From positions 1-64,000 of the forward strand of contig CABYDR010000002.1 in the NCBI GenBank assembly GCA_902517795.1: a DNA stretch of 64,000 nt, given 5' to 3'. The notes beneath the pieces were generated by a model. That model searched no databases. It saw nothing but the letters and a program-made list of their open reading frames with translations, and was not told where the DNA came from. The DNA is from an uncultured Woeseiaceae bacterium (GTDB lineage: Bacteria; Pseudomonadota; Gammaproteobacteria; Steroidobacterales; Woeseiaceae). Of the stretch, positions 1 through 64,000 are shown piece after piece (the first letter of the stretch is position 1; each line of letters starts with the position of its first letter). The position numbers were made by a program, and so were the translations under genes.

Positions 1-10
1 CTTGGTCATA

Positions 11-529
11 ATGAAATATCAAAAACAGCTTATTGAAAATCCGATCATACTCGGAAAGATAATTGGGCATTTTGGTGTAAAAGGTTGGCTTAAAGTTTTT
101 TCTCATACATACCCTAGAGAAGAAATAACCAAATACAAATTAATTTATGTTTATTTAGAGGGCAACTATGAGTTGATTAGTGATTCCGAGTGGAATAGCT
201 CAGGAAAAAACATATTACTTAAATTAGATAAAACATCAGATCGTGAATCTGCTAGTAAATATATAAGCTCAGATCTAGTAATTGATCGCGCAAATCTTCC
301 CGAGCTCCCTGATGGGCGATATTATTGGAATGATCTAGAGGGTATGCAAGTAAAAAATATTCATGGGGACAGTCTCGGGACGATTTCACATATGATAGAA
401 ACTGGTTCAAATAATGTTGTGGTACTCTCGGATGATAGATTGATTCCATTTATATTAGACGATGTAGTCAAAGAAGTTGATTTGAAAAATCGTATTATTA
501 TAGTTGAATGGGATTGGGGCTGGAGTTGA
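11..529 (+). CDS. rimM: Ribosome maturation factor RimM (ATG at 11; the ORF track starts upstream at TTG)
   Basis: ORF 2..529; N-terminal 'GKIIGHFGVKGWLKVFS', 'YYWNDLEGMQV', 'LIPFI...V' motifs; followed by trmD and rplS in the conserved order. Confidence 0.93.
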   Translation: MKYQKQLIENPIILGKIIGHFGVKGWLKVFSHTYPREEITKYKLIYVYLEGNYELISDSEWNSSGKNILLKLDKTSDRESASKYISSDLVIDRANLPELPDGRYYWNDLEGMQVKNIHGDSLGTISHMIETGSNNVVVLSDDRLIPFILDDVVKEVDLKNRIIIVEWDWGWS

Positions 530-531
530 CT

Positions 532-1284
532 ATGAATATTTGTGTTGTAAGTTTATTTCCCGAGATGGTGAAAAAGATATTAAACTTTGGCGTTATTGGT
601 AGATCTGAAGTAAATGGAATCATGTCTCTGTCAGTAATTAATCCTAGGGACTTTACTGATGATAACTATCAAAAAGTTGATGATAAACCTTATGGTGGTG
701 GGCCCGGTATGGTGATGAAATATGAGCCACTAAAACGTTCAGTAGAGATGGCAAAAGCAAATTTTTCTGGCACTGCACCAGTCATTTTGCTATCTCCACA
801 AGGAACAAGATTTAATCAAAAAACCGCAAAAAGATTGTCTCAATATTCAGAATTAATTTTTGTTTGTGGTAGGTACGAAGGTATCGATCAAAGATTTATT
901 GAAAGTAATGTTGATGAGGAAATATCCATAGGTGATTTTGTTTTAACTGGCGGTGAAATTGGTGTTATGGCTATTATTGATGCAACAGTAAGGTTGTTAC
1001 CTGGTGCACTAGGTGACGAATCATCACGCACTGATGAATCTTTTGAAGAAGGACTTCTTGAATATCCTCATTATACGAGACCACGTGAAATAGACGGACT
1101 GAAATGTCCTGATGTTTTATTATCAGGAGATCATGAAGCTATTAAAAAATGGAGGAAAGAGCAGTCAATTATAAAAACTTCAAAAAATCGTCCGGATCTT
1201 TTTAACAACTTAACTGATAGTGAATTAACTGACATTCAAAAAAATATTTCAAAAAAATATAACAAACAGTTAAAGAATGAGTAA
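532..1284 (+). CDS. trmD: tRNA (guanine-N1)-methyltransferase TrmD
   Basis: 'VVSLFPEMV', 'DDKPYGGGPGMVMKYEPL', 'CGRYEGIDQRF', 'IGDFVLTGGEI' motifs; rimM-trmD-rplS synteny. Confidence 0.97.
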   Translation: MNICVVSLFPEMVKKILNFGVIGRSEVNGIMSLSVINPRDFTDDNYQKVDDKPYGGGPGMVMKYEPLKRSVEMAKANFSGTAPVILLSPQGTRFNQKTAKRLSQYSELIFVCGRYEGIDQRFIESNVDEEISIGDFVLTGGEIGVMAIIDATVRLLPGALGDESSRTDESFEEGLLEYPHYTRPREIDGLKCPDVLLSGDHEAIKKWRKEQSIIKTSKNRPDLFNNLTDSELTDIQKNISKKYNKQLKNE

Positions 1285-1330
1285 TTAAAAGATATAATCT
1301 CTTTTTTAAATTTTAGTAATAAGTGTCAAG

Positions 1331-1675
1331 ATGAGTAAAATTATTGAACAAATAGAAAAAAATCAGATGTCGAAGGAGATTCCAGGTTTTTCTTCGGGAG
1401 ATACCGTTGTTGTTCAGGTCAAAGTAAAAGAGGGAAATAGAGAAAGACTGCAAGCCTATGAAGGTCTTGTGATTGCAAAAAAAAATCGGGGTTTAAATTC
1501 ATCTTTTACAGTGCGAAAAATATCTCATGGAGAAGGTGTTGAAAGAGTATTTCAAACATATAGCCCGCTTGTTAGTGAAATTATCGTAAAGAGAAGAGGT
1601 GACGTCCGCAAAGCAAAACTTTATCATCTGCGCGGATTGACTGGTAAGGCAGCTAGAATCAAAGAAAAAATATAA
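1331..1675 (+). CDS. rplS: 50S ribosomal protein L19
   Basis: '[46 protein letters not shown]' typical L19; follows trmD. Confidence 0.97.
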
Positions 1676-1716
1676 AAAATTTCTCTCGTCATCCTGGTTT
1701 TCTTTAATAAGAAATA

Positions 1717-2598
1717 ATGGGTATGATAAAAAAAACAAACAAATTCATAGCAAAGTCAGTTCTACTTATAGTTAGTCTGAATTTCATCATCGCATGCGCT
1801 CCAATCGTATCAAATATAACAGACAATTTAGCAAGAAACTTGAGTGATGCTGTTTTGAACCAAGAAGACCCACAAATTGTGAGAGATGGTGCACCAGCTT
1901 ACTTATTGCTATTAGATAGCTTGGTTGCTGGAAACCCTGAGAATCCTGCGATCCTCTCATCTGCTTCTGATCTTTATACTTCCTATACTGCTATCTTTTT
2001 GAATGATGCAGAGAGATCTAAAACTTTATCTGAGCGTGCACTAAAATACAGTAAAAAAGCACTATGTATTTCTTATGATGATTCATGTAGATGGGATGAT
2101 TATTCTTTTGATGATTTTAATCTTTCTCTGGATGATTTTGATATGAAGTATTCTGATCTTTTGCTTACCTACTCAACATCTTATCTTGTGTATATTCGCT
2201 CTCACAGTAATGACTGGAATGCAATTGCCCGCTTGCCTTATATTGAGTCTGCTCTTGAGTATTATGTTGATATGAACCCTGAAACTGAGAATATCGACTC
2301 TGTTTATACATATTTGGGGATACTATCAACACTTTTACCGCCGGCCTTGGGAGGTGATTATGAAAAAGGAAAGAGGTATTTTGAAAATGCAATAGAGTTT
2401 AGCGGCGATCAAAATCTCAGTGCTAAAGTTGAATATGCTCTCAGCTATGCAAGACCACTATATGATCGAGAGCTTCATGATAAGCTTTTGCTAGAAGTAA
2501 TTTCTTCGGATCCAGTGAAGAAGAATTACACCCTACTAAACGTGATAGCAAAGGAGCAAGCAAGCTCAATGCTTGAAGATGCAGATGAATATTTTTAA
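1717..2598 (+). CDS. TRAP transporter TatT component-family lipoprotein
   Basis: Lipobox-like 'FIIACAP'; TatT-like 'LPPALGGDYEKGKRYFENAIEFS'; directly upstream of dctP-like gene. Confidence 0.8.
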   Translation: MGMIKKTNKFIAKSVLLIVSLNFIIACAPIVSNITDNLARNLSDAVLNQEDPQIVRDGAPAYLLLLDSLVAGNPENPAILSSASDLYTSYTAIFLNDAERSKTLSERALKYSKKALCISYDDSCRWDDYSFDDFNLSLDDFDMKYSDLLLTYSTSYLVYIRSHSNDWNAIARLPYIESALEYYVDMNPETENIDSVYTYLGILSTLLPPALGGDYEKGKRYFENAIEFSGDQNLSAKVEYALSYARPLYDRELHDKLLLEVISSDPVKKNYTLLNVIAKEQASSMLEDADEYF

Positions 2599-3622
2599 AC
2601 ACATCCATAAAAAAAAGATTCATCAGATTATGATGACTATTATTTTTCTTCTGGTTTCTTCTGAATACACATTGGCACAGGTACAAATCAAGATAGCTAC
2701 ACTTGCTCCGCAAAATTCAGAATGGGCTGAAAAATTTCAGAAAGGTTCAATTGAAATCCAAGAGAGAACCGAAAATAGAGTAAAACTCAAATTCTACTGG
2801 GGTGGTGCACAAGGAAATGCAAAAAAAATTCTACAAAAGATAAAAATTAGACAATTGCATGGAGGAACATTCTCACCTACAGATTTTCAGGAGGTTTATC
2901 CGGATTTGAATATCTATGGGCTACCTTTTTTGTTTAAAGATTTCAATGAAGTAAATTACGTAAGAGATCGCGTGGATAATCAACTTGAACAAGGCTTCAA
3001 AAATTTAGGGTTCAATGCTTATGGATTTGCAGGCGGAGGTTTTGCATATATTTTGTCAAATGAGCCAATTAAAGAGTATGAAGATCTAAAAAATAAAAGA
3101 ATATGGTTACCCCAAGGAGATTTAATTAGCTATGAAGCTATGAGATCACTCAATTTGCTTCCTGTCCCTCTTCCAATGACTGATGTACTAACCGGTCTTC
3201 AGACTGGCTTAATTGATATTGTCGCCATACCTCCAGTTGTTGCACTAGCTCTTCAATGGCACACAAAAGTCACTTATATAACAAGAGTTCCAGTCCTCTA
3301 TGCAATGGGGTTTCTAGCCATTGATTCAAAAATAATTAATCGTATCAATACTGATGATCAAAAGGTATTAAATGAGGTTATAAATAGAATATACAGTGAA
3401 GTTGATAGTAACAGTCAACAAGATTCAGAAAATGCTTACGAAGCGCTATCTAAAATTGGGATACAAGAAATTCAATTTGATAGCGATGAATATCAAAAGT
3501 TAACTGATTTGCTTGAAGAGCCTACAAAAAAAATGGCTAATGACGGTCTTTATTCACTGGAATTATTCAATGAAATTAAAATGTATATTGATGATTTCAG
3601 GCATTCTTCTGAAATATTATGA
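2573..3622 (+). CDS. TRAP transporter substrate-binding protein, DctP family (start may be internal, e.g. ATG 2585)
   Basis: 'VQIKIATLAPQNSEWAEKFQKGSIEIQERTENRVKLKFYWGGAQG' DctP family; followed by small and large permease genes. Confidence 0.88.
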   Translation: MKMQMNIFKHIHKKKIHQIMMTIIFLLVSSEYTLAQVQIKIATLAPQNSEWAEKFQKGSIEIQERTENRVKLKFYWGGAQGNAKKILQKIKIRQLHGGTFSPTDFQEVYPDLNIYGLPFLFKDFNEVNYVRDRVDNQLEQGFKNLGFNAYGFAGGGFAYILSNEPIKEYEDLKNKRIWLPQGDLISYEAMRSLNLLPVPLPMTDVLTGLQTGLIDIVAIPPVVALALQWHTKVTYITRVPVLYAMGFLAIDSKIINRINTDDQKVLNEVINRIYSEVDSNSQQDSENAYEALSKIGIQEIQFDSDEYQKLTDLLEEPTKKMANDGLYSLELFNEIKMYIDDFRHSSEIL

Positions 3623-3647
3623 CTATTCATTATAGTAAATAATTTGG

Positions 3648-4139
3648 ATGGTCAATAAAGAAAAAAAATCAACTCTAAAAACTATCGAAGACTGTCTAAT
3701 TGTTCTTCTGCTTAGTTTAGTTATTCTGGTTTCTCTGACTCAAATCGGAATGCGACTATTCTTTAACTCCAGCATCATTTGGGGTGATGAATTTATTAAA
3801 ATTATTATACTTTGGTTAGCAATGATAGCCTCAGTATCAGCGAGCAGAAGTAATAGGCACTTAAAAATTGACCTTATAGAAAATTTTATCTCAAATAAAA
3901 TTTCTCATTTCCCAAAAATTATTTCTAAATTATTCGTTTCTATAGTTTGTGGAGCAGTTACCTGGCACTCTATTTTATATATTCATTTGACAATAACTTT
4001 CAATGAAACCGTTATGAATGGATTTCCAGCATGGATAGCCTATGCCATTGTGCCTTTATCTTTTTTCATGATGTCTTACAGATATTTTTTTCAAGCGTTG
4101 AATCATATTGTAAAAATTAATGAAGAGCGTCATAAATGA
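3648..4139 (+). CDS. TRAP transporter small permease, DctQ family
   Basis: 4-TM protein with 'WGDEFIKIIILWLAMIASVSASRSNRHLKID' DctQ motif. Confidence 0.85.
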   Translation: MVNKEKKSTLKTIEDCLIVLLLSLVILVSLTQIGMRLFFNSSIIWGDEFIKIIILWLAMIASVSASRSNRHLKIDLIENFISNKISHFPKIISKLFVSIVCGAVTWHSILYIHLTITFNETVMNGFPAWIAYAIVPLSFFMMSYRYFFQALNHIVKINEERHK

Positions 4140-5380
4140 TCTTAATATTAATAATTTTGTGCATTATAGGAACTCCGCTTTTTTCTGTAATCGCTGCAAG
4201 TGCGATGTTTGGGTATGCATCACAAGAAATTGATTTAATGGCTATAGCTATCGAAATTATTGGTATATCAGATATGCCTTTTCTATCTGCAATTCCTCTT
4301 TTCACCCTCTCAGGGTATTTATTAAGCGAGAGTAATGCGCCAAAAAGATTGGTCGCTTTGACAGATATTTTTTTAGGATGGATGCCTTCAGGTTTAGCCA
4401 TTGTATCAATTCTAGCTTGTGCGCTCTTTACAGCTTTCACTGGAGCATCAGGTGTAACGATAATAGCACTTGGTGCAATCTTATATCCGGCACTCAAAGA
4501 AGATGGATACTCTGATAATTTTAATCTTGGTTTGATTACAACGTCGGGGAGTTTAGGTCTCCTGTTCGCACCATCTTTACCTCTAATTTTGTATGGTGTT
4601 ATTGCCGGAGTTTCAATTGATAATCTATTTAAAGCAGGGATTCTTCCGGGCTTAATGATGATATTATTACTTTCATTTTATAGCTTTTCTGTAAATGCAA
4701 AAAACTTTAAATCAAGTAAGTCCTTTGATTTGAAAAAGGCTTTTATCACGTTAAAAGAGTGCGCCTGGGAGATACCGCTTCCATTTCTGGTATTAGGCGG
4801 AATTTATTCTGGATTTTTCGCGATATCTGAAGCGGCAGCATTGACTGCGCTGTATGTCTTTATTGTCGAAGTGGTTATATTAAAAGAAATTAAATTCATC
4901 GATTTACCATCTCTAATGCGAGAATCAATGATTATGGTTGGAGGTATATTGATTGTGCTTGCTGTTTCACTTGCATCGACCAACTACATGATCGATTCAG
5001 GTCTTCCGCAAAAGATTTTTGGGTTAGTTTCTGAGGTTGTCGACGATCAGATTACTTTTATTATATTGTTGTTACTGTTTTTGATTATTCTAGGCGCCAT
5101 CTTAGACATTTTTTCAGCGATAGTCCTTGTTGTACCTATTCTATTACCAATTGCTGAGATGTATGAAATTAATCAAATACACTTAGGAATAATATTTCTC
5201 TCGACAATGCAATTGGGATATCTAACACCACCTGTAGGGATAAATTTATTCATTGCCAGCTATCGTTTTGATAGATCTATTATTGATGTATACTCGTCTA
5301 CAATACCTTTCTTTTTAATTCTTCTTCTTTCTGTAATTTTGATTGCATTTTTACCATCACTATCAACTGTATTTATTTAG
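4136..5380 (+). CDS. TRAP transporter large permease, DctM family
   Basis: Polytopic; 'IPLFTLSGYLLSES', 'FTAFTGASGVTIIALGAILYPAL', 'MQLGYLTPPVGINLFIAS' DctM motifs; overlaps dctQ by 4 bp. Confidence 0.92.
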   Translation: MILILIILCIIGTPLFSVIAASAMFGYASQEIDLMAIAIEIIGISDMPFLSAIPLFTLSGYLLSESNAPKRLVALTDIFLGWMPSGLAIVSILACALFTAFTGASGVTIIALGAILYPALKEDGYSDNFNLGLITTSGSLGLLFAPSLPLILYGVIAGVSIDNLFKAGILPGLMMILLLSFYSFSVNAKNFKSSKSFDLKKAFITLKECAWEIPLPFLVLGGIYSGFFAISEAAALTALYVFIVEVVILKEIKFIDLPSLMRESMIMVGGILIVLAVSLASTNYMIDSGLPQKIFGLVSEVVDDQITFIILLLLFLIILGAILDIFSAIVLVVPILLPIAEMYEINQIHLGIIFLSTMQLGYLTPPVGINLFIASYRFDRSIIDVYSSTIPFFLILLLSVILIAFLPSLSTVFI

Positions 5381-5383
5381 CTC

Positions 5384-7225
5384 ATGCATTTTATAAAAAA
5401 TTTATTTGGTTTTATTTGGACAAATTTAGGGCGTCTTAGGCGTTTTTTAAATGGACTGCTTTTGTTTTTTTTCTTTTCTGTGCTTTTAGTTTTGCTTATA
5501 CCTGTTAAATACGATGTAAATGATAAAAGTATCTTGCTAATAAACCTCAAGGGAGAGCTAGTTGAGCAACTTCAGGGCGATCCTTTCGAAAGGGCAGCAG
5601 ATGAATTTTTTGGTGAAATCAGAAATGAGACTTTAGTTCAAGATGTCATTGATACACTGGAATATGCTAAAACAGATAAAAGAATCAGTTTAATCATATT
5701 GAGATTAGATGAATTTACCTATGGAGGATTAAGTAAATTAGAAAGAATCGCAAACACGATTGACTCCCTAAGAGATAACGATAAAGAAATCATTGCATTT
5801 GCTGAATCGTATAATCGAAGCTCATATTATTTGGCGGCCAGAACGAATAAAATATTTCTCCATCCAGACGGATATATTATCCCGGAAGGATTTTCTTTTT
5901 ATAGTAATTATTACAGTGACTTGATAGATAAAATTAAAGTTGAATTTAATATATTTAGAGTGGGTTCTTACAAATCAGCAATCGAGCCCTTTGTCCGTAA
6001 TAACATGTCTGACGAATCAAGAGAAACTAGATTACGGCTTGCAAAAGAGTTTTGGTATAAATACGAAAAGGACATTGTTGCTTCAAGGAAACTTATTGAT
6101 AATGGCCTAACTAAATATTCTAAAGATTTGATGGAAGAGATTGAAGATACTGAGCAAAATATTGCAACGATAGCACTTTCTAATAATATTGTTGATGAGC
6201 TAATTACGAAAAATCAATTACTCAATAACCTAAAAAAAGAATATCAGTTAGATGATGATGAATTGGAAGAACGAATGATTTCAATGAGCAACTATTTATT
6301 TGCGTTAAATTCAGAAACTGCTGAACATGAGAGTGAAAAAAATGTAGGGATTATTATTGCATCTGGTCAGATACAAGATGGTAATCAGCCATCAGGATTA
6401 ATTGGTAGCGATTCACTGATATCACTAATTAAAGAAGCTCAAAAGGATGAATCAGTCAACGCATTAGTCCTTAGGATAGATTCACCAGGAGGAAGTGCTT
6501 TCGCCTCAGAAGAAATTCTTGAACAATTGATTGAATTTAAATCTACAGAAAAACCACTAATTATCTCAATAGGAAGTGTTGCTGCTTCAGGTGGATATTG
6601 GATAGCTATGGCAGGCGATGAGATATTTGCTTCTGAAGTCTCAATCACAGGGTCTATAGGAATTTTTGCGATGCTTCCGACAATACACAACACTTTAGCT
6701 GAGATTGGAATTTATAATGATGGAGTAACATCTAATGATATAAACACAGATTTTTATATCGATAGAGAATTATCTCCTGATTTAAAAAAAATAATTCAAT
6801 CTCAAATTGAGCATGGCTATCGTACATTTGTAAATAAGGTCGCAATCCACAGAGATATGAGGTCAGGCCAGGTTGAAAGTTTAGCTGACGGTCAAGTATG
6901 GACAGGTAAAGAAGCATTAAATAATGGGTTAATTGATCGAATTGGTGGACTGGATGATGCTGTTCTTGAGGCAGCGTCTTTAGCAAAAATAGATTCACTT
7001 AATTATGGAATAAAACTAATTGAAGATGATTTTAGTGGAACAAGGTTGTTTTCAAAATCTATTATTGAAACACTTTCTGTATTTGGTTTTAATTATCAAT
7101 ACAGTAAAAATAAAAAAAACCCTATTCAAAGAATAGACAGCTTCATACAAAAAAGAATTTCATTGTTGATGCAGTTTAATGATCCAAAAGGTATTTATGC
7201 TTATTGTTTTTGTGAAGATTTTTAG
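5384..7225 (+). CDS. sppA: Signal peptide peptidase SppA (67K type)
   Basis: 613 aa; 'SPGGSAFASEEI', 'SIGSVAASGGYWIAMAGDEIFA', 'TGSIGIFAMLPT' S49 motifs, duplicated-domain length. Confidence 0.92.
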   Translation: MHFIKNLFGFIWTNLGRLRRFLNGLLLFFFFSVLLVLLIPVKYDVNDKSILLINLKGELVEQLQGDPFERAADEFFGEIRNETLVQDVIDTLEYAKTDKRISLIILRLDEFTYGGLSKLERIANTIDSLRDNDKEIIAFAESYNRSSYYLAARTNKIFLHPDGYIIPEGFSFYSNYYSDLIDKIKVEFNIFRVGSYKSAIEPFVRNNMSDESRETRLRLAKEFWYKYEKDIVASRKLIDNGLTKYSKDLMEEIEDTEQNIATIALSNNIVDELITKNQLLNNLKKEYQLDDDELEERMISMSNYLFALNSETAEHESEKNVGIIIASGQIQDGNQPSGLIGSDSLISLIKEAQKDESVNALVLRIDSPGGSAFASEEILEQLIEFKSTEKPLIISIGSVAASGGYWIAMAGDEIFASEVSITGSIGIFAMLPTIHNTLAEIGIYNDGVTSNDINTDFYIDRELSPDLKKIIQSQIEHGYRTFVNKVAIHRDMRSGQVESLADGQVWTGKEALNNGLIDRIGGLDDAVLEAASLAKIDSLNYGIKLIEDDFSGTRLFSKSIIETLSVFGFNYQYSKNKKNPIQRIDSFIQKRISLLMQFNDPKGIYAYCFCEDF

Positions 7226-7713
7226 GAATTCTGATCTGAAAGATAAACATTTTTATCAGATATTATTGCCTCTGCTCCTAAATCCCATACATCCAGATTT
7301 ATATTCAAAGACACGCACCCTGATGTTGGTAGGTATATAGATTGTTTCAGAAGGCTACTCGATAATTCGCTCAACCCAGGATTGTGTCCAACTATTATTA
7401 GATCATTAATAGATTCAGATTGGCTTTGAATTTTTTCAGTTAATAACCCTGCAGAAGCTAAGTAAAGCTCTTTATCAAGATAAAGTATTCCTGGGTCCCA
7501 TTTATTTTTTTCTAGCAGTATTTTGACTGTCTCAACAGTTCTCCTGGCATTACTGCTTATTATTTTTGATGGTAATGGATGCCAATCTTTTACAAATTTT
7601 GCTACAACATGACATTCTTTCTCGCCTTCTGGGCTTAGCGGTCTAGACCAATCATTAACGATAGAATCTTGATATAATGAATCCCCATGACGAAGAAGTG
7701 TAATTCTTTTCAT
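7222..7713 (-). CDS. sixA: Phosphohistidine phosphatase, SixA family
   Basis: 'ITLLRHGDS' RHG motif at N-terminus, 'IIVGHNPGLSEL' second His motif. Confidence 0.82.
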   Translation of the reverse strand: MKRITLLRHGDSLYQDSIVNDWSRPLSPEGEKECHVVAKFVKDWHPLPSKIISSNARRTVETVKILLEKNKWDPGILYLDKELYLASAGLLTEKIQSQSESINDLIIVGHNPGLSELSSSLLKQSIYLPTSGCVSLNINLDVWDLGAEAIISDKNVYLSDQNS

Positions 7714-7716
7714 GTC

Positions 7717-8271
7717 TTAATACATCATGCCTGTTTGAAGTTTAGCTTCATCTGACATCATGTCCTGACTCCAGGGCGGATCAAAAACTAATTCAACATT
7801 GACGTTATGAATGGTTGGTATTATTTCAACCTTATCTTTTGCGTCTTCAACAAGTATGTCGCCCATACCACAACCTGGAGCAGTAAGCGTCATATCAATT
7901 TCCACTTCTCTTTTTAAATTATCTTTATTAGTTATCTCGCAGCGGTAGATTAATCCTAAATCCACAATATTTATGGGTATTTCTGGGTCGTAACATGTCT
8001 TAAGTTGATCCCATATGACTTTTTCAATGTCCTCATTGGATGCATTTTCTGGTATTTCTGGTGGAGGTTCTATTTCTTTGCCAATTGCATCGGCATCTGA
8101 ACCAGCAACCCTGAATAAATTTCCTTCGATGTAGATTGTGAAACTTCCACCAAGAGCCTGTGTTATAAAACCTGAAGTTCCCTCTCTTAATAAAAGTCTT
8201 TCACCCGCAGGAATGATCACTGCATAAAGATCTCTAACTAAAATAAATGGCTCATTAGTATGCCCAAACAT
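7717..8271 (-). CDS. sufT: Putative Fe-S cluster assembly protein SufT
   Basis: DUF59/MIP18-like 'YDPEIPINIVDLGLIY', 'MTLTAPGCGMGDILVEDAK', 'VELVFDPPWSQDMMSDEAKLQTGM'; end of suf operon. Confidence 0.9.
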   Translation of the reverse strand: MFGHTNEPFILVRDLYAVIIPAGERLLLREGTSGFITQALGGSFTIYIEGNLFRVAGSDADAIGKEIEPPPEIPENASNEDIEKVIWDQLKTCYDPEIPINIVDLGLIYRCEITNKDNLKREVEIDMTLTAPGCGMGDILVEDAKDKVEIIPTIHNVNVELVFDPPWSQDMMSDEAKLQTGMMY

Positions 8272-8275
8272 AAGT

Positions 8276-8755
8276 CTACTCCGTCGATGTAATTTTTATA
8301 TCATCATCAAAGGCAGATAAAAAAGTCTGCCAGCTGAGATTTACACATTTTATCCTTGTCGGAAAGTCTTTCACCGCACAGAGAATACTCAGTTCCTTAT
8401 TATTTTTAATGAAGTCATTTTCTGATAACTCCCTATTTGAAGACAATTCACTAATAAAGCTCCATGCAATTTTTTTTGCTTCACTTATGCTTGTATCTTT
8501 TAGAATCTCGGTCAACATTGAAGCTGAAGCTATAGATATTGCACATCCTACTCCTTCAAATCGTATTTTCTTAATAGTATCGTTATGAGTAGATATGTAT
8601 ATTTCGAGTTTGTCGCCACACAGAGGATTGATACCTGTTGATCTGACAGCATCAGATTTTAAAGATCCAAAATTATATGGATTGCTGGCATGTTTTATGA
8701 CTAGCTCTTTATAAAGTTTAGTTATATCCGCTTTATCACTTTTTAAATTTGCCAT
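8276..8755 (-). CDS. sufU: Fe-S assembly protein, SufU / NifU-N family
   Basis: Three conserved Cys contexts 'NPLCGDKLEIY', 'GVGCAISIASASMLTE', 'TRIKCVNLSW'. Confidence 0.9.
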   Translation of the reverse strand: MANLKSDKADITKLYKELVIKHASNPYNFGSLKSDAVRSTGINPLCGDKLEIYISTHNDTIKKIRFEGVGCAISIASASMLTEILKDTSISEAKKIAWSFISELSSNRELSENDFIKNNKELSILCAVKDFPTRIKCVNLSWQTFLSAFDDDIKITSTE

Positions 8756-9963
8756 TATGAAAAAACTTCATTTACCTTATGCAGACCGGCAACAAGACAG
8801 TCAATATCTTCCTTATTATTGTAAAGTGCAAGAGACGCTCTAGCAGTACCGCTTATCCCAAAAAATTCCATCACAGGCATGGCACAATGATGTCCTGTCC
8901 TTATAGCTACGCCCTGATGATCAAGTATCGTCCCAATATCATGAGAATGAATATTCTCAAGAGTGAATGATTGCACTCCAATTTTATTGTCTGCATTTCC
9001 AATTAGATTAATTCCATCTACATTTTTTAATTCCGAGGACATGTAATCAAGTAAGTTTTTTTCATGCGACTCTATATTAATCATACCTATTTTTCTTAGG
9101 TATCCCACGGCTGCTCCTAACCCAGCAATACCTGATATATTTGGTGTTCCAGCTTCAAATTTGTAGGGGAGGTCATTGTAAGTTGTTCCCGTAAACTTAA
9201 CTTCTAAAATCATATCACCGCCACTTTTGTATGGTGGCATCTTCTCAAGTAAATCTTCTTTTCCATACAAAATACCTGTTCCTGTGGGAGCATGCATTTT
9301 GTGCCCTGAAAATACATAAAAGTCAGCATTTAATTCTTCTACATCGACTTTAATATGAGGAATAGATTGAGCTCCATCAACTAGAACCGGGACACCATTT
9401 TTATGGGCAGCTTGAATTATTTTTTTTACTTCAGAAACTGATCCAAGGGCATTTGATACATGAGATATGGAGATTAATACAACTGATTCATCAATCATAC
9501 TGATTAAATCCTCAGTAATTATCTCACCTTTATTATTGATTGGTGCAATTTCCAGTGACGATTGTGTTTGCTCGCAAACAATTTGCCAGGGAACAATATT
9601 TGAATGATGCTCAAGATGACTGATAAGAATTTTTTTGTTCTTATTCAGTTTTGGTCTACAGTAACTCTGGGCAACAAGGTTGATTGATTCAGTGGTTCCA
9701 CTTGTAAAGATTATTTCATTTGTATTTTTTGCATTGATGAAGTCAGATAAATCTTGCCTAGTTTTCTCGTATACCATTGTTGCCCTGTGACTTAAAGTAT
9801 GAATACCTCGATGGACATTTGCATGATCATTCATTTGGTAGCGAGCTACCTCATCAATAACAGAAGTTGGCATTTGACTTGAGGCTGCACTATCAAGATA
9901 TACAAGTTTATTATCATTTATAGACTGATTAATCGCAGGGAAATCTTTCCTATAAGCATCCAT
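8755..9963 (-). CDS. sufS: Cysteine desulfurase SufS
   Basis: 'VYLDSAASSQMP', 'NVHRGIHTLSHRAT', 'FSGHKMHAPTGTGILYG' PLP Lys motif, 'IRTGHHCAMPVM' active-site Cys. Confidence 0.96.
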   Translation of the reverse strand: MDAYRKDFPAINQSINDNKLVYLDSAASSQMPTSVIDEVARYQMNDHANVHRGIHTLSHRATMVYEKTRQDLSDFINAKNTNEIIFTSGTTESINLVAQSYCRPKLNKNKKILISHLEHHSNIVPWQIVCEQTQSSLEIAPINNKGEIITEDLISMIDESVVLISISHVSNALGSVSEVKKIIQAAHKNGVPVLVDGAQSIPHIKVDVEELNADFYVFSGHKMHAPTGTGILYGKEDLLEKMPPYKSGGDMILEVKFTGTTYNDLPYKFEAGTPNISGIAGLGAAVGYLRKIGMINIESHEKNLLDYMSSELKNVDGINLIGNADNKIGVQSFTLENIHSHDIGTILDHQGVAIRTGHHCAMPVMEFFGISGTARASLALYNNKEDIDCLVAGLHKVNEVFS

Positions 9964-9965
9964 AT

Positions 9966-11231
9966 TTACAATCTCTCTAGTTTTGAGGATATAAGTTCAT
10001 CGAGATATTCTCTTGATGTCTCAATATTTATCTTAGAAAGGATATTTTTTACAAAAGCTGATATGAGCATTGATTTTGCTGTTTTTGAGTCAATACCTCT
10101 TGACTTCATGTAGAAGATTGCATCTTCATCAAGTTGACCAATAGTGCAACCATGACTGCACTTTACACTATCATTATATATTTCTAGCTCGGGTTTTGTG
10201 TCTACTGAAGCGCTGTCATCAAGCAAAATATTGTGATTGTATTGATTTGCTTCTGTTTCTAATGCGTTTTCCTTTATTAACGCCTTACCATTAAAAACAC
10301 AATGACCTTTTTCTCCTATAATTCCATAAAAATTTTGCGTGCTCGATGTTGACTGACTGATATGGTTTGACCATATATGATTATCAATATGTTGATTTTT
10401 TTCACAAAGATAAACCCCATTAATCACCGCAGATGATTTTTCGTTATTGAGATTAACCTCAACATCTGTTCTAGAAAGTTTTGAACCTATATCCACAGTC
10501 GTATAATTAATTTGTGAGTCAGTTCCTAGGTCAATAATTGATCTGTCTATTAAGTTATGAGTCTCACTCAAATTTTGTATCTTTAGGTACTCAGTCTCAG
10601 TGTTTTTAGCAAGATTTATTTGCATGACGATATTAGAAAAATGTGACTCATTAGAATTTGATTCGTAAAAACTAATAAAGCTGACTTTTGAATTCTTCTT
10701 AATATCGATAATAAATCTGAAGTTGCTACAATATTTATGAGAGTAGGTCGGCTCAACGCATGAAATTCCTATTGGAGCTTCAATCACCGAATCTTCAGGT
10801 ATCGTTATTTTAATTATTTTTTGTGTTAAAAGTGCATTCAAGCAACCTAGAGGGTCATTAATTTTCAATTCTTTGATCGCCTGCTCCTCATTCAAACACT
10901 TTATTTGAACTGAGTACCCCTCAATCTCTATTATTTTATTCTTGCCGAAGTCAATATCACTGATATTCAACCAATAAGCATCAATATTGCCTGGATTATG
11001 ATTTCTATCTGTTTTCTTTTTAGATGATTTTTGATTATTGGGGCTCAGAGATTTCTCAAGGAGTTGTATTGGTTCAGAAATATCCGTATATCTCCAATGC
11101 TCATGTTTCTTATCTGGGATACCTAATTCTTTGAGCTTTTTTAATGCGATTTGTCCTAATTCAGGATAAATAGCCTGATCATTATTTAAGATCTTTCTAT
11201 CTAGGTTATTTAAATCAAGAGATACAGGCAT
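9966..11231 (-). CDS. sufD: Fe-S cluster assembly protein SufD
   Basis: C-terminal 'SVKCSHGCTIGQLDEDAIFYMKSRGI' SufD/SufB family motif; position between sufC and sufS. Confidence 0.95.
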   Translation of the reverse strand: MPVSLDLNNLDRKILNNDQAIYPELGQIALKKLKELGIPDKKHEHWRYTDISEPIQLLEKSLSPNNQKSSKKKTDRNHNPGNIDAYWLNISDIDFGKNKIIEIEGYSVQIKCLNEEQAIKELKINDPLGCLNALLTQKIIKITIPEDSVIEAPIGISCVEPTYSHKYCSNFRFIIDIKKNSKVSFISFYESNSNESHFSNIVMQINLAKNTETEYLKIQNLSETHNLIDRSIIDLGTDSQINYTTVDIGSKLSRTDVEVNLNNEKSSAVINGVYLCEKNQHIDNHIWSNHISQSTSSTQNFYGIIGEKGHCVFNGKALIKENALETEANQYNHNILLDDSASVDTKPELEIYNDSVKCSHGCTIGQLDEDAIFYMKSRGIDSKTAKSMLISAFVKNILSKINIETSREYLDELISSKLERL

Positions 11232-11234
11232 TTT

Positions 11235-11975
11235 TTATTCACCATCATCCTTGTAACCTGTCTGCTCTAGACGCTGCGCTAATGATTTGTCACCAGACTC
11301 AATAATTTTTCCATTTGATAAAACATGGACATAATCTGGTTCAATATAGTCGAGTAATCTTTGATAGTGCGTTATCAATATAATGGCTTTGCTTTCACTT
11401 TTAAACTCATTCACTCCCTTAGCAACGATTTTGAGAGCATCAATATCCAATCCTGAGTCAGTTTCATCTAAGATAGCAATTTCTGGATTTAGCATCGTCA
11501 TCTGGAAAATTTCATTTCTTTTCTTTTCTCCACCAGAGAAACCTTCGTTTACACCTCGGTTTAGAAAGGTTTGAGGGATTTCTAGTTTTTCAATCGTCTC
11601 TCTCGCGAGTTTAAGAAAATCAACTGCGCTCATTTCTTCTTCCTCTTTATGCTTTCTTTTTGCATTAATTGATGCTCGAAGAAATTGAGAGTTATTTAAA
11701 CCAGGGATTTCAACAGGATATTGAAAACCAACAAATATTCCCTCTCTTGATCTTTCTTCTATTGATAAATCCAAAAGATTTTCACCTTTGTATTGGATTT
11801 CACCCTCAGTAACTTCACAATCATCTTGTCCAGCTAGTACCTTCGCTAGGGTACTTTTTCCAGATCCATTGGGACCCATGATTGCATGCACTTCTCCTGG
11901 AGATATCTCTAGCGATAATCCATTCAGAATTTTTGTTTCATTGATACTTGTATGTATGTTTTTTATATTTAGCAT
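11235..11975 (-). CDS. sufC: Fe-S cluster assembly ATPase SufC
   Basis: Walker A 'GPNGSGKSTLAKVLAG', 'EGFSGGEKKRNEIFQM' signature, 'LDETDSGLDIDAL'. Confidence 0.97.
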   Translation of the reverse strand: MLNIKNIHTSINETKILNGLSLEISPGEVHAIMGPNGSGKSTLAKVLAGQDDCEVTEGEIQYKGENLLDLSIEERSREGIFVGFQYPVEIPGLNNSQFLRASINAKRKHKEEEEMSAVDFLKLARETIEKLEIPQTFLNRGVNEGFSGGEKKRNEIFQMTMLNPEIAILDETDSGLDIDALKIVAKGVNEFKSESKAIILITHYQRLLDYIEPDYVHVLSNGKIIESGDKSLAQRLEQTGYKDDGE

Positions 11976-11989
11976 AATTATACTCTTTG

Positions 11990-13432
11990 TTAACCAACAG
12001 CACCTTCAAGGCTTACATTCAAAAGCGCTTCTGCTTCAACAGCAAATTCCATCGGCAGCTTTTTAAACACTTCTTTACAAAAACCATTAACAATCATATT
12101 GACGGCATCTTCTTCGCCGATACCTCTTTGTTTGCAATAAAATAATTGATCCTCGGAGATTTTTGATGTGGTAGCTTCGTGCTCAATGATCGATGATGAG
12201 TTTTTTCCTTCTATGTAAGGAAAAGTATGTGCTCCACAGTCTTTCCCAATCAAAAGAGAATCACATTGAGTATGGTTTCTTGAGTTCTTTGCTTGAGGCA
12301 TTATACGAACAAGTCCTCGGTACGCATTTTGTGCTGCACCAGCAGATATGCCTTTTGAAACAATTGTACTTTTGGTATTTTTTCCAATGTGAATCATTTT
12401 TGTACCTGTATCCGCTTGTTGCTTGTTATTGGTCACAGCGACTGAGTAAAATTCACCTATTGAGTGATCTCCCCTTAAGATGCAACTCGGATACTTCCAA
12501 GTGATTGCTGAACCCGTTTCAACTTGAGTCCAAGAAATTTTTGAGTTTGACCCTCTACAATCACCTCTTTTAGTAACGAAATTATATATACCACCTCTAC
12601 CGTTCTCATCACCTGGATACCAATTCTGAACAGTGGAATATTTTATCTCGGCATTCTTCAGTGCAACCAGTTCAACTACGGCTGCGTGCAATTGATTTTC
12701 GTCTCTCATAGGAGCAGTACAGCCCTCTAGATAACTAACATAGCTGTCTTCATCAGCTATTATAAGGGTTCTCTCAAATTGGCCTGTATTTTCAGCGTTT
12801 ATTCTAAAGTAGGTAGATAATTCCATTGGACATCTCACACCCTTAGGAATGTATACAAAAGAACCATCACTAAAAACGGCAGAGTTGAGGGCTGTGAAAA
12901 AGTTATCTCGTTGAGGAACAACAGTACCTAAATATTTTTTTATTAGTTCAGGGTATTTGTGAACCGCTTCTGAGAACGGACAAAAAATTACCCCTGCCTC
13001 GGATAATTTTTTCTTAAATGTTGTAGCAACAGACACACTATCAAATACGGCATCAACTGCAACACCAGCCAATCTGGCTCTTTCATGGAGCGGGATTCCC
13101 AATTTGTCATATGTTTCGAGAAGTTTTGGGTCAACTTCATCGAGACTCTGAGGTTTGTCTTCATTTGATTTTGGCGCAGAATAATAGGATATATCTTGGT
13201 AATCAATTTTTGGATAACCAATGTGCGCCCAATCTGGTTCTTCAAGAGTCAACCAGTGTTTGTAGGCTTTCAGCCTCCATTCAAGCATGAACTCTGGTTC
13301 TTTCTTCTTTTTTGATAGAGCAGTGATGACATCTTCATTTAGACCGGGTGGAAAGGACTCAGATTCAACATCGGTAGTGAATCCGTATTTATATCGATCT
13401 CCTATGAGTTTATTTATACTTTCGTTTGCCAT
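11990..13432 (-). CDS. sufB: Fe-S cluster assembly protein SufB
   Basis: '[41 protein letters not shown]', '[12 protein letters not shown]' SufB motifs. Confidence 0.97.
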
Positions 13433-13433
13433 T

Positions 13434-13901
13434 TTATTTCACCTGATGTTCGATATTTATCGGCATACCTGCAAATTGAGCAGGTAAAACGTTTTTATTT
13501 TTATTGTTTTGCATATCAGTAAGAGTGATCTTTTTTAATAATGACCTTATTGATTCATTGATATCCTGCCATGCCAGACCAGTCGAGCAATGAGATTCAT
13601 GCTTACAGTGACATTTATGGGAGCTACAATCTGTAATGGCTATAGGGCCCTCGAAGGCGTCGATGATATCAGCAACACTTATGTCAATTCCGTTTTTAAT
13701 TAATTTGTAACCGCCATTGATTCCTCTTACAGATTCGACAATATCTGCCTTGTATAATATTTTTAAAATTTTACTTACAGTGGGAAAATTGATATCTGTT
13801 ATTTCTGATAATTCAGAAGCACTTATAAGGTCTTTTTTATTTGACAACATGGCAACTAAAACCACTGTTCCATAATCAGTCAATCTGCTTATCCTAAGCA
13901 T
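13434..13901 (-). CDS. Rrf2-family SUF system Fe-S assembly regulator
   Basis: '[20 protein letters not shown]', HTH, cysteine cluster '[14 protein letters not shown]'; first gene of the suf operon. Confidence 0.9.
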
Positions 13902-13920
13902 AAGAATCCCCTCAACAATA

Positions 13921-13943
13921 ATTAGTACTATATTGGTACTAAT
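13921..13943. promoter_or_regulatory. Perfect inverted repeat ATTAGTAC-N7-GTACTAAT, candidate operator of the suf operon/Rrf2 regulator
   Basis: attagtac tatattg gtactaat read directly; 20 bp upstream of the regulator start; on the minus strand it overlaps a plausible -10 (TATAGT) 18 bp from TTGAAA. Confidence 0.65.
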
Positions 13944-14065
13944 TATAATATTTCAATTAAAAAATTGGAAAAATTTTGAGTATTTTCATGCCAAGAATTA
14001 CAAAAATTTATGAGTAATTTAATATATAATTACAAATATTGAGATTTTAATGCTGGAGAATACAA

Positions 14066-15079
14066 ATGAATCTAGATGCTTTGAAAGCAACAGCCATGAC
14101 AATGGTAGGAGATGGAAAAGGAATTCTTGCTGCTGATGAGAGTACACCGACAATAGGTAAAAGATTTGAAACTATCAACACAGAGTCAACTGAGGAATCC
14201 AGAAGAAGATATCGTGAGATGTTTTTCACTTCTGAAGGTGCCAATAATTATATAGGTGGCGTGATACTTTTTGATGAAACACTTAGGCAGTCAACTTCTG
14301 ATGGCATGCCATTTCCAAAATTTCTCGATGATTTAGGTATTGTTCCTGGAATTAAAGTGGATACCGGTGCTAAACCACTGGCAGGTCATAATGGAGAGAC
14401 AGTAACAGAAGGTCTTGATGGGCTTAGGGATAGGCTAGCTGAGTATTATTCACTGGGTGCTAGATTCGCTAAATGGAGAGCTGTTATAAACATCGATGAC
14501 GTGCTTCCCAGTGATTTTTGTATTAAGGCAAATGCACATGCTCTTGCAAGGTATTCCGCTCTTTGCCAGGAACAAAATATTGTTCCAATCGTTGAACCAG
14601 AGGTGCTAATGGATGGCGGTCATTCAATTGAGCGCTGTGAGGAAGTTACAAATAAAGTACTTAAGACTGTATTTAAGGAGTTACAGGAGCATGCTGTGAA
14701 TCTAGAAGGCATTGTATTAAAGCCAAACATGATAATTTCTGGTGCAAAAGCAAATAATCGAGCGAATTCAAACACGGTCGCCGAAGCAACCATCCGTTGT
14801 CTCAAAGAAAATGTTCCAGAATCAGTTCCAGGGATTGCTTTTCTTTCTGGAGGACAATCTTCAGAGGAAGCAACCGAACATCTGGATTTAATGAACAAGA
14901 TGGGTGATATTCCCTGGGAATTGTCATTTTCATATGGACGAGCGCTCCAAGCCTCTCCATTGAATATCTGGTCTGGCAGTGAAGATAATTTCTCAGCAGG
15001 TCAGCAAGCTTTCCTGAAAAGAGCAAAACTAAATAGTCTTGCCCACGCTGGAGAATATCAAAAAGAGATGGAAGATTAG
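14066..15079 (+). CDS. Class I fructose-bisphosphate aldolase
   Basis: 'GKGILAADESTPTIGKRF', 'FAKWRAVINI', 'LEGIVLKPNMIISG', 'FLSGGQSSEEATEHL' class I FBA motifs. Confidence 0.95.
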   Translation: MNLDALKATAMTMVGDGKGILAADESTPTIGKRFETINTESTEESRRRYREMFFTSEGANNYIGGVILFDETLRQSTSDGMPFPKFLDDLGIVPGIKVDTGAKPLAGHNGETVTEGLDGLRDRLAEYYSLGARFAKWRAVINIDDVLPSDFCIKANAHALARYSALCQEQNIVPIVEPEVLMDGGHSIERCEEVTNKVLKTVFKELQEHAVNLEGIVLKPNMIISGAKANNRANSNTVAEATIRCLKENVPESVPGIAFLSGGQSSEEATEHLDLMNKMGDIPWELSFSYGRALQASPLNIWSGSEDNFSAGQQAFLKRAKLNSLAHAGEYQKEMED

Positions 15080-15083
15080 GCGC

Positions 15084-16580
15084 CTATCCAGAAGAACGTC
15101 TGAGCTGTTGGAGCTGTTCTTCTGTCATATACTCACGGACAAAATCGATTCGAGCTTCAAATCTGATTCTTTGGATTTCATTGAGTTCAGGTGATCTTAA
15201 GGCACGTCTCAAGAAATTAATACCCCCAACCAGATCACCGATCATAAATCGATATTCTGCCATATAGTAATTCGCCTCAGCTGGATTATTCGATTCAATT
15301 GCTGCTCTGGCAATTAATCTTACTTGTTCCGGTGTAGGAGGTACATTGTTCAGTAAATCCAATAATATTTCATGCGCGAAATCAGCTTCATTAATTTCCA
15401 ATAAAACATTTGCGTAATGTATGACTAGAGATATATTTCTTGGAAAAAAGACTAATGCGTCTTCGAATATCTCTAGTGATTGATCGATTTGCTCCAGAGA
15501 AAAAAGTACATCCGCAAGAGCAATATGGTATGCAATAACTTCTTTATTGTTGTTAAGGAGTGATTCTAATATGAGTTTTGCTTCATCATATTTTCCAGCA
15601 CTCTGATAGGCGAGGGCGAGCCCATATCGTTCTGCATCACTAAGATACCTAAATTCTTTTTGAATATAATGATTAATAGCCTCCTGAGGTGAATCTGCCC
15701 CAGATACAATAAGTCTTGCTCTTGAGATACCGTAATTTCGTGTATCAATTGTATCTTTTTTCTCAAACAGTCTGGCTCTATTTTTTGCTTCCGCAATTCT
15801 ACTGCTTGTAACAGGGTGTGTTTTCAGAAACTCTGGCACCCTCATCGAGCCCAGGGTATTTGATCCTGACATTACCTCAAAGAAGGAAGCCATTCCTCTC
15901 GGGTCAAATCCAGCTTTTGCTAGAGCTGAGATACCAATTCTGTCTGCCTCATATTCATTTTCTCTTGTGAAATTAATCTGTTGTTGTAACTGTGTTCCCT
16001 GTGCTACTGCCATAGCACCTTGGACTGCATCTGAACCTGCGCCTGACGCACCAGCAATAACAGCACCCAGCATAATTGCTGTGCTGAGAAGACTTTGTTT
16101 TTTTCCTGCAGCCAAGGCTCTCGCTATGTGTCTTTGTGTAACATGAGCAATTTCATGGGCTATGACACCTGCCAGTTCATCCTCAGATCTGGTGGCTTTT
16201 AATAATCCTGAATGAATTCCAATATAACCTCCAGGAAGTGCGAACGCATTAATGCTGTCATCATCGATTACAAAAAAAGTGAAATCTCTTTCACTTTCAT
16301 TGATGTGTGAAGCAATTCTATGTCCAATTTCACTGATGTATTCATTGATCTGAGGATCTTCTACAACCGTTCCACCGGCTCTGATTTGACGCATGATTGA
16401 TCTTCCAAGCTGCGCTTCATCGTTTTTTGATAAAACAGCATCAGCAGGATTTCCCAAATCCGGCAAATTCAGATCCTGTGATATAGCTGTTTGACTAAAC
16501 AACAGAAAAAGAATTGTTATTTTTGTACCCATCAGCTTATTAAACATCAGTATAAAAAAGTTTTTTAAGACTCTTTCCAT
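15084..16580 (-). CDS. M48 family metalloprotease with TPR region, BepA-like
   Basis: 'GVIAHEIAHVTQRHIARAL' HExxH, signal sequence, 'NEYEADRIGISAL', C-terminal TPR-like region. Confidence 0.9.
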   Translation of the reverse strand: MERVLKNFFILMFNKLMGTKITILFLLFSQTAISQDLNLPDLGNPADAVLSKNDEAQLGRSIMRQIRAGGTVVEDPQINEYISEIGHRIASHINESERDFTFFVIDDDSINAFALPGGYIGIHSGLLKATRSEDELAGVIAHEIAHVTQRHIARALAAGKKQSLLSTAIMLGAVIAGASGAGSDAVQGAMAVAQGTQLQQQINFTRENEYEADRIGISALAKAGFDPRGMASFFEVMSGSNTLGSMRVPEFLKTHPVTSSRIAEAKNRARLFEKKDTIDTRNYGISRARLIVSGADSPQEAINHYIQKEFRYLSDAERYGLALAYQSAGKYDEAKLILESLLNNNKEVIAYHIALADVLFSLEQIDQSLEIFEDALVFFPRNISLVIHYANVLLEINEADFAHEILLDLLNNVPPTPEQVRLIARAAIESNNPAEANYYMAEYRFMIGDLVGGINFLRRALRSPELNEIQRIRFEARIDFVREYMTEEQLQQLRRSSG

Positions 16581-16592
16581 AGATTTAATAGA

Positions 16593-17060
16593 CTACAAGT
16601 CAGCAATGTAATCAAGTATTGATTGAGCATGTCCTTTTGCTTTCACCTTTCTCCATTCAGCTATCAATTTGTTATTTTCATCAATTAGAAAGGTGCTTCT
16701 CTCAATTCCCATGTATTTTTTTCCGTACATGTTTTTTTCTTTGATTACATCAAAGGCATCACATATAACCTCATCCTCATCAGAGATTAAATCAAAGGAA
16801 AAATCATATTTACTCCTAAATTTCTCATGCAAAGATAAACTGTCGCGAGAGATTCCAATCACTTCAGTGTTTAGTTTTGCGAATTCTTTCAGTAAATTTT
16901 GGAACTCAATGCTTTCTGTTGTGCATCCTGGTGTATTGTCTTTTGGGTAAAAATACAAAACAATGTTTTTCCCTTTTAAATCGCGCATCTTAATTTTTTT
17001 ATCGCCAGTCATTTGGCAAGTTAGATCTGGTATTATCTTATTCAATTCTGCTTTACTCAT
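16593..17060 (-). CDS. bcp: Thioredoxin-dependent thiol peroxidase (Bcp-type peroxiredoxin)
   Basis: 'NIVLYFYPKDNTPGCTTESIEFQ' catalytic Cys motif. Confidence 0.95.
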   Translation of the reverse strand: MSKAELNKIIPDLTCQMTGDKKIKMRDLKGKNIVLYFYPKDNTPGCTTESIEFQNLLKEFAKLNTEVIGISRDSLSLHEKFRSKYDFSFDLISDEDEVICDAFDVIKEKNMYGKKYMGIERSTFLIDENNKLIAEWRKVKAKGHAQSILDYIADL

Positions 17061-17217
17061 CTTAATATCCTTTGACGTTTTGTTTTAAAGTAAGAAGCAA
17101 TCAACTTTTTTATTTTTCAAAGTATTATGCATGAAATTTTTAATTGGTAATATACGCTTGATAGAGCCTTTAATGATCAGTAACATTACTCGAAATAACG
17201 ACTATTTATTAGATATG

Positions 17218-17484
17218 ATGGAAAAATACTCAAATTTGCCGATAGTTTTAATAGTTATATTGCTTATTTCTGGTTGCGGGACAACCGAAATTGTTTGCGA
17301 AAAACCTGAAAATATTCAAAGCGCTTTTGAAACTTCAAAAATAGTCATACCAGAAGAGTTGGATAATTTGAGTGGGGAAAAAGAGCTTAAAATTCCCAGA
17401 GCATCTCCTCGTGAACCAAGATCAGAGAATTCACCTTGTTTGGAATCGCCACCGAGGATACTAAATCGAACTTCCTCTTTATAG
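17218..17484 (+). CDS. Small lipoprotein with a BamC N-terminal-like motif (about 88 aa from ATG 17218; ATG 17215 also possible)
   Basis: Lipobox 'LLISGCGT'; 'IVIPEELDNLSGEKELKIPRA...CLESPPRI' resembles the BamC unstructured region; divergent from bcp. Confidence 0.5.
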   Translation: MEKYSNLPIVLIVILLISGCGTTEIVCEKPENIQSAFETSKIVIPEELDNLSGEKELKIPRASPREPRSENSPCLESPPRILNRTSSL

Positions 17485-17499
17485 AATATCCTAATATCA

Positions 17500-17590
17500 G
17501 GAGAGATGGCTGAGTGGTTTAAGGCGCTCGCTTGGAAAGCGAGTGTGCGGTAGTACCGTACCGAGGGTTCGAATCCCTCTCTCTCCGCCA
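17500..17590 (+). tRNA. tRNA-Ser(GGA), 3' CCA encoded
   Basis: GGAGAGA/TCTCTCC acceptor stem, anticodon loop TTGGAAA flanked by CTCGC/GCGAG, long variable arm, GGTTCGAATCC T-loop, CGCCA end. Confidence 0.97.
17574..17590 (+). repeat. att core (tRNA side), TCCCTCTCTCTCCGCCA
   Basis: Exact 17-bp match to 22854-22870. Confidence 0.9.
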
Positions 17591-17641
17591 CACTCTTAAA
17601 AGCCAATAATATAAACAGTTTCAAGATATACATATTAAAAA

Positions 17642-17672
17642 TGTAGTACAAATGTAGTACATTATGTGGTAT
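17642..17672 (+). repeat. Left triplet of candidate integrase arm sites: TGTAGTAC at 17642 and 17653, TGTGGTAT at 17665
   Basis: First 19 bp (TGTAGTACAAATGTAGTAC) identical to 22762-22780; same 11/12-bp register of three copies. Confidence 0.7.
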
Positions 17673-17820
17673 TTGAACCAAAAATAACCTCAAATTTTTA
17701 CACACGAAAGTGTGCATCGACTGCGCAATGTCTTAGTCCTTGCTAGGTGAGGGCAGAGTGCCATACCGGGTAGGTGGGATATATATCTAGTGGTCTAACA
17801 TTTTTAGCCAGATTTGGCTG

Positions 17821-18330
17821 TTAAGTAGATTCTGAATCTATACAAACCTCACCGTTATCTTCTACTAATTTAACAAGATTTTGATCCATAAGTCTGCTTC
17901 TTCTATTCCATACCTCTCTGTATATAGAACAATTTTTGTTACTCACACCTTTATATAAGGTCAACATCGCAAGTAACTTTGCTTTCCACATATCTTCATC
18001 CATCAATCCTAGTCTATATTGTAAGTAGTCATTCTCAGCTACTATCCATCTCGTTACTATAAAATTCGTGAACACTAATTTCTCTCGATCTTCCCAATCT
18101 TCATATATATCAAGGAATGAAACATCGGCTAATGAAAAAGTTTGATAAACGTTAGTTAGCATTGACGCTCTTGCTTGTTGTTGTGCGGCTAATGCAATTT
18201 TATGAGACTGCCTTAACTCTAAACCAACGAAGATCAAAGATGCGATCAAACCTATTACACCAACTATCTGAAAAAGTTCACTGTACTTGGAAAGACTATT
18301 TATTGAGAAGATACTTTTATTCATAAACAA
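17821..18330 (-). CDS. Single-TM protein of unknown function, family 'GLIASLIFVGLELRQSHKIALA' (paralogue A, island-borne)
   Basis: ORF with N-terminal TM segment; shares two blocks with ORFs 26136..26618 and 40104..40595. Confidence 0.7.
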   Translation of the reverse strand: MFMNKSIFSINSLSKYSELFQIVGVIGLIASLIFVGLELRQSHKIALAAQQQARASMLTNVYQTFSLADVSFLDIYEDWEDREKLVFTNFIVTRWIVAENDYLQYRLGLMDEDMWKAKLLAMLTLYKGVSNKNCSIYREVWNRRSRLMDQNLVKLVEDNGEVCIDSEST

Positions 18331-18432
18331 AGCCTACACAACTAACAAACTCTTGTGAAGGCTAGGTGTTGGTTTTGATTGCTTCAACGGATGATAAAAG
18401 AAGCTGAAGCTGAGTATGATAGGAAGCAGGAG

Positions 18433-18543
18433 TTATTTACCCGACTTTTCTTTAGCTAATTCTTTAGCCTTATATTCTTTTTGTTTTTGCTGAAACCTTT
18501 CTTCCTTCTGTCGCATCCGCTTCTGCAGATATTTCTTACCCAT
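18433..18543 (-). CDS. 36-aa highly basic/charged small protein (MGKKYLQKRMRQKEERFQQKQKEYKAKELAKEKSGK), unknown function
   Basis: ATG preceded by AAGGAGA Shine-Dalgarno (taaaggagaactaaatg on the minus strand); absent from the ORF track because of length. Confidence 0.5.
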   Translation of the reverse strand: MGKKYLQKRMRQKEERFQQKQKEYKAKELAKEKSGK

Positions 18544-18554
18544 TTAGTTCTCCT

Positions 18555-18962
18555 TTAACGATTCAGTATGCCGATTACATAATAAATAAGAAAACCAAGT
18601 AAAAAGATAGAAACATAATAGGTATATTCTTTGTACTTTTCCTTTTTATCAGCTTCCTTTTTTTCTCGTTGCGCTATTCCTTCTTTTGTAACCTCATAAG
18701 CTTTCTTTTTTATTTCACGAATTTTTTCTTCATATATATATTCAGGTGTTTCTAGTGGATTATTTGCTTGGCGTAAACGACCTATATGTTCATCCAGATC
18801 ATCAATTTGATCTTCTAGATCTGTTCTTAAATCGTTCATATCATCTGTTAGCTTATCGTGTAAATCATCAAGGTCTTTCTTCCAAGCGTAACTAAGATAA
18901 ACACCAGCAAGAAATATGATCCAACCTATGTGAACTGAAAAGCCGAAAATATCTACATACAT
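18555..18962 (-). CDS. Small membrane protein with two terminal TM segments and a central charged coiled-coil region, unknown function
   Basis: N-term 'IGWIIFLAGVYLSYAW', heptad-like 'DLDDLHDKLTDDMNDLRTDLEDQIDDLDEHIGRLRQ', C-term 'YYVSIFLLGFLIYYVIGIL'. Confidence 0.6.
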   Translation of the reverse strand: MYVDIFGFSVHIGWIIFLAGVYLSYAWKKDLDDLHDKLTDDMNDLRTDLEDQIDDLDEHIGRLRQANNPLETPEYIYEEKIREIKKKAYEVTKEGIAQREKKEADKKEKYKEYTYYVSIFLLGFLIYYVIGILNR

Positions 18963-18986
18963 TTCATTTCTCCTTAACCCAACATC

Positions 18987-19202
18987 TCAAAATCCACACT
19001 CATTGCCATCCGTTCTCCAGTCATAAGTACAACGATAACAATGGAAGTCAGGTGAGTAGCCTTCATAAATAATATCTCCACCATATTTACATTCAGGTCT
19101 TTTTGCGTTTTCTTTAAACATATCACGAGGACTAGTGAGTATTCCGTAGAAGTATCTGTCAGTTTCGTCAGACTTATTACATTTAGGACATTTGGTTTTC
19201 AT
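18987..19202 (-). CDS. 71-aa zinc-ribbon-like protein, unknown function
   Basis: CxxC pairs 'CPKC' and 'CYRC' plus further Cys. Confidence 0.55.
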   Translation of the reverse strand: MKTKCPKCNKSDETDRYFYGILTSPRDMFKENAKRPECKYGGDIIYEGYSPDFHCYRCTYDWRTDGNECGF

Positions 19203-19372
19203 AGTTATAGAATACCACGCTACCTTGACAAGTCTAAAAATTGATGCTAAACTCTATGCTGATTTAAGCATTCATAGAGTTCAGACGTACCTACCTATAC
19301 CTTTAAAGAGATCTCTTCTTAGAGAGCAATCTGGTGTGTTCTAGAGGTATGTTTAGTGTGGAGTCTAAATGC

Positions 19373-20626
19373 TTATTTGATTAACGGAGACAGTCTCTTG
19401 TATATCTCTGGCATAGCTGTTGAATACATCAGCATCTCCATAGTGTCTTTGTCAGATTCTTTTACAATAAAACTATCGTGGACTGTTAATGCACAAATCC
19501 CATTTAGTGAAGCTTGATGAGCAATAAAGAACAAATGATTCTGATCTATCCAAGCGTAATGCTCTGCTCTGTCTTTGCCTTTGTAAAAATAATCTTTCAG
19601 CACAGCAAACTTTTCTTCAACTGCATCTACCAATTCTGATGTGGTGAGTTTGGAATCTTTCTTCAAATCTTTGTATTCGTCTTTTTCACAAAAGAAAGCA
19701 AACCTAGCTGATGATTCACTTCTGCTTTCTGAGTTGAGCATACACCAGTTGATTAAAACTTTAACCAATGTCCTATCCACACCTTCAATGTGATACAGAT
19801 CAATATCTCTACCTGTATTGAGATAACTATCAAACAGAAACTTATGCAGGTTATTGATACAAGAAGCGTTGTAATCTAATTCCACAGTAGCTTCACCATC
19901 AATAGTAATCTCTCTTTTTTGATGCCAGTAGCCACCTGATCTGCCACCATAGAGTAATGGATACTTACTCTTCCAGTTGCGATAGGTGCGTGTCAGATGA
20001 ATGTCCACATACTGCTCACCTGATTTTAAGTTAATGATGGTATGTTGATTTAGGAAAGCACAATACTCTGACATTAACTTCTCTATATGGTCTGAGTATT
20101 CAGTTTCTTTAAAGTCTATAAGTTTGCCACCATTAGGTAAGGTCTCTCTATACATCAGATGGCAGTGATTATCTTCAGATATTGATTCAGGAACAATACC
20201 TAGCTTCTCTGCTAACAGAATAACTCCATCTCTGGAAACCATTTCAGATTTTAAGGCGTGAGAATTATCTTCTTTTTGTTTGTAGTAAGCGTTATCACCT
20301 GTTTTATTTTTGATGTAACCTGCGTCAGCTAATTTATCAACCACAGTTATGATTCTTTTAATACCAATCTGTTGTGGATTATAGCGTTTAGGAAGAGTTT
20401 CTGTGTGTTGTCTGCTATAAAGTATGACTTGGTTGGGATACTTAATTAGGTTGCAGAGAATAAGTCTGAGAGCCTGTAATTGCCCTCTGATTTTGATACT
20501 GGATAAATCATTATAAACGTAGACGCCATCCTCTAATAGAGACTCAGATACCTCTTTTGAAGCGACATGAAGTGGATGTTTTGTTATCTCAACATCAGCA
20601 TTTAAATAAAAATTAAAGTAAGGCAT
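19373..20626 (-). CDS. Putative replication protein: possible N-terminal winged-helix region and C-terminal family-A DNA-polymerase-like palm motifs
   Basis: 'TVELDYNASCINNL' (motif A-like), 'RTLVKVLINWCMLN' (motif B-like), 'ICALTVHDSFIV' (motif C-like VHD) in correct order; 'IITVVDKLADAGYI' HTH-like. Confidence 0.5.
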   Translation of the reverse strand: MPYFNFYLNADVEITKHPLHVASKEVSESLLEDGVYVYNDLSSIKIRGQLQALRLILCNLIKYPNQVILYSRQHTETLPKRYNPQQIGIKRIITVVDKLADAGYIKNKTGDNAYYKQKEDNSHALKSEMVSRDGVILLAEKLGIVPESISEDNHCHLMYRETLPNGGKLIDFKETEYSDHIEKLMSEYCAFLNQHTIINLKSGEQYVDIHLTRTYRNWKSKYPLLYGGRSGGYWHQKREITIDGEATVELDYNASCINNLHKFLFDSYLNTGRDIDLYHIEGVDRTLVKVLINWCMLNSESRSESSARFAFFCEKDEYKDLKKDSKLTTSELVDAVEEKFAVLKDYFYKGKDRAEHYAWIDQNHLFFIAHQASLNGICALTVHDSFIVKESDKDTMEMLMYSTAMPEIYKRLSPLIK

Positions 20627-20878
20627 TTATTTTTGGCTCTCTATGGAGACCCTGTCTAGTCTATATACTATAAAGTCTATATAGATAGCTGAAATATACC
20701 AGTAGTTATCCTTCCATCCACCATCATTATTATTATCTTAGATGTGGAGCAGTGGTAAAGCTTTGTATAGATTTTAAAGTAACTGGAATTAATCCTTCTG
20801 CTACCACCTGATATATAACTTGAAAATTATACTAAGTTTGTAATATGTTATTAGCTAAACAAATAGATAGGAGCTCCA

Positions 20879-21193
20879 ATGAAAAAATACACAATGTTTA
20901 TAGCTTTTTCTTTCTTGCTACTGAATATTCAAGGTTGCGCAACTACTGAAGATGTTTATGGTCCATCTGGTGAAAAGCTGACACTCATTGATTGCTCTGG
21001 AGAGTATTTGAATTGGGGTCACTGTCAAGCTGAAGCAGGAAAAATCTGTGGAGAGAAGGGTTATGATGTTGTCCAACAGGATACTGATTCAGGTGGAGGA
21101 TCTGCTTCAATCTCAGGGAACTCTAATACTGGAATATTTGGCACAGCAAGTTCAATAGTAACTAGAACGATGATGGTTAGATGTAAAGATTAG
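20879..21193 (+). CDS. Small lipoprotein, unknown function
   Basis: Signal peptide with lipobox 'LLNIQGCATT'; aggagctcc RBS upstream. Confidence 0.6.
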   Translation: MKKYTMFIAFSFLLLNIQGCATTEDVYGPSGEKLTLIDCSGEYLNWGHCQAEAGKICGEKGYDVVQQDTDSGGGSASISGNSNTGIFGTASSIVTRTMMVRCKD

Positions 21194-21423
21194 CTTGTAT
21201 AGCTATTAATTAGCTTAGATTAAGAGTTAACTGACAGTAATTAATATATAAATTATATTTATTTCCAACCTTACAAAAATTAGTTGTTAATCTGTTCAGT
21301 CTTTAAAAAACTTTAGAGTATCCAAGTTGTTGAAAAGTATAGTTATTTTATTACATTAACTATTAATACATTTATTTCTATTATCTTTTATTTATTCATT
21401 TATATTTATTTTGTGAACCAGTG

Positions 21424-22752
21424 TTAGCTTCTAAAGTCTGGTAACCGCTGAATGTATTTATCCATAACTTCTAACCCAACACCTTTAGAATACCTTTGAA
21501 AAGACAGTCCTTGTCCTGCTGTATGTCCAGTTATTCTGTCTACTATATTTTCTGGACACTCAAGGTTCTCAAGTTCAGTACTGGTCATACCTCTAATAGA
21601 GTGAAAACAATACTCTCTTCCTCTGTCTCCATATCCTGCTCTCTTTTTTGCTTCTGTAAATGCTTTAGAGAAAGCATTGGATGATGTTCTTTGGTCAAAC
21701 ACAGTAAAATCCTTAAGCATTGACTCTAAATGCTTGTGTATAGGAGTCTGTCTTTTAGCAAACTTATTCTTTCCTTGAGTGTTCTCTTTGAAATAAAGGT
21801 ATCTGATACCTGATTCTTTATCCTTATAAATATTGTCTGCAGTAAGATCAGTTATCTCATCTATTCTTGCGCCTGTGTACCACGCTATATAGATCATTAA
21901 TTTGTCTTGATTGTGTTGAGAAGTATTGTAGATATTGGTTAGCTCTTCTTTTGTCCAGTTCTGACAAGCAGTTGATTCCTTATTGAACTGATCTGCCCAA
22001 TCATCAAAAGGATTGGCTGTGTTGAGATCTTCATAATCTCTAGCGTGTTTCCATAAAACACTTAATGGAGATAGATAACCTTTTATTGTGCTGTCTGCTG
22101 TTCCTTTTTGCTTACAGTAGTAGATAAAATCCCTTGTATTTCCTCTAGTGATAGCGTGAACATAGACATCCTTCTTTGAGTTATAAGCGTGAAACAATTC
22201 ACTTGCTCTTGTGTATTTATATATTCCCTTATCAGAGAGATTATTTAATTCCTTTTCTTTTATAACTCTCTCTAGTGCTTGTTTCAGAGTCAGTCTTCCT
22301 CTTTGTTCAACCGGTTTTAATTCATCACTAATCTCCTCACCAAGACTTTTCTTTAAAGCAATATATTTCATAGTCTCTTTGTCAGGCATTGGAGGAGTGT
22401 CTGGATCTTCAGGATTCCATTCAAGATGCCCTAAGTAAGGATATTCAGTAGCTACATCATCAAGCCATCTTTCTAAAATACGGCGCTTCTCCATATCAGG
22501 AAGACCTATTAATGTTTCCTTTTCATCAGCAAGAGAAGGATTGGATTTCTCTGTCATTAACAGGTTGTTAAACCATACGTTGTATCTGTCTCTTTCCATG
22601 AGAGCAGTTGACAAACTGTCTGTGCCAAGTGACTTCAAGAAATTCTTTTTTCCTCCAAAGACAGGATTGTTAAGGAGGGCTTTAGGTATCCTTCTATTGT
22701 AATACCATTTGCTCCTAGCAAAGCGTAAGTGCTTGTGATTTTTAGTAGACAT
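21424..22752 (-). CDS. int: Tyrosine site-specific recombinase (phage-type integrase)
   Basis: 'YTGARIDEITDLTADNI' (Arg I), 'FHSIRGMTSTELE' (HxxR box), 'ITGHTAGQGLSFQRYSKG' (H and Tyr box); adjacent to the distal att site. Confidence 0.93.
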   Translation of the reverse strand: MSTKNHKHLRFARSKWYYNRRIPKALLNNPVFGGKKNFLKSLGTDSLSTALMERDRYNVWFNNLLMTEKSNPSLADEKETLIGLPDMEKRRILERWLDDVATEYPYLGHLEWNPEDPDTPPMPDKETMKYIALKKSLGEEISDELKPVEQRGRLTLKQALERVIKEKELNNLSDKGIYKYTRASELFHAYNSKKDVYVHAITRGNTRDFIYYCKQKGTADSTIKGYLSPLSVLWKHARDYEDLNTANPFDDWADQFNKESTACQNWTKEELTNIYNTSQHNQDKLMIYIAWYTGARIDEITDLTADNIYKDKESGIRYLYFKENTQGKNKFAKRQTPIHKHLESMLKDFTVFDQRTSSNAFSKAFTEAKKRAGYGDRGREYCFHSIRGMTSTELENLECPENIVDRITGHTAGQGLSFQRYSKGVGLEVMDKYIQRLPDFRS

Positions 22753-22761
22753 ATTACAAAT

Positions 22762-22792
22762 TGTAGTACAAATGTAGTACGCTTTGTAGTAT
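22762..22792 (+). repeat. Right triplet of candidate integrase arm sites: TGTAGTAC at 22762 and 22773, TGTAGTAT at 22785
   Basis: Same 11/12-bp spacing as the left triplet; lies immediately upstream of the integrase start. Confidence 0.7.
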
Positions 22793-22853
22793 TTTATGGC
22801 TTATTTAATGGGATTCAAGATAAGTTATTGAAATAAAAGGGCTACACATACTC

Positions 22854-22870
22854 TCCCTCTCTCTCCGCCA
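22854..22870 (+). repeat. att core (distal side), TCCCTCTCTCTCCGCCA
   Basis: Exact 17-bp copy of the tRNA-Ser 3' end. Confidence 0.9.
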
Positions 22871-22920
22871 AAGTTGCCACAACATTGACTAATAACATGG
22901 AAAGGGAGTATTTTTGAGTT

Positions 22921-24723
22921 ATGAAGAAACTGATTCTAATATTCGCGCTACTGCTCTTTGCTTCTAAAGGCTGGGTATACAGTGAAATAGATTCGGAAGA
23001 GGCTGAATCAAAAGCGACCTACAAGGGACCCTACGACGACGAGACTTCAGGGCAGCGTGATGCGCGCATGGCCTGGTGGCGTGAAGCTCGTTTCGGACTT
23101 TTTATTCACTGGGGTGTCTACTCCGTTCCGGCTGGGACCCATAAAGGCGAGCAGATAGAGAATATTGGCGAATGGATTATGCATTATGGGCAGATCCCAG
23201 TAGCCGAATATCAGCGGTATTCCAAGCAATTCAACCCGGTAGATTATGATCCTGAAGCTTGGGTACTCATGGCCAAGAATGCTGGCATGAAGTACATCGT
23301 CATTACCGCCAAGCACCATGACGGTTTCGCCCTGTTCGATACTGCGGTCAGTGAATGGGATATTGTGGATGCGACGCCGTATGGAAAAGACCTTCTCAAG
23401 CCCCTAGCCGAAGCTGCTCGCAAACACGACATCAAGCTTGGTTTGTATTACTCTCACGCGCAGGACTGGGTACATCCCGGTGGCTCGTTTTGGGATGGAC
23501 ATGGATGGGACCCCGCCCAGAATGGCAGTATGGACGACTATCTCCGCGATATCGCCGTACCCCAAGTCAAGGAGTTGTTTACCAACTACGGAGAGATATC
23601 GATTCTTTGGTGGGATACGCCGATCGATATGACACCGGCACGGGCTGCCATGTTTGACGGACTGGTCGAGCTTCAGCCTGGAATAATTGTGAATAATCGC
23701 TTGTTGTATAGACATGATGGCGATCTGAGAACCCCGGAGCAAAATGTGCCTCCCACCGGCCTCGATTACGACTGGGAAGCTTGCATGACGATGAATACCA
23801 CTTGGGGTTACAAGTCCTATGATGATGATTGGAAATCCAGTGAGCAGTTAATTCGCAACCTCGTCGACTCTGCCAGCAAGGGCGGCAATTACCTTCTGAA
23901 TGTTGGGCCGATGGCCAACGGAGAGATTCCGCAGGCAAGTATCGAGCGGCTGAAAGACGTCGGTGAATGGATGAGCGTGAATTCTTCGTCGATCTATGGC
24001 ACCACCGCCAGCCCTTTTATTCGTCTGCCGTGGGGGCGGGCCACCAAGAAGGAATACCCCAATGCGACAGAGCTCTATTTGCATGTATTTGACTGGCCTG
24101 AGGACGGCTTGCTCAAGGTGGACGGTTTGCGCAGCGAGGTAAGCGGCGCGTACTTTTTAGCGGACTTCCAGCAACAGATTCAAGTCAACAAAACACAGGA
24201 AGGTATCGTATTAGTGCTCCCGGACAAACCACTTGACGAGATTGACACGGTAATCGTATTAAAGATCACCGGCAAACTCGACGTGGAAAGGATACTGCCT
24301 AGACAAGACGGGGAAGGTGTCCTAGTGCTGGCAATGGATGATGCCCATATCCATAACCCCGGGTATGGGGGCAGACTGGAATTGAGGCAGGACGATAATT
24401 CAACTTTCTACCTGGACGGATGGACAGATTTCCAAAGCCGCGTGGACTGGCTGGTAAGGATCGATAAGCCTGGTATATTCGATATTTACGCAGAGGTCGC
24501 TGCGGAGGAGTCTGCCAGTTTCCTTTTGATGGCGAACGACGGACAAAAACCTCTCACCATAAAATCTAGTGGCGGAAAACAGACTTTTCAAACCCAGCAC
24601 ATCGGCCAATTGATTTTATCAGAAGGGGAATCCACGATCGGGATGCATCCGCAAATGTCACTCTGGAACCCGATCATGCTTCGCTCGGTGACCCTGAAGC
24701 CGGCAGAGAATAACCCTCATTAG
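22921..24723 (+). CDS. Alpha-L-fucosidase, GH29 family
   Basis: 'MAWWREARFGLFIHWGVYSVPAG', 'KYIVITAKHHDGFALFDT', 'ILWWDTP' GH29 motifs; signal peptide; clearly GC-richer than flanks. Confidence 0.93.
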   Translation: MKKLILIFALLLFASKGWVYSEIDSEEAESKATYKGPYDDETSGQRDARMAWWREARFGLFIHWGVYSVPAGTHKGEQIENIGEWIMHYGQIPVAEYQRYSKQFNPVDYDPEAWVLMAKNAGMKYIVITAKHHDGFALFDTAVSEWDIVDATPYGKDLLKPLAEAARKHDIKLGLYYSHAQDWVHPGGSFWDGHGWDPAQNGSMDDYLRDIAVPQVKELFTNYGEISILWWDTPIDMTPARAAMFDGLVELQPGIIVNNRLLYRHDGDLRTPEQNVPPTGLDYDWEACMTMNTTWGYKSYDDDWKSSEQLIRNLVDSASKGGNYLLNVGPMANGEIPQASIERLKDVGEWMSVNSSSIYGTTASPFIRLPWGRATKKEYPNATELYLHVFDWPEDGLLKVDGLRSEVSGAYFLADFQQQIQVNKTQEGIVLVLPDKPLDEIDTVIVLKITGKLDVERILPRQDGEGVLVLAMDDAHIHNPGYGGRLELRQDDNSTFYLDGWTDFQSRVDWLVRIDKPGIFDIYAEVAAEESASFLLMANDGQKPLTIKSSGGKQTFQTQHIGQLILSEGESTIGMHPQMSLWNPIMLRSVTLKPAENNPH

Positions 24724-24735
24724 GTATTTCGGAGT

Positions 24736-25677
24736 ATGAAAAAACTATTTCTCACCCTGTTTTTCTTATCAATAATAGCCAATGTTTCTAAGGCAGATAA
24801 TTCAGAACAAGGATTTATAAATGTTCCCGGAGGACCAGTTTGGTATAAAGTCAGTGGCAATGGAAAAGGACTGCCATTACTCACCCTTCATGGAGGACCA
24901 GGAAGCACTTCATGCACCTATTCATTGTTGGAGCCACTCGGAGATCGAAGACCGATTATACGTTATGATCAACTGGGTTCAGGCAGATCAGGACGTCCAG
25001 ATGATTTATCCCTTTGGGAAGTGGATAGGTTTATTGAAGAATTGCATGTCATTCGTAGAGAGCTAAGTCTTAATAAATTTCATTTACTCGGTCATTCATG
25101 GGGTGCCGCACTTGCAGGAGCATATTTACTAGAAAAAGGTACATCAGGAGTTGCTTCGGTTATTTTTTCAAGCCCGCTCTTAAGCACGCCACTATGGATG
25201 GAGGATGCTAATTATCTTCGAAACCAGCTCCCACAAGATATTCAAGAAACGTTAAATTTTCATGAAATGGCAAACACAACTGATTCTGATGAATATCGTG
25301 ATGCAAGCAGAGTATTTTATGATAGACATCTAACTCGTGGTGAAGCAAAAGAAAAAGTAAATTGTGATGGTGCGCCATGGAACCAAGTTATTTATGAGTA
25401 TATGTGGGGACCAACTGAATTTCATGCAACTGGCAATCTAGTTGATTTTGATCTATCCAATCAGCTGCATAAGATCGATATACCAGTTTTATTTCTAACG
25501 GGCGAGTTTGATGAGGCTCGCCCTGAAACCATATCCAAGTTTCACAAAATGATCCCTGGTTCTGAATTTATTATTATTAAGGATGTTGCGCATGCTTCTT
25601 TGAGCAGGGCACCTGATGATTATCGAAGAATACTTGAAGTATTTCTCGATGAAGTAGAAGATAAGCAATTACATTAA
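24736..25677 (+). CDS. Proline iminopeptidase-family alpha/beta hydrolase (secreted)
   Basis: 'LLTLHGGPGSTSCTY', 'GSGRSGRPDD', 'LLGHSWGAALAGAY' nucleophile elbow; signal peptide. Confidence 0.88.
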   Translation: MKKLFLTLFFLSIIANVSKADNSEQGFINVPGGPVWYKVSGNGKGLPLLTLHGGPGSTSCTYSLLEPLGDRRPIIRYDQLGSGRSGRPDDLSLWEVDRFIEELHVIRRELSLNKFHLLGHSWGAALAGAYLLEKGTSGVASVIFSSPLLSTPLWMEDANYLRNQLPQDIQETLNFHEMANTTDSDEYRDASRVFYDRHLTRGEAKEKVNCDGAPWNQVIYEYMWGPTEFHATGNLVDFDLSNQLHKIDIPVLFLTGEFDEARPETISKFHKMIPGSEFIIIKDVAHASLSRAPDDYRRILEVFLDEVEDKQLH

Positions 25678-25725
25678 AGAGCTGCATGAATCAATGTTAC
25701 TTTATTTTTACTAGAGGAAGAAAAT

Positions 25726-26109
25726 ATGGAATTACTGGCAATCATTACCGTACTAATTTTGATACAAGTGTTATTTTTTGGGTATGAGGTGGGTAAAGCA
25801 AGGGGAAAATATAATATAAAAGCTCCAGCGGTTACCGGTCATGAAAGTTTTGATAAACATTACCGAGTTCATCAAAACACAATTGAGCAAATTGTTATTT
25901 TTATTCCGTCTTTGTGGCTTTTTGGTTATTTTGTGAGTCAAAATGTTGCAGCTGTATTTGGATTACTTTTCTTTGTAGGTAGATTTGTTTTTCGGGCTGC
26001 TTATCTCAAAGATCCGGCAAGTCGCGAAATTGGCTTTATGTTGGGTTTCGCGCCTCTTGCGTTATGTCTTTTGGGTACCCTTTTCTATGTTGGCAAAGGT
26101 TTGTTTTAG
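25726..26109 (+). CDS. MAPEG family membrane protein
   Basis: 'VGKARGKYNIKAPAVTGHESFDKHYRVHQNTIEQIVIFIPSLW' MAPEG signature. Confidence 0.88.
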   Translation: MELLAIITVLILIQVLFFGYEVGKARGKYNIKAPAVTGHESFDKHYRVHQNTIEQIVIFIPSLWLFGYFVSQNVAAVFGLLFFVGRFVFRAAYLKDPASREIGFMLGFAPLALCLLGTLFYVGKGLF

Positions 26110-26135
26110 TTTAAAACCTTTTAATTATTTGATTA

Positions 26136-26618
26136 CTAATCCTGGCATGGATTACCACCCGATTCTTCCAGTAACTGCTTTAATTCCTGGCTGGCATAGG
26201 ATAATGCAAATTTTGTGACATCTTTGTATTGGCACATAGCATAAATAGCACGCATAGATGTTATTTTTGCCTGCCAAACCTCCTCATCCATGAGTCCGAG
26301 TTTATGTTGGAGGAAATCATTTTCATATATCATCCAAACTCGGTACATATATGTTTCAGTTGTGGCGCGATTGTTTTCATCTGACAAATCTAAGCTTTGA
26401 TTTAAAAAATTTAGAAAGCTTATTGGTGGATTTGCTTCTGAAAAAGAGCCAATAACTTCAGTAATCAATGCGGCTCGCTGTTGTTGTTGTGCAGCCAGAG
26501 CAATTCGATGTGATTGTCTGAGCTCCATACCAACAAATATCAGTGAACCAATGATTCCGATAATACCGAGAAAGTTGGTAACTTTTGTAAATGATACCGT
26601 TATTGGTGTTTTTAGCAT
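26136..26618 (-). CDS. Single-TM protein of unknown function (paralogue B)
   Basis: 'IIGIIGSLIFVGMELRQSHRIALAAQQQQRAA' and 'YENDFLQHKLGLMDEEVWQAK' shared with paralogues A and C. Confidence 0.7.
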   Translation of the reverse strand: MLKTPITVSFTKVTNFLGIIGIIGSLIFVGMELRQSHRIALAAQQQQRAALITEVIGSFSEANPPISFLNFLNQSLDLSDENNRATTETYMYRVWMIYENDFLQHKLGLMDEEVWQAKITSMRAIYAMCQYKDVTKFALSYASQELKQLLEESGGNPCQD

Positions 26619-26685
26619 TCTTATCCTCTAAGTCTTAAGCTCAATATAGCATACCGCCTGATTCGTATATGTTATTATTTTGTAT

Positions 26686-27489
26686 ATGAAAATTAAATTG
26701 CTGTTAATTGGGGCAGGGAGTATGGGCACTGCCATCATAAAAAGTTTTATTGAATCTGGTGGAAACCCAGAGGATATCTCTGTTTTAGATCCATATATCA
26801 ATGAAACCAATAAAAATATTTTATCGGGATGCACTATTTATAATTCTCAAGCTGATATTCCAGATCAAAGTAGCTTTGATGCGATACTTCTCGCTGTCAA
26901 ACCTCAGACTTTCAATGAAATCTCTCAAGATATTTCAGTGTTTTCAAGTGCTAAATGCTGTGTTATATCAATTATGGCTGGTGTTGGAATTAAGCGGATT
27001 TCATCGAGTCTCGGTATTGAAATACCGGTCATTAGATGTATGCCAAACATAGCAGCCTTGGTAAAAAGATCAGTTAATGTCGCATACATTGAAAATGATT
27101 CTTTTGACCAGCAAAAAGCAATTTTTGAGGATTTGTTTCGAGGATCTGGTCCAATTAGATGGGTTGATGATGAAGATTTGATTCATAAAACAACTGCTTT
27201 ATCCGGAAGTGGGCCGGCTTACTTCTTCGCTTTTGTGGAGGCTATAGCAAAAGCGGGGATAAAAGCAGGGCTCTCAGAAGAACATGCAATGAATCTATCA
27301 ATAGATACACTAATAGGTGCCGCAGCATTGATTGAGACTGACCGATCACCAAAAAAACTAAGAGACAGCGTGACCAGCAAGGACGGTACAACAGCTGCCG
27401 CGCTTTCTGTATTTATGGATAACAATAATTTAGACGATTTAGTCAGCGATGCTCTGTCTGCAGCAGAGAAGAGATCCAGAGAATTATAA
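26686..27489 (+). CDS. proC: Pyrroline-5-carboxylate reductase
   Basis: 'LLLIGAGSMGTAIIKSF', 'RCMPNIAALV', 'ALSGSGPAYFFAFVEAIAKAG' ProC motifs. Confidence 0.94.
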   Translation: MKIKLLLIGAGSMGTAIIKSFIESGGNPEDISVLDPYINETNKNILSGCTIYNSQADIPDQSSFDAILLAVKPQTFNEISQDISVFSSAKCCVISIMAGVGIKRISSSLGIEIPVIRCMPNIAALVKRSVNVAYIENDSFDQQKAIFEDLFRGSGPIRWVDDEDLIHKTTALSGSGPAYFFAFVEAIAKAGIKAGLSEEHAMNLSIDTLIGAAALIETDRSPKKLRDSVTSKDGTTAAALSVFMDNNNLDDLVSDALSAAEKRSREL

Positions 27490-27494
27490 GATAA

Positions 27495-30400
27495 TCATGA
27501 AGTCTTCATGAGTAAGGCTGCATTACCACCTGCAGCTGTAGTATCAATGCATAAATGACGCTCTAAGATACATCTGTCTGAAAAATTGAGATCATTAATC
27601 AAAGGGATTATTGGGCCAGACCTAGAAGCCAGTGCTCGAAGAATATCTCGTTGATCTTCTTCGTCACTCCAAGCCACTACTGCATCAAATCCATTTAAGA
27701 ACTGAAGATCAGCGCGATTTAGTGATCCTTTTATTGTTGATTCTCCTTCTGCGTCTTCAGTTATTATCAACGTTGAACATCCAGTTTCCTTTGCAGTTTG
27801 TGCTTGCAATAACGCCATATCAAAAGTTGGCCCTAAACATAACACTACACCGCGAGAATAAAAAGATAGAACGTTACTCTCACCTGTAGGTCCAGGTAAT
27901 TTATGTGACTCAAGTCTCTTTTTATTATTTTTTATTTTATTTATGGCGACTTGCACAATGTTCAACGAAATAGAATTATCAAGATTTGGCTTTACCCACT
28001 CATTTTTTTCGCTCAATGTGAATCTCTTTACATAGTTTGGACCACCTGCTTTTGGACCTGTACCTGATAGTCCTTCACCTCCGAAGGGTTGAGAACCTAC
28101 TATCGCTCCAATTTGATTCCTATTGACATATAAGTTTCCTATGTTTAGTTGGGAAGTTATTTTATCAACACGATCATCGATTCGAGTGTGCAAACCAAAA
28201 GTAAGGCCGTAATCAGAATGATTTATATCATTTATCACTTTATCAATTTCAGATACTTTAAATGTTGCTATGTGAAGGACTGGCCCGAATATTTCCTTTT
28301 CCATATCTTTGATTCCGTCAATGCGGACAACAGTTGGAGAAACATATAGTTCAGAATCATCACAGTTTAGTTTCTTTAAAATGCATTTTTTATTCTCTGC
28401 CTCCTTGATGTAAGTGTTTATATTTTTTTTTGCATTTTTATCAATAACTGGACCAATATCAGTTGATAATAACCAAGGGTCTGAAATCACTAATTCGTCC
28501 ATTGCTCCAAATAACATTTGCATAAATTCATCAGCAATGTCTTCTTGCAAATAGAGTATTCTCAGTGCTGAACATCTCTGACCTGCCGATTGAAATGATG
28601 AGCTGATGATATCTTCAATTGCTTGCTCAGGAAGGGCTGTTGAGTCCACAATCATTGCATTCAAACCACCTGTTTCAGCGATAAAAGCCATATCAACAGG
28701 TGCATTCTCAGCTATATTTTTATTGATCTTTTGGGCGGTTTCTGAGGAACCTGTAAAACATATGCCGTTAACATGTTTACTTTTTGAAAATTCGGTACCG
28801 ATTATTTCACCTTTTCCTGGAATTAACTGCAGAACATTTTTTGGCACACCTGCCTGATGAAGAAGGGTTGTAGCAATCGACGCACATATAGAAGTGGTTT
28901 CAGCTGGTTTTGCCAGCACACCATTACCGACGGACAGTGCCGCTGCAATTTGGCCAGTATAAATTGCAAGCGGAAAGTTCCAAGGCGAAATACAAGCAAA
29001 AACTCCTCTTTCAACAGAACTCGATTGTTTCAGTGCTTCTTCGGCATAATATCTCAGGAAATCGACTGCTTCTCTTAATTCACCGATTGCATCTTGCACT
29101 GTTTTCCCGGCTTCACGAGTCAATACGGCAAAAAGTTCACCAAAATTCTTTTCATAGAGATCTGCCGCCTTTTTTAATATTCGAGATCGATTTATTTGAT
29201 CACAATCATTCCAAGTACTTGCATTCATTATGGCTTTCGTTGCGTCATCTTTATTGGCAAAAATCACCGTACCAACAATATCATTAGAGTCTGCAGGATT
29301 TCTAACTGTGACTTTATCTGAGCTTGATGAGTCTTTTACTGTGAGGGGGGAAAAAGTCCACTTACACTCTTTAAAGGCTTTCCTTGAAGATTCAATATCT
29401 GAAATATCACTTTTATCTCTTATGTCCCAGCCTCTTGAATTAATTCGACTTGGTAAATAGAGTTCTGTCGGTTTGCATAATTCTGGCTTCGTCGCTGGCT
29501 TAATTTTTGATTTCACGAGAACATCTTCAGCAATTTCAGAGGCTGGTATTGATGCATCAATAAGTTGATTAACAAATGAGGAGTTTGCACCATTTTCCAA
29601 AAGGCGTCGAACAAGATATGCCAATAAGTCTCGATGTGGCCCAACGGGCGCATATATTCTGCACATTACATTTTCACGCTCCAGTATTAATCGATGAAGT
29701 ATTTCTCCCATACCATGTAATCTTTGAAATTCAAATGATGTTTCATCCGAGCAAAGCTCTAAGATCATCGCCATACTATTTGCATTATGTGTGGCAAATT
29801 GCGGATAAATCCGATCTGTTAAACTCAATAATCTCTCCGCACAATATATATATGCACAATCGGTAAATTCCTTTTTGGTAAAGACGGGGTAGTCGGAAAG
29901 ACCCTCAATTTGAGCTCTTTTGATCTCAGTATCCCAATATGCGCCCTTAACCAACCTCACCATTATTTTTCTGTCATATTTCTTTGCAATTTCATACAAC
30001 CAATCAATAACGTACATACAACGTTTGCTGTAAGCCTGAACAACCACACCAAAACCATCCCAACCTTTGAGCTCTTCATTGCTAATGACTGCTTCTATAA
30101 CATCTAAGGAAAGATCTAAACGGTCTGATTCTTCGGCATCTATATTAAGGCCCATATTTGCTTCTTTTGCCATCAAGGTCAGTGATAAAGTGTCATCAAC
30201 TAACTCTTCCATAACTCGCTCTCTTTGACTCACTTCATAACGTGGATGCAATGCGGATAATTTTACAGAGATACCTGGATTTTTTTTAACAGAGTCACAT
30301 TTTGAATTTTTCGCCAGTATTTCAATTGCAGATCTATAAGATTCATAGAACTTATTCGCATCATCTTTCGTAAGTGCTGCTTCCCCCAACATGTCATAAG

Positions 30401-31019
30401 AAAATGTGTATCCATCATTAATTTGTTTTTCACCATGTTTAAGAGCATCCTGAATTGTTTCACCGAGGACGAATTGTCTTCCCAGTTCTTTCATTGCTCT
30501 TTTAACAGCCCTTCTAATGACAGGTTCACCTAATCTTTTCACCATCCCATGTAATTTATTGGTCAGACCATCACTGTAATCATCATCAAGAACTTTTCCC
30601 GTGAGCATAAGTCCCCAGGTTGATGCATTTACCAGCAATGATTCGGATTTCCCTTTATGAAGACCCCATGAGGATGGTGCAATTTTATCCTCAATAAGCT
30701 CGTCCATAGTTTTTGCATCAGGAATTCGCATAAGCGCCTCAGCAAGACACATCAGTGCGACACCCTCATCAGTAGATAAGCCATACTCAGATAAAAATAA
30801 CTCTAATAAAGCAGGCTTTTCATCATTGCGAATATCATTAATAAGTCTTATAGCGTGCTTTTGAGATTCAATTCTGTTTTTAGGTGTGATAGAAGAAGAC
30901 TGAGACCATCTATCAATAACTTGACTCTCATCAGATAAATGAGTTTCTTGAATTAGTTCACGAAGATCGTTGCTTATTGATTTATTTGGTTTTGTCACTA
31001 AATTTTTCAATCTTTTCAA
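27495..31019 (-). CDS. putA: Bifunctional proline dehydrogenase / L-glutamate gamma-semialdehyde dehydrogenase PutA
   Basis: 'RLVKGAYWDTEIKRAQ' PRODH; 'FTGSSETAQKI', 'FQSAGQRCSALRILY' ALDH motifs; 1174 aa. Confidence 0.94.
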   Translation of the reverse strand: MKRLKNLVTKPNKSISNDLRELIQETHLSDESQVIDRWSQSSSITPKNRIESQKHAIRLINDIRNDEKPALLELFLSEYGLSTDEGVALMCLAEALMRIPDAKTMDELIEDKIAPSSWGLHKGKSESLLVNASTWGLMLTGKVLDDDYSDGLTNKLHGMVKRLGEPVIRRAVKRAMKELGRQFVLGETIQDALKHGEKQINDGYTFSYDMLGEAALTKDDANKFYESYRSAIEILAKNSKCDSVKKNPGISVKLSALHPRYEVSQRERVMEELVDDTLSLTLMAKEANMGLNIDAEESDRLDLSLDVIEAVISNEELKGWDGFGVVVQAYSKRCMYVIDWLYEIAKKYDRKIMVRLVKGAYWDTEIKRAQIEGLSDYPVFTKKEFTDCAYIYCAERLLSLTDRIYPQFATHNANSMAMILELCSDETSFEFQRLHGMGEILHRLILERENVMCRIYAPVGPHRDLLAYLVRRLLENGANSSFVNQLIDASIPASEIAEDVLVKSKIKPATKPELCKPTELYLPSRINSRGWDIRDKSDISDIESSRKAFKECKWTFSPLTVKDSSSSDKVTVRNPADSNDIVGTVIFANKDDATKAIMNASTWNDCDQINRSRILKKAADLYEKNFGELFAVLTREAGKTVQDAIGELREAVDFLRYYAEEALKQSSSVERGVFACISPWNFPLAIYTGQIAAALSVGNGVLAKPAETTSICASIATTLLHQAGVPKNVLQLIPGKGEIIGTEFSKSKHVNGICFTGSSETAQKINKNIAENAPVDMAFIAETGGLNAMIVDSTALPEQAIEDIISSSFQSAGQRCSALRILYLQEDIADEFMQMLFGAMDELVISDPWLLSTDIGPVIDKNAKKNINTYIKEAENKKCILKKLNCDDSELYVSPTVVRIDGIKDMEKEIFGPVLHIATFKVSEIDKVINDINHSDYGLTFGLHTRIDDRVDKITSQLNIGNLYVNRNQIGAIVGSQPFGGEGLSGTGPKAGGPNYVKRFTLSEKNEWVKPNLDNSISLNIVQVAINKIKNNKKRLESHKLPGPTGESNVLSFYSRGVVLCLGPTFDMALLQAQTAKETGCSTLIITEDAEGESTIKGSLNRADLQFLNGFDAVVAWSDEEDQRDILRALASRSGPIIPLINDLNFSDRCILERHLCIDTTAAGGNAALLMKTS

Positions 31020-31407
31020 GACTTATTTTGTCTTTTAGTGACATGACATAAGCTGCTGCAGCCAGTATTAATATAGCTCCTGCTTCACTCAATAATAGTA
31101 AGGCATTCATGTCTTTACTCTGCATTATTATCAACCGACAGAGTGCTGTGATTGCAATTATTATTGGTAATGTTACAGGTATCCTTGTGGTGGAGTAAAA
31201 AGCTCCAACCATACCTATGATTTCAACATAGATAAATAGCATAAAAAGATCAGCGAGAGTGATATCCATATTGTGATACATGCTGTGTAGATATCTTACT
31301 GCCGCTATGCACGTTACTATACCGATAATTGAGAGAAGCAAGCGTTCACTGGCAGTCGTGGTCCAATGCAAACCCTTCATAATCTTGGTCAGTTTATTTT
31401 TATCCAT
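30982..31407 (-). CDS. PsiE-like small membrane protein
   Basis: Four hydrophobic segments, 'FMLFIYVEIIGMVGAFYSTTRIPVTLPIIIAITALCR' PsiE-like; overlaps putA start by 38 bp. Confidence 0.65.
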   Translation of the reverse strand: MDKNKLTKIMKGLHWTTTASERLLLSIIGIVTCIAAVRYLHSMYHNMDITLADLFMLFIYVEIIGMVGAFYSTTRIPVTLPIIIAITALCRLIIMQSKDMNALLLLSEAGAILILAAAAYVMSLKDKISLEKIEKFSDKTK

Positions 31408-31526
31408 GGTATTTTCTCTGTTTATTTTTTGTACCGATACTTTATCAATATTATTAAAAATACAAAATAAAATGTCCTAATTAATTTTATAATTATTGGG
31501 TATAGCAAAATCTTGAAATATTAACT

Positions 31527-31736
31527 ATGAAAAAAAATACAACACATCATGAGATTATCGAAATGGCTTGGGCGGATGAAATCAGTTTTGATGCCATTGA
31601 ATTTCAAACCGGTTTACCTGAGAAAGAAGTGATTGCCATCATGAAAGTGAACTTAAAAAGATCCAGTTATCAATTATGGAGAAAAAGGGTATACGCCAGA
31701 AAGTCAAAGCATTCAAAGAAAAATAAAATAGAGTGA
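31527..31736 (+). CDS. TIGR03643/DUF2805-type small protein
   Basis: 'IIEMAWADEISFDAIEFQTGLPEKEVIAIMKVNLKRSSYQLWRKRV' typical. Confidence 0.8.
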   Translation: MKKNTTHHEIIEMAWADEISFDAIEFQTGLPEKEVIAIMKVNLKRSSYQLWRKRVYARKSKHSKKNKIE

Positions 31737-31769
31737 GTTTTAAGTAAAAATTTTAAATTTAATTATTCC

Positions 31770-32213
31770 ATGAAAATCTTATCATTCATTTCTATTTTTA
31801 CAATCGTCTTTATTCATAATGTTTGGGCAGGATTGAATACCATACAGTGCCATTTGATTGAAATAACAAGAGCAAACCAAACTAACGATGTCAGCCATAT
31901 TGGTTATTACTATGATTTGATAATCAATCTAGAGGAAAATAGTGTAAGTAAATTTATACCGATCCAGAAATTTTTTGCTGTGAATCAGAAATTTGAAAAT
32001 ATGAAAATTACCTCAAAATCTGATGATCAAAAAAGCTTGAATTTTGAACGTGTTTCAAAAAATAACAGTTATCCAGACCAAACAAACAAGTATCACTATT
32101 CATTAACCGATAACATGAAAGAACTGACTGTTAAGATTATCCAGTTCGATAAATTAAAGGATAAAATGTTGGTTGATGAATATTCAAGGAAATATAAATG
32201 CAAAAAAAATTAA
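31770..32213 (+). CDS. Secreted protein of unknown function
   Basis: N-terminal signal sequence; ORF in a co-oriented run. Confidence 0.5.
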   Translation: MKILSFISIFTIVFIHNVWAGLNTIQCHLIEITRANQTNDVSHIGYYYDLIINLEENSVSKFIPIQKFFAVNQKFENMKITSKSDDQKSLNFERVSKNNSYPDQTNKYHYSLTDNMKELTVKIIQFDKLKDKMLVDEYSRKYKCKKN

Positions 32214-32226
32214 CTGAGGCGGTAAT

Positions 32227-33153
32227 ATGAAAAAAAATACAAAAGCCATTTTTCTGTTCTTATTATTTTCTATTTTTAGCTTTTCATTGCTTGCGTCACA
32301 AGACAATAAGGATTTGAAAAATGTTTACTCGGTATCAGGAGAAACTCTACCAGCACTCATACCAAGTGAATCCAGTATAGCGAAACTAGAAATTGCAAGG
32401 ATGAACTATCTAAAAAATCCTTCTGATCCAGATACAATGATCTGGCTTGGTCGTCGTATTGCCTATACAGGTAATTATCACGCTGCAATAGATATGTTTA
32501 CGCAGGGCATAAGAAAGTTTCCTGAGGATGCACGATTCTATCGTCATAGGGGCCATCGATATATATCAATCAGGCAGTTTGATAATGCCATTTCAGATCT
32601 AGAGCTCGCCTCAGAGTTGATGAAGAACAAACCAAATCAAATCGAACCCGATGGACTGCCTAATAAAAAAAATATCCCTCTTACGACGACATATGGAAAT
32701 ATATGGTATCACTTAGGGTTAGCACACTATCTAAAGCAGAATTGGATCGAAGCGTTAGCGGCGTTCCAGAATGGTTATGATTTGGGAGGCAACGATGACA
32801 ATTTGGTCTCGACTGGTCACTGGATATTTATGATATTAAATCTTATGGGAGAGCCCGAAAAAGCCAACCAGAAACTGCGTGAAATTCATGCCGATATGAA
32901 TATCATTGAGAATATGAGTTATCACCAATTGTGCCTTCTCTACAAAAATGACATCAGTGTCGATCGGCTTCTCTCTGCGAATGGAGACAATCCGAGCAGT
33001 GCTGCAGTCGCCTATGGTGTGGCAAATTACTTCTATTACAATGAGGATAAAGAGAAGTCAGATGAGTTATTGAAAAATATCATAAAAGGTTCAAGTTGGA
33101 GCGCATTTGGTTTTATTGCTGCTGAGGTTGATTTGGCAAATGAAGAAAGGTGA
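32227..33153 (+). CDS. Tetratricopeptide-repeat secreted protein
   Basis: Signal peptide; 'YHAAIDMFTQGIRKFPEDARFYRHRGHRYISIRQFDNAISDLELA' TPR-like. Confidence 0.75.
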   Translation: MKKNTKAIFLFLLFSIFSFSLLASQDNKDLKNVYSVSGETLPALIPSESSIAKLEIARMNYLKNPSDPDTMIWLGRRIAYTGNYHAAIDMFTQGIRKFPEDARFYRHRGHRYISIRQFDNAISDLELASELMKNKPNQIEPDGLPNKKNIPLTTTYGNIWYHLGLAHYLKQNWIEALAAFQNGYDLGGNDDNLVSTGHWIFMILNLMGEPEKANQKLREIHADMNIIENMSYHQLCLLYKNDISVDRLLSANGDNPSSAAVAYGVANYFYYNEDKEKSDELLKNIIKGSSWSAFGFIAAEVDLANEER

Positions 33154-33157
33154 TAAA

Positions 33158-33736
33158 TTAGGCTGAAAGCTCTTTAATGCAATTGTCTGAATTATTCGAA
33201 GGTGAATTCACCATTTTGCTTACCGGATGAAATTTAATGTTCATTGAGACGTTTGACGCAATATGATCTTTACCTGCAAGCCAAGTGCTCTCATCATTTT
33301 TATCAAGAATAACAGGCATCCGGTGGTGAATATGTTTAATGCTTTCTTCTGCCTGTTTGGTAACTATCGCGCAACCATTTATTCCATTGTATTCAGTGTA
33401 TATTCCTGCAAAAGAGAAAACCTTATGATCAAAATGAAAATAATACGGTTGTTTATTTTTTTCTTCTCTAAGCCATTCATACCAACCATCAGCAATAATT
33501 AAGCACCTTTTTGCCATCCTAAAGCTGGGTTTTTCGTTTAAAGTTTCAGATCTTGCGTTTATGAGATTAAATGGTTTTTTTGCCCATGTTGGATTGTATG
33601 CCCATAACATCATTTCAGGTTCATCTGTAAATGTGAGTATTGAGCTTGAGGGTGTCACGTTATAATTAGCCCTTATATCAATTTTATATTCCTCGTAAAT
33701 TGCCTGAGGATCTTTATTAGTGAATCTGCCACACAT
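33158..33736 (-). CDS. SRAP-domain protein (abasic site processing, YedK family)
   Basis: N-terminal 'MCGRFTN' catalytic Cys2, 'NARSETLNEKPSFR', 'CLIIADGWYEW', 'IHHRMPVIL'. Confidence 0.93.
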   Translation of the reverse strand: MCGRFTNKDPQAIYEEYKIDIRANYNVTPSSSILTFTDEPEMMLWAYNPTWAKKPFNLINARSETLNEKPSFRMAKRCLIIADGWYEWLREEKNKQPYYFHFDHKVFSFAGIYTEYNGINGCAIVTKQAEESIKHIHHRMPVILDKNDESTWLAGKDHIASNVSMNIKFHPVSKMVNSPSNNSDNCIKELSA

Positions 33737-33826
33737 AGTTATATTTTATTTTAAAAAAAGTGCTACTAAAAAAAATTGGGTAAAATAAAATACCTCTTTA
33801 ACTAATAATTTGTAAAGTAGAAAATT

Positions 33827-34822
33827 TTGAGAATTGCAATCATAGGAGCAGGTATTTCAGGTTTAACCGCTGCCAGAGAACTTAATGATCTAGGGGAGAT
33901 AAGTCTATTTGAAAAATCTCGAGGTGCCGGCGGAAGAATTTGTTCGAGATATGCAGAGCCATATGTTTTTGATCATGGTGCTCAATTTTTTATTGCCAGA
34001 ACCAATAAATTCAAAAGTTTTTTAGAGCCAATGATTGATGCAGGAGTAATTGAACCTTGGAATGCAAATTTCGTAGAAATAAAAAAGGGCAAAATAATCA
34101 GCAGAAGACAGTGGGATCTTAACCACCCACATTATGTAGGTTTACCGACAATGAGTGAGATTGGTAGATACTTGTCAAAAGATCTCAATTTACATTTAAA
34201 TACAGAAGTGCATATAAAAAGGAAAAAAGATCGATGGCAGATTGTCGATATAGAAGGAAAGGATCGAGGGCTCTTTGACTGGGTTATATCGACAGCACCT
34301 TCCTCACAGTCTGCATCACTTTTGCAAACAGATTATAAATTTCATAAGACTTTGTTTGAAAGAAAAATGATGGGATGTTTTTCTCTTATGCTGGGCTTTA
34401 ATGACAGTTTAGATTTAGATTGGGAGGCAGCATTTATTAAAGAGGCAGACATCAGTTGGATCTCTGTAAACAGTTCTAAGCCAGGTCGAAAAAGTGACTA
34501 TACATTGTTAGTTCATTCAACAAATTTATGGGCTGAAGAAAATATCAATGAAGAAAAAGACAAAGTCATAGAGCACCTAATGAATGAGACATCGAAAATC
34601 ATTGGCAAGGGAGTTTACGATGCTGTGCATATTGATATTCATAGATGGAAGTATGCGAATATAAAAAAACAAAGCGTTAATTCTCCTTTTATTGATAAAA
34701 AGAATAAATTAGCTGCATGCGGAGACTGGTTTATAAAAGGTCGGATCGAGTCAGCATTTTTAAGTGGTTTTGATTTAGCAACCGAAATGCGTAATCTATT
34801 CTCTAAGCAAATAAAGAGATGA
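33827..34822 (+). CDS. FAD-dependent oxidoreductase, renalase/amine-oxidase-like (TTG start)
   Basis: 'RIAIIGAGISGLTAARELNDLGEISLFEKSRGAGGRICSR' dinucleotide-binding motif, 'DHGAQFF'. Confidence 0.85.
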   Translation: MRIAIIGAGISGLTAARELNDLGEISLFEKSRGAGGRICSRYAEPYVFDHGAQFFIARTNKFKSFLEPMIDAGVIEPWNANFVEIKKGKIISRRQWDLNHPHYVGLPTMSEIGRYLSKDLNLHLNTEVHIKRKKDRWQIVDIEGKDRGLFDWVISTAPSSQSASLLQTDYKFHKTLFERKMMGCFSLMLGFNDSLDLDWEAAFIKEADISWISVNSSKPGRKSDYTLLVHSTNLWAEENINEEKDKVIEHLMNETSKIIGKGVYDAVHIDIHRWKYANIKKQSVNSPFIDKKNKLAACGDWFIKGRIESAFLSGFDLATEMRNLFSKQIKR

Positions 34823-36060
34823 AAAAATCTTCTGTAAGAAAATGGCTAGTAATGTTGATCCTCTCCGTTTCGGCGAGTTCTATTTATTTGCTGCCATTTT
34901 TGCAAGAGGTTTACTATCGACCGCTAGCGGATGCTCTTCAATTAAACAATACTCAAGTGGGCTCTTTGATGAGTATTTACGGCACTTTTGCAATGCTTAC
35001 TTATTTTCCTGGCGGATGGGTCGCAGACAAGATAATACCAAGATATCTAATTTCAATCTCCCTGATTACCACGGGACTTATTGGTTTATATTTCGCGACA
35101 CTCCCTAGTTATGAAATCAGTTTGATTATTCATGCATTATGGGGAGTGACGACGACGTTATTATTTTGGAGTTCAATTGTTCGGGTAACTCGACATTGGG
35201 CTCCGCCAGACGAGCAAGGTAAAGCTTTTGGTTTTCTGCAAACAGGAAGAAGTATCAGTGATGTCATTGTGTCTATTCCGATATTAGCAATTTTTGGTAT
35301 TTTGGGGAGTAGTGTTTTTGCCTTATCAATGGTTATTATTCAGATATCTGTAATTACGATTATTGCGGGAATTGCGGCTTGGTATGTCCTATCAAACGAG
35401 GATGGAGGCGAGAATACCGAAATTTTACCGTTTGGATCTAGTATTAAGGAGATTATTTCAGTTCTGAAAATGCGCGCTGTATGGCTGATAGCTGTTGTTG
35501 TATTGGCAGCTTATTCAGCGTATTGGGGTGCTTATAGATTTACGTCCTATTCAACAGATATATTCTCATTGAGTGTTATTGCTGCAGGTGCAATTAGCAT
35601 CGGGAAAATGGTTATGAGTCCGCCCTCAGCCCTAATAGCAGGATTCGTATCAGATAAAGTTGGCATTGCTAAATCTATCATTGTTTTGTTTGTTGTGCTT
35701 ATTATATCGTTTGTTATCTTTGCTTTTTTACCAGGTGTACCCTCATTTTTGCCTGTAATGTTAATAAATGTAGCGATTGCTTCTTTTGCGATTTTCGCAC
35801 TCAGAGCAATATATTATGCTTTACTTGAAGAAGGAGGGATCCCTGTTATTGTGACTGGAACGGCAACAGGATTTATTTCCATGATCGGATTTACACCCGA
35901 TATATTTATGCCATTGCTCGGTGGTATCTTGCTGGATAGTATGCCAACAATAGAGGGATATAGAGCTTTTTTTATTAGCGTTGCTGTAATATGTGGATTA
36001 GGGTTAGCAGCATCAATTTGTTTGTATAGAATAGCATTAGAAAGAAAAAAGAATGGGTAA
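34819..36060 (+). CDS. MFS transporter
   Basis: 12-TM pattern; 'GGWVADKI'; 4-bp ATGA overlap with the upstream gene. Confidence 0.85.
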   Translation: MKKSSVRKWLVMLILSVSASSIYLLPFLQEVYYRPLADALQLNNTQVGSLMSIYGTFAMLTYFPGGWVADKIIPRYLISISLITTGLIGLYFATLPSYEISLIIHALWGVTTTLLFWSSIVRVTRHWAPPDEQGKAFGFLQTGRSISDVIVSIPILAIFGILGSSVFALSMVIIQISVITIIAGIAAWYVLSNEDGGENTEILPFGSSIKEIISVLKMRAVWLIAVVVLAAYSAYWGAYRFTSYSTDIFSLSVIAAGAISIGKMVMSPPSALIAGFVSDKVGIAKSIIVLFVVLIISFVIFAFLPGVPSFLPVMLINVAIASFAIFALRAIYYALLEEGGIPVIVTGTATGFISMIGFTPDIFMPLLGGILLDSMPTIEGYRAFFISVAVICGLGLAASICLYRIALERKKNG

Positions 36061-36092
36061 TGCATAATTTTTTAAGAGGCAAAAGAAATAAT

Positions 36093-37091
36093 ATGAAACT
36101 TTCGTTAAAACTCATATTCTTTATCATTGCAGCTTCAATTGTCTCTTGCACAAAAAACGAAGTTTCATATGTCGAAGACAGTTCTTTTGCAGATGTTTGT
36201 CAAAGTCTTCCCGTGCCTGCTAATAAAATATTACCTTTGAATGATGCTTCTACAGAGTGGTTTCAGGTCTATGAATCACATAAGGGTGTTTATTCAATAG
36301 TTGAACCCTACCAATTTCAAATGAGCATCTCGCATTTAATTTTAGGTGATGAGCGCGCATTACTCTTTGATACAGGTATGGGTATGGCGCCCATAAAACC
36401 TGTCATTGAATCATTGACAGACCTTCCTGTAACGGTTTTAAACTCACACACACATTTTGATCACGTAGGCGGTAATGCAGAATTTGATAATATTCTCGCG
36501 GTTGATTCACCTTATACAAGAGCAAATATGAAAGGATTTTCTCATGAGGAAGTAGCGGGTGATGTCATTGATGAAGCTTTTTGCAACGGTCCACCAAAGA
36601 GTCTCGATACAGAGAATTACTATACGCGAGCGTGGTCCGCAGACAATTTTGTTATTGATGGCCAAATAATTGATTTAGGCAATAGACTTATCGAGGTAAT
36701 TGATGTTCCAGGTCATACACCTGACGCATTAGCACTTCTAGATCAAGAAAATGCATTACTTTTCACAGGTGATACCTATTATGATGACAATTTATGGTTG
36801 TTTTCACCGGAAACAGATCTCGATCATTATTCTGAATCAATAGCAAAATTATCCAAGCTAGAAAATCAAATTGAGTTTATTTTTGGGGCGCATACATCAG
36901 CAAGAGTTGATGCGGGTATATTATCAAAAGTTAAAGAGAGCTTTTCAAAATTACGATCAGGTAAAGTGAAGCCAATTCATGAAGTACAAGATAGACTGAT
37001 CTATGAAATAGATGGAGTAAATTTTGTTACTTCGAAATCAATATTGGCCGGAGAAAAGATTAGTATGGATAAAGGTGCAAGCGGTTTATGA
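36093..37091 (+). CDS. MBL-fold metallo-hydrolase, lipoprotein (probable ATG at 36093)
   Basis: Lipobox 'ASIVSCTK', 'VLNSHTHFDHVGGN' metal motif, 'IEVIDVPGHTPDALALLD', 'LFTGDTYY'. Confidence 0.88.
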   Translation: MKLSLKLIFFIIAASIVSCTKNEVSYVEDSSFADVCQSLPVPANKILPLNDASTEWFQVYESHKGVYSIVEPYQFQMSISHLILGDERALLFDTGMGMAPIKPVIESLTDLPVTVLNSHTHFDHVGGNAEFDNILAVDSPYTRANMKGFSHEEVAGDVIDEAFCNGPPKSLDTENYYTRAWSADNFVIDGQIIDLGNRLIEVIDVPGHTPDALALLDQENALLFTGDTYYDDNLWLFSPETDLDHYSESIAKLSKLENQIEFIFGAHTSARVDAGILSKVKESFSKLRSGKVKPIHEVQDRLIYEIDGVNFVTSKSILAGEKISMDKGASGL

Positions 37092-37133
37092 TATATATCA
37101 TATATTTATATTAACAATATAAAGTAACACTGT

Positions 37134-39188
37134 ATGAATTATAAAATACCATTCTTTATATTATGTTCAATTTTTCTTTTCTCGTGCAGCAATGAAAATG
37201 AATTAAAATACAACATTACAACTGCATGGATACCCATGCAGGATAATATACATTTGGCCGCCGATATATATTGGCCAGCCGGTTATAGAAAAGGCGACGT
37301 ATACCCCGTGCTGCTTGAATACATACCTTATAGAAAAGATGAGTCTCGAGGTAGAAACTATCCTTTATATTCATACTTTCTGGATAATGATTATATTGTT
37401 GCGAGAGTGGACATTAGAGGGACAGGCAATAGCGAAGGAAAAGTTATTCCTAATGAGTATTCAGACATTGAGCTGGATGATGGTGAAGAAGTAATAGAAT
37501 GGCTAGCTAATCAATCATGGTCAAATGGAAATATTGGTATGTTCGGCATTTCCTGGGGTGGGTTTAACTCTATTCAAATGTCCATGAGGAATCCACCTGC
37601 ATTAAAAGCCTTCGTAGCTGTTATGGCGACAGAGTATTTGTATGAGGAGGATGTTCACTATATTGATGGAATTATGGTTGCAGGCGACTCATGGATGATG
37701 AGTAATGACCTTTATAATTCTTTACCAGGTGCTCCTGATTTTATAATGGATGAGCAATGGTACGAAGACAGATTTGACGTTGAACCGAGTGTATATAAGT
37801 ATATGCGTCAGCAAAGAGACGGACCTTTTTGGGATCGAGCCTCTGCAAAAAACAAATATCATCTAATTGAAGTTCCTGGTTACCACATTGGTGGATGGTA
37901 TGACGGTTACAGAAACAGTTTACCAAGAATGATTGAGAGTGTGAATGCTCCTGTTAAAGCTATGATTGGCCCATGGGATCATGATTATCCTCACGATGCC
38001 GCACTCAAACCTCAGGTTGAATGGCGTCACGAAGCTGTTAGATGGTTCGATCAGTGGTTAAAGCAGAAAAATACTGGAATTTTAGAAGAGCCAAAATTTG
38101 CAATTTATATGAGAGATTACCATGAGCCTGATGATTCAATTGAATACATTCCTGGCTATTGGCGATGGGAGGATGAATGGCCACCTAAAAACACTGAAAA
38201 ATTGATTTTATTTTCACAAGATGATCATACGTTGCAAGAGAGTGAGTCAGTAGTTTCAGAACACCAGTTAAAAAATATACCATCTATCGGTCTTGAAGGA
38301 GGTGGTCCAACTATGTGGTGGGGCAGTATCCCTCCTGATCAAACTCCAATGGACGAAGACAGCTTATTTTATGATTCTGATGTGTTTCAGCAACCCATTG
38401 AAATATTGGGTAGTCCAATTGCAAAACTGCATGTTTCTGCAGACGCTATAAGGGCAAACTGGGTAGTTAGAATTTCGGATGTTGCTCCTGATGGCAAGGT
38501 CACACAGATCGGTGGAGCTGCATTTAATGGAACGCATAGGCACTCATCCAGAAATCCTGTCGATATTGTGCCGGGAGAAAAATTTCCGATCGAAGTGAAA
38601 CTCCATTTTACTTCCTGGAGATTGAATAAAGGACACAAATTGAGAATGGCAGTCAGTAATTCGCAATGGCCAATGCTTTGGCCCACTGCCTATCCAGTGA
38701 ATACAACCTTGGATATAGGGGGAGAGTACGGTGCTCAAATTCAATTACCAATAATTCTCGGAAACTATACATCACCCCACTTCATTGACCCCAAATCAAG
38801 TCCAACCCTTGAAGGGTATGAAGTTTTGGATGCTGGAAATATAACTGGGTATGCGGCAATTGAAACCATTCAGAGGAATCAAGGAACTGGTGAGGCCATC
38901 GGGATCGCCTCAAATACTGGCGCAAATAAATATCCATGGGGAATTGCTTATTTTGAGGAGGAAATTACTCAAAAAACAAATGACAATGATCCAGCCAATT
39001 CATCGGTCGTTGGGCGATACAAAATAACACAAGAGCTGAATGATAGAACTCTTGTTTTTGAACAAGATGTCGAGTTCAAAAGTAATGTTAGAGACTTTCA
39101 TTTAAGGTTTCATCGATGGATCAGTGTTGATGGTGACAAGCGATACGAGAAAACTTGGGAAGAAACCATACCTAGGGATTACCAATAA
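37134..39188 (+). CDS. CocE/NonD-family hydrolase (S15 X-Pro dipeptidyl-peptidase-like), lipoprotein
   Basis: 'VARVDIRGTGNSEG', 'IGMFGISWGGFNSIQMS' nucleophile, C-terminal jelly-roll 'KLHFTSWRLNKGHKLRMAVSNSQWPMLWPT'. Confidence 0.9.
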   Translation: MNYKIPFFILCSIFLFSCSNENELKYNITTAWIPMQDNIHLAADIYWPAGYRKGDVYPVLLEYIPYRKDESRGRNYPLYSYFLDNDYIVARVDIRGTGNSEGKVIPNEYSDIELDDGEEVIEWLANQSWSNGNIGMFGISWGGFNSIQMSMRNPPALKAFVAVMATEYLYEEDVHYIDGIMVAGDSWMMSNDLYNSLPGAPDFIMDEQWYEDRFDVEPSVYKYMRQQRDGPFWDRASAKNKYHLIEVPGYHIGGWYDGYRNSLPRMIESVNAPVKAMIGPWDHDYPHDAALKPQVEWRHEAVRWFDQWLKQKNTGILEEPKFAIYMRDYHEPDDSIEYIPGYWRWEDEWPPKNTEKLILFSQDDHTLQESESVVSEHQLKNIPSIGLEGGGPTMWWGSIPPDQTPMDEDSLFYDSDVFQQPIEILGSPIAKLHVSADAIRANWVVRISDVAPDGKVTQIGGAAFNGTHRHSSRNPVDIVPGEKFPIEVKLHFTSWRLNKGHKLRMAVSNSQWPMLWPTAYPVNTTLDIGGEYGAQIQLPIILGNYTSPHFIDPKSSPTLEGYEVLDAGNITGYAAIETIQRNQGTGEAIGIASNTGANKYPWGIAYFEEEITQKTNDNDPANSSVVGRYKITQELNDRTLVFEQDVEFKSNVRDFHLRFHRWISVDGDKRYEKTWEETIPRDYQ

Positions 39189-39206
39189 ATCTAATTAGTC
39201 TTTTTT

Positions 39207-40103
39207 ATGCAACATCAAAAATATCTTAAAATCATAGCCTTACTCATTATGAATTCAATTCCTTATCAGTCAATATTTGGCTCAACAGGAGAGCATGTTG
39301 ATTATGTTGTGATGGGAAAATCTGTGAATTACAGACAGAAAACCAATGAAAACCTAATATTGCTTAATACTGTATTTTTTGCAGAAATCTTTCCCACAGA
39401 TCTTGATTCGGAAAGAAATAAAGTAACTAATGCTTTTCTTAAAGGTCCTGGTGATGCCAATAGAGGTTTGGCTTTCTCAGACTCAAGAATTCCTTTTTTG
39501 GCAGGACAGCGAGAAATGACCATCGAGGATCTGAATAAACGCTACCCAGATGATACGTATTTTTTTAATTTTGATACACCCAATGGAAAAATTAGAAATT
39601 TTCCCGTGTCTTTTAAAAGTGAAAGCTCTTATACGCAGAGACCAGAATCAGTGTCAATTAGTTTACTTCAAAATGAAAAGAAGGTTGATTTAACTCAAAT
39701 TGACCCTGATCAGGATCTTAAAATAAAATGGAGCAATTTTACTGTGGGCTCAAAAGATCCAAATCAGATTATTGATGACATGATCTATGTCATTCTGGGG
39801 GATTGCATGGGTAATGAAATTGATCACAGTGGGCACGCTTTAAGTGATCCAAATGCACTTACATTCGACAAAAAAGAATTTGTAATAAAAAAAGACATAC
39901 TTTTGCCGGGTGAACCCTTTCAGTTGGAAGTGGAGCATTCAAATATGGAAACGAGCATTCATCAAAATATTGAAATCATAGTAACGAGTGCCACTACGAC
40001 TTTTTTGGATTTTAAAACTTCAGGAAAAAGTCAAGGGAAACTGTCCTGCCCTAAGAATCCTTTCGCAATGGATGGTGGCCAGACTGATAGGGTAAAAAAA
40101 TAG
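39207..40103 (+). CDS. Secreted protein of unknown function
   Basis: ORF with hydrophobic N-terminus, co-oriented with upstream genes. Confidence 0.55.
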   Translation: MQHQKYLKIIALLIMNSIPYQSIFGSTGEHVDYVVMGKSVNYRQKTNENLILLNTVFFAEIFPTDLDSERNKVTNAFLKGPGDANRGLAFSDSRIPFLAGQREMTIEDLNKRYPDDTYFFNFDTPNGKIRNFPVSFKSESSYTQRPESVSISLLQNEKKVDLTQIDPDQDLKIKWSNFTVGSKDPNQIIDDMIYVILGDCMGNEIDHSGHALSDPNALTFDKKEFVIKKDILLPGEPFQLEVEHSNMETSIHQNIEIIVTSATTTFLDFKTSGKSQGKLSCPKNPFAMDGGQTDRVKK

Positions 40104-40595
40104 TTATCGCTGACTGCATTTATCTGGAAAAGTATTGATTAATTCAATCATTTCAGATGGCATCCAGCGTGAACGAACCTCAAAAAGCTCTCTCATATCA
40201 CATAAATTATACCAATACTCAAATGCTCTTACTTTAGCCTGCCAAACTTCATCAGTAATAAGGCCTTGGCTGTATTGAAAAAAATCATTCTCATATAAAA
40301 ACCAAGCATCGTGGTAACTATTTCTTCTGGCAATTTCTTTAATTGTAAATTCATAATCTACTTTGTTTTCGATAGAGGTTGATTGCCAATCTATTCCTGA
40401 TAAGGTGCTGTTCATAATTAATTGACGAATGGCATTATTCCTCTCTTGTTGAGTTTTGGCCAGTGCAATTTTATGAGATTGTCTTAGTTCTAATCCAACA
40501 AATATGAGGGATGCAATCAAGCCAAGTATCCCAATTATTTGTAGAAAGTCATTTAGACGATTCACAGTCAACATAGTTGAAATATTTTTATTCAT
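40104..40595 (-). CDS. Single-TM protein of unknown function (paralogue C)
   Basis: 'QIIGILGLIASLIFVGLELRQSHKIALA' and 'LYENDFFQYSQGLITDEVWQAKVRAF' shared with A and B. Confidence 0.7.
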   Translation of the reverse strand: MNKNISTMLTVNRLNDFLQIIGILGLIASLIFVGLELRQSHKIALAKTQQERNNAIRQLIMNSTLSGIDWQSTSIENKVDYEFTIKEIARRNSYHDAWFLYENDFFQYSQGLITDEVWQAKVRAFEYWYNLCDMRELFEVRSRWMPSEMIELINTFPDKCSQR

Positions 40596-40685
40596 TTTTT
40601 TATTCTATTCTTTTTCAAAAAAAGATTTGTTTATCATTAGTGTTATCATTAATAAAATACATCAGTTATCAGGGGTAATACAAAT

Positions 40686-40901
40686 ATGGAAGCTTTCTTA
40701 GAAAAGTTATCACTATTGGTTCATTGGGTTTGTTTCGCAATCGGAATAGCAGTATTTATAGCGGTCATTATTTACAGATCAGATCTGGATATTTTGTTTA
40801 TATCACTCTCGATTGGCTTTTCAATTGTTTCTGTCTTTGTTGGCGCCGCGATTAGGTGGATGTTTCTTAGCAGTTTTCATCTTTTTCCCTGGAAAAGTTA
40901 G
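40686..40901 (+). CDS. Small membrane protein, unknown function
   Basis: 71-aa hydrophobic ORF with ATG start. Confidence 0.45.
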   Translation: MEAFLEKLSLLVHWVCFAIGIAVFIAVIIYRSDLDILFISLSIGFSIVSVFVGAAIRWMFLSSFHLFPWKS

Positions 40902-41107
40902 ATAAACATCTTTGCTAAGAGAGCGATTGCTAGGATACTGACCATTATCCAAAGAATAGTTCTTAAAAACCCAAAACGATTGACAGTCCAGTCAATTTTG
41001 TCTTCCCGATTTCTCTGCTTTTCTGTAGCTCTAAATTTTCCGATATAAAAAAATACTGCTAAGGATATGCAGATTAGCAGACCGAAAAACAGAGAATTGA
41101 AATCCAC
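40898..41107 (-). CDS. Small membrane protein, unknown function
   Basis: 69-aa ORF with two TM segments, 1-bp overlap with the upstream BI-1 gene. Confidence 0.5.
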   Translation of the reverse strand: MDFNSLFFGLLICISLAVFFYIGKFRATEKQRNREDKIDWTVNRFGFLRTILWIMVSILAIALLAKMFI

Positions 41108-41877
41108 TATCTGCTTCGAAGTTTGGCCAAAAGTCTGAGCATTTCAAGGTAAAGCCATATTAGAGTTACCATAAGAGAAAAGGCACCAAACCATTCCATA
41201 TATTTCGGTGCACCAAGTTCTGCACCTTGTTCTATGAAATCAAAATCTAAGACAAGATTTAATGCTGCAATCGCAACCACGAACAGGCTGAAGCCAATTC
41301 CAAATAAGCCATTAGAATGTATAAAACCAATTCCTGATGAACCGAACATATTCATGATCATGCTGATTAGATAGAGAACCGCAATTCCCATCGTCGCAGA
41401 TACAATCATTAATCTGAAATTCTCAGTTGGCTGAATAATTCCTAGTTTGTATAAAACTAGAAGTGATGCGAGTGTTCCAAGAGTGAGGCCTGTCGCTTGT
41501 ATGACAATTCCAGGATATTGGTATTCAAATATAGCTGATATGCCGCCCAAAAAAAGACCCTCAAGCGCAGCATAAATTGGCGCAGTGTAGGGCGACCATG
41601 CTTTTTTGAATATAGTAACCAGAGCAAGAATGAAACCACCAATAGCTCCTCCAGTTGCAATTGGCATCACTGCTGCTGGATTACCTGTTTGAAAAAATAA
41701 ATTCCATGTGTAAACAGCCGTCAAGACTAATATTCCAAGTAGGATTCCTGTTTTATTGACAGTTCCTTGCAAAGTCATCGATTCACCCATAACTCTTCCT
41801 TCACTTCTGAATGTAGAATCACTGAGTGCTGGGTTACCGGAACGTCCGAACATTTGTAATGCATTATGTTTTGCCAT
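41107..41877 (-). CDS. Bax inhibitor-1/YccA-family membrane protein
   Basis: 'SGNPALSDSTF' N-terminus, seven TM segments, 'MEWFGAFSLMVTLIWLYLEMLRLLAKL' C-terminus. Confidence 0.9.
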   Translation of the reverse strand: MAKHNALQMFGRSGNPALSDSTFRSEGRVMGESMTLQGTVNKTGILLGILVLTAVYTWNLFFQTGNPAAVMPIATGGAIGGFILALVTIFKKAWSPYTAPIYAALEGLFLGGISAIFEYQYPGIVIQATGLTLGTLASLLVLYKLGIIQPTENFRLMIVSATMGIAVLYLISMIMNMFGSSGIGFIHSNGLFGIGFSLFVVAIAALNLVLDFDFIEQGAELGAPKYMEWFGAFSLMVTLIWLYLEMLRLLAKLRSR

Positions 41878-42025
41878 TTTTTATCCTATTTTTTTAGTTC
41901 ATTAATTTAAATTGTAATACTCTATTTAAAAAGCTTCAATAATATAAAGAATGCTTTAACTATTTTGTTAAAACATGCATGTCAGAAATTAATTAGATGC
42001 GAAGCTTTGGTCGAAGGAACGAAAT

Positions 42026-42052
42026 AGACAGGGATAACGTTTATCCCTGTCT
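42026..42052. terminator. Strong hairpin, 12-bp perfect stem AGACAGGGATAA/TTATCCCTGTCT with CGT loop; likely terminator of hsp20
   Basis: Read directly; lies 13 bp downstream of the hsp20 stop; T-rich flank on both strands. Confidence 0.6.
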
Positions 42053-42064
42053 TATTTCTTACTC

Positions 42065-42508
42065 TTATCCAAGCAGTTTATTTTTGGATGTTAGTTTTAT
42101 TTTTCTTGGTCTTTTTTCTTCAGGTATCACTCTTTCAATGCCAATGTAAAGCATTCCGTTTGAAAGTGCTGCACCTTTGATGATCATATCGTCTGATAGA
42201 ACGAATTTCTTAGAAAAATCTCTAGCGGCAAGACCTTGATGCAAAAGACCATTTTCTGCTTCTTTGGGCCTGTTTCCTTTAATTGTGAGATTTTCTCCAG
42301 CAAGCTCTACATCAATGTCTTTTTCTTCGAAACCTGCAACAGCAAGTTCAATCGTGTATTGATCGTCAGAGACTTTTCTGATGTTGTAAGGGGGATAGTT
42401 GGTCTGTCTTGAGTTAGCAAGAACCTCTAGTGTTCCGAATGTTCTGTCAAATCCAACTGCGAATGGAGATATGTCTCTCCAGATAGTTTCAAATGTACTA
42501 TTTACCAT
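42065..42508 (-). CDS. Hsp20-family small heat shock protein (IbpA-like)
   Basis: 'YPPYNIRKVSDDQYTIELAVAGFEEKDIDVELAGENLTIKG', 'GLAARDFSKKFVL'. Confidence 0.94.
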   Translation of the reverse strand: MVNSTFETIWRDISPFAVGFDRTFGTLEVLANSRQTNYPPYNIRKVSDDQYTIELAVAGFEEKDIDVELAGENLTIKGNRPKEAENGLLHQGLAARDFSKKFVLSDDMIIKGAALSNGMLYIGIERVIPEEKRPRKIKLTSKNKLLG

Positions 42509-42573
42509 GTTTAACTCCTTTTTATGTTAAGCAAGTTTATTAAAATTGTGGACCCCGAAGGCATCCACAAATA

Positions 42574-42603
42574 CTATGTTGGGATTAATCAGCAATTTTC
42601 AAC
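42574..42603 (-). promoter_or_regulatory. Candidate sigma32-type heat-shock promoter of hsp20
   Basis: Minus strand: GTTGAAA-N13-CCCAACATA versus consensus CTTGAAA-N~13-CCCCATnTA. Confidence 0.5.
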
Positions 42604-42631
42604 TGATTTGCTGAAATAATTTATAATTAAA

Positions 42632-44923
42632 TTGATACAGGATTTTTCTTTGGTGAATCATTGTATGCAAAAAAGATTCTTCATAATTTTTACTTTTTGT
42701 TTTCTGGGTGCTTGTGGCGGCTCAGGGAATGGGGTTATCTTTACAGCTCCCTCGTTCACGAATGATTACTCTGTGCTCAGTATTAAGGAAGGTATCCGCA
42801 ATATCGAAATCATTAATGCTTCGGATACAAACAATAGGGATATAAGCTTCTCAATATCAGACGGAGTAGATCAGGAGTTTTTTTTAATCGATATAAATGG
42901 TCAATTGAGTTTTATTGATGCACCTGATTTTGAATCGCCAAGAGATAGCGGAAGCGATAATAAATATAATTTTACGATACAGGCAACAGCCGGTTCTAAT
43001 AGTTCATCTCTCGATGTTGAGGTGATAGTAACAGATGATATTGAGCCCGTGGCAAATCTTAGTAGCTGGACATTGAATATTTTGCCTAAATCAGTCAATG
43101 AAGGTTCAGGAAAGTTAACAGCTACATCAAACAGTGATAGATCTGTGACATTCTCTATCACAAAAGAAACAACTAAAGGAACATTAACCCTTAATAATTC
43201 AGTTACAGGTGATTTTAGTTATCAAACACAATCTGGCGTTAAAGGTCCATCAAGCGATTCATTTAAGTATAAAGTCAGTGATGGTTTTCTAGAATCTGAA
43301 GAAAAAACTGTAAATATTTCACTGATGAGCGATATTTTGTATGAACATCAATGGCATTTGGACAATACAGGGCAATCAAATTTTGCATCGGAATCTGGAA
43401 GTATTGGCAAAGACATTAATACCGATCAAGTAATATCAGATGGATATTCGGGAAAAGGTGTTGTAGTGGCTGTTGTGGATTCTGGCCTTGAGATTACTCA
43501 TGAGGATCTTAATGAAAACATTGAAGAAAATGGTTCCTATAATTTTGTAAATGATACTACTGATCCTTCAACAACATCGACTGATGGCGATCATGGAACC
43601 AGTGTAGCAGGGATCATAGGGGCAAGCGGCTGGAATAATCTAGGTGGTAGAGGTGTTGCACCTGAAGTTGAACTGAAGGGATTCAATCTTCTTAAGGATG
43701 GAACAACTGCTAATGCTATAAGTTCACTCGGGGGGTCAAGCTATTCGAACAATGTTGATATTTTTAATTTGAGTTATGGCTATGAAACAACAGCCAGCTT
43801 CTTAATTGATTCTGGTATATACAATCAGTTTGTTGATGGTGTAACTAATCTAAGATCTGGAAGAGGAGCTAATTATGTTGCCTCTATTGGTAATGGGTTT
43901 TTATCATTTGGTGATGCAAGTTGTAGCGATGCAAATACATATGGGCTAAGCTGTAATAATCCCAGCATGGATCCAGAACATTCATTGCCATATTTAATTT
44001 TAGTTGGCGCATTAGATGCAAATGGACTAAAGGCGTCATATTCTACAGCTGGTTCTGCAATATGGATAAGCGCCCCAGGTGGAGAAAGTGGATTAGATCA
44101 AAATATTGTGGGTACTGGTTACGGTTCATATACTCCTGGCATAATGACAACCGATCAATCAAGCTGTGATAAAGGTTATGTCAGAAGCAATCTTTCATCA
44201 TATGAAAATGCATTTGAAAATAAGGGAAATTTTACTCTGAATAGTTCGTGCAACTATACCTCGACTTTCAAGGGATCCTCAGCTGCTGCACCAGTGATAA
44301 CTGGCATCATAGCCTTATTGCTTGAGGCAAAACCAAATCTTACCTGGCGTGATATTAAGCATATACTCGCAAGTACTGCCAATCAGGTTGACCCTCAAAA
44401 ACAATCATTGGTGGTTGGAGGATATGTGTCTGAACCAGCATGGACAACAAACTCAGCTGGATACAAATTTCATAATTGGTATGGATTCGGAGCCGTTGAT
44501 ACAGATGCAGCCATAACATTAGCGAAGAACTATACTCTTGGTAGTTTGGGTTCGTTTATTACTACAAATGAGACATCAAGCGGAAATCTGAACAGCACCA
44601 TTCCAGATAATTCAAATGATGGGGTCACAAACACAATTGCAGACAATAATAACCTTATTGTTGAATCAATAAATATCAATGTATGCTTATCTCATGACCG
44701 TCCGAGTGATTTATCAATTGCATTGACCTCACCAAGTGATACAAGATCTGTTTTGCTGCCACCGTTCAATGGATTTAGTAATACAGATTCGTGTTTTAAT
44801 TTGATCAGCAACGCATTTTATGGGGAGAGTTCAAATGGCAATTGGTCAATCAAAATAGTAGATAAGAAAGTAAATACAGAAGGTACAATAAATAATTGGA
44901 AAATAACCATATTTGGAAGATAA
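42632..44923 (+). CDS. Subtilisin/kexin-like S8 serine protease with N-terminal cadherin/Ig-like region and C-terminal P domain; lipoprotein (ATG 42665 likely)
   Basis: 'QWHLDNTGQ', 'GVVVAVVDSGLEITHEDL' (Asp), 'DGDHGTSVAGIIG' (His), 'FKGSSAAAPVITGIIALLLEA' (Ser); P-domain 'INVCLSHDRPSDLSIALTSPSDT...NWSIKIVDKKVNTEGTINNWKITIFG'. Confidence 0.92.
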   Translation: MIQDFSLVNHCMQKRFFIIFTFCFLGACGGSGNGVIFTAPSFTNDYSVLSIKEGIRNIEIINASDTNNRDISFSISDGVDQEFFLIDINGQLSFIDAPDFESPRDSGSDNKYNFTIQATAGSNSSSLDVEVIVTDDIEPVANLSSWTLNILPKSVNEGSGKLTATSNSDRSVTFSITKETTKGTLTLNNSVTGDFSYQTQSGVKGPSSDSFKYKVSDGFLESEEKTVNISLMSDILYEHQWHLDNTGQSNFASESGSIGKDINTDQVISDGYSGKGVVVAVVDSGLEITHEDLNENIEENGSYNFVNDTTDPSTTSTDGDHGTSVAGIIGASGWNNLGGRGVAPEVELKGFNLLKDGTTANAISSLGGSSYSNNVDIFNLSYGYETTASFLIDSGIYNQFVDGVTNLRSGRGANYVASIGNGFLSFGDASCSDANTYGLSCNNPSMDPEHSLPYLILVGALDANGLKASYSTAGSAIWISAPGGESGLDQNIVGTGYGSYTPGIMTTDQSSCDKGYVRSNLSSYENAFENKGNFTLNSSCNYTSTFKGSSAAAPVITGIIALLLEAKPNLTWRDIKHILASTANQVDPQKQSLVVGGYVSEPAWTTNSAGYKFHNWYGFGAVDTDAAITLAKNYTLGSLGSFITTNETSSGNLNSTIPDNSNDGVTNTIADNNNLIVESININVCLSHDRPSDLSIALTSPSDTRSVLLPPFNGFSNTDSCFNLISNAFYGESSNGNWSIKIVDKKVNTEGTINNWKITIFGR

Positions 44924-44925
44924 AA

Positions 44926-45495
44926 ATGAAAAATATCAAAAATACAATCACTTTAAAAAATTACTCTTTTGTTATTTTCATAATGTCTTTTTCATATTTT
45001 GGTTTTGCTCAAAATAATAATTTTTTATCGTCTCATGCTTCTGATCAAATCATTGTTACTGATCGGAACAATTTTAAAATCGTTTCGAATGGGCAAATAA
45101 GTAATCGAGGACGGGTTGATTTAAATAATTCAGATATTGTATGGTCTGCCCAATTTGGTGAATATGACATTTATATAGATAAAAACCCTCAGCGAGAGAG
45201 TCTTGGTGAAGGTTACCCTACATCAAAATATTATTTGCTTTATGATGATGCCAAGCAAAAAATAGCAATTTTCACAGGTAATATTGTATGTCAACTTAAT
45301 GATAATGTAGATGCAATTGATATCGCAAACGATTATAACCTTATCTTATCGCACGATTTTTCATCTATAAATCAGGCTTTCTATAATTTTGAAAGTATTG
45401 ACGGTCTGCAAGTCATGCTCGAACAATTGAGATCAGATTATAGGATCAAAAAAGCTTATCCTGAGATATTAGAAAATTTTAGGAGAGCTCAGTAG
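44926..45495 (+). CDS. Secreted protein, candidate external chaperone/propeptide-like partner of the S8 protease (ATG 44926 likely)
   Basis: Starts 3 nt after the S8 stop; C-terminal 'DIANDYNLILSHDFSSINQAFYNFESIDGLQVMLEQLRSDYRIKKAYPEI' resembles S8 propeptide-type domains. Confidence 0.55.
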   Translation: MKNIKNTITLKNYSFVIFIMSFSYFGFAQNNNFLSSHASDQIIVTDRNNFKIVSNGQISNRGRVDLNNSDIVWSAQFGEYDIYIDKNPQRESLGEGYPTSKYYLLYDDAKQKIAIFTGNIVCQLNDNVDAIDIANDYNLILSHDFSSINQAFYNFESIDGLQVMLEQLRSDYRIKKAYPEILENFRRAQ

Positions 45496-45586
45496 GATTT
45501 ATTATTCGAGCTAAAAAATAAAATAAATATGATAACTTCTTAATCTTTGTTATTTTGTATACAGAAAAGATAAATACGAGGATATT

Positions 45587-46597
45587 TTGATTATTAAAAT
45601 ACTGAAAAGACTGACTTTCAGCTTAGTATTGATTTCCTTGGTATCTTGTGGGGATTCCAATCGATCTGATTCACTAACCATCGGTACAAATCCTGCTGGT
45701 ACCTTTTATTATGTTGTAGGTACTGGTCTCTCGAAACTTTTTAATGAATCCTTGGGTGTTAGATCTACTGCGCAACCAGCCTCAGGTTCTGCTGTTTATG
45801 TTCCTCTGATTAATAATGGCGAAATGTCCCTTGGATTTAGCACTAGTATTGAAGCTGGTAGTTACTTTAATGGTCAATTGAATCTTACAGAACAGCCTAA
45901 CTTAAGAGTACTCATGAAATTCTGGGTGATGCCATACGGTTATATGGTTAGAGCCGATTCTGGAATCAAACATCTTGCTGACCTTAAAGGAAAAAATGTT
46001 GTTGATGAGCAATCAGCAAACTTGACATTGAGTATTGGTAATAGATTGATGCTTCAGAGTGCTGGTTTAGACTTAAACGACTACAACGCCATTACAGTTG
46101 GAGGTCTTCCTCAGGGTATAACTGCAGTTACTGACGGTCTTGCAGATGCTGCGCCCATTGCTCTTGGGCAGGGAAACGTCAGAAAGGCACATGCCACAAC
46201 ACCAGGAGGAATACAGTTTCTTGATATGTCAGATATTGATTCTGTCCAGGATTTTTTTGCAAACCAAAAGAAAGGCTTTAATGCTTATACTGTGTCAGAG
46301 GACGATCAACTGCCGGGTGCAAGCGAAGGCCTGATAACGGGTTCGGTTGACATTTATTTGATTTCTTCGGTTAGCATGTCTGAAGAGATTGCTGAGGACA
46401 TAATCTCAGTTATTGAGAATAATTGGCAGTCACTAGAAAATCAATTTGCCGCTCTAAAAAGAGGTAATCCTTCTATGTTCGTAGATGAAAATCACACAAT
46501 TCCATATCATCAAGGAGCAGTAAATTATTATAAAAAGAAAGGTCTATGGAGTGACGTTCTTGAAGAAAGAAATCAGAAATTATTGCTCAGCCAATAA
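45587..46597 (+). CDS. TAXI-family TRAP transporter solute-binding protein (lipoprotein)
   Basis: 'LTIGTNPAGTFYYVVGTGLSKLF', lipobox 'LVSCGDS', 'DLKGKNVVDEQSANL'. Confidence 0.9.
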   Translation: MIIKILKRLTFSLVLISLVSCGDSNRSDSLTIGTNPAGTFYYVVGTGLSKLFNESLGVRSTAQPASGSAVYVPLINNGEMSLGFSTSIEAGSYFNGQLNLTEQPNLRVLMKFWVMPYGYMVRADSGIKHLADLKGKNVVDEQSANLTLSIGNRLMLQSAGLDLNDYNAITVGGLPQGITAVTDGLADAAPIALGQGNVRKAHATTPGGIQFLDMSDIDSVQDFFANQKKGFNAYTVSEDDQLPGASEGLITGSVDIYLISSVSMSEEIAEDIISVIENNWQSLENQFAALKRGNPSMFVDENHTIPYHQGAVNYYKKKGLWSDVLEERNQKLLLSQ

Positions 46598-46659
46598 GGA
46601 ATTTAATAATCTCAAAGATTAGATTCAATTTTTCAATAAAAATGATATCTCCATAAATA

Positions 46660-48546
46660 ATGAATTCTGCTTTTATTTCAACCAATCTAAAAAATATCTA
46701 TATTTGGTCGTTAGTAATTCTTGGAATATTGTGGATATTTGATTTGCCGGTAAGATTAAATATTGGCGTTGTGACGGCAAGCTACATATCAATGATGTTG
46801 GCAGTCGCTATTGCTGCAGGTTTTATAATTAGACCTATATCAGATAGTAAATATGCCCCTACAATAGATATTTCATTGGGATTTTTAGCAATAATATGCT
46901 GGGGATGGGCTGGTTATAACCATATATCTTGGCTCACTGATCTTGCGAATCGTGGAATCGAGAAATGGTTGCCAGGGGTAGTTGCTATTTTGTTATTAAT
47001 TGAGGCTTTAAGGAGATATTGCGGTTATGCGATAACAATATTAACCGTATTCTTTATTTTTTATGGTTTTTTTGGTTTTTATTTCCCCGGTATTCTTGAA
47101 GGAACAGAAGTAAACCCATCAAGACTAATTCTATATTTTTACTCTGACACCGGCGGCGTACCTGGTTTAATCTTATCAATAGTGTGTTCGATTGTTTTTG
47201 GTTTTTTGTTGATGGGTGAGTTATTAAAAATTAGTGGCGCCGGTCAGTTTTTAACAGATTCGTCCTTATCATTGATGGGTCACTATAGAGGTGGTCCAGC
47301 AAAAGTTTCCATTGTTGCGAGCTCAATCTTTGGTTCGATTAGTGGTTCAACTGTTGGAAATGTAATGTCAACAGGAGTAGTTAGCATTCCACTAATGAAA
47401 AAAACGGGCTTGCCTGGATATTTTGCGGCAGCAGTTGAAGCCATAGCATCAAATGGTGGACAGTTGGCGCCACCAGTTATGGGGGCAACAGCATTCCTCA
47501 TTGCCGAGTTTCTCGATATTCCTTACATTGAGGTCGTTGTGGCTGCTGCGCTTCCTGCTCTGATCTATTATTTTATTTTATTCGCTCAAGTGGATTTCAT
47601 GGCAAAAGATAATAATTTAAAAGGATTGAGTCGCGCAGAACTTCCAAGGTTCAGCTTATTATTGAGAACAAGAGGATTGCACTTGGTCCCCATTTTTCTT
47701 TTGATCTTTCTGATGTTCGGCATAGGGTTGCAACCGGCAAAGTCGGCCATAATTTCAGGATTCAGCGCCTTTTTCTTTGGGTTGATCATGAGAGAGTCTA
47801 AAATAAATAAAGAAAGCCTCAGCTCTTTTGTGAACAGTGTTTCACAGACTATGATACCCATTATTTTAATTGGCGGTGCGGCAGGCATAATCGTTGGTGT
47901 CTTAAATATTACCGGTCTAGGATTCAACCTGACATTGGGCCTAACAGAAATTGGTAAAAATTATGGTTTGATTTCAATGCTTATATTAACCGGCATGGTT
48001 GCAATAATACTTGGCATGGGTATGCCCACTGCAGCTGTATATATAGTTCTCTCGGTTGTATTGGCACCAGCGGTCATTGAGATGGGTATTCCGGTTTTAG
48101 CTGCGCACTTATTTATTTTTTATTTTGGGTTACTGTCAATGATTACACCCCCTGTTGCTGTAGCCTCATTTGTGGCCGCAGGTATAGCCGATGCATCAAT
48201 GTGGAAAACGAGTTTTACCGCGATGAAACTCGGTATCGCAGCATATTTATTGCCTTTCCTATTTGTTTTCAATGACAGCTTATTATTCAAAGGGACCTGG
48301 AAAGAAATACTTTACATAAGCTTAACTTGCTTGGCTTCAGGTTTAATTCTGTCTCATGTGTTAAGAGATAATTTGAAAAGTGGTTTTCGACAAATCCTTT
48401 CCAATTGTTTCTATCTTATGTGCTCAATATTAATTGGAACATCAACATTATGGTTGGGGAGGGATTCAAACCTCATTATTTTGGTTTTATTATTTGGTAT
48501 CTTGTTATTTTACAGAGCAAATAAAAATAAAAAATTAGATGGATAA
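46660..48546 (+). CDS. TRAP transporter fused permease (DctQM/12TM type)
   Basis: 628 aa polytopic; 'GSTVGNVMSTGVVSIPLMKKTGLPGYFAAAVEAIASNGGQLAPPVMGATAFLIAEFL'. Confidence 0.94.
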   Translation: MNSAFISTNLKNIYIWSLVILGILWIFDLPVRLNIGVVTASYISMMLAVAIAAGFIIRPISDSKYAPTIDISLGFLAIICWGWAGYNHISWLTDLANRGIEKWLPGVVAILLLIEALRRYCGYAITILTVFFIFYGFFGFYFPGILEGTEVNPSRLILYFYSDTGGVPGLILSIVCSIVFGFLLMGELLKISGAGQFLTDSSLSLMGHYRGGPAKVSIVASSIFGSISGSTVGNVMSTGVVSIPLMKKTGLPGYFAAAVEAIASNGGQLAPPVMGATAFLIAEFLDIPYIEVVVAAALPALIYYFILFAQVDFMAKDNNLKGLSRAELPRFSLLLRTRGLHLVPIFLLIFLMFGIGLQPAKSAIISGFSAFFFGLIMRESKINKESLSSFVNSVSQTMIPIILIGGAAGIIVGVLNITGLGFNLTLGLTEIGKNYGLISMLILTGMVAIILGMGMPTAAVYIVLSVVLAPAVIEMGIPVLAAHLFIFYFGLLSMITPPVAVASFVAAGIADASMWKTSFTAMKLGIAAYLLPFLFVFNDSLLFKGTWKEILYISLTCLASGLILSHVLRDNLKSGFRQILSNCFYLMCSILIGTSTLWLGRDSNLIILVLLFGILLFYRANKNKKLDG

Positions 48547-49597
48547 ACAAAATTTAAAAATTAAAATTGGCGATCTAGAATTTAAGAATCCGCTTTTTTG
48601 CGGTTCTGCAGAACACTTTATCGAAGAAGCAGGAATAAAAAAAGCAGTTGAAGAAGGAGCTGCTGTTGTCGTTGCCAAATCGACCAATGAAAGTGAAAAT
48701 GCAAAAACCCAGTTAGACAAAACTGATTATGCTCTAATCGATTCAAGCTTAAATAATATTAGTTGGGGCCTTGGTTCCGATATGAGTACCGGGCTGATTG
48801 GCAGATCCGGTCTTGTGAACCTTGATTCCAAGGAATGGCTTAAAAAAATTTCTGAACTGGATAACTGGGCTGAAAAAAAACATTCTTATGTTGCTGCGAG
48901 CATAATACCAAGGAACATGGATTCTCTTGAAGAGCTAGCAAAGGAAGCAGATGAATTAGGTATCAGGATATTAGAAATAAATATTGGTGCACCTCATGCA
49001 AGTGAAATGAAATCTGAAATAGAGACCGTGACTGAAGAAAAAAAAGTTTCTGAGATTGTAATGACGGTAAGACGAGTTTTTAATGGATCTCTATGGTTAA
49101 AACTTGGAAGCACTTCAGAAAATGTTTCAAAACTATGCTTGGCTGCAAAATCATCGGGTGCAGATGCGGTGGTAATGATAGGAAGAATGATGGCAATGTT
49201 TCCAGATCTCGATTCAATGAAGCCAACCCTGAGAACAAATGTCGCTTATGGAGGACGGTGGGCGTTACCCATAACCTGCAGATGGTTGAGTGAAAGCAGA
49301 AAGATGGTAGGAGACGATTTTCCACTCATAGGAACAAATGGCGCTAGGGATGGCTATGATATAGCTAGAATGATTTTATCAGGCGCTTCAGGAGTGCAAA
49401 TTACTTCCTCAATATTCACTAATGGGTTCGAAGTTATCTCAAAGTCTCTATCAGAGCTCTTGGAATATCTTGAGACTAAAGATACTTCAGCTAGAGAGCT
49501 TATTGGACTGACTGCTGACAGAGTAGAGACCTACGATACACAGAATACACGCCCAGAAATTTGGAAAGAATTCGTACCTAAAGATGCTTTAGATTAA
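48539..49597 (+). CDS. Dihydroorotate dehydrogenase-like TIM-barrel flavoprotein
   Basis: 'KIGDLEFKNPLFCGSA', 'ILEINIGAPH', 'DFPLIGTNGARDGYDIARMILSGASGVQITSSIFTNG'; overlaps TRAP gene by 8 bp. Confidence 0.75.
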   Translation: MDKQNLKIKIGDLEFKNPLFCGSAEHFIEEAGIKKAVEEGAAVVVAKSTNESENAKTQLDKTDYALIDSSLNNISWGLGSDMSTGLIGRSGLVNLDSKEWLKKISELDNWAEKKHSYVAASIIPRNMDSLEELAKEADELGIRILEINIGAPHASEMKSEIETVTEEKKVSEIVMTVRRVFNGSLWLKLGSTSENVSKLCLAAKSSGADAVVMIGRMMAMFPDLDSMKPTLRTNVAYGGRWALPITCRWLSESRKMVGDDFPLIGTNGARDGYDIARMILSGASGVQITSSIFTNGFEVISKSLSELLEYLETKDTSARELIGLTADRVETYDTQNTRPEIWKEFVPKDALD

Positions 49598-49632
49598 GTG
49601 TTATAATAGATAAAAAAAAGGAAAAAAAAAAA

Positions 49633-50004
49633 ATGTCAACAAAAACAAAGCTATACAATTGGGATACAATAGAGGAGGAAGTGGTTAGGCCAGGTGTATC
49701 AAGAAAAGGATTTCGTGGCGATCACTTTATGATGGTGATGAATACCTTGGAGCCAGGTATGGAGCTGAATCCTCATTCTCATCCTTTTGAGCAAGCTGTT
49801 TATATAGTTCAAGGTAAGGTTCGTTTCCATGTAGGCGATGATGTTCTTGAGGGTGGCCCTGGATCTCTAATTAGAATACCGCCAGATGTCGAACACTATG
49901 CTGAACCCCTCGGTGATGAGCCGGTATTAAATTTAGATATTTTTGCGCCCATACGCGAAGATTATCTGCATCTTGTTGAATATCAAGAATTTGAGGAAAA
50001 CTAG
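49633..50004 (+). CDS. Cupin-domain protein
   Basis: 'PGMELNPHSHPFEQAVYIVQGKVRFHVGDD', 'IPPDVEHYAEPLGDEPVLNLDIFAP'. Confidence 0.9.
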   Translation: MSTKTKLYNWDTIEEEVVRPGVSRKGFRGDHFMMVMNTLEPGMELNPHSHPFEQAVYIVQGKVRFHVGDDVLEGGPGSLIRIPPDVEHYAEPLGDEPVLNLDIFAPIREDYLHLVEYQEFEEN

Positions 50005-50014
50005 GATCAAATAA

Positions 50015-50776
50015 ATGGCTGAAAAAAGCTTTAAAAAAAGAATAACTAATGGTGATCTCCTAGTTGGAACATTTATAAAAACCCCTAACTATCAAATAGT
50101 TGAATTACTATCTTCATGTAATATACCTTTTATTGCTCTAGATGCAGAGCATGCTCCTTTCACAAAGACAGATCTGGATACATGTCTATTAGCTGCTAAG
50201 CCAGATACCCCAGTTGTAGTAAGGGTCTCTTCTTTAGCTGAACATGATGCTCTCAGTGTCCTAGACATGGGAGCAAATGGAATTATTTTTCCACATATTA
50301 ATAATAAGGAAGATGCTGAAAGAGCAGTTAATATATCAAAGTATAAATCTGTTGAATTCAAAAGTGGTCGACGAGGTTTTTCAAATTCATCAAGGTCAGG
50401 GCAATATGGTGATGTCGACATAGACCAAATGATCAGTTCTTCCAATAATTCTGTTTCTGTTATTTGTCAGATAGAGGAGGGTAAAGCTGTTGAAAACATT
50501 AGTGAAATAGCAAATGTGAATGGAATTGATTGCCTCTTTATAGGAAGAGCGGATCTTGCGGTCACATTAGGTTGTGATGACATAAATGATAAAAAAGTAA
50601 ATGATGCAATTGATGAGGTTATTGTTGCCGCAAAAAAAGCAGGCATTTCTCTTGGTATATATCTCCCTGATGCCAGATCATTGAATCAATGGGCTGAAAA
50701 GGGTTTTTCATTTTTTATCGTTGGTTCCGATCAATCGCATCTAAAATATTCAATATCTCAAATTATTAATAATTAA
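50015..50776 (+). CDS. HpcH/HpaI aldolase family protein
   Basis: 'VGTFIKTPNYQIVELLSSCNIPFIALDAEHAPF', 'CQIEEGKAVENI', 'LFIGRADLAVTLG'. Confidence 0.9.
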   Translation: MAEKSFKKRITNGDLLVGTFIKTPNYQIVELLSSCNIPFIALDAEHAPFTKTDLDTCLLAAKPDTPVVVRVSSLAEHDALSVLDMGANGIIFPHINNKEDAERAVNISKYKSVEFKSGRRGFSNSSRSGQYGDVDIDQMISSSNNSVSVICQIEEGKAVENISEIANVNGIDCLFIGRADLAVTLGCDDINDKKVNDAIDEVIVAAKKAGISLGIYLPDARSLNQWAEKGFSFFIVGSDQSHLKYSISQIINN

Positions 50777-50784
50777 AGAATTAA

Positions 50785-51723
50785 TTGGATATGGATAATT
50801 ATCATAAAGCCACTCCTGAGCGAAAAGATTTAATCGAAAAGCTACTTGATGGCGCGATAGATTTGCACTGTCACAGCGGGCCCTCTGTGATGCCCAGATC
50901 AATCGATCATATTGAGGTTGCTGAGGAGGCTTCAAAAGTTGGCATGAGAGCTATTTTATACAAAGATCATTATTATTCAGCTTCTCCTATAACAGAGTTA
51001 CTGAATAAGCATTTTAAGAGCCTTAATGTTGAATTACTCTCTGGGGTGCCTCTAAATAATACTGTGGGAGGTTTTAATAGATACGCTGTCGATCACGGAA
51101 TAAATCTTGGGGCAAAACTTGTTTGGATGCCAACATTTTCCGCTGAAAATCATATCAAAGCACATCAGGAGGATACTGATTTTGATAAGAAATTTCCGAC
51201 TACAAAAGAAGCAATGCTTGCACCCACTCCTTTAAAGGTGGTAAATCAAAATGGCAATTTGATTGACGAAGTAAAATTTATTTTAGATTTAATCGCCGAA
51301 AATGACATTGTTCTCTCATCAGGCCATTTGCACATTTCAGAAATTTGGGTTCTGTTCGAAGAGGCTATAAAACGTGGCGTAAAAAGATTATTGTGCAATC
51401 ATCCGACTTATGTAATTGGTGCCACTCTTGAAGACATCAAAGTTTTATCAAGCATGGGCGTGTATATTGAACATTCAATGTGCATGTTCGTGCAAAGATC
51501 AAAATATAAGTTTTATGAACCAGATGAACTTAACGATATGATAATTGCTGCTGGTATTGATCAAACAATTCTTGGATCAGATCTTGGGCAAGTTGGAAAC
51601 CCATCTCCTGTTGATGGTTTTAGGGGTGTTATAAATATTTGTTTGGATTTAGGTTATGCTGAAGAAGACATAAGAAAATTAATCTCGACGAATGCCGCCA
51701 AATTGATTGGTTTAGATTATTAA
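50785..51723 (+). CDS. DUF6282-like / amidohydrolase-type TIM-barrel protein
   Basis: 'GAIDLHCHSGPSVMPRSIDHIEVAEEASKVGMRAILYKDHYYS' HxH motif, 'LLCNHPTYV', 'LGSDLGQ'. Confidence 0.75.
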   Translation: MDMDNYHKATPERKDLIEKLLDGAIDLHCHSGPSVMPRSIDHIEVAEEASKVGMRAILYKDHYYSASPITELLNKHFKSLNVELLSGVPLNNTVGGFNRYAVDHGINLGAKLVWMPTFSAENHIKAHQEDTDFDKKFPTTKEAMLAPTPLKVVNQNGNLIDEVKFILDLIAENDIVLSSGHLHISEIWVLFEEAIKRGVKRLLCNHPTYVIGATLEDIKVLSSMGVYIEHSMCMFVQRSKYKFYEPDELNDMIIAAGIDQTILGSDLGQVGNPSPVDGFRGVINICLDLGYAEEDIRKLISTNAAKLIGLDY

Positions 51724-53021
51724 CTTCTTTTTGCAGAAATAAAGTAAAAAATTATCCCTGATAAGACTATGGCGGCACTAAAGAGGACTTCCGTAGGTCT
51801 ACTAGCTACAACAAAATAAAGAGTCCACCCTGTTAATGATAGATAAATAAGAGGTGGCAATGGAAACATTGATGCCTTATAAGGTCTTTCTATATCCGGC
51901 CTTAAAAATCTTAAAACAAAAACCCCTGATACCGTTATGAAAGAATTTAAAGCCAATGTAAATCCAGCAAAAACAAGGATCGATTCAAAACTCGAAGTAA
52001 TTATAAATGCAATAGCAAGCAATGATTGGATTTGTATTGCCATTGTTGGTATTCCATTTTTATTGACTTTGGATAAAAAGCTTAACATTTTAAAATCTTC
52101 CCCAATCACATGAAGAACCCTTGGCCCTGCGAGAGTCATCGCGCTGACAGTTGAGATCAAAAGCAACGCAAGCGCTAAACCAGTGAAATTTGCTGCAGAT
52201 TCACCAAATGCTGCCTTCGAGGCAATATATCCAATTTCAATTTTTCCCTGCATATCCTCCATTGGCGCGACGCTCAAAAATACAAAGTTTAGGAGTATGT
52301 ATAAGACGCTAACTATCAAGGTGCCAGATAGCAAAATCCATGGGAGCGTTTTTTGTGGGTTATGAAGCTCACTGCTTAAATAGGTTGCGGCATTCCAGCC
52401 TGTATAGGCATAACTGACATAGATTAGTGATATTGCAAATGAACCACTAAAGAGCGTATTAATATCATCTTTTGCCGGATAAAATGATATTGGTTGAATG
52501 TTCTTTGAAAAGACAAAAGCACCAATGCAGAACAACAGTATTACACTTATCTTCAAGACAGTGAATGACATTTGTAATCCTCCACTTCGCTCTCTGTTAC
52601 TGGAGTGAATTTGAGCCAAGATAATTATAAGAGCGCATGCAATTGCCTTTCTAGTCCATTCTGTATCTGCCTCAGGAAAAATAGACATTAAGTATGATGA
52701 GAATGTAATAGCTGCTAAGGCTGTCGGAGCAGAGAAACCGATTGTGGCAGAGACCCAGCCGGATACAAAACCAGCACATGGATGATAAATTTTTGTTAGG
52801 AAGTTATATTCACCACCTGATCTTGGTAGCGCTGCTCCAAGTTCTGCATAGGTCATTGATCCTGAAACAGCAATCAGACCACCTAATGCCCACAGCATCA
52901 AAATGGCAAATCCTGATTGTATTTCTAATAGCTGAAAACCAAGACTCGTGAATACTCCTGTGCCAATCATATTGGCTATAACTACTGCGGTAAGGGTGCT
53001 GTGATGAAATTTAGATTTCAT
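51720..53021 (-). CDS. APC-family amino acid permease
   Basis: 'VVIANMIGTGVFTSLGFQLLEIQSGFAILMLWALGGLIAVSGSMTYAELGAALPRSGGEYNFL'. Confidence 0.92.
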   Translation of the reverse strand: MKSKFHHSTLTAVVIANMIGTGVFTSLGFQLLEIQSGFAILMLWALGGLIAVSGSMTYAELGAALPRSGGEYNFLTKIYHPCAGFVSGWVSATIGFSAPTALAAITFSSYLMSIFPEADTEWTRKAIACALIIILAQIHSSNRERSGGLQMSFTVLKISVILLFCIGAFVFSKNIQPISFYPAKDDINTLFSGSFAISLIYVSYAYTGWNAATYLSSELHNPQKTLPWILLSGTLIVSVLYILLNFVFLSVAPMEDMQGKIEIGYIASKAAFGESAANFTGLALALLLISTVSAMTLAGPRVLHVIGEDFKMLSFLSKVNKNGIPTMAIQIQSLLAIAFIITSSFESILVFAGFTLALNSFITVSGVFVLRFLRPDIERPYKASMFPLPPLIYLSLTGWTLYFVVASRPTEVLFSAAIVLSGIIFYFISAKRS

Positions 53022-53034
53022 AATTAATTGAGAG

Positions 53035-54255
53035 TTATAAACTGCACAATCTTTTTGCAGCTTCTTCTATGACCGAATCGTCTTTGGCAAAACAAAACCT
53101 CAGCTTTTGTTCATTTGGGGGGTTACCATAAAAAACTGATATTGGTATAGAGGCAACACCAATCTCTTTGGTTAGTTTTTCGGCGAATATTACGTCTTTT
53201 TCTTTGCTTATTTGGCTATAGTCAAGAAGTTGATAGAACGAACCCGCAGAAGGACGAAAATTAAAGTTGGATTTTTCAAGTAAACTGCAAAACAAGTCTC
53301 TCTTTGATTCATAAAAATCAGACAAAGTATCAATATATTCAGGATAAGTATGCATGAATTTAGCGATTGCTAGTTGGATTGGCGTGACAACAGAATAGCA
53401 AGACCATTGATGAATTAATCTCATTTCATCCGTTAATTTTTTAGGTGCAATACAGTATCCAATTTTCCAACCAGTGGCGTGAAATGTTTTTCCAAAAGAC
53501 GAGATCACAAATGATCTTGACCAAAGATCATCATGACACGCAAGACTGTGGTGCCTGTTTCCATCAAAAACAATATGTTCATACACTTCATCCGACATTA
53601 AATATATATCATTTTTGTTTAATACTTCTGCTAGCTCATCAAGATCATTTTCACATAATATTGCTCCAGTTGGGTTATGTGGAAAATTAAGTATTATAAG
53701 CTTTGTTTTTTTATTGATGCTTTCTTTAAGAATCTGCCAATCGATGTGGTAGTCAGGATTTTCTTGGCTCTTGATCAGAGGTACATGCTTAGTTATCCCT
53801 CCTGCAAGAATTACTGCCGGTTCATAATTATCATAGGCAGGGTCAAAAACAATCACTTCATCACCTGGGTGAACAACTGTCATAATCACGCTAAATAGTG
53901 CCTCTGTGGCTCCATCAGTTACCGTGATTTCATTATCAGTATGGATTTTTCTACCGTTGTATTTCTCTATTTTTTTTGAGATGCTTGCTCTCAATTCAGG
54001 CACACCTGACATTGGTGCATATTGATTATTCTCACCATGAACAAAATCACTTACCATATTAAGCAAGCGCTTATCCGGGTTAAAGCCAGGAAAGCCTTGA
54101 GATAAATTAATTGCTTCATGCTTATTAGCAAGCTCAGTCATTGTATGAAAGATTGTCGTGCTTGCTTCAAGTTTGCTTTTCATTTTTTGATTGGAATTCT
54201 TGATTATTGTATTGAAAGTATAACTAAAACTAAACTCAATAGCCGATATTTTCAT
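53035..54255 (-). CDS. PLP-dependent class I/II aminotransferase (methionine aminotransferase YbdL-like); start possibly ATG 54183
   Basis: 'AINLSQGFPGFNPDKRL', 'ILNFPHNPTGAIL', 'SFGKTFHATGWKIGYCIAP' PLP-Lys motif. Confidence 0.9.
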   Translation of the reverse strand: MKISAIEFSFSYTFNTIIKNSNQKMKSKLEASTTIFHTMTELANKHEAINLSQGFPGFNPDKRLLNMVSDFVHGENNQYAPMSGVPELRASISKKIEKYNGRKIHTDNEITVTDGATEALFSVIMTVVHPGDEVIVFDPAYDNYEPAVILAGGITKHVPLIKSQENPDYHIDWQILKESINKKTKLIILNFPHNPTGAILCENDLDELAEVLNKNDIYLMSDEVYEHIVFDGNRHHSLACHDDLWSRSFVISSFGKTFHATGWKIGYCIAPKKLTDEMRLIHQWSCYSVVTPIQLAIAKFMHTYPEYIDTLSDFYESKRDLFCSLLEKSNFNFRPSAGSFYQLLDYSQISKEKDVIFAEKLTKEIGVASIPISVFYGNPPNEQKLRFCFAKDDSVIEEAAKRLCSL

Positions 54256-54300
54256 GAAAACAATTGAGAAAGTTAACGTTCGGAGAGATAATCTAAATTG

Positions 54301-54402
54301 TCCGCGCTGGTCTTCCTGCGGCGATTATTTGTAAATTCCGTCAGGCCTGGAAGGGAGCAGCGGTAGCAATGAAATCGGGTGCCTGGTTTTGGCTAGCGCG
54401 GA
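54301..54402 (+). ncRNA. ffs: Signal recognition particle RNA, small bacterial type (4.5S)
   Basis: TCCGCGCT...AGCGCGGA terminal pairing; conserved 'GTCAGGCCTGGAAGGGAGCAGCGGTAGC' SRP loop; upstream of dnaX. Confidence 0.93.
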
Positions 54403-54486
54403 TCATTTAATTGAATCTTTCTCAGCAAGAGTTTATTTTGTACACTAAATTGAAATATTAAATTTTTCATACTGAATGGATAGTAA

Positions 54487-56085
54487 ATGAGTTATCTCGC
54501 TCTCGCTCGCAAATGGCGACCAAAGCACTTTAAGGATATAGTTGGCCAAGAACATGTGGTTCAGGCCCTTACCAATGCGTTAAATTCAAAGAAAATGCAT
54601 CATGCGTATCTTTTTTCAGGAACGAGAGGCATAGGAAAAACAACAATTGCTAGAATTTTGGCTAAAGCATTTAATTGCCAAAAAGGCATGTCCGCAGATA
54701 CATGTGGCGAATGTGGAAATTGCTGCAGTGTTGATGAGGGAAGATTTGTTGATTTAATTGAAGTTGATGGGGCATCAAAAACAAAAGTAGATGATACCAG
54801 AGAACTGCTTGACAATGTTCAGTATGCTCCTTCAATGAGTGAGTATAAGATATACATAATTGATGAGGTTCATATGTTGTCTAAGCATTCGTTCAATGCA
54901 TTGCTAAAAACTCTTGAAGAGCCGCCGCCGCACGTAAGATTCTTTTTGGCGACAACCGATCCAGAAAAATTACCAATAACAGTATTATCGCGCTGCTTGC
55001 AATTTCATCTGAAGCATATTTCACCAAAATTGATTATGGAGAGATTGAAGTTTATTTGTGATGAAGAGCAAATAAAATATGAAGATAAAGCATTGGCCAA
55101 AATTGCGAGGGCTGCAGATGGAAGTTTACGTGATGCGTTGAGCCTTCTAGATCAAGCAATCGCATTTTCAGGTGAGGAATTAACCGAGGCAAGTATTTCA
55201 GATATGCTGGGTACAATTGATAGAAGGTATGTTGAACAATTAATGCAAGCCCTGATTCAAGGAGATCCTAGCTTGCTTATAGATACTATCGAAGACATAG
55301 ATCAATATTTTCCTAATTACGATAACTTGTTGGTCGATATAGCAGCCATTTTTCAACAATTAGCTGTAGTAAAAATGACCGGTGTTATTAAAAATAATAT
55401 TCATCAGGAATATGACTTATCGGATTACAAGGACAGTTTTGATCCAGAAGAAATTCAGTTAAATTATCAAATATCAATTATGGGAAGAAGGGATTTGGAT
55501 TTGGCTCCAAGTCACAAAATAGGTTTTGAAATGTGCTTATTAAGAATGATCGCGTTTAAACCTGAGTTGAATTTAAATAGAAGCATCCAAGTAACAAAAA
55601 AAGAACACAAAATTGAGCCAGATGGAAGATCAAAAGAGATAGATATAAACGTTAACAAGAAAGAGGAAACAAGAGAGCAAGAAGAATCAAATAAAAATTT
55701 AGATAATGTAATTTGGTCAGACTTAGTTACTGAACTTGAATTGAAAGGAACTTCAAGAATGCTAGCAGACAATTGCGCTCTTATTAAACGGGAGAATAAT
55801 AAATTCTTTTTGATTTTAGATGAAAAATCTCAACCATATAACAACAAAGAGAGGCAATCGGCATTATCAGAGGCTCTTTCGGCTTATTATGACAAGAAGA
55901 TTGATGTCGATATAGGTGTCGGTGAATCTAAAAATAAAACACCAAATCAAGAAAAGATAAGAAAGAAAGATGAGATATTAAAAAAAGCGAAGGAAGATCT
56001 CGAAGTCGATCCAGGTATTAGAGATATAAAGAGTATATTTTCTGGTGCATCATTCGATTCAGACTCTGTGAAACTAAAAAAATGA
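54487..56085 (+). CDS. dnaX: DNA polymerase III subunits gamma/tau
   Basis: '[31 protein letters not shown]', '[24 protein letters not shown]', '[21 protein letters not shown]'. Confidence 0.97.
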
Positions 56086-56104
56086 GAAATATCCAGGAGA
56101 AGAA

Positions 56105-56428
56105 ATGAAAGGCGGAATTGGTCAACTTATGAAGCAAGCACAGCAAATGCAAGAAAAAATGCAAAAAGCGCAAGAAGAGCTTCAAAAAATAATTGTTAAT
56201 GGTGAATCTGGTGGCGGAATGGTGAAGATATCCATTACTTGTAAAAATGAAATAAAGAAAATAGATATAGATGACAGTTTGTTTTCAGAGGAAAAGGATA
56301 TGCTTGAAGACTTGCTTATTGCCGCTTTTAATGACGCAATTCGTAAAGCAGATAAGAAATCTCAGGAGAGCATGTCAGGTATGACATCAGGACTGAATCT
56401 TCCACCTGGTATGAAGCTTCCGTTTTGA
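56105..56428 (+). CDS. YbaB/EbfC nucleoid-associated protein
   Basis: '[27 protein letters not shown]', downstream of dnaX. Confidence 0.95.
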
Positions 56429-56435
56429 GCAGTCT

Positions 56436-57035
56436 ATGTCTTATTCCCCATTAATTCTTAATTTGATTCAGGCTCTATCCGCCATGCCTGGTATAGGGAA
56501 AAAATCCGCTCAAAGAATAGCGTTTTATCTCCTTGAAAAAGATAGAGAGGGCGCACAAACATTATCAATGTCATTATCACAAGCTGTACTAAAGATAAAA
56601 AATTGCCAGGAGTGTCGGATGCTGACAGATGATGACCTATGTGTAATTTGTAGCTCAGGTAGCAGAGATGAGAGCACCATCTGTATAGTTGAATCACCAT
56701 CGGATGTTATGGCTATTGAGGATGCTACTGGTTTTAAAGGAAAGTATTTTATTTTGATGGGACATCTTTCCCCAATTGATGGTATTGGTCCGGAAGAGCT
56801 TGGACTATCAAAACTTGAGGATAAGTTAACGAAGGGTTCCATTTCTGAGTTGATAATAGCAACAAACTCTACAGTGGAAGGTGATGCAACAGCACACCTA
56901 ATATCAGGAATAGCTGCGAAGCATCATATTAGTTGCTCACGTATTGCACATGGTATTCCCCTTGGTGGAGAACTCGAATATGTTGATGGCGGCACGATAT
57001 CACACGCATTTTTTGGAAGAAGGAAAATGGAGTGA
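56436..57035 (+). CDS. recR: Recombination protein RecR
   Basis: 'LIQALSAMPGIGKKSAQRIAFYLLEKDREGA', zinc finger 'CQECRMLTDDDLCVIC', Toprim 'ICIVESPSDVMAIE'. Confidence 0.97.
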   Translation: MSYSPLILNLIQALSAMPGIGKKSAQRIAFYLLEKDREGAQTLSMSLSQAVLKIKNCQECRMLTDDDLCVICSSGSRDESTICIVESPSDVMAIEDATGFKGKYFILMGHLSPIDGIGPEELGLSKLEDKLTKGSISELIIATNSTVEGDATAHLISGIAAKHHISCSRIAHGIPLGGELEYVDGGTISHAFFGRRKME

Positions 57036-57039
57036 CTAC

Positions 57040-57402
57040 ATGAGTGGGGCAGGGGAGAATAATGATTGTTTATTTTGCAAGATAGTAGAAAAAAAAATAC
57101 CAGCTGACATTGTTTATGAGTCTGAAGATATAATAGCTTTCAAAGATATTGAGCCAAAAGCGCCTATTCACTGTTTGATTATTCCAAAAAAGCATATCTC
57201 AACAATAAATGATATTGATGGATCAAATAGTAATATCATAGGACTAATGTATGAAGCAGTAGCTCAACTTGCTAGATCTTTCAATGTAGATAAAGATGGT
57301 TATAGAGTTGTCATGAATTGCAATAGTAACGGAGGACAAACTGTATATCATATACATCTTCACTTTTTGGCCGGAAGACAACTTAGTTGGCCACCTGGCT
57401 AG
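57040..57402 (+). CDS. HIT-family protein (HinT-like); ATG 57040
   Basis: 'CLFCKIVEKKIPADIVYESEDIIAFKDIEPKAPIHCLIIPKKHI', 'GGQTVYHIHLHFLAGR' HIT motif. Confidence 0.95.
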   Translation: MSGAGENNDCLFCKIVEKKIPADIVYESEDIIAFKDIEPKAPIHCLIIPKKHISTINDIDGSNSNIIGLMYEAVAQLARSFNVDKDGYRVVMNCNSNGGQTVYHIHLHFLAGRQLSWPPG

Positions 57403-58313
57403 TAATTTTTTTTGTTTTCTGCAGATTTTATTTTGTTAACAAGTCTTTTGTAGCTCTCGTATCTTCTTTCATTGATTTTCCCTTCAGATACGGCAAATTT
57501 AACAGTACATTCTTGTTCTTTTATATGCATGCAGTCATTATATTTGCATTTTAATCCAAAATTATGAATTTCTTTGAATGAAATAGAGGCTTCATTTTCA
57601 TGGTTAAAATCAGGTAAATAATCACGTACTCCTGGTGAATCAATAATATACCCATCATTCGGGAGATCAATTAAATTAGAATTAACAGTTGTATGTTTTC
57701 CTTCTTTCTTAGCGAGTGATATAGATTGTGTCTTTAAATTAGAATATTCAGATAAACTATTGATAATACTAGATTTACCAACTCCAGACTGACCAACAAG
57801 TATGGCAGTTTTTTTACTTAAATAGTCCTTTATTTCTGCAAGATTTTTATCTTGTGTTGTACTGCATTCAATTATTTTGTAGCCAATTTTTGAGTAAATA
57901 GCCAGATTAGATCGAATTGAATCATCAATCCAATTCAGATCACTTTTATTGCAAATGATGGATGCATCTATTTGCATTTTTTCTGCTGAACCAATATATC
58001 TGTCAACAAGAAACCAATCTGGAGATGGCGGCCTGCCTATCACAACAACTATTTCAGATAAATTGGATGCAAGAATCTCCTTGTTTTCATATTTGTTTTT
58101 TCTTGCAAGGTAATTTTTTCTAGGTAATATTTTAGTAATTATGAATTCTGGTTCATTATTTCTTTTTTCAATTTCAACAATATCGCCACAAACAGGTTTT
58201 AATAGTTTGCCTTGAATTTTAGCTGTAAATAGTTCATTCATATCCGTTCGCACAAACATTCTTCTGCTGTATGTGCTTATGATCTGTGCTTCGTGTTTAT
58301 CTTTTGAATTCAT
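57399..58313 (-). CDS. rsgA: Ribosome small subunit-dependent GTPase A
   Basis: Circularly permuted GTPase: 'CNKSDL', 'LVGQSGVGKSSIINSL', 'IDSPGVRDY', zinc-binding 'CKYNDCMHIKEQECTV'. Confidence 0.95.
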   Translation of the reverse strand: MNSKDKHEAQIISTYSRRMFVRTDMNELFTAKIQGKLLKPVCGDIVEIEKRNNEPEFIITKILPRKNYLARKNKYENKEILASNLSEIVVVIGRPPSPDWFLVDRYIGSAEKMQIDASIICNKSDLNWIDDSIRSNLAIYSKIGYKIIECSTTQDKNLAEIKDYLSKKTAILVGQSGVGKSSIINSLSEYSNLKTQSISLAKKEGKHTTVNSNLIDLPNDGYIIDSPGVRDYLPDFNHENEASISFKEIHNFGLKCKYNDCMHIKEQECTVKFAVSEGKINERRYESYKRLVNKIKSAENKKNY

Positions 58314-58418
58314 TTAATTTAATGTATATACCCATGTAAATTACATATAGTTTATTATAATAGGTATGCTGATATGTATTGTTATTTAAATGCACCTAAT
58401 ATTATAGAGAATTCATAT

Positions 58419-58985
58419 ATGAGTAATAAATTAACAAATTTGATATGGATAGATCTTGAGATGACCGGTTTAAACACTCAAGAAGACGATATAATTGAAA
58501 TCGCGACTATAGTAACAAACCAACAACTAGAAATTATAGCAGAAGGTCCTGAAATAGTTATTCACCACACAGAAGAGGTGATGAAAAAAATGGATGAATG
58601 GAATACAGATCATCATGGAAAATCTGGATTAACTCAAAAAGTAATAATGAGTAAGACCTCTATGAGAGATGCAGAAAAACAAACTTTATCATTTCTCTCA
58701 GAGTATGTTAAAGCCGGAGTATCACCTATGTGTGGGAATAGTATCTGTCAAGATCGTAGATTTTTAGCGAGGCAAATGCCCGAATTAGAGAATTTCTTTC
58801 ATTATCGAAATTTAGACGTTAGTACAATTAATATTCTCTCTAACATTTGGAATCCGAAAGTTGCAAAAGGAGTTAAAAAGTCTTCAAAACATCGAGCTCT
58901 GGATGACGTAAAAGAGTCAATTAGCGAGTTGCTTCATTATAGAGAGACATTTGTGAATATCAGTGAAGATAAAATTAATGGATAA
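58419..58985 (+). CDS. orn: Oligoribonuclease (ATG 58419 likely)
   Basis: '[26 protein letters not shown]', '[34 protein letters not shown]', '[11 protein letters not shown]'. Confidence 0.96.
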
Positions 58986-59580
58986 ATATCATGCTGAATC
59001 AACCAGAAGGAATCGTAATCCAATCCTTGAGATTTTAAAAAAAGAAATCAAAGGATCAAAAAAAATATTAGAAATCGGATCTGGCACCGGTCAACATGCA
59101 GCGTATTTTTCAAAAAAAATGCCACACATTTTATGGCAAACAAGTGATCGCTCAATAAATCATGAGCCTATTAATTATTGGGTAAAAAGATATAAATTAA
59201 AAAATCTTTTACTCCCTCTAGATATAGAGATAGGAGTAAATGAGAAGAATATTAATGATGTATTTGATTGTGTTTTTTCCTCTAATACTTCACACATTAT
59301 GAGCTTGGAAAATGTAAAAAGACTGTTTGTACTTGCGGGTAAAACTCTAAATAAGAACGGTAAGTTTTTTCTTTATGGTCCTTTCAAGATTAATTTCGAG
59401 TTCACAACAAAAAGTAATGAAGATTTCCATGAAAAGTTAAAGACAGAAAGAAAATTGATGGGTTTAAGAGATATCGAAGAGCTTGATAATTATGCCATAG
59501 AGAACAATATGCAAAACCATGCTTTTTATGAAATGCCTGCCAACAATTACTTGTCTATTTGGAAAAAAATGCCCGCATAA
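58981..59580 (+). CDS. DUF938-type SAM-dependent methyltransferase
   Basis: '[16 protein letters not shown]', '[30 protein letters not shown]'. Confidence 0.85.
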
Positions 59581-59588
59581 CTAATTTC

Positions 59589-61952
59589 TTAGAGCTTTTT
59601 TCCGGCAATTGCCATCCATGTTTCTATTACTGTGTCTGGATTCAGTGACATGCTTTCTATATTTTTTTCCACTAGCCACGCTGCAAGATCAGGATAATCT
59701 GATGGGCCCTGACCGCATATGCCAATATACTTTCCGTTCTTTTGACATGCATCGATTGACATTTCGAGCATTTTTTTAACAGCTTGATCTCTTTCGTCAA
59801 AGATATCTGAAACGAGACTGGAGTCCCTATCAAGTCCCAGTGTAAGCTGAGTCATATCATTGGATCCTATCGACATTCCATCAAAAAATTCTAAGAACTC
59901 ATCCGCTAATATAGAATTTGATGGTAATTCTGACATCATAATAATTTTTAAATCACCATCGCGTTTTAAATCATTTTTAGCCAGAAGATCAATGACTTCG
60001 CTGGCCTGTTTTACCGTCCTTACAAATGGAATCATGAGTTGCACATTTTTCAATCCCATTTCATTTCTAACTTTTTTTATTGCCTCGCATTCAAGATCAA
60101 AGCAATCTCGCCAATTTTCTGCAACATATCTCCCGGCACCCCTAAAACCAATCATTGGGTTTTCTTCATTAGGCTCAAAGTTTTCACCACCGATTAAATT
60201 AGCATATTCATTTGATTTAAAATCTGACATTCTCACAATAACGGGTTTCGGCGCAAAAGCAGCAGCAATTGTTGAGACACCTTCGGCAAGTTTATCAACA
60301 AAAAATGACACAGGATCATGATATCCTCTCATCTGTTCATCAATTTGAGTTTTTAGTGATTTGTTCATGCTGTTGTACTCAATTAAAGCCTTTGGATGTA
60401 TGCCTATCATCCGATTAATTATGAACTCTAGTCTAGCCAATCCAACCCCATGATTAGGTATTGATGAGAAACTAAATGCTCTATCGGGATTGCCAACATT
60501 CATCATTATTTTTACAGGAATATCTGGCAATGAACTGACATTGATATGAGTCTCTTCAAAATCGAGTATCCCATCATATATGTAGCCTTCATCACCTTCA
60601 GCGCAGCTGACTGTTACCGCACTGTTATCAATTATATTCTCAGTCGCATCATTGCATCCTACAACGGCTGGGATACCTAGTTCTCTTGCAATGATTGCAG
60701 CGTGACAGGTTCTACCGCCTCGATTTGTAACTATAGCGGACGCTTTTTTCATAACTGGTTCCCAGTCAGGATCAGTCATGTCTGATACCAATACATCACC
60801 AGACTGAATACGATGCATTTCATTTACATTTGAAATTATTTTTGCAGTCCCGCTACCGATTTTCTGTCCAATACTCCTGCCAGAAGTCAGCACAGTAGAT
60901 TTTGTCTTTAGGGTAAATCTATTTACTGTATTTCCTGACCTACTTTGAACTGTTTCGGGCCTTGCTTGAAGAATATATATTTCACCATCGGTTCCATCTT
61001 TTCCCCATTCAATATCCATAGGCCTATCGTAGTGCTTTTCAATGATTAGAGCTGATTCTGCAAGTTTTGTTATATCTTTGTTAGAGATGGAGAATTTCTT
61101 ACTATCCTCTTCATCAACATCGACTATCTTTACAGTCTCACCCAATGAATCACTCTCACCAAGAACCATTTTTATGGATTTATCACCAAGTGACTTTCTT
61201 AGAATAGGATAATTACCATTTTTAATAGCTGGTTTATAAACATAGAATTCATCGGGATTTACCGAACCTTGAACCACTGTCTCTCCAAGACCGAAAGAGG
61301 ATGTAATAAAAATGGCATCCCGAAATCCTGATTCCGTATCTAGCGTAAACATTACACCAGAAGCTCCAACATCACTTTTTACCATTTGCTGAAAACCTAC
61401 TGATAGAGATACATCAGAGTGTTCAAACCCATGATGAATGCGGTAGGAAATAGCTCTGTCTGTATAAAGTGAAGCATAGACATGATGCAAGGCATCAATT
61501 AGATTGTCTAATCCGACAATATTGAGATAAGTCTCTTGTTGACCTGCAAAAGACGCATCTGGAAGGTCTTCAGCAGTAGCAGATGATCTAACAGCGAACG
61601 CAATTTCCTTTCCATTGGTTATCTCAGACCATTCTTTTTCAATTTCTCTTCTTAATTTATCAGATATCTCAGTTTCAAGAATCCATTCTCTTATTTGAGT
61701 TCCTTTTTTTGAGAGTCTTTCTATATTTTCGACGTCAAGATTCTTGAGGGCATTATTTATTCTTTCACCCAAGTTCTCTTGATCGAGAAAATCCTGAAAT
61801 GCATATGATGTAGTTGCAAATCCTCCAGGAACCTTGATATTTAATTTTGTTAAGTTACCTATCATTTCACCAAGCGAGGCATTTTTCCCGCCGACAAGTT
61901 CAATGTCCCCCATTTTTACATTTTTTAGTTTTTTTACGTAAGGTTTAGACAT
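59589..61952 (-). CDS. ppsA: Phosphoenolpyruvate synthase
   Basis: 'VGGKNASLGEMI', 'AVRSSATAEDLPDASFAGQQETYLN', 'GGRTCHAAIIARELGIPAVVG' phospho-His, 'GQGPSDYPDLAAWLVEKNIESMSLNPDTV'. Confidence 0.97.
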   Translation of the reverse strand: MSKPYVKKLKNVKMGDIELVGGKNASLGEMIGNLTKLNIKVPGGFATTSYAFQDFLDQENLGERINNALKNLDVENIERLSKKGTQIREWILETEISDKLRREIEKEWSEITNGKEIAFAVRSSATAEDLPDASFAGQQETYLNIVGLDNLIDALHHVYASLYTDRAISYRIHHGFEHSDVSLSVGFQQMVKSDVGASGVMFTLDTESGFRDAIFITSSFGLGETVVQGSVNPDEFYVYKPAIKNGNYPILRKSLGDKSIKMVLGESDSLGETVKIVDVDEEDSKKFSISNKDITKLAESALIIEKHYDRPMDIEWGKDGTDGEIYILQARPETVQSRSGNTVNRFTLKTKSTVLTSGRSIGQKIGSGTAKIISNVNEMHRIQSGDVLVSDMTDPDWEPVMKKASAIVTNRGGRTCHAAIIARELGIPAVVGCNDATENIIDNSAVTVSCAEGDEGYIYDGILDFEETHINVSSLPDIPVKIMMNVGNPDRAFSFSSIPNHGVGLARLEFIINRMIGIHPKALIEYNSMNKSLKTQIDEQMRGYHDPVSFFVDKLAEGVSTIAAAFAPKPVIVRMSDFKSNEYANLIGGENFEPNEENPMIGFRGAGRYVAENWRDCFDLECEAIKKVRNEMGLKNVQLMIPFVRTVKQASEVIDLLAKNDLKRDGDLKIIMMSELPSNSILADEFLEFFDGMSIGSNDMTQLTLGLDRDSSLVSDIFDERDQAVKKMLEMSIDACQKNGKYIGICGQGPSDYPDLAAWLVEKNIESMSLNPDTVIETWMAIAGKKL

Positions 61953-62006
61953 ATTTATCTTGAGTTAATAGGTTGGTAATTAGACAATATATTTTGGTTA
62001 AAAAAC

Positions 62007-62837
62007 TTGAGTCATGTTATGCGATATATATATTTTCTCTCAGATCAAACTGGCGTTACTGCTGAAACATTAGGTCACAGCCTGATCACGCAATTTGATT
62101 ATCATGATTTTCAACAAGTGACTTTGCCATTTATAGACAGTGAAGACAAGGCAAAAGAAGCTGTTTTAAGAATAAATTCTGAAAACCAGAATTCTGAATA
62201 CAAGCCAATCATATTTTCAACACTTGTAAAAGAAGATCTCCGCCTGATAGTAAGAGAAATTGATGGCTTAATATTAGATATATTCGACGTCTTTATTGGG
62301 CCCCTCGAAAAAGAACTCAATCAGAAGTCAGTCAGAAAAACTGGCCTCGCTCATGGTATGAGTGACACAAAAAATTATATGAAAAGGATTGAAGCAACAA
62401 ATTTTGCGCTATCAAATGATGATGGTGGTGTTATAAAGCATTACGATATGGCTGATATTATTCTCACTGGTGTATCAAGATCTGGAAAAACACCAACATG
62501 CTTATATCTAGCTATGCAGTATGGGATATATGCTGCAAATTTCCCCTTAACTGAATATGATCTTGAAGATGTTGTAATCCCAAAATCATTAGAGAGTTTT
62601 AAAGGAAAATTATTTGGTCTGACAATTGCGCCTGAGAGGCTAAGGCAAATTAGAAAAGAGAGACGCTCCTTAGGCAGTTATTCTTCAACAAAGCAAATAA
62701 GTTACGAAGTGAGACAAGCTGAGAGAATATTTAAAAAAAATAATATCAAATTTATAGATACGACAGAATTGTCGATTGAGGAGATTTCAGGAAAGATTCT
62801 TGAGGAAACCGGTATCGAGAGAAGATTCAGACAATGA
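62007..62837 (+). CDS. ppsR: PEP synthetase regulatory kinase/phosphorylase PpsR (DUF299)
   Basis: 'IYFLSDQTGVTAETLGHSLITQF', 'DIILTGVSRSGKTPTCLYLA' P-loop; divergent from ppsA. Confidence 0.95.
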   Translation: MSHVMRYIYFLSDQTGVTAETLGHSLITQFDYHDFQQVTLPFIDSEDKAKEAVLRINSENQNSEYKPIIFSTLVKEDLRLIVREIDGLILDIFDVFIGPLEKELNQKSVRKTGLAHGMSDTKNYMKRIEATNFALSNDDGGVIKHYDMADIILTGVSRSGKTPTCLYLAMQYGIYAANFPLTEYDLEDVVIPKSLESFKGKLFGLTIAPERLRQIRKERRSLGSYSSTKQISYEVRQAERIFKKNNIKFIDTTELSIEEISGKILEETGIERRFRQ

Positions 62838-63280
62838 TTCTTGATCATGAAATTGTTCCTCAATCTATCGCTGAGCCTAATTCTTTTGTTGGATTAATGA
62901 CGTTGTATGAAAGTAATTATATAAAACTAAAATACCTCTTTCCTAAAATTAGGCAATACGATGCCGATAGGTCAATTAAGTCATCCTTCGGCAATGAAAT
63001 TCATCTAGGTATAAATAAAAAAACAAAATACACAATGATTATCACTATGACTTATTCTTTTGAGGAAAGCGAAATCATTGAATATGAGCCAAATCTGACA
63101 ATAAAAATTTATTTTGATTCTCGTTCAGCTGAAGTCATTAGTATTGGCAAATTAAGCAATAAAAATAAATTAAGAGACATTACTTATCAAAATAAAAACA
63201 TAATAAATCAGTTATGGAGAAGAAATATCATACTGAATAAGTGGCTAGATTATATAATTGATTGTGACTATTCAGTTTAG
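62834..63280 (+). CDS. DUF1249 family protein (YqiB-like)
   Basis: 'LMTLYESNYIKLKYLFP', 'YTMIITMTYSF', 'LTIKIYFDSRSAEVISI'; 4-bp overlap with ppsR. Confidence 0.75.
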   Translation: MILDHEIVPQSIAEPNSFVGLMTLYESNYIKLKYLFPKIRQYDADRSIKSSFGNEIHLGINKKTKYTMIITMTYSFEESEIIEYEPNLTIKIYFDSRSAEVISIGKLSNKNKLRDITYQNKNIINQLWRRNIILNKWLDYIIDCDYSV

Positions 63281-63286
63281 GTATAT

Positions 63287-64000
63287 TTATTCAACTCTTT
63301 TGGCCATTTGATTTGATTTACTGTCTGAATTATTCAATTTAACAAGATCGGTGGCGATGGCGGCAGTTTCATTAAGGTTGATATCGCGGTTCTCATTTTC
63401 CTCCTCAGCTACATCATTGTTATCTGCTTTAATTCTTATTTTATCGATTGCCTCTTTTCTTTCTTCTCTTACTTCTCTCTCAGACATTCGTTTATTTAAG
63501 TTCAATGACACAGTAGTTTGTTTTCTATATCGGGATGATTCTTCTATATCTCTCAGAAGAAATATTAGTTCTGGATCTGTTTTTCTTCGCTCTGTGTGAA
63601 GTTCTTTTAGCTGATTAATTGAATCTTCCATCGGTTGATTTTTCTTATATCTCGAGGGCTTTATCTTGTCCCATGGAAGCGCTGTGTCTCTGGAACTTTC
63701 TCCGGTATTGTCAATATCAATATATGATGGTAATTCAATGTCTGGTATTACCCCTCGATTCTGTGTGCTCTCACCAGTTACTCGGTAGTATTTACCTATA
63801 GTTAAAGTTAATTGCCCTAATTCATCTTGATTTCTTCTTACATACTGATCTAGGGCGTACAGATTTTGAACCGTGCCTTTCCCATAGGTTTGTTGACCAA
63901 CAACTACACCTCTTTCATAGTCTTGAATAGCGGCAGCGAAAATTTCGGAAGCTGAAGCACTGTAGCGATTTACAAGCACTATCAAAGGTCCGTTGTAAGC
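63287..64000 (-). CDS. Carboxy-terminal processing protease (Prc/Ctp, S41), C-terminal part; 5' end beyond window
   Basis: 'YNGPLIVLVNRYSASASEIFAAAIQDYERGVVVGQQTYGKGTVQNL' Ser/Lys dyad motifs; reading frame open to window end. Confidence 0.93.
   Translation of the reverse strand, partial: AYNGPLIVLVNRYSASASEIFAAAIQDYERGVVVGQQTYGKGTVQNLYALDQYVRRNQDELGQLTLTIGKYYRVTGESTQNRGVIPDIELPSYIDIDNTGESSRDTALPWDKIKPSRYKKNQPMEDSINQLKELHTERRKTDPELIFLLRDIEESSRYRKQTTVSLNLNKRMSEREVREERKEAIDKIRIKADNNDVAEEENENRDINLNETAAIATDLVKLNNSDSKSNQMAKRVE

Follow-up and report, generated by a model that had tools for sequence, protein, structure and literature searches.

A serine tRNA gene of an uncultured marine bacterium with a small genome is followed by an exact copy of its own 3′ end, which raises the question of whether the DNA between the two copies is a mobile element and, if so, how it travels. 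The locus lies in a window of 64,000 nucleotides, the whole stretch of DNA that was analysed. An earlier sequence-only reading had described it as a compact integrative element using a tRNA 3′ end, with a tyrosine integrase just inside the distal repeat, and had likened it to phage satellites.

Insertion into serine-tRNA genes

The gene called as tRNA-Ser(GGA) is the insertion target, and both copies of the claimed 17-bp repeat of its 3′ end, TCCCTCTCTCTCCGCCA, were located (Table 1), the distal one 5,280 bp downstream of the tRNA 3′ end, giving an element of about 5.3 kb. The window contained exactly these two copies, with no third at up to two mismatches, and a 16-bp core was confined to the two att positions across the whole 1.27-Mb assembly. 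The integrase gene was also found where it had been reported, its start codon 101 bp away from the distal repeat.

The check proposed earlier, an empty site in a related genome, succeeded: G003, of the same genus, has ATCCCTCTCTCTCCGCCA joined directly to AGGTTATCACATCATTGACTAATAACATGG at the predicted junction, and the joined flanks of the element give a 629-bp alignment with it at 91% identity, interrupted by a single small gap. Only one of the nine genomes of the genus (G000) carries the core twice. A second empty site was found in G008, which lacks an insert at the site filled by an element in G006. Because two relatives show unoccupied sites, sequence comparison identifies the 5.3-kb segment as a real mobile element inserting into serine-tRNA genes; an integrase gene, a duplicated tRNA 3′ end and an empty site in relatives together characterize a tyrosine-integrase integrative element at a tRNA. 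In two other genomes, tRNA-Ser(GCU) holds related elements of 9.4 and 10.8 kb whose integrase is of the same kind, and the relationships of the modules conflict, the integrase being 97% identical to one relative and the polymerase-like protein 93% identical to a different one; both observations speak against a segment always inherited vertically at the same place.

Just inside both cores lies an imperfect 37-nt direct repeat (86%) that the earlier reading had overlooked. Such repeats are present at both ends of three elements (those of the window, G006 and G002), and we infer that the paired TGTAGTAC repeats are arm-type integrase sites. Contigs of G003 end at the att site, which is only suggestive regarding excision or a circular form.

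Table 1. Features of the element and its target gene (window coordinates)
Feature	Position	Strand	Evidence or remark
tRNA-Ser(GGA) target gene	17500..17590	+	ARAGORN; final 17 bases (17574-17590) = proximal att core
Putative left arm-type integrase sites (TGTAGTAC repeats)	17638..17674	+	37-nt direct repeat with 22758-22794
Conserved non-coding left-end block, two small inverted repeats	17751..17831		conserved in three elements; weak fold, z -2.2
169-aa small membrane-type protein, cargo	17821..18330	-	paralogues on chromosome and in relatives' elements
Possible basic ORF, 35 aa	18440..18545	-	sequence read by eye only
135-aa membrane/coiled-coil protein	18555..18962	-	no family above cut-off
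71-aa zinc-ribbon-like protein (CxxC pairs)	18987..19202	-	copy in G006 element, 61% identical
Putative polymerase-like replication protein, 417 aa, phrog_4756	19373..20626	-	PHROG E=6e-25; motifs; fold prediction
Conserved AT-rich block upstream of polymerase gene	20627..20745		sequence conservation
104-aa lipoprotein (phrog_5685), cargo	20879..21193	+	36% identity to lipoprotein of P22-like Salmonella phages
Tyrosine integrase, 442 aa	21424..22752	-	PF00589 E=3.4e-12; PHROG integrase E=1.1e-25
Putative right arm-type integrase sites (TGTAGTAC repeats)	22758..22794	+	37-nt direct repeat with 17638-17674
Distal att core, exact duplicate of tRNA 3′ end	22854..22870	+	repeat search, empty site

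Gene content and the polymerase-like protein

Seven ORFs lie between the repeats (169, 35, 135, 71, 417, 104 and 442 aa, the second read by eye), a small gene set as had been supposed, although the number given then was about eight. None of them matched capsid, terminase, portal or tail families above cut-off in Pfam, PHROGs, NCBIfam or PADLOC, which agrees with the absence of phage structural genes claimed before, and no AlpA/excisionase, packaging or capsid-remodelling gene was recognised. The ORFs include no recognised relaxase, which an integrative mobilisable element would need; an oriT alone may be present. Nor was a defence gene found in the window element; methylase/restriction genes occur near the relatives in G206 and G418, where the limits of the elements are undefined. 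Conserved non-coding blocks were found in the window element and its relatives, the left-end block being a candidate regulatory, terminator or packaging/origin site and the AT-rich block a candidate promoter or replication origin.

The earlier outline of an integrase, a polymerase or initiator and orphan cargo stands, the putative polymerase/initiator being a 417-aa member of the unannotated family phrog_4756. It contains motifs A (D), B (R..K) and C (HD) of family-A/T7-like polymerases, and D251, R285, K289, H383 and D384 are invariant in alignments of 11 and 15 sequences. An N-terminal winged helix and a family-A palm are predicted by a structural model that used 15 sequences, partly gathered via a motif-C DNA pattern; a 4-sequence version had a pLDDT of 45. 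The best matches of a fold search against the PDB belonged to the family-A/T7-like superfamily (best E 4.6e-3, all above E=0.001), and viral models named DNA polymerase matched at E 1e-17. When the PDB was searched with a profile, no relative reached significance, motif C alone matching DNA polymerase I (E=0.41). With hhalign, neither PolA (E 0.11) nor T7 RNA polymerase (0.13) was significant and an unrelated control, T7 ligase, scored nearly as well (0.15), so that these scores alone prove nothing; TGR, DYS and R..K are in register in the PolA alignment, and the T7 alignment covers the motif-C region. The protein differs from family-A DNA polymerases and T7-like/mitochondrial RNA polymerases, with which it shares the three motifs and its best solved-structure matches, in its small size, its predicted winged-helix N-terminus, the lack of a recognised exonuclease domain and a sequence similarity below significance. 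Motifs and fold prediction together suggest a putative compact replication protein of the family-A/T7-like type.

phrog_4756 in phages and beside tRNA genes

The family occurs in 167 phage records versus 3 plasmid records. Large virulent phages are among its carriers. The known phages with this family come mainly from Vibrionaceae and Aeromonas, and none is known from the window host. ORF100 of ICP1 is a member, and it and its homologues in large Vibrio, Aeromonas and Shewanella phages have the same conserved polymerase motifs and are likewise unannotated; they differ from the window gene in lying mostly in phages of 110-145 kb instead of integrated elements. Among intact copies in bacterial genomes, ten of 11 have a tRNA gene no more than 5 kb away, compared with none of the 13 polA controls, and most copies adjoin an integrase. 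An element at tRNA-Asn in the closed genome G235 has the layout integrase-AlpA-polymerase bounded by 16-bp att repeats. No close relative of the window polymerase emerged from pattern scans of IMG/VR, and scans of viral contigs with this protein and several relatives mostly gave no match. One IMG/VR contig (L097) has the polymerase region three times over and resembled a satellite concatemer; it was set aside because by eye it also bears capsid-type genes.

By sequence comparison, the window element is a real minimal integrative element within a wider group, and the occurrence of its polymerase-like protein both in large lytic phages and in further elements inserted at tRNA genes points to a group of minimal elements that is apparently undescribed and probably satellite-like. 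Minimal elements reveal the fewest genes needed for living off a cell or a phage, and replication here seems to depend on one 417-aa protein of a family also present in ICP1 and more than 160 other phage records. The repeated occurrence of phrog_4756 in elements inserted at tRNA genes gives the family a first role that can be tested and makes it a marker in the search for more of them; it also suggests that small integrative elements of uncultured ocean bacteria and large virulent phages are connected at the molecular level.

Transmission and comparison with known systems

On balance we lean slightly towards a minimal integrative mobile element that is probably borne by a helper phage and works like a phage satellite. 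The integrase would bind the arm sites at both ends and recombine the tRNA-end cores, and excision would yield a 5.28-kb circle with a predicted joint of the core and CACTCTTAAAAGCC. The circle would be copied with the help of the polymerase-like protein, which probably recognises the AT-rich block upstream of its own gene and may prime or extend DNA there. The small membrane proteins, like the lipoprotein, may be variable cargo with a possible role at the cell envelope. Because the element carries no particle or conjugation genes, it would most likely travel in helper-phage particles, possibly those of a large virulent phage with the same polymerase family. The phage-satellite-like nature put forward by the sequence-only reading was not established, as no packaging or capsid-size gene, AlpA, helper or virion-derived copy was found and the element falls outside the PICMI and P4-like definitions. 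From the polymerase family common to large virulent phages and the integrase-AlpA-polymerase layout of one relative, we infer satellite-type transmission as the best, though unproven, reading. A broader proposal, which we offer only tentatively, is that phrog_4756 elements are undescribed, widespread tRNA-integrating phage satellites of Gammaproteobacteria, each with an integrase and a single compact winged-helix/family-A polymerase replacing the primase of other satellites, and that this polymerase is exchanged with large virulent (ICP1-like) phages acting as helpers or competitors.

Rather unlikely, in our judgement, is a self-excising and self-replicating integrative element, a plasmid-like cargo island that needs no phage to spread and moves through transformation, in vesicles or when mobilised by a conjugative element, and whose polymerase reflects no more than old gene exchange with phages. 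The missing packaging genes, an integrase with essentially no phage relatives by tblastn, the lack of a close polymerase relative in IMG/VR and the few plasmid records with phrog_4756 fit such an island; the lack of a relaxase, the far greater frequency of the family in phage records and AlpA in a relative argue against it. Descent from a larger temperate phage that lost its virion genes would account for the integrase, the phage-type polymerase and the phage-type lipoprotein, but such a degraded prophage is improbable, since no reading frame is broken, the same ends and core genes occur in three elements of 5-11 kb that differ in cargo and all lack virion genes, and the 97% identity of the integrase across species suggests that it moved recently. 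A chance repeat enclosing chromosomal genes beside a tRNA, although the base composition equals that of the flanks, has practically no likelihood left, as only 0.02 copies were expected and the arrangement is found again at a different tRNA, and it is already refuted because the exact empty site was found.

Returning to the satellite-like reading, described systems resemble the element to different degrees. Charybdis elements, which have an archaeal host and lack a replication gene (PMC12324425), were rejected as a match, and a P4-like satellite was rejected in the absence of a P4-type alpha primase/helicase and of Psu/Sid/Delta capsid genes (Pfam/PHROG). General family scans recognised no regulators, primase, terminase small subunit or capsid genes of PICI, cf-PICI or PLE. 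The phage-inducible chromosomal minimalist islands (PICMI) of Vibrionaceae, whose helper is a virulent phage, are defined by integration beside fis and by AlpA and a DUF3987/DUF5906 primase (PMC10803314). They resemble the element in marine host, size of about 6 kb, 17-bp direct repeats and a set of integrase, one replication protein and few cargo genes without capsid-remodelling genes (PMC10803314), whereas the window copy sits at tRNA-Ser, has no known helper and carries a polymerase-like protein instead of that primase; its six main ORFs had no Pfam match to AlpA (PF05930/PF12728) or DUF3987/DUF5906, and assignment to PICMI was rejected. VEIMEs/tycheposons are likewise integrative elements of marine bacteria with a tyrosine recombinase and diverse cargo, proposed to be satellites (PMC10803314, PMC11389934), but no virion-derived copy of the window element appeared in the IMG/VR polymerase pattern scans. 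I55-type islands of Pseudomonas are far larger (at least 39 ORFs in I55), contain AlpA, use a tmRNA site and have no phrog_4756 polymerase reported in the available part of the source; they share with the element insertion at a tRNA/tmRNA end, a tyrosine integrase and the absence of transfer genes, and are described there as being moved by a jumbo phage (PMC12595487).

Limits of the element and its unoccupied sites

The last 17 bases of tRNA-Ser(GGA) were duplicated exactly at 22854-22870, as the sequence-only reading had claimed; no third copy was found in the window with up to two mismatches allowed (0.02 expected), and the 16-bp core had only two sites across the entire assembly. Just inside both cores, the att repeats copied from the tRNA 3' end, lay an imperfect 37-nt direct repeat holding TGTAGTAC units at a spacing of about 11-12 bp, which the sequence-only description of the anatomy, correct on the cores, had not included. 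The same repeat was found at both ends of the related elements in the genomes G006 and G002, and these copies probably represent arm-type integrase sites, having the form expected of such sites. The GC content of the element (35.0%) did not differ from that of its flanks (35.3 and 37.1%), so base composition alone could not expose it.

Features of the element and associated loci (window coordinates unless a stretch is named)
Feature	Position	Strand	Remark
tRNA-Ser(GGA)	17500-17590		ARAGORN
37-nt repeat	17638-17674, 22758-22794		inside both cores
Conserved non-coding block, left end	17751-17831		common to three elements
417-aa polymerase-like gene	19373-20626	-	phrog_4756
Conserved non-coding block upstream of polymerase gene	20627-20745		common to three elements
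Lipoprotein	20879-21193	+	
Integrase	21424-22752	-	
Small ORFs between cores			169, 135, 71 and 35 aa
Membrane-type family, 160-170 aa	17821-18330, 26139-26546, 40116-40568; L039 7179-10369; L035 4171-5229		

The empty site predicted for relatives was present in G003, a genome of the same genus, in which tRNA-Ser(GGA) runs straight into the chromosomal sequence found past the window's distal repeat (629 bp aligned to the joined window flanks, 91%, one small gap). A fucosidase-like gene starts 50 bp past the tRNA end in G003, with the same spacing past the distal repeat of the window. Among the nine genomes of the genus, the core was present twice only in the window's own; G001 and G007 contained tRNA-Ser(GGA) and, anywhere in either assembly, no integrase or polymerase gene of the element's kind. 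This is a confirmed mobile element, and sequence comparison shows that it has inserted at the end of the tRNA gene. In its ordinary aspect it is a tRNA island; what is unusual is its minimal polymerase-centred replication module, and the fact that this module recurs both next to tRNA genes in different lineages and in large virulent phages.

Weak TGTAGTA-like repeats, possibly the trace of an earlier insertion, were observed downstream of the unoccupied tRNA-Ser(GGA) of G001 (L036 4794-4950), in sequence similar to that past the distal core in G003:C8.

Related elements at tRNA-Ser(GCU)

Integrases 97% and 63% identical to that of the window were encoded in G006 (recorded as Woeseiaceae AG-319-E21) and G002 (Woeseiaceae AM-375-N10), respectively, both within elements in tRNA-Ser(GCU) (9.4 and 10.8 kb), the core of which, TCCCTCGCTCTCCGCCA, differs by one base from the GGA core. 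A second empty site was found in G008, where tRNA-Ser(GCU) directly precedes the sequence that, in G006, lies past the element's distal core. In G003, unoccupied at GGA, one contig ended in a distal end of the GCU type that includes arm sites, together with an integrase of 96% identity, and a different contig terminates exactly at tRNA-Ser(GCU). Taken together, these relatives, the G008 site and the G003 ends suggest that a single integrase lineage uses two serine tRNAs and moves between species. The modules are mosaic: the integrase and right end share about 96% DNA identity with G006, and the polymerase region 92% with G002. The left-end and polymerase-upstream non-coding blocks showed modest single-strand folding (z -2.2 and -1.9).

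The polymerase-like protein and its distribution

The 417-aa protein had no match in Pfam or NCBIfam, and PHROGs assigned it to phrog_4756, for which no function is annotated. In two alignments, of 11 and of 15 diverse family members, a GGR motif (R invariant, glycines nearly invariant) was retained together with the motif-A aspartate, R...K and H-D, which is the signature pattern of PolA/T7-like polymerases. An AF2 model from 15 sequences had a mean pLDDT of 70, with values of about 78-93 across the greater part of the catalytic half. Its top Foldseek matches in the PDB, none passing E 0.001, came almost exclusively from mitochondrial RNA polymerases and from DNA polymerases of family A, and proteins of winged-helix type (ribosomal protein eS10-type chains, Fur, ZitR) were matched over short stretches; viral matches included proteins titled 'DNA polymerase', with E down to 1e-17. 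The predicted polymerase fold of this putative replication protein is well supported.

With the relative L060 rather than the window protein as query, 167 phage records matched, mainly Vibrio, Aeromonas, Shewanella and Pseudoalteromonas phages, with genomes of 110-145 kb for nearly all among the matches listed. ORF100 of ICP1 (HQ641347.1; L081 2987-4654), the helper/target phage of the PLE satellite, is a member whose sole annotation is 'conserved hypothetical protein'. Two or more divergent versions of the protein occur among ICP1 isolates, matching at 28% and 24% and at different positions. Plasmid records gave no match with the window polymerase and three with the relative's protein. The IMG/VR contig IMGVR_UViG_3300037296_000253 (L097) contained three near-identical copies (99.6%) of a polymerase-bearing segment of about 3.4 kb adjoining capsid-type genes (polymerase at 3745-5013, 7092-8360 and 11751-13019), representing a duplication, a concatemer or an assembly artefact.

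The family is rare in bacterial genomes of the host's order and class, and 10 of the 11 near-full-length genomic copies had a tRNA gene within 5 kb (Ser three times, Gly, Leu, Phe, Arg, Asn, Glu, His), whereas no tRNA gene lay that close to any of the 13 polA loci used as controls (p=6e-6, or 3e-5 if the three elements at Ser genes are taken as one); these p-values are indicative only because several controls share one genus. Tyrosine integrases lay near the polymerase in G206, G235, G401, G411 and G418, and in the window, G006 and G002 elements. The complete G235 element, bounded by 16-bp tRNA-Asn repeats 5.2 kb apart, contained a P4-type integrase, AlpA (PF05930, 1.4e-14) and the polymerase. 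G044 had two different phrog_4756 genes, by tRNA-Gly (L060) and tRNA-Leu (L041), with no integrase identified within the stretches examined. Fossils of the polymerase C-terminus were found next to tRNA-Ser(GGA) in G165 (L064 8227-8526) and tRNA-Ser(UGA) in G004 (L065 8160-8324); the window's insertion spot seems to have been struck before, because G165 has the same upstream gene order (M48-type protease, peroxiredoxin, tRNA).

Proposed mode of transfer and accompanying genes

We infer that the element is probably a phage satellite, because it has no transfer genes of its own, is minimal in size and shares its polymerase family mainly with large virulent phages, because a relative has AlpA and the lipoprotein is phage-type, and because virulent and jumbo phages are known to move such islands, as described for minimal islands mobilised by a virulent phage (PMC10803314) and for islands mobilised by a jumbo phage (PMC12595487). 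The earlier designation 'phage-satellite-like' remains provisional; as evidence against it, the element contained no recognisable packaging-related genes, its integrase is not phage-like and pattern scans of IMG/VR with its polymerase gave no virion copy. Of three proposed steps, excision by the integrase would be the most secure; the polymerase-like protein could then lead replication from the conserved block upstream of its gene, held with intermediate confidence, and most tentatively, helper-phage particles might carry the element.

The element would work like PICMI and other minimal satellites. The defining features of PICMI and of P4-like satellites were not found in it, and it belongs to no described family among those testable. 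General family scans recognised none of the genes typical of PICI, cf-PICI or PLE, and the element may yet belong to one of these groups or to the VEIMEs. The literature covered contained no report that connects satellites with phrog_4756 or with a family-A polymerase; the original VEIME/tycheposon papers lie outside this coverage, so an earlier description is possible.

Several copies of a membrane-type protein family with weak DUF6082 similarity were found in the elements and in the chromosome near tRNA-Ser sites. Beside the G206 polymerase (L061 3218-8114), genes for a D12-class adenine methylase, an ORC-CDC6-like ATPase, a calcineurin-like phosphoesterase and a CARF-family PADLOC match form a possible uncharacterised defence operon.
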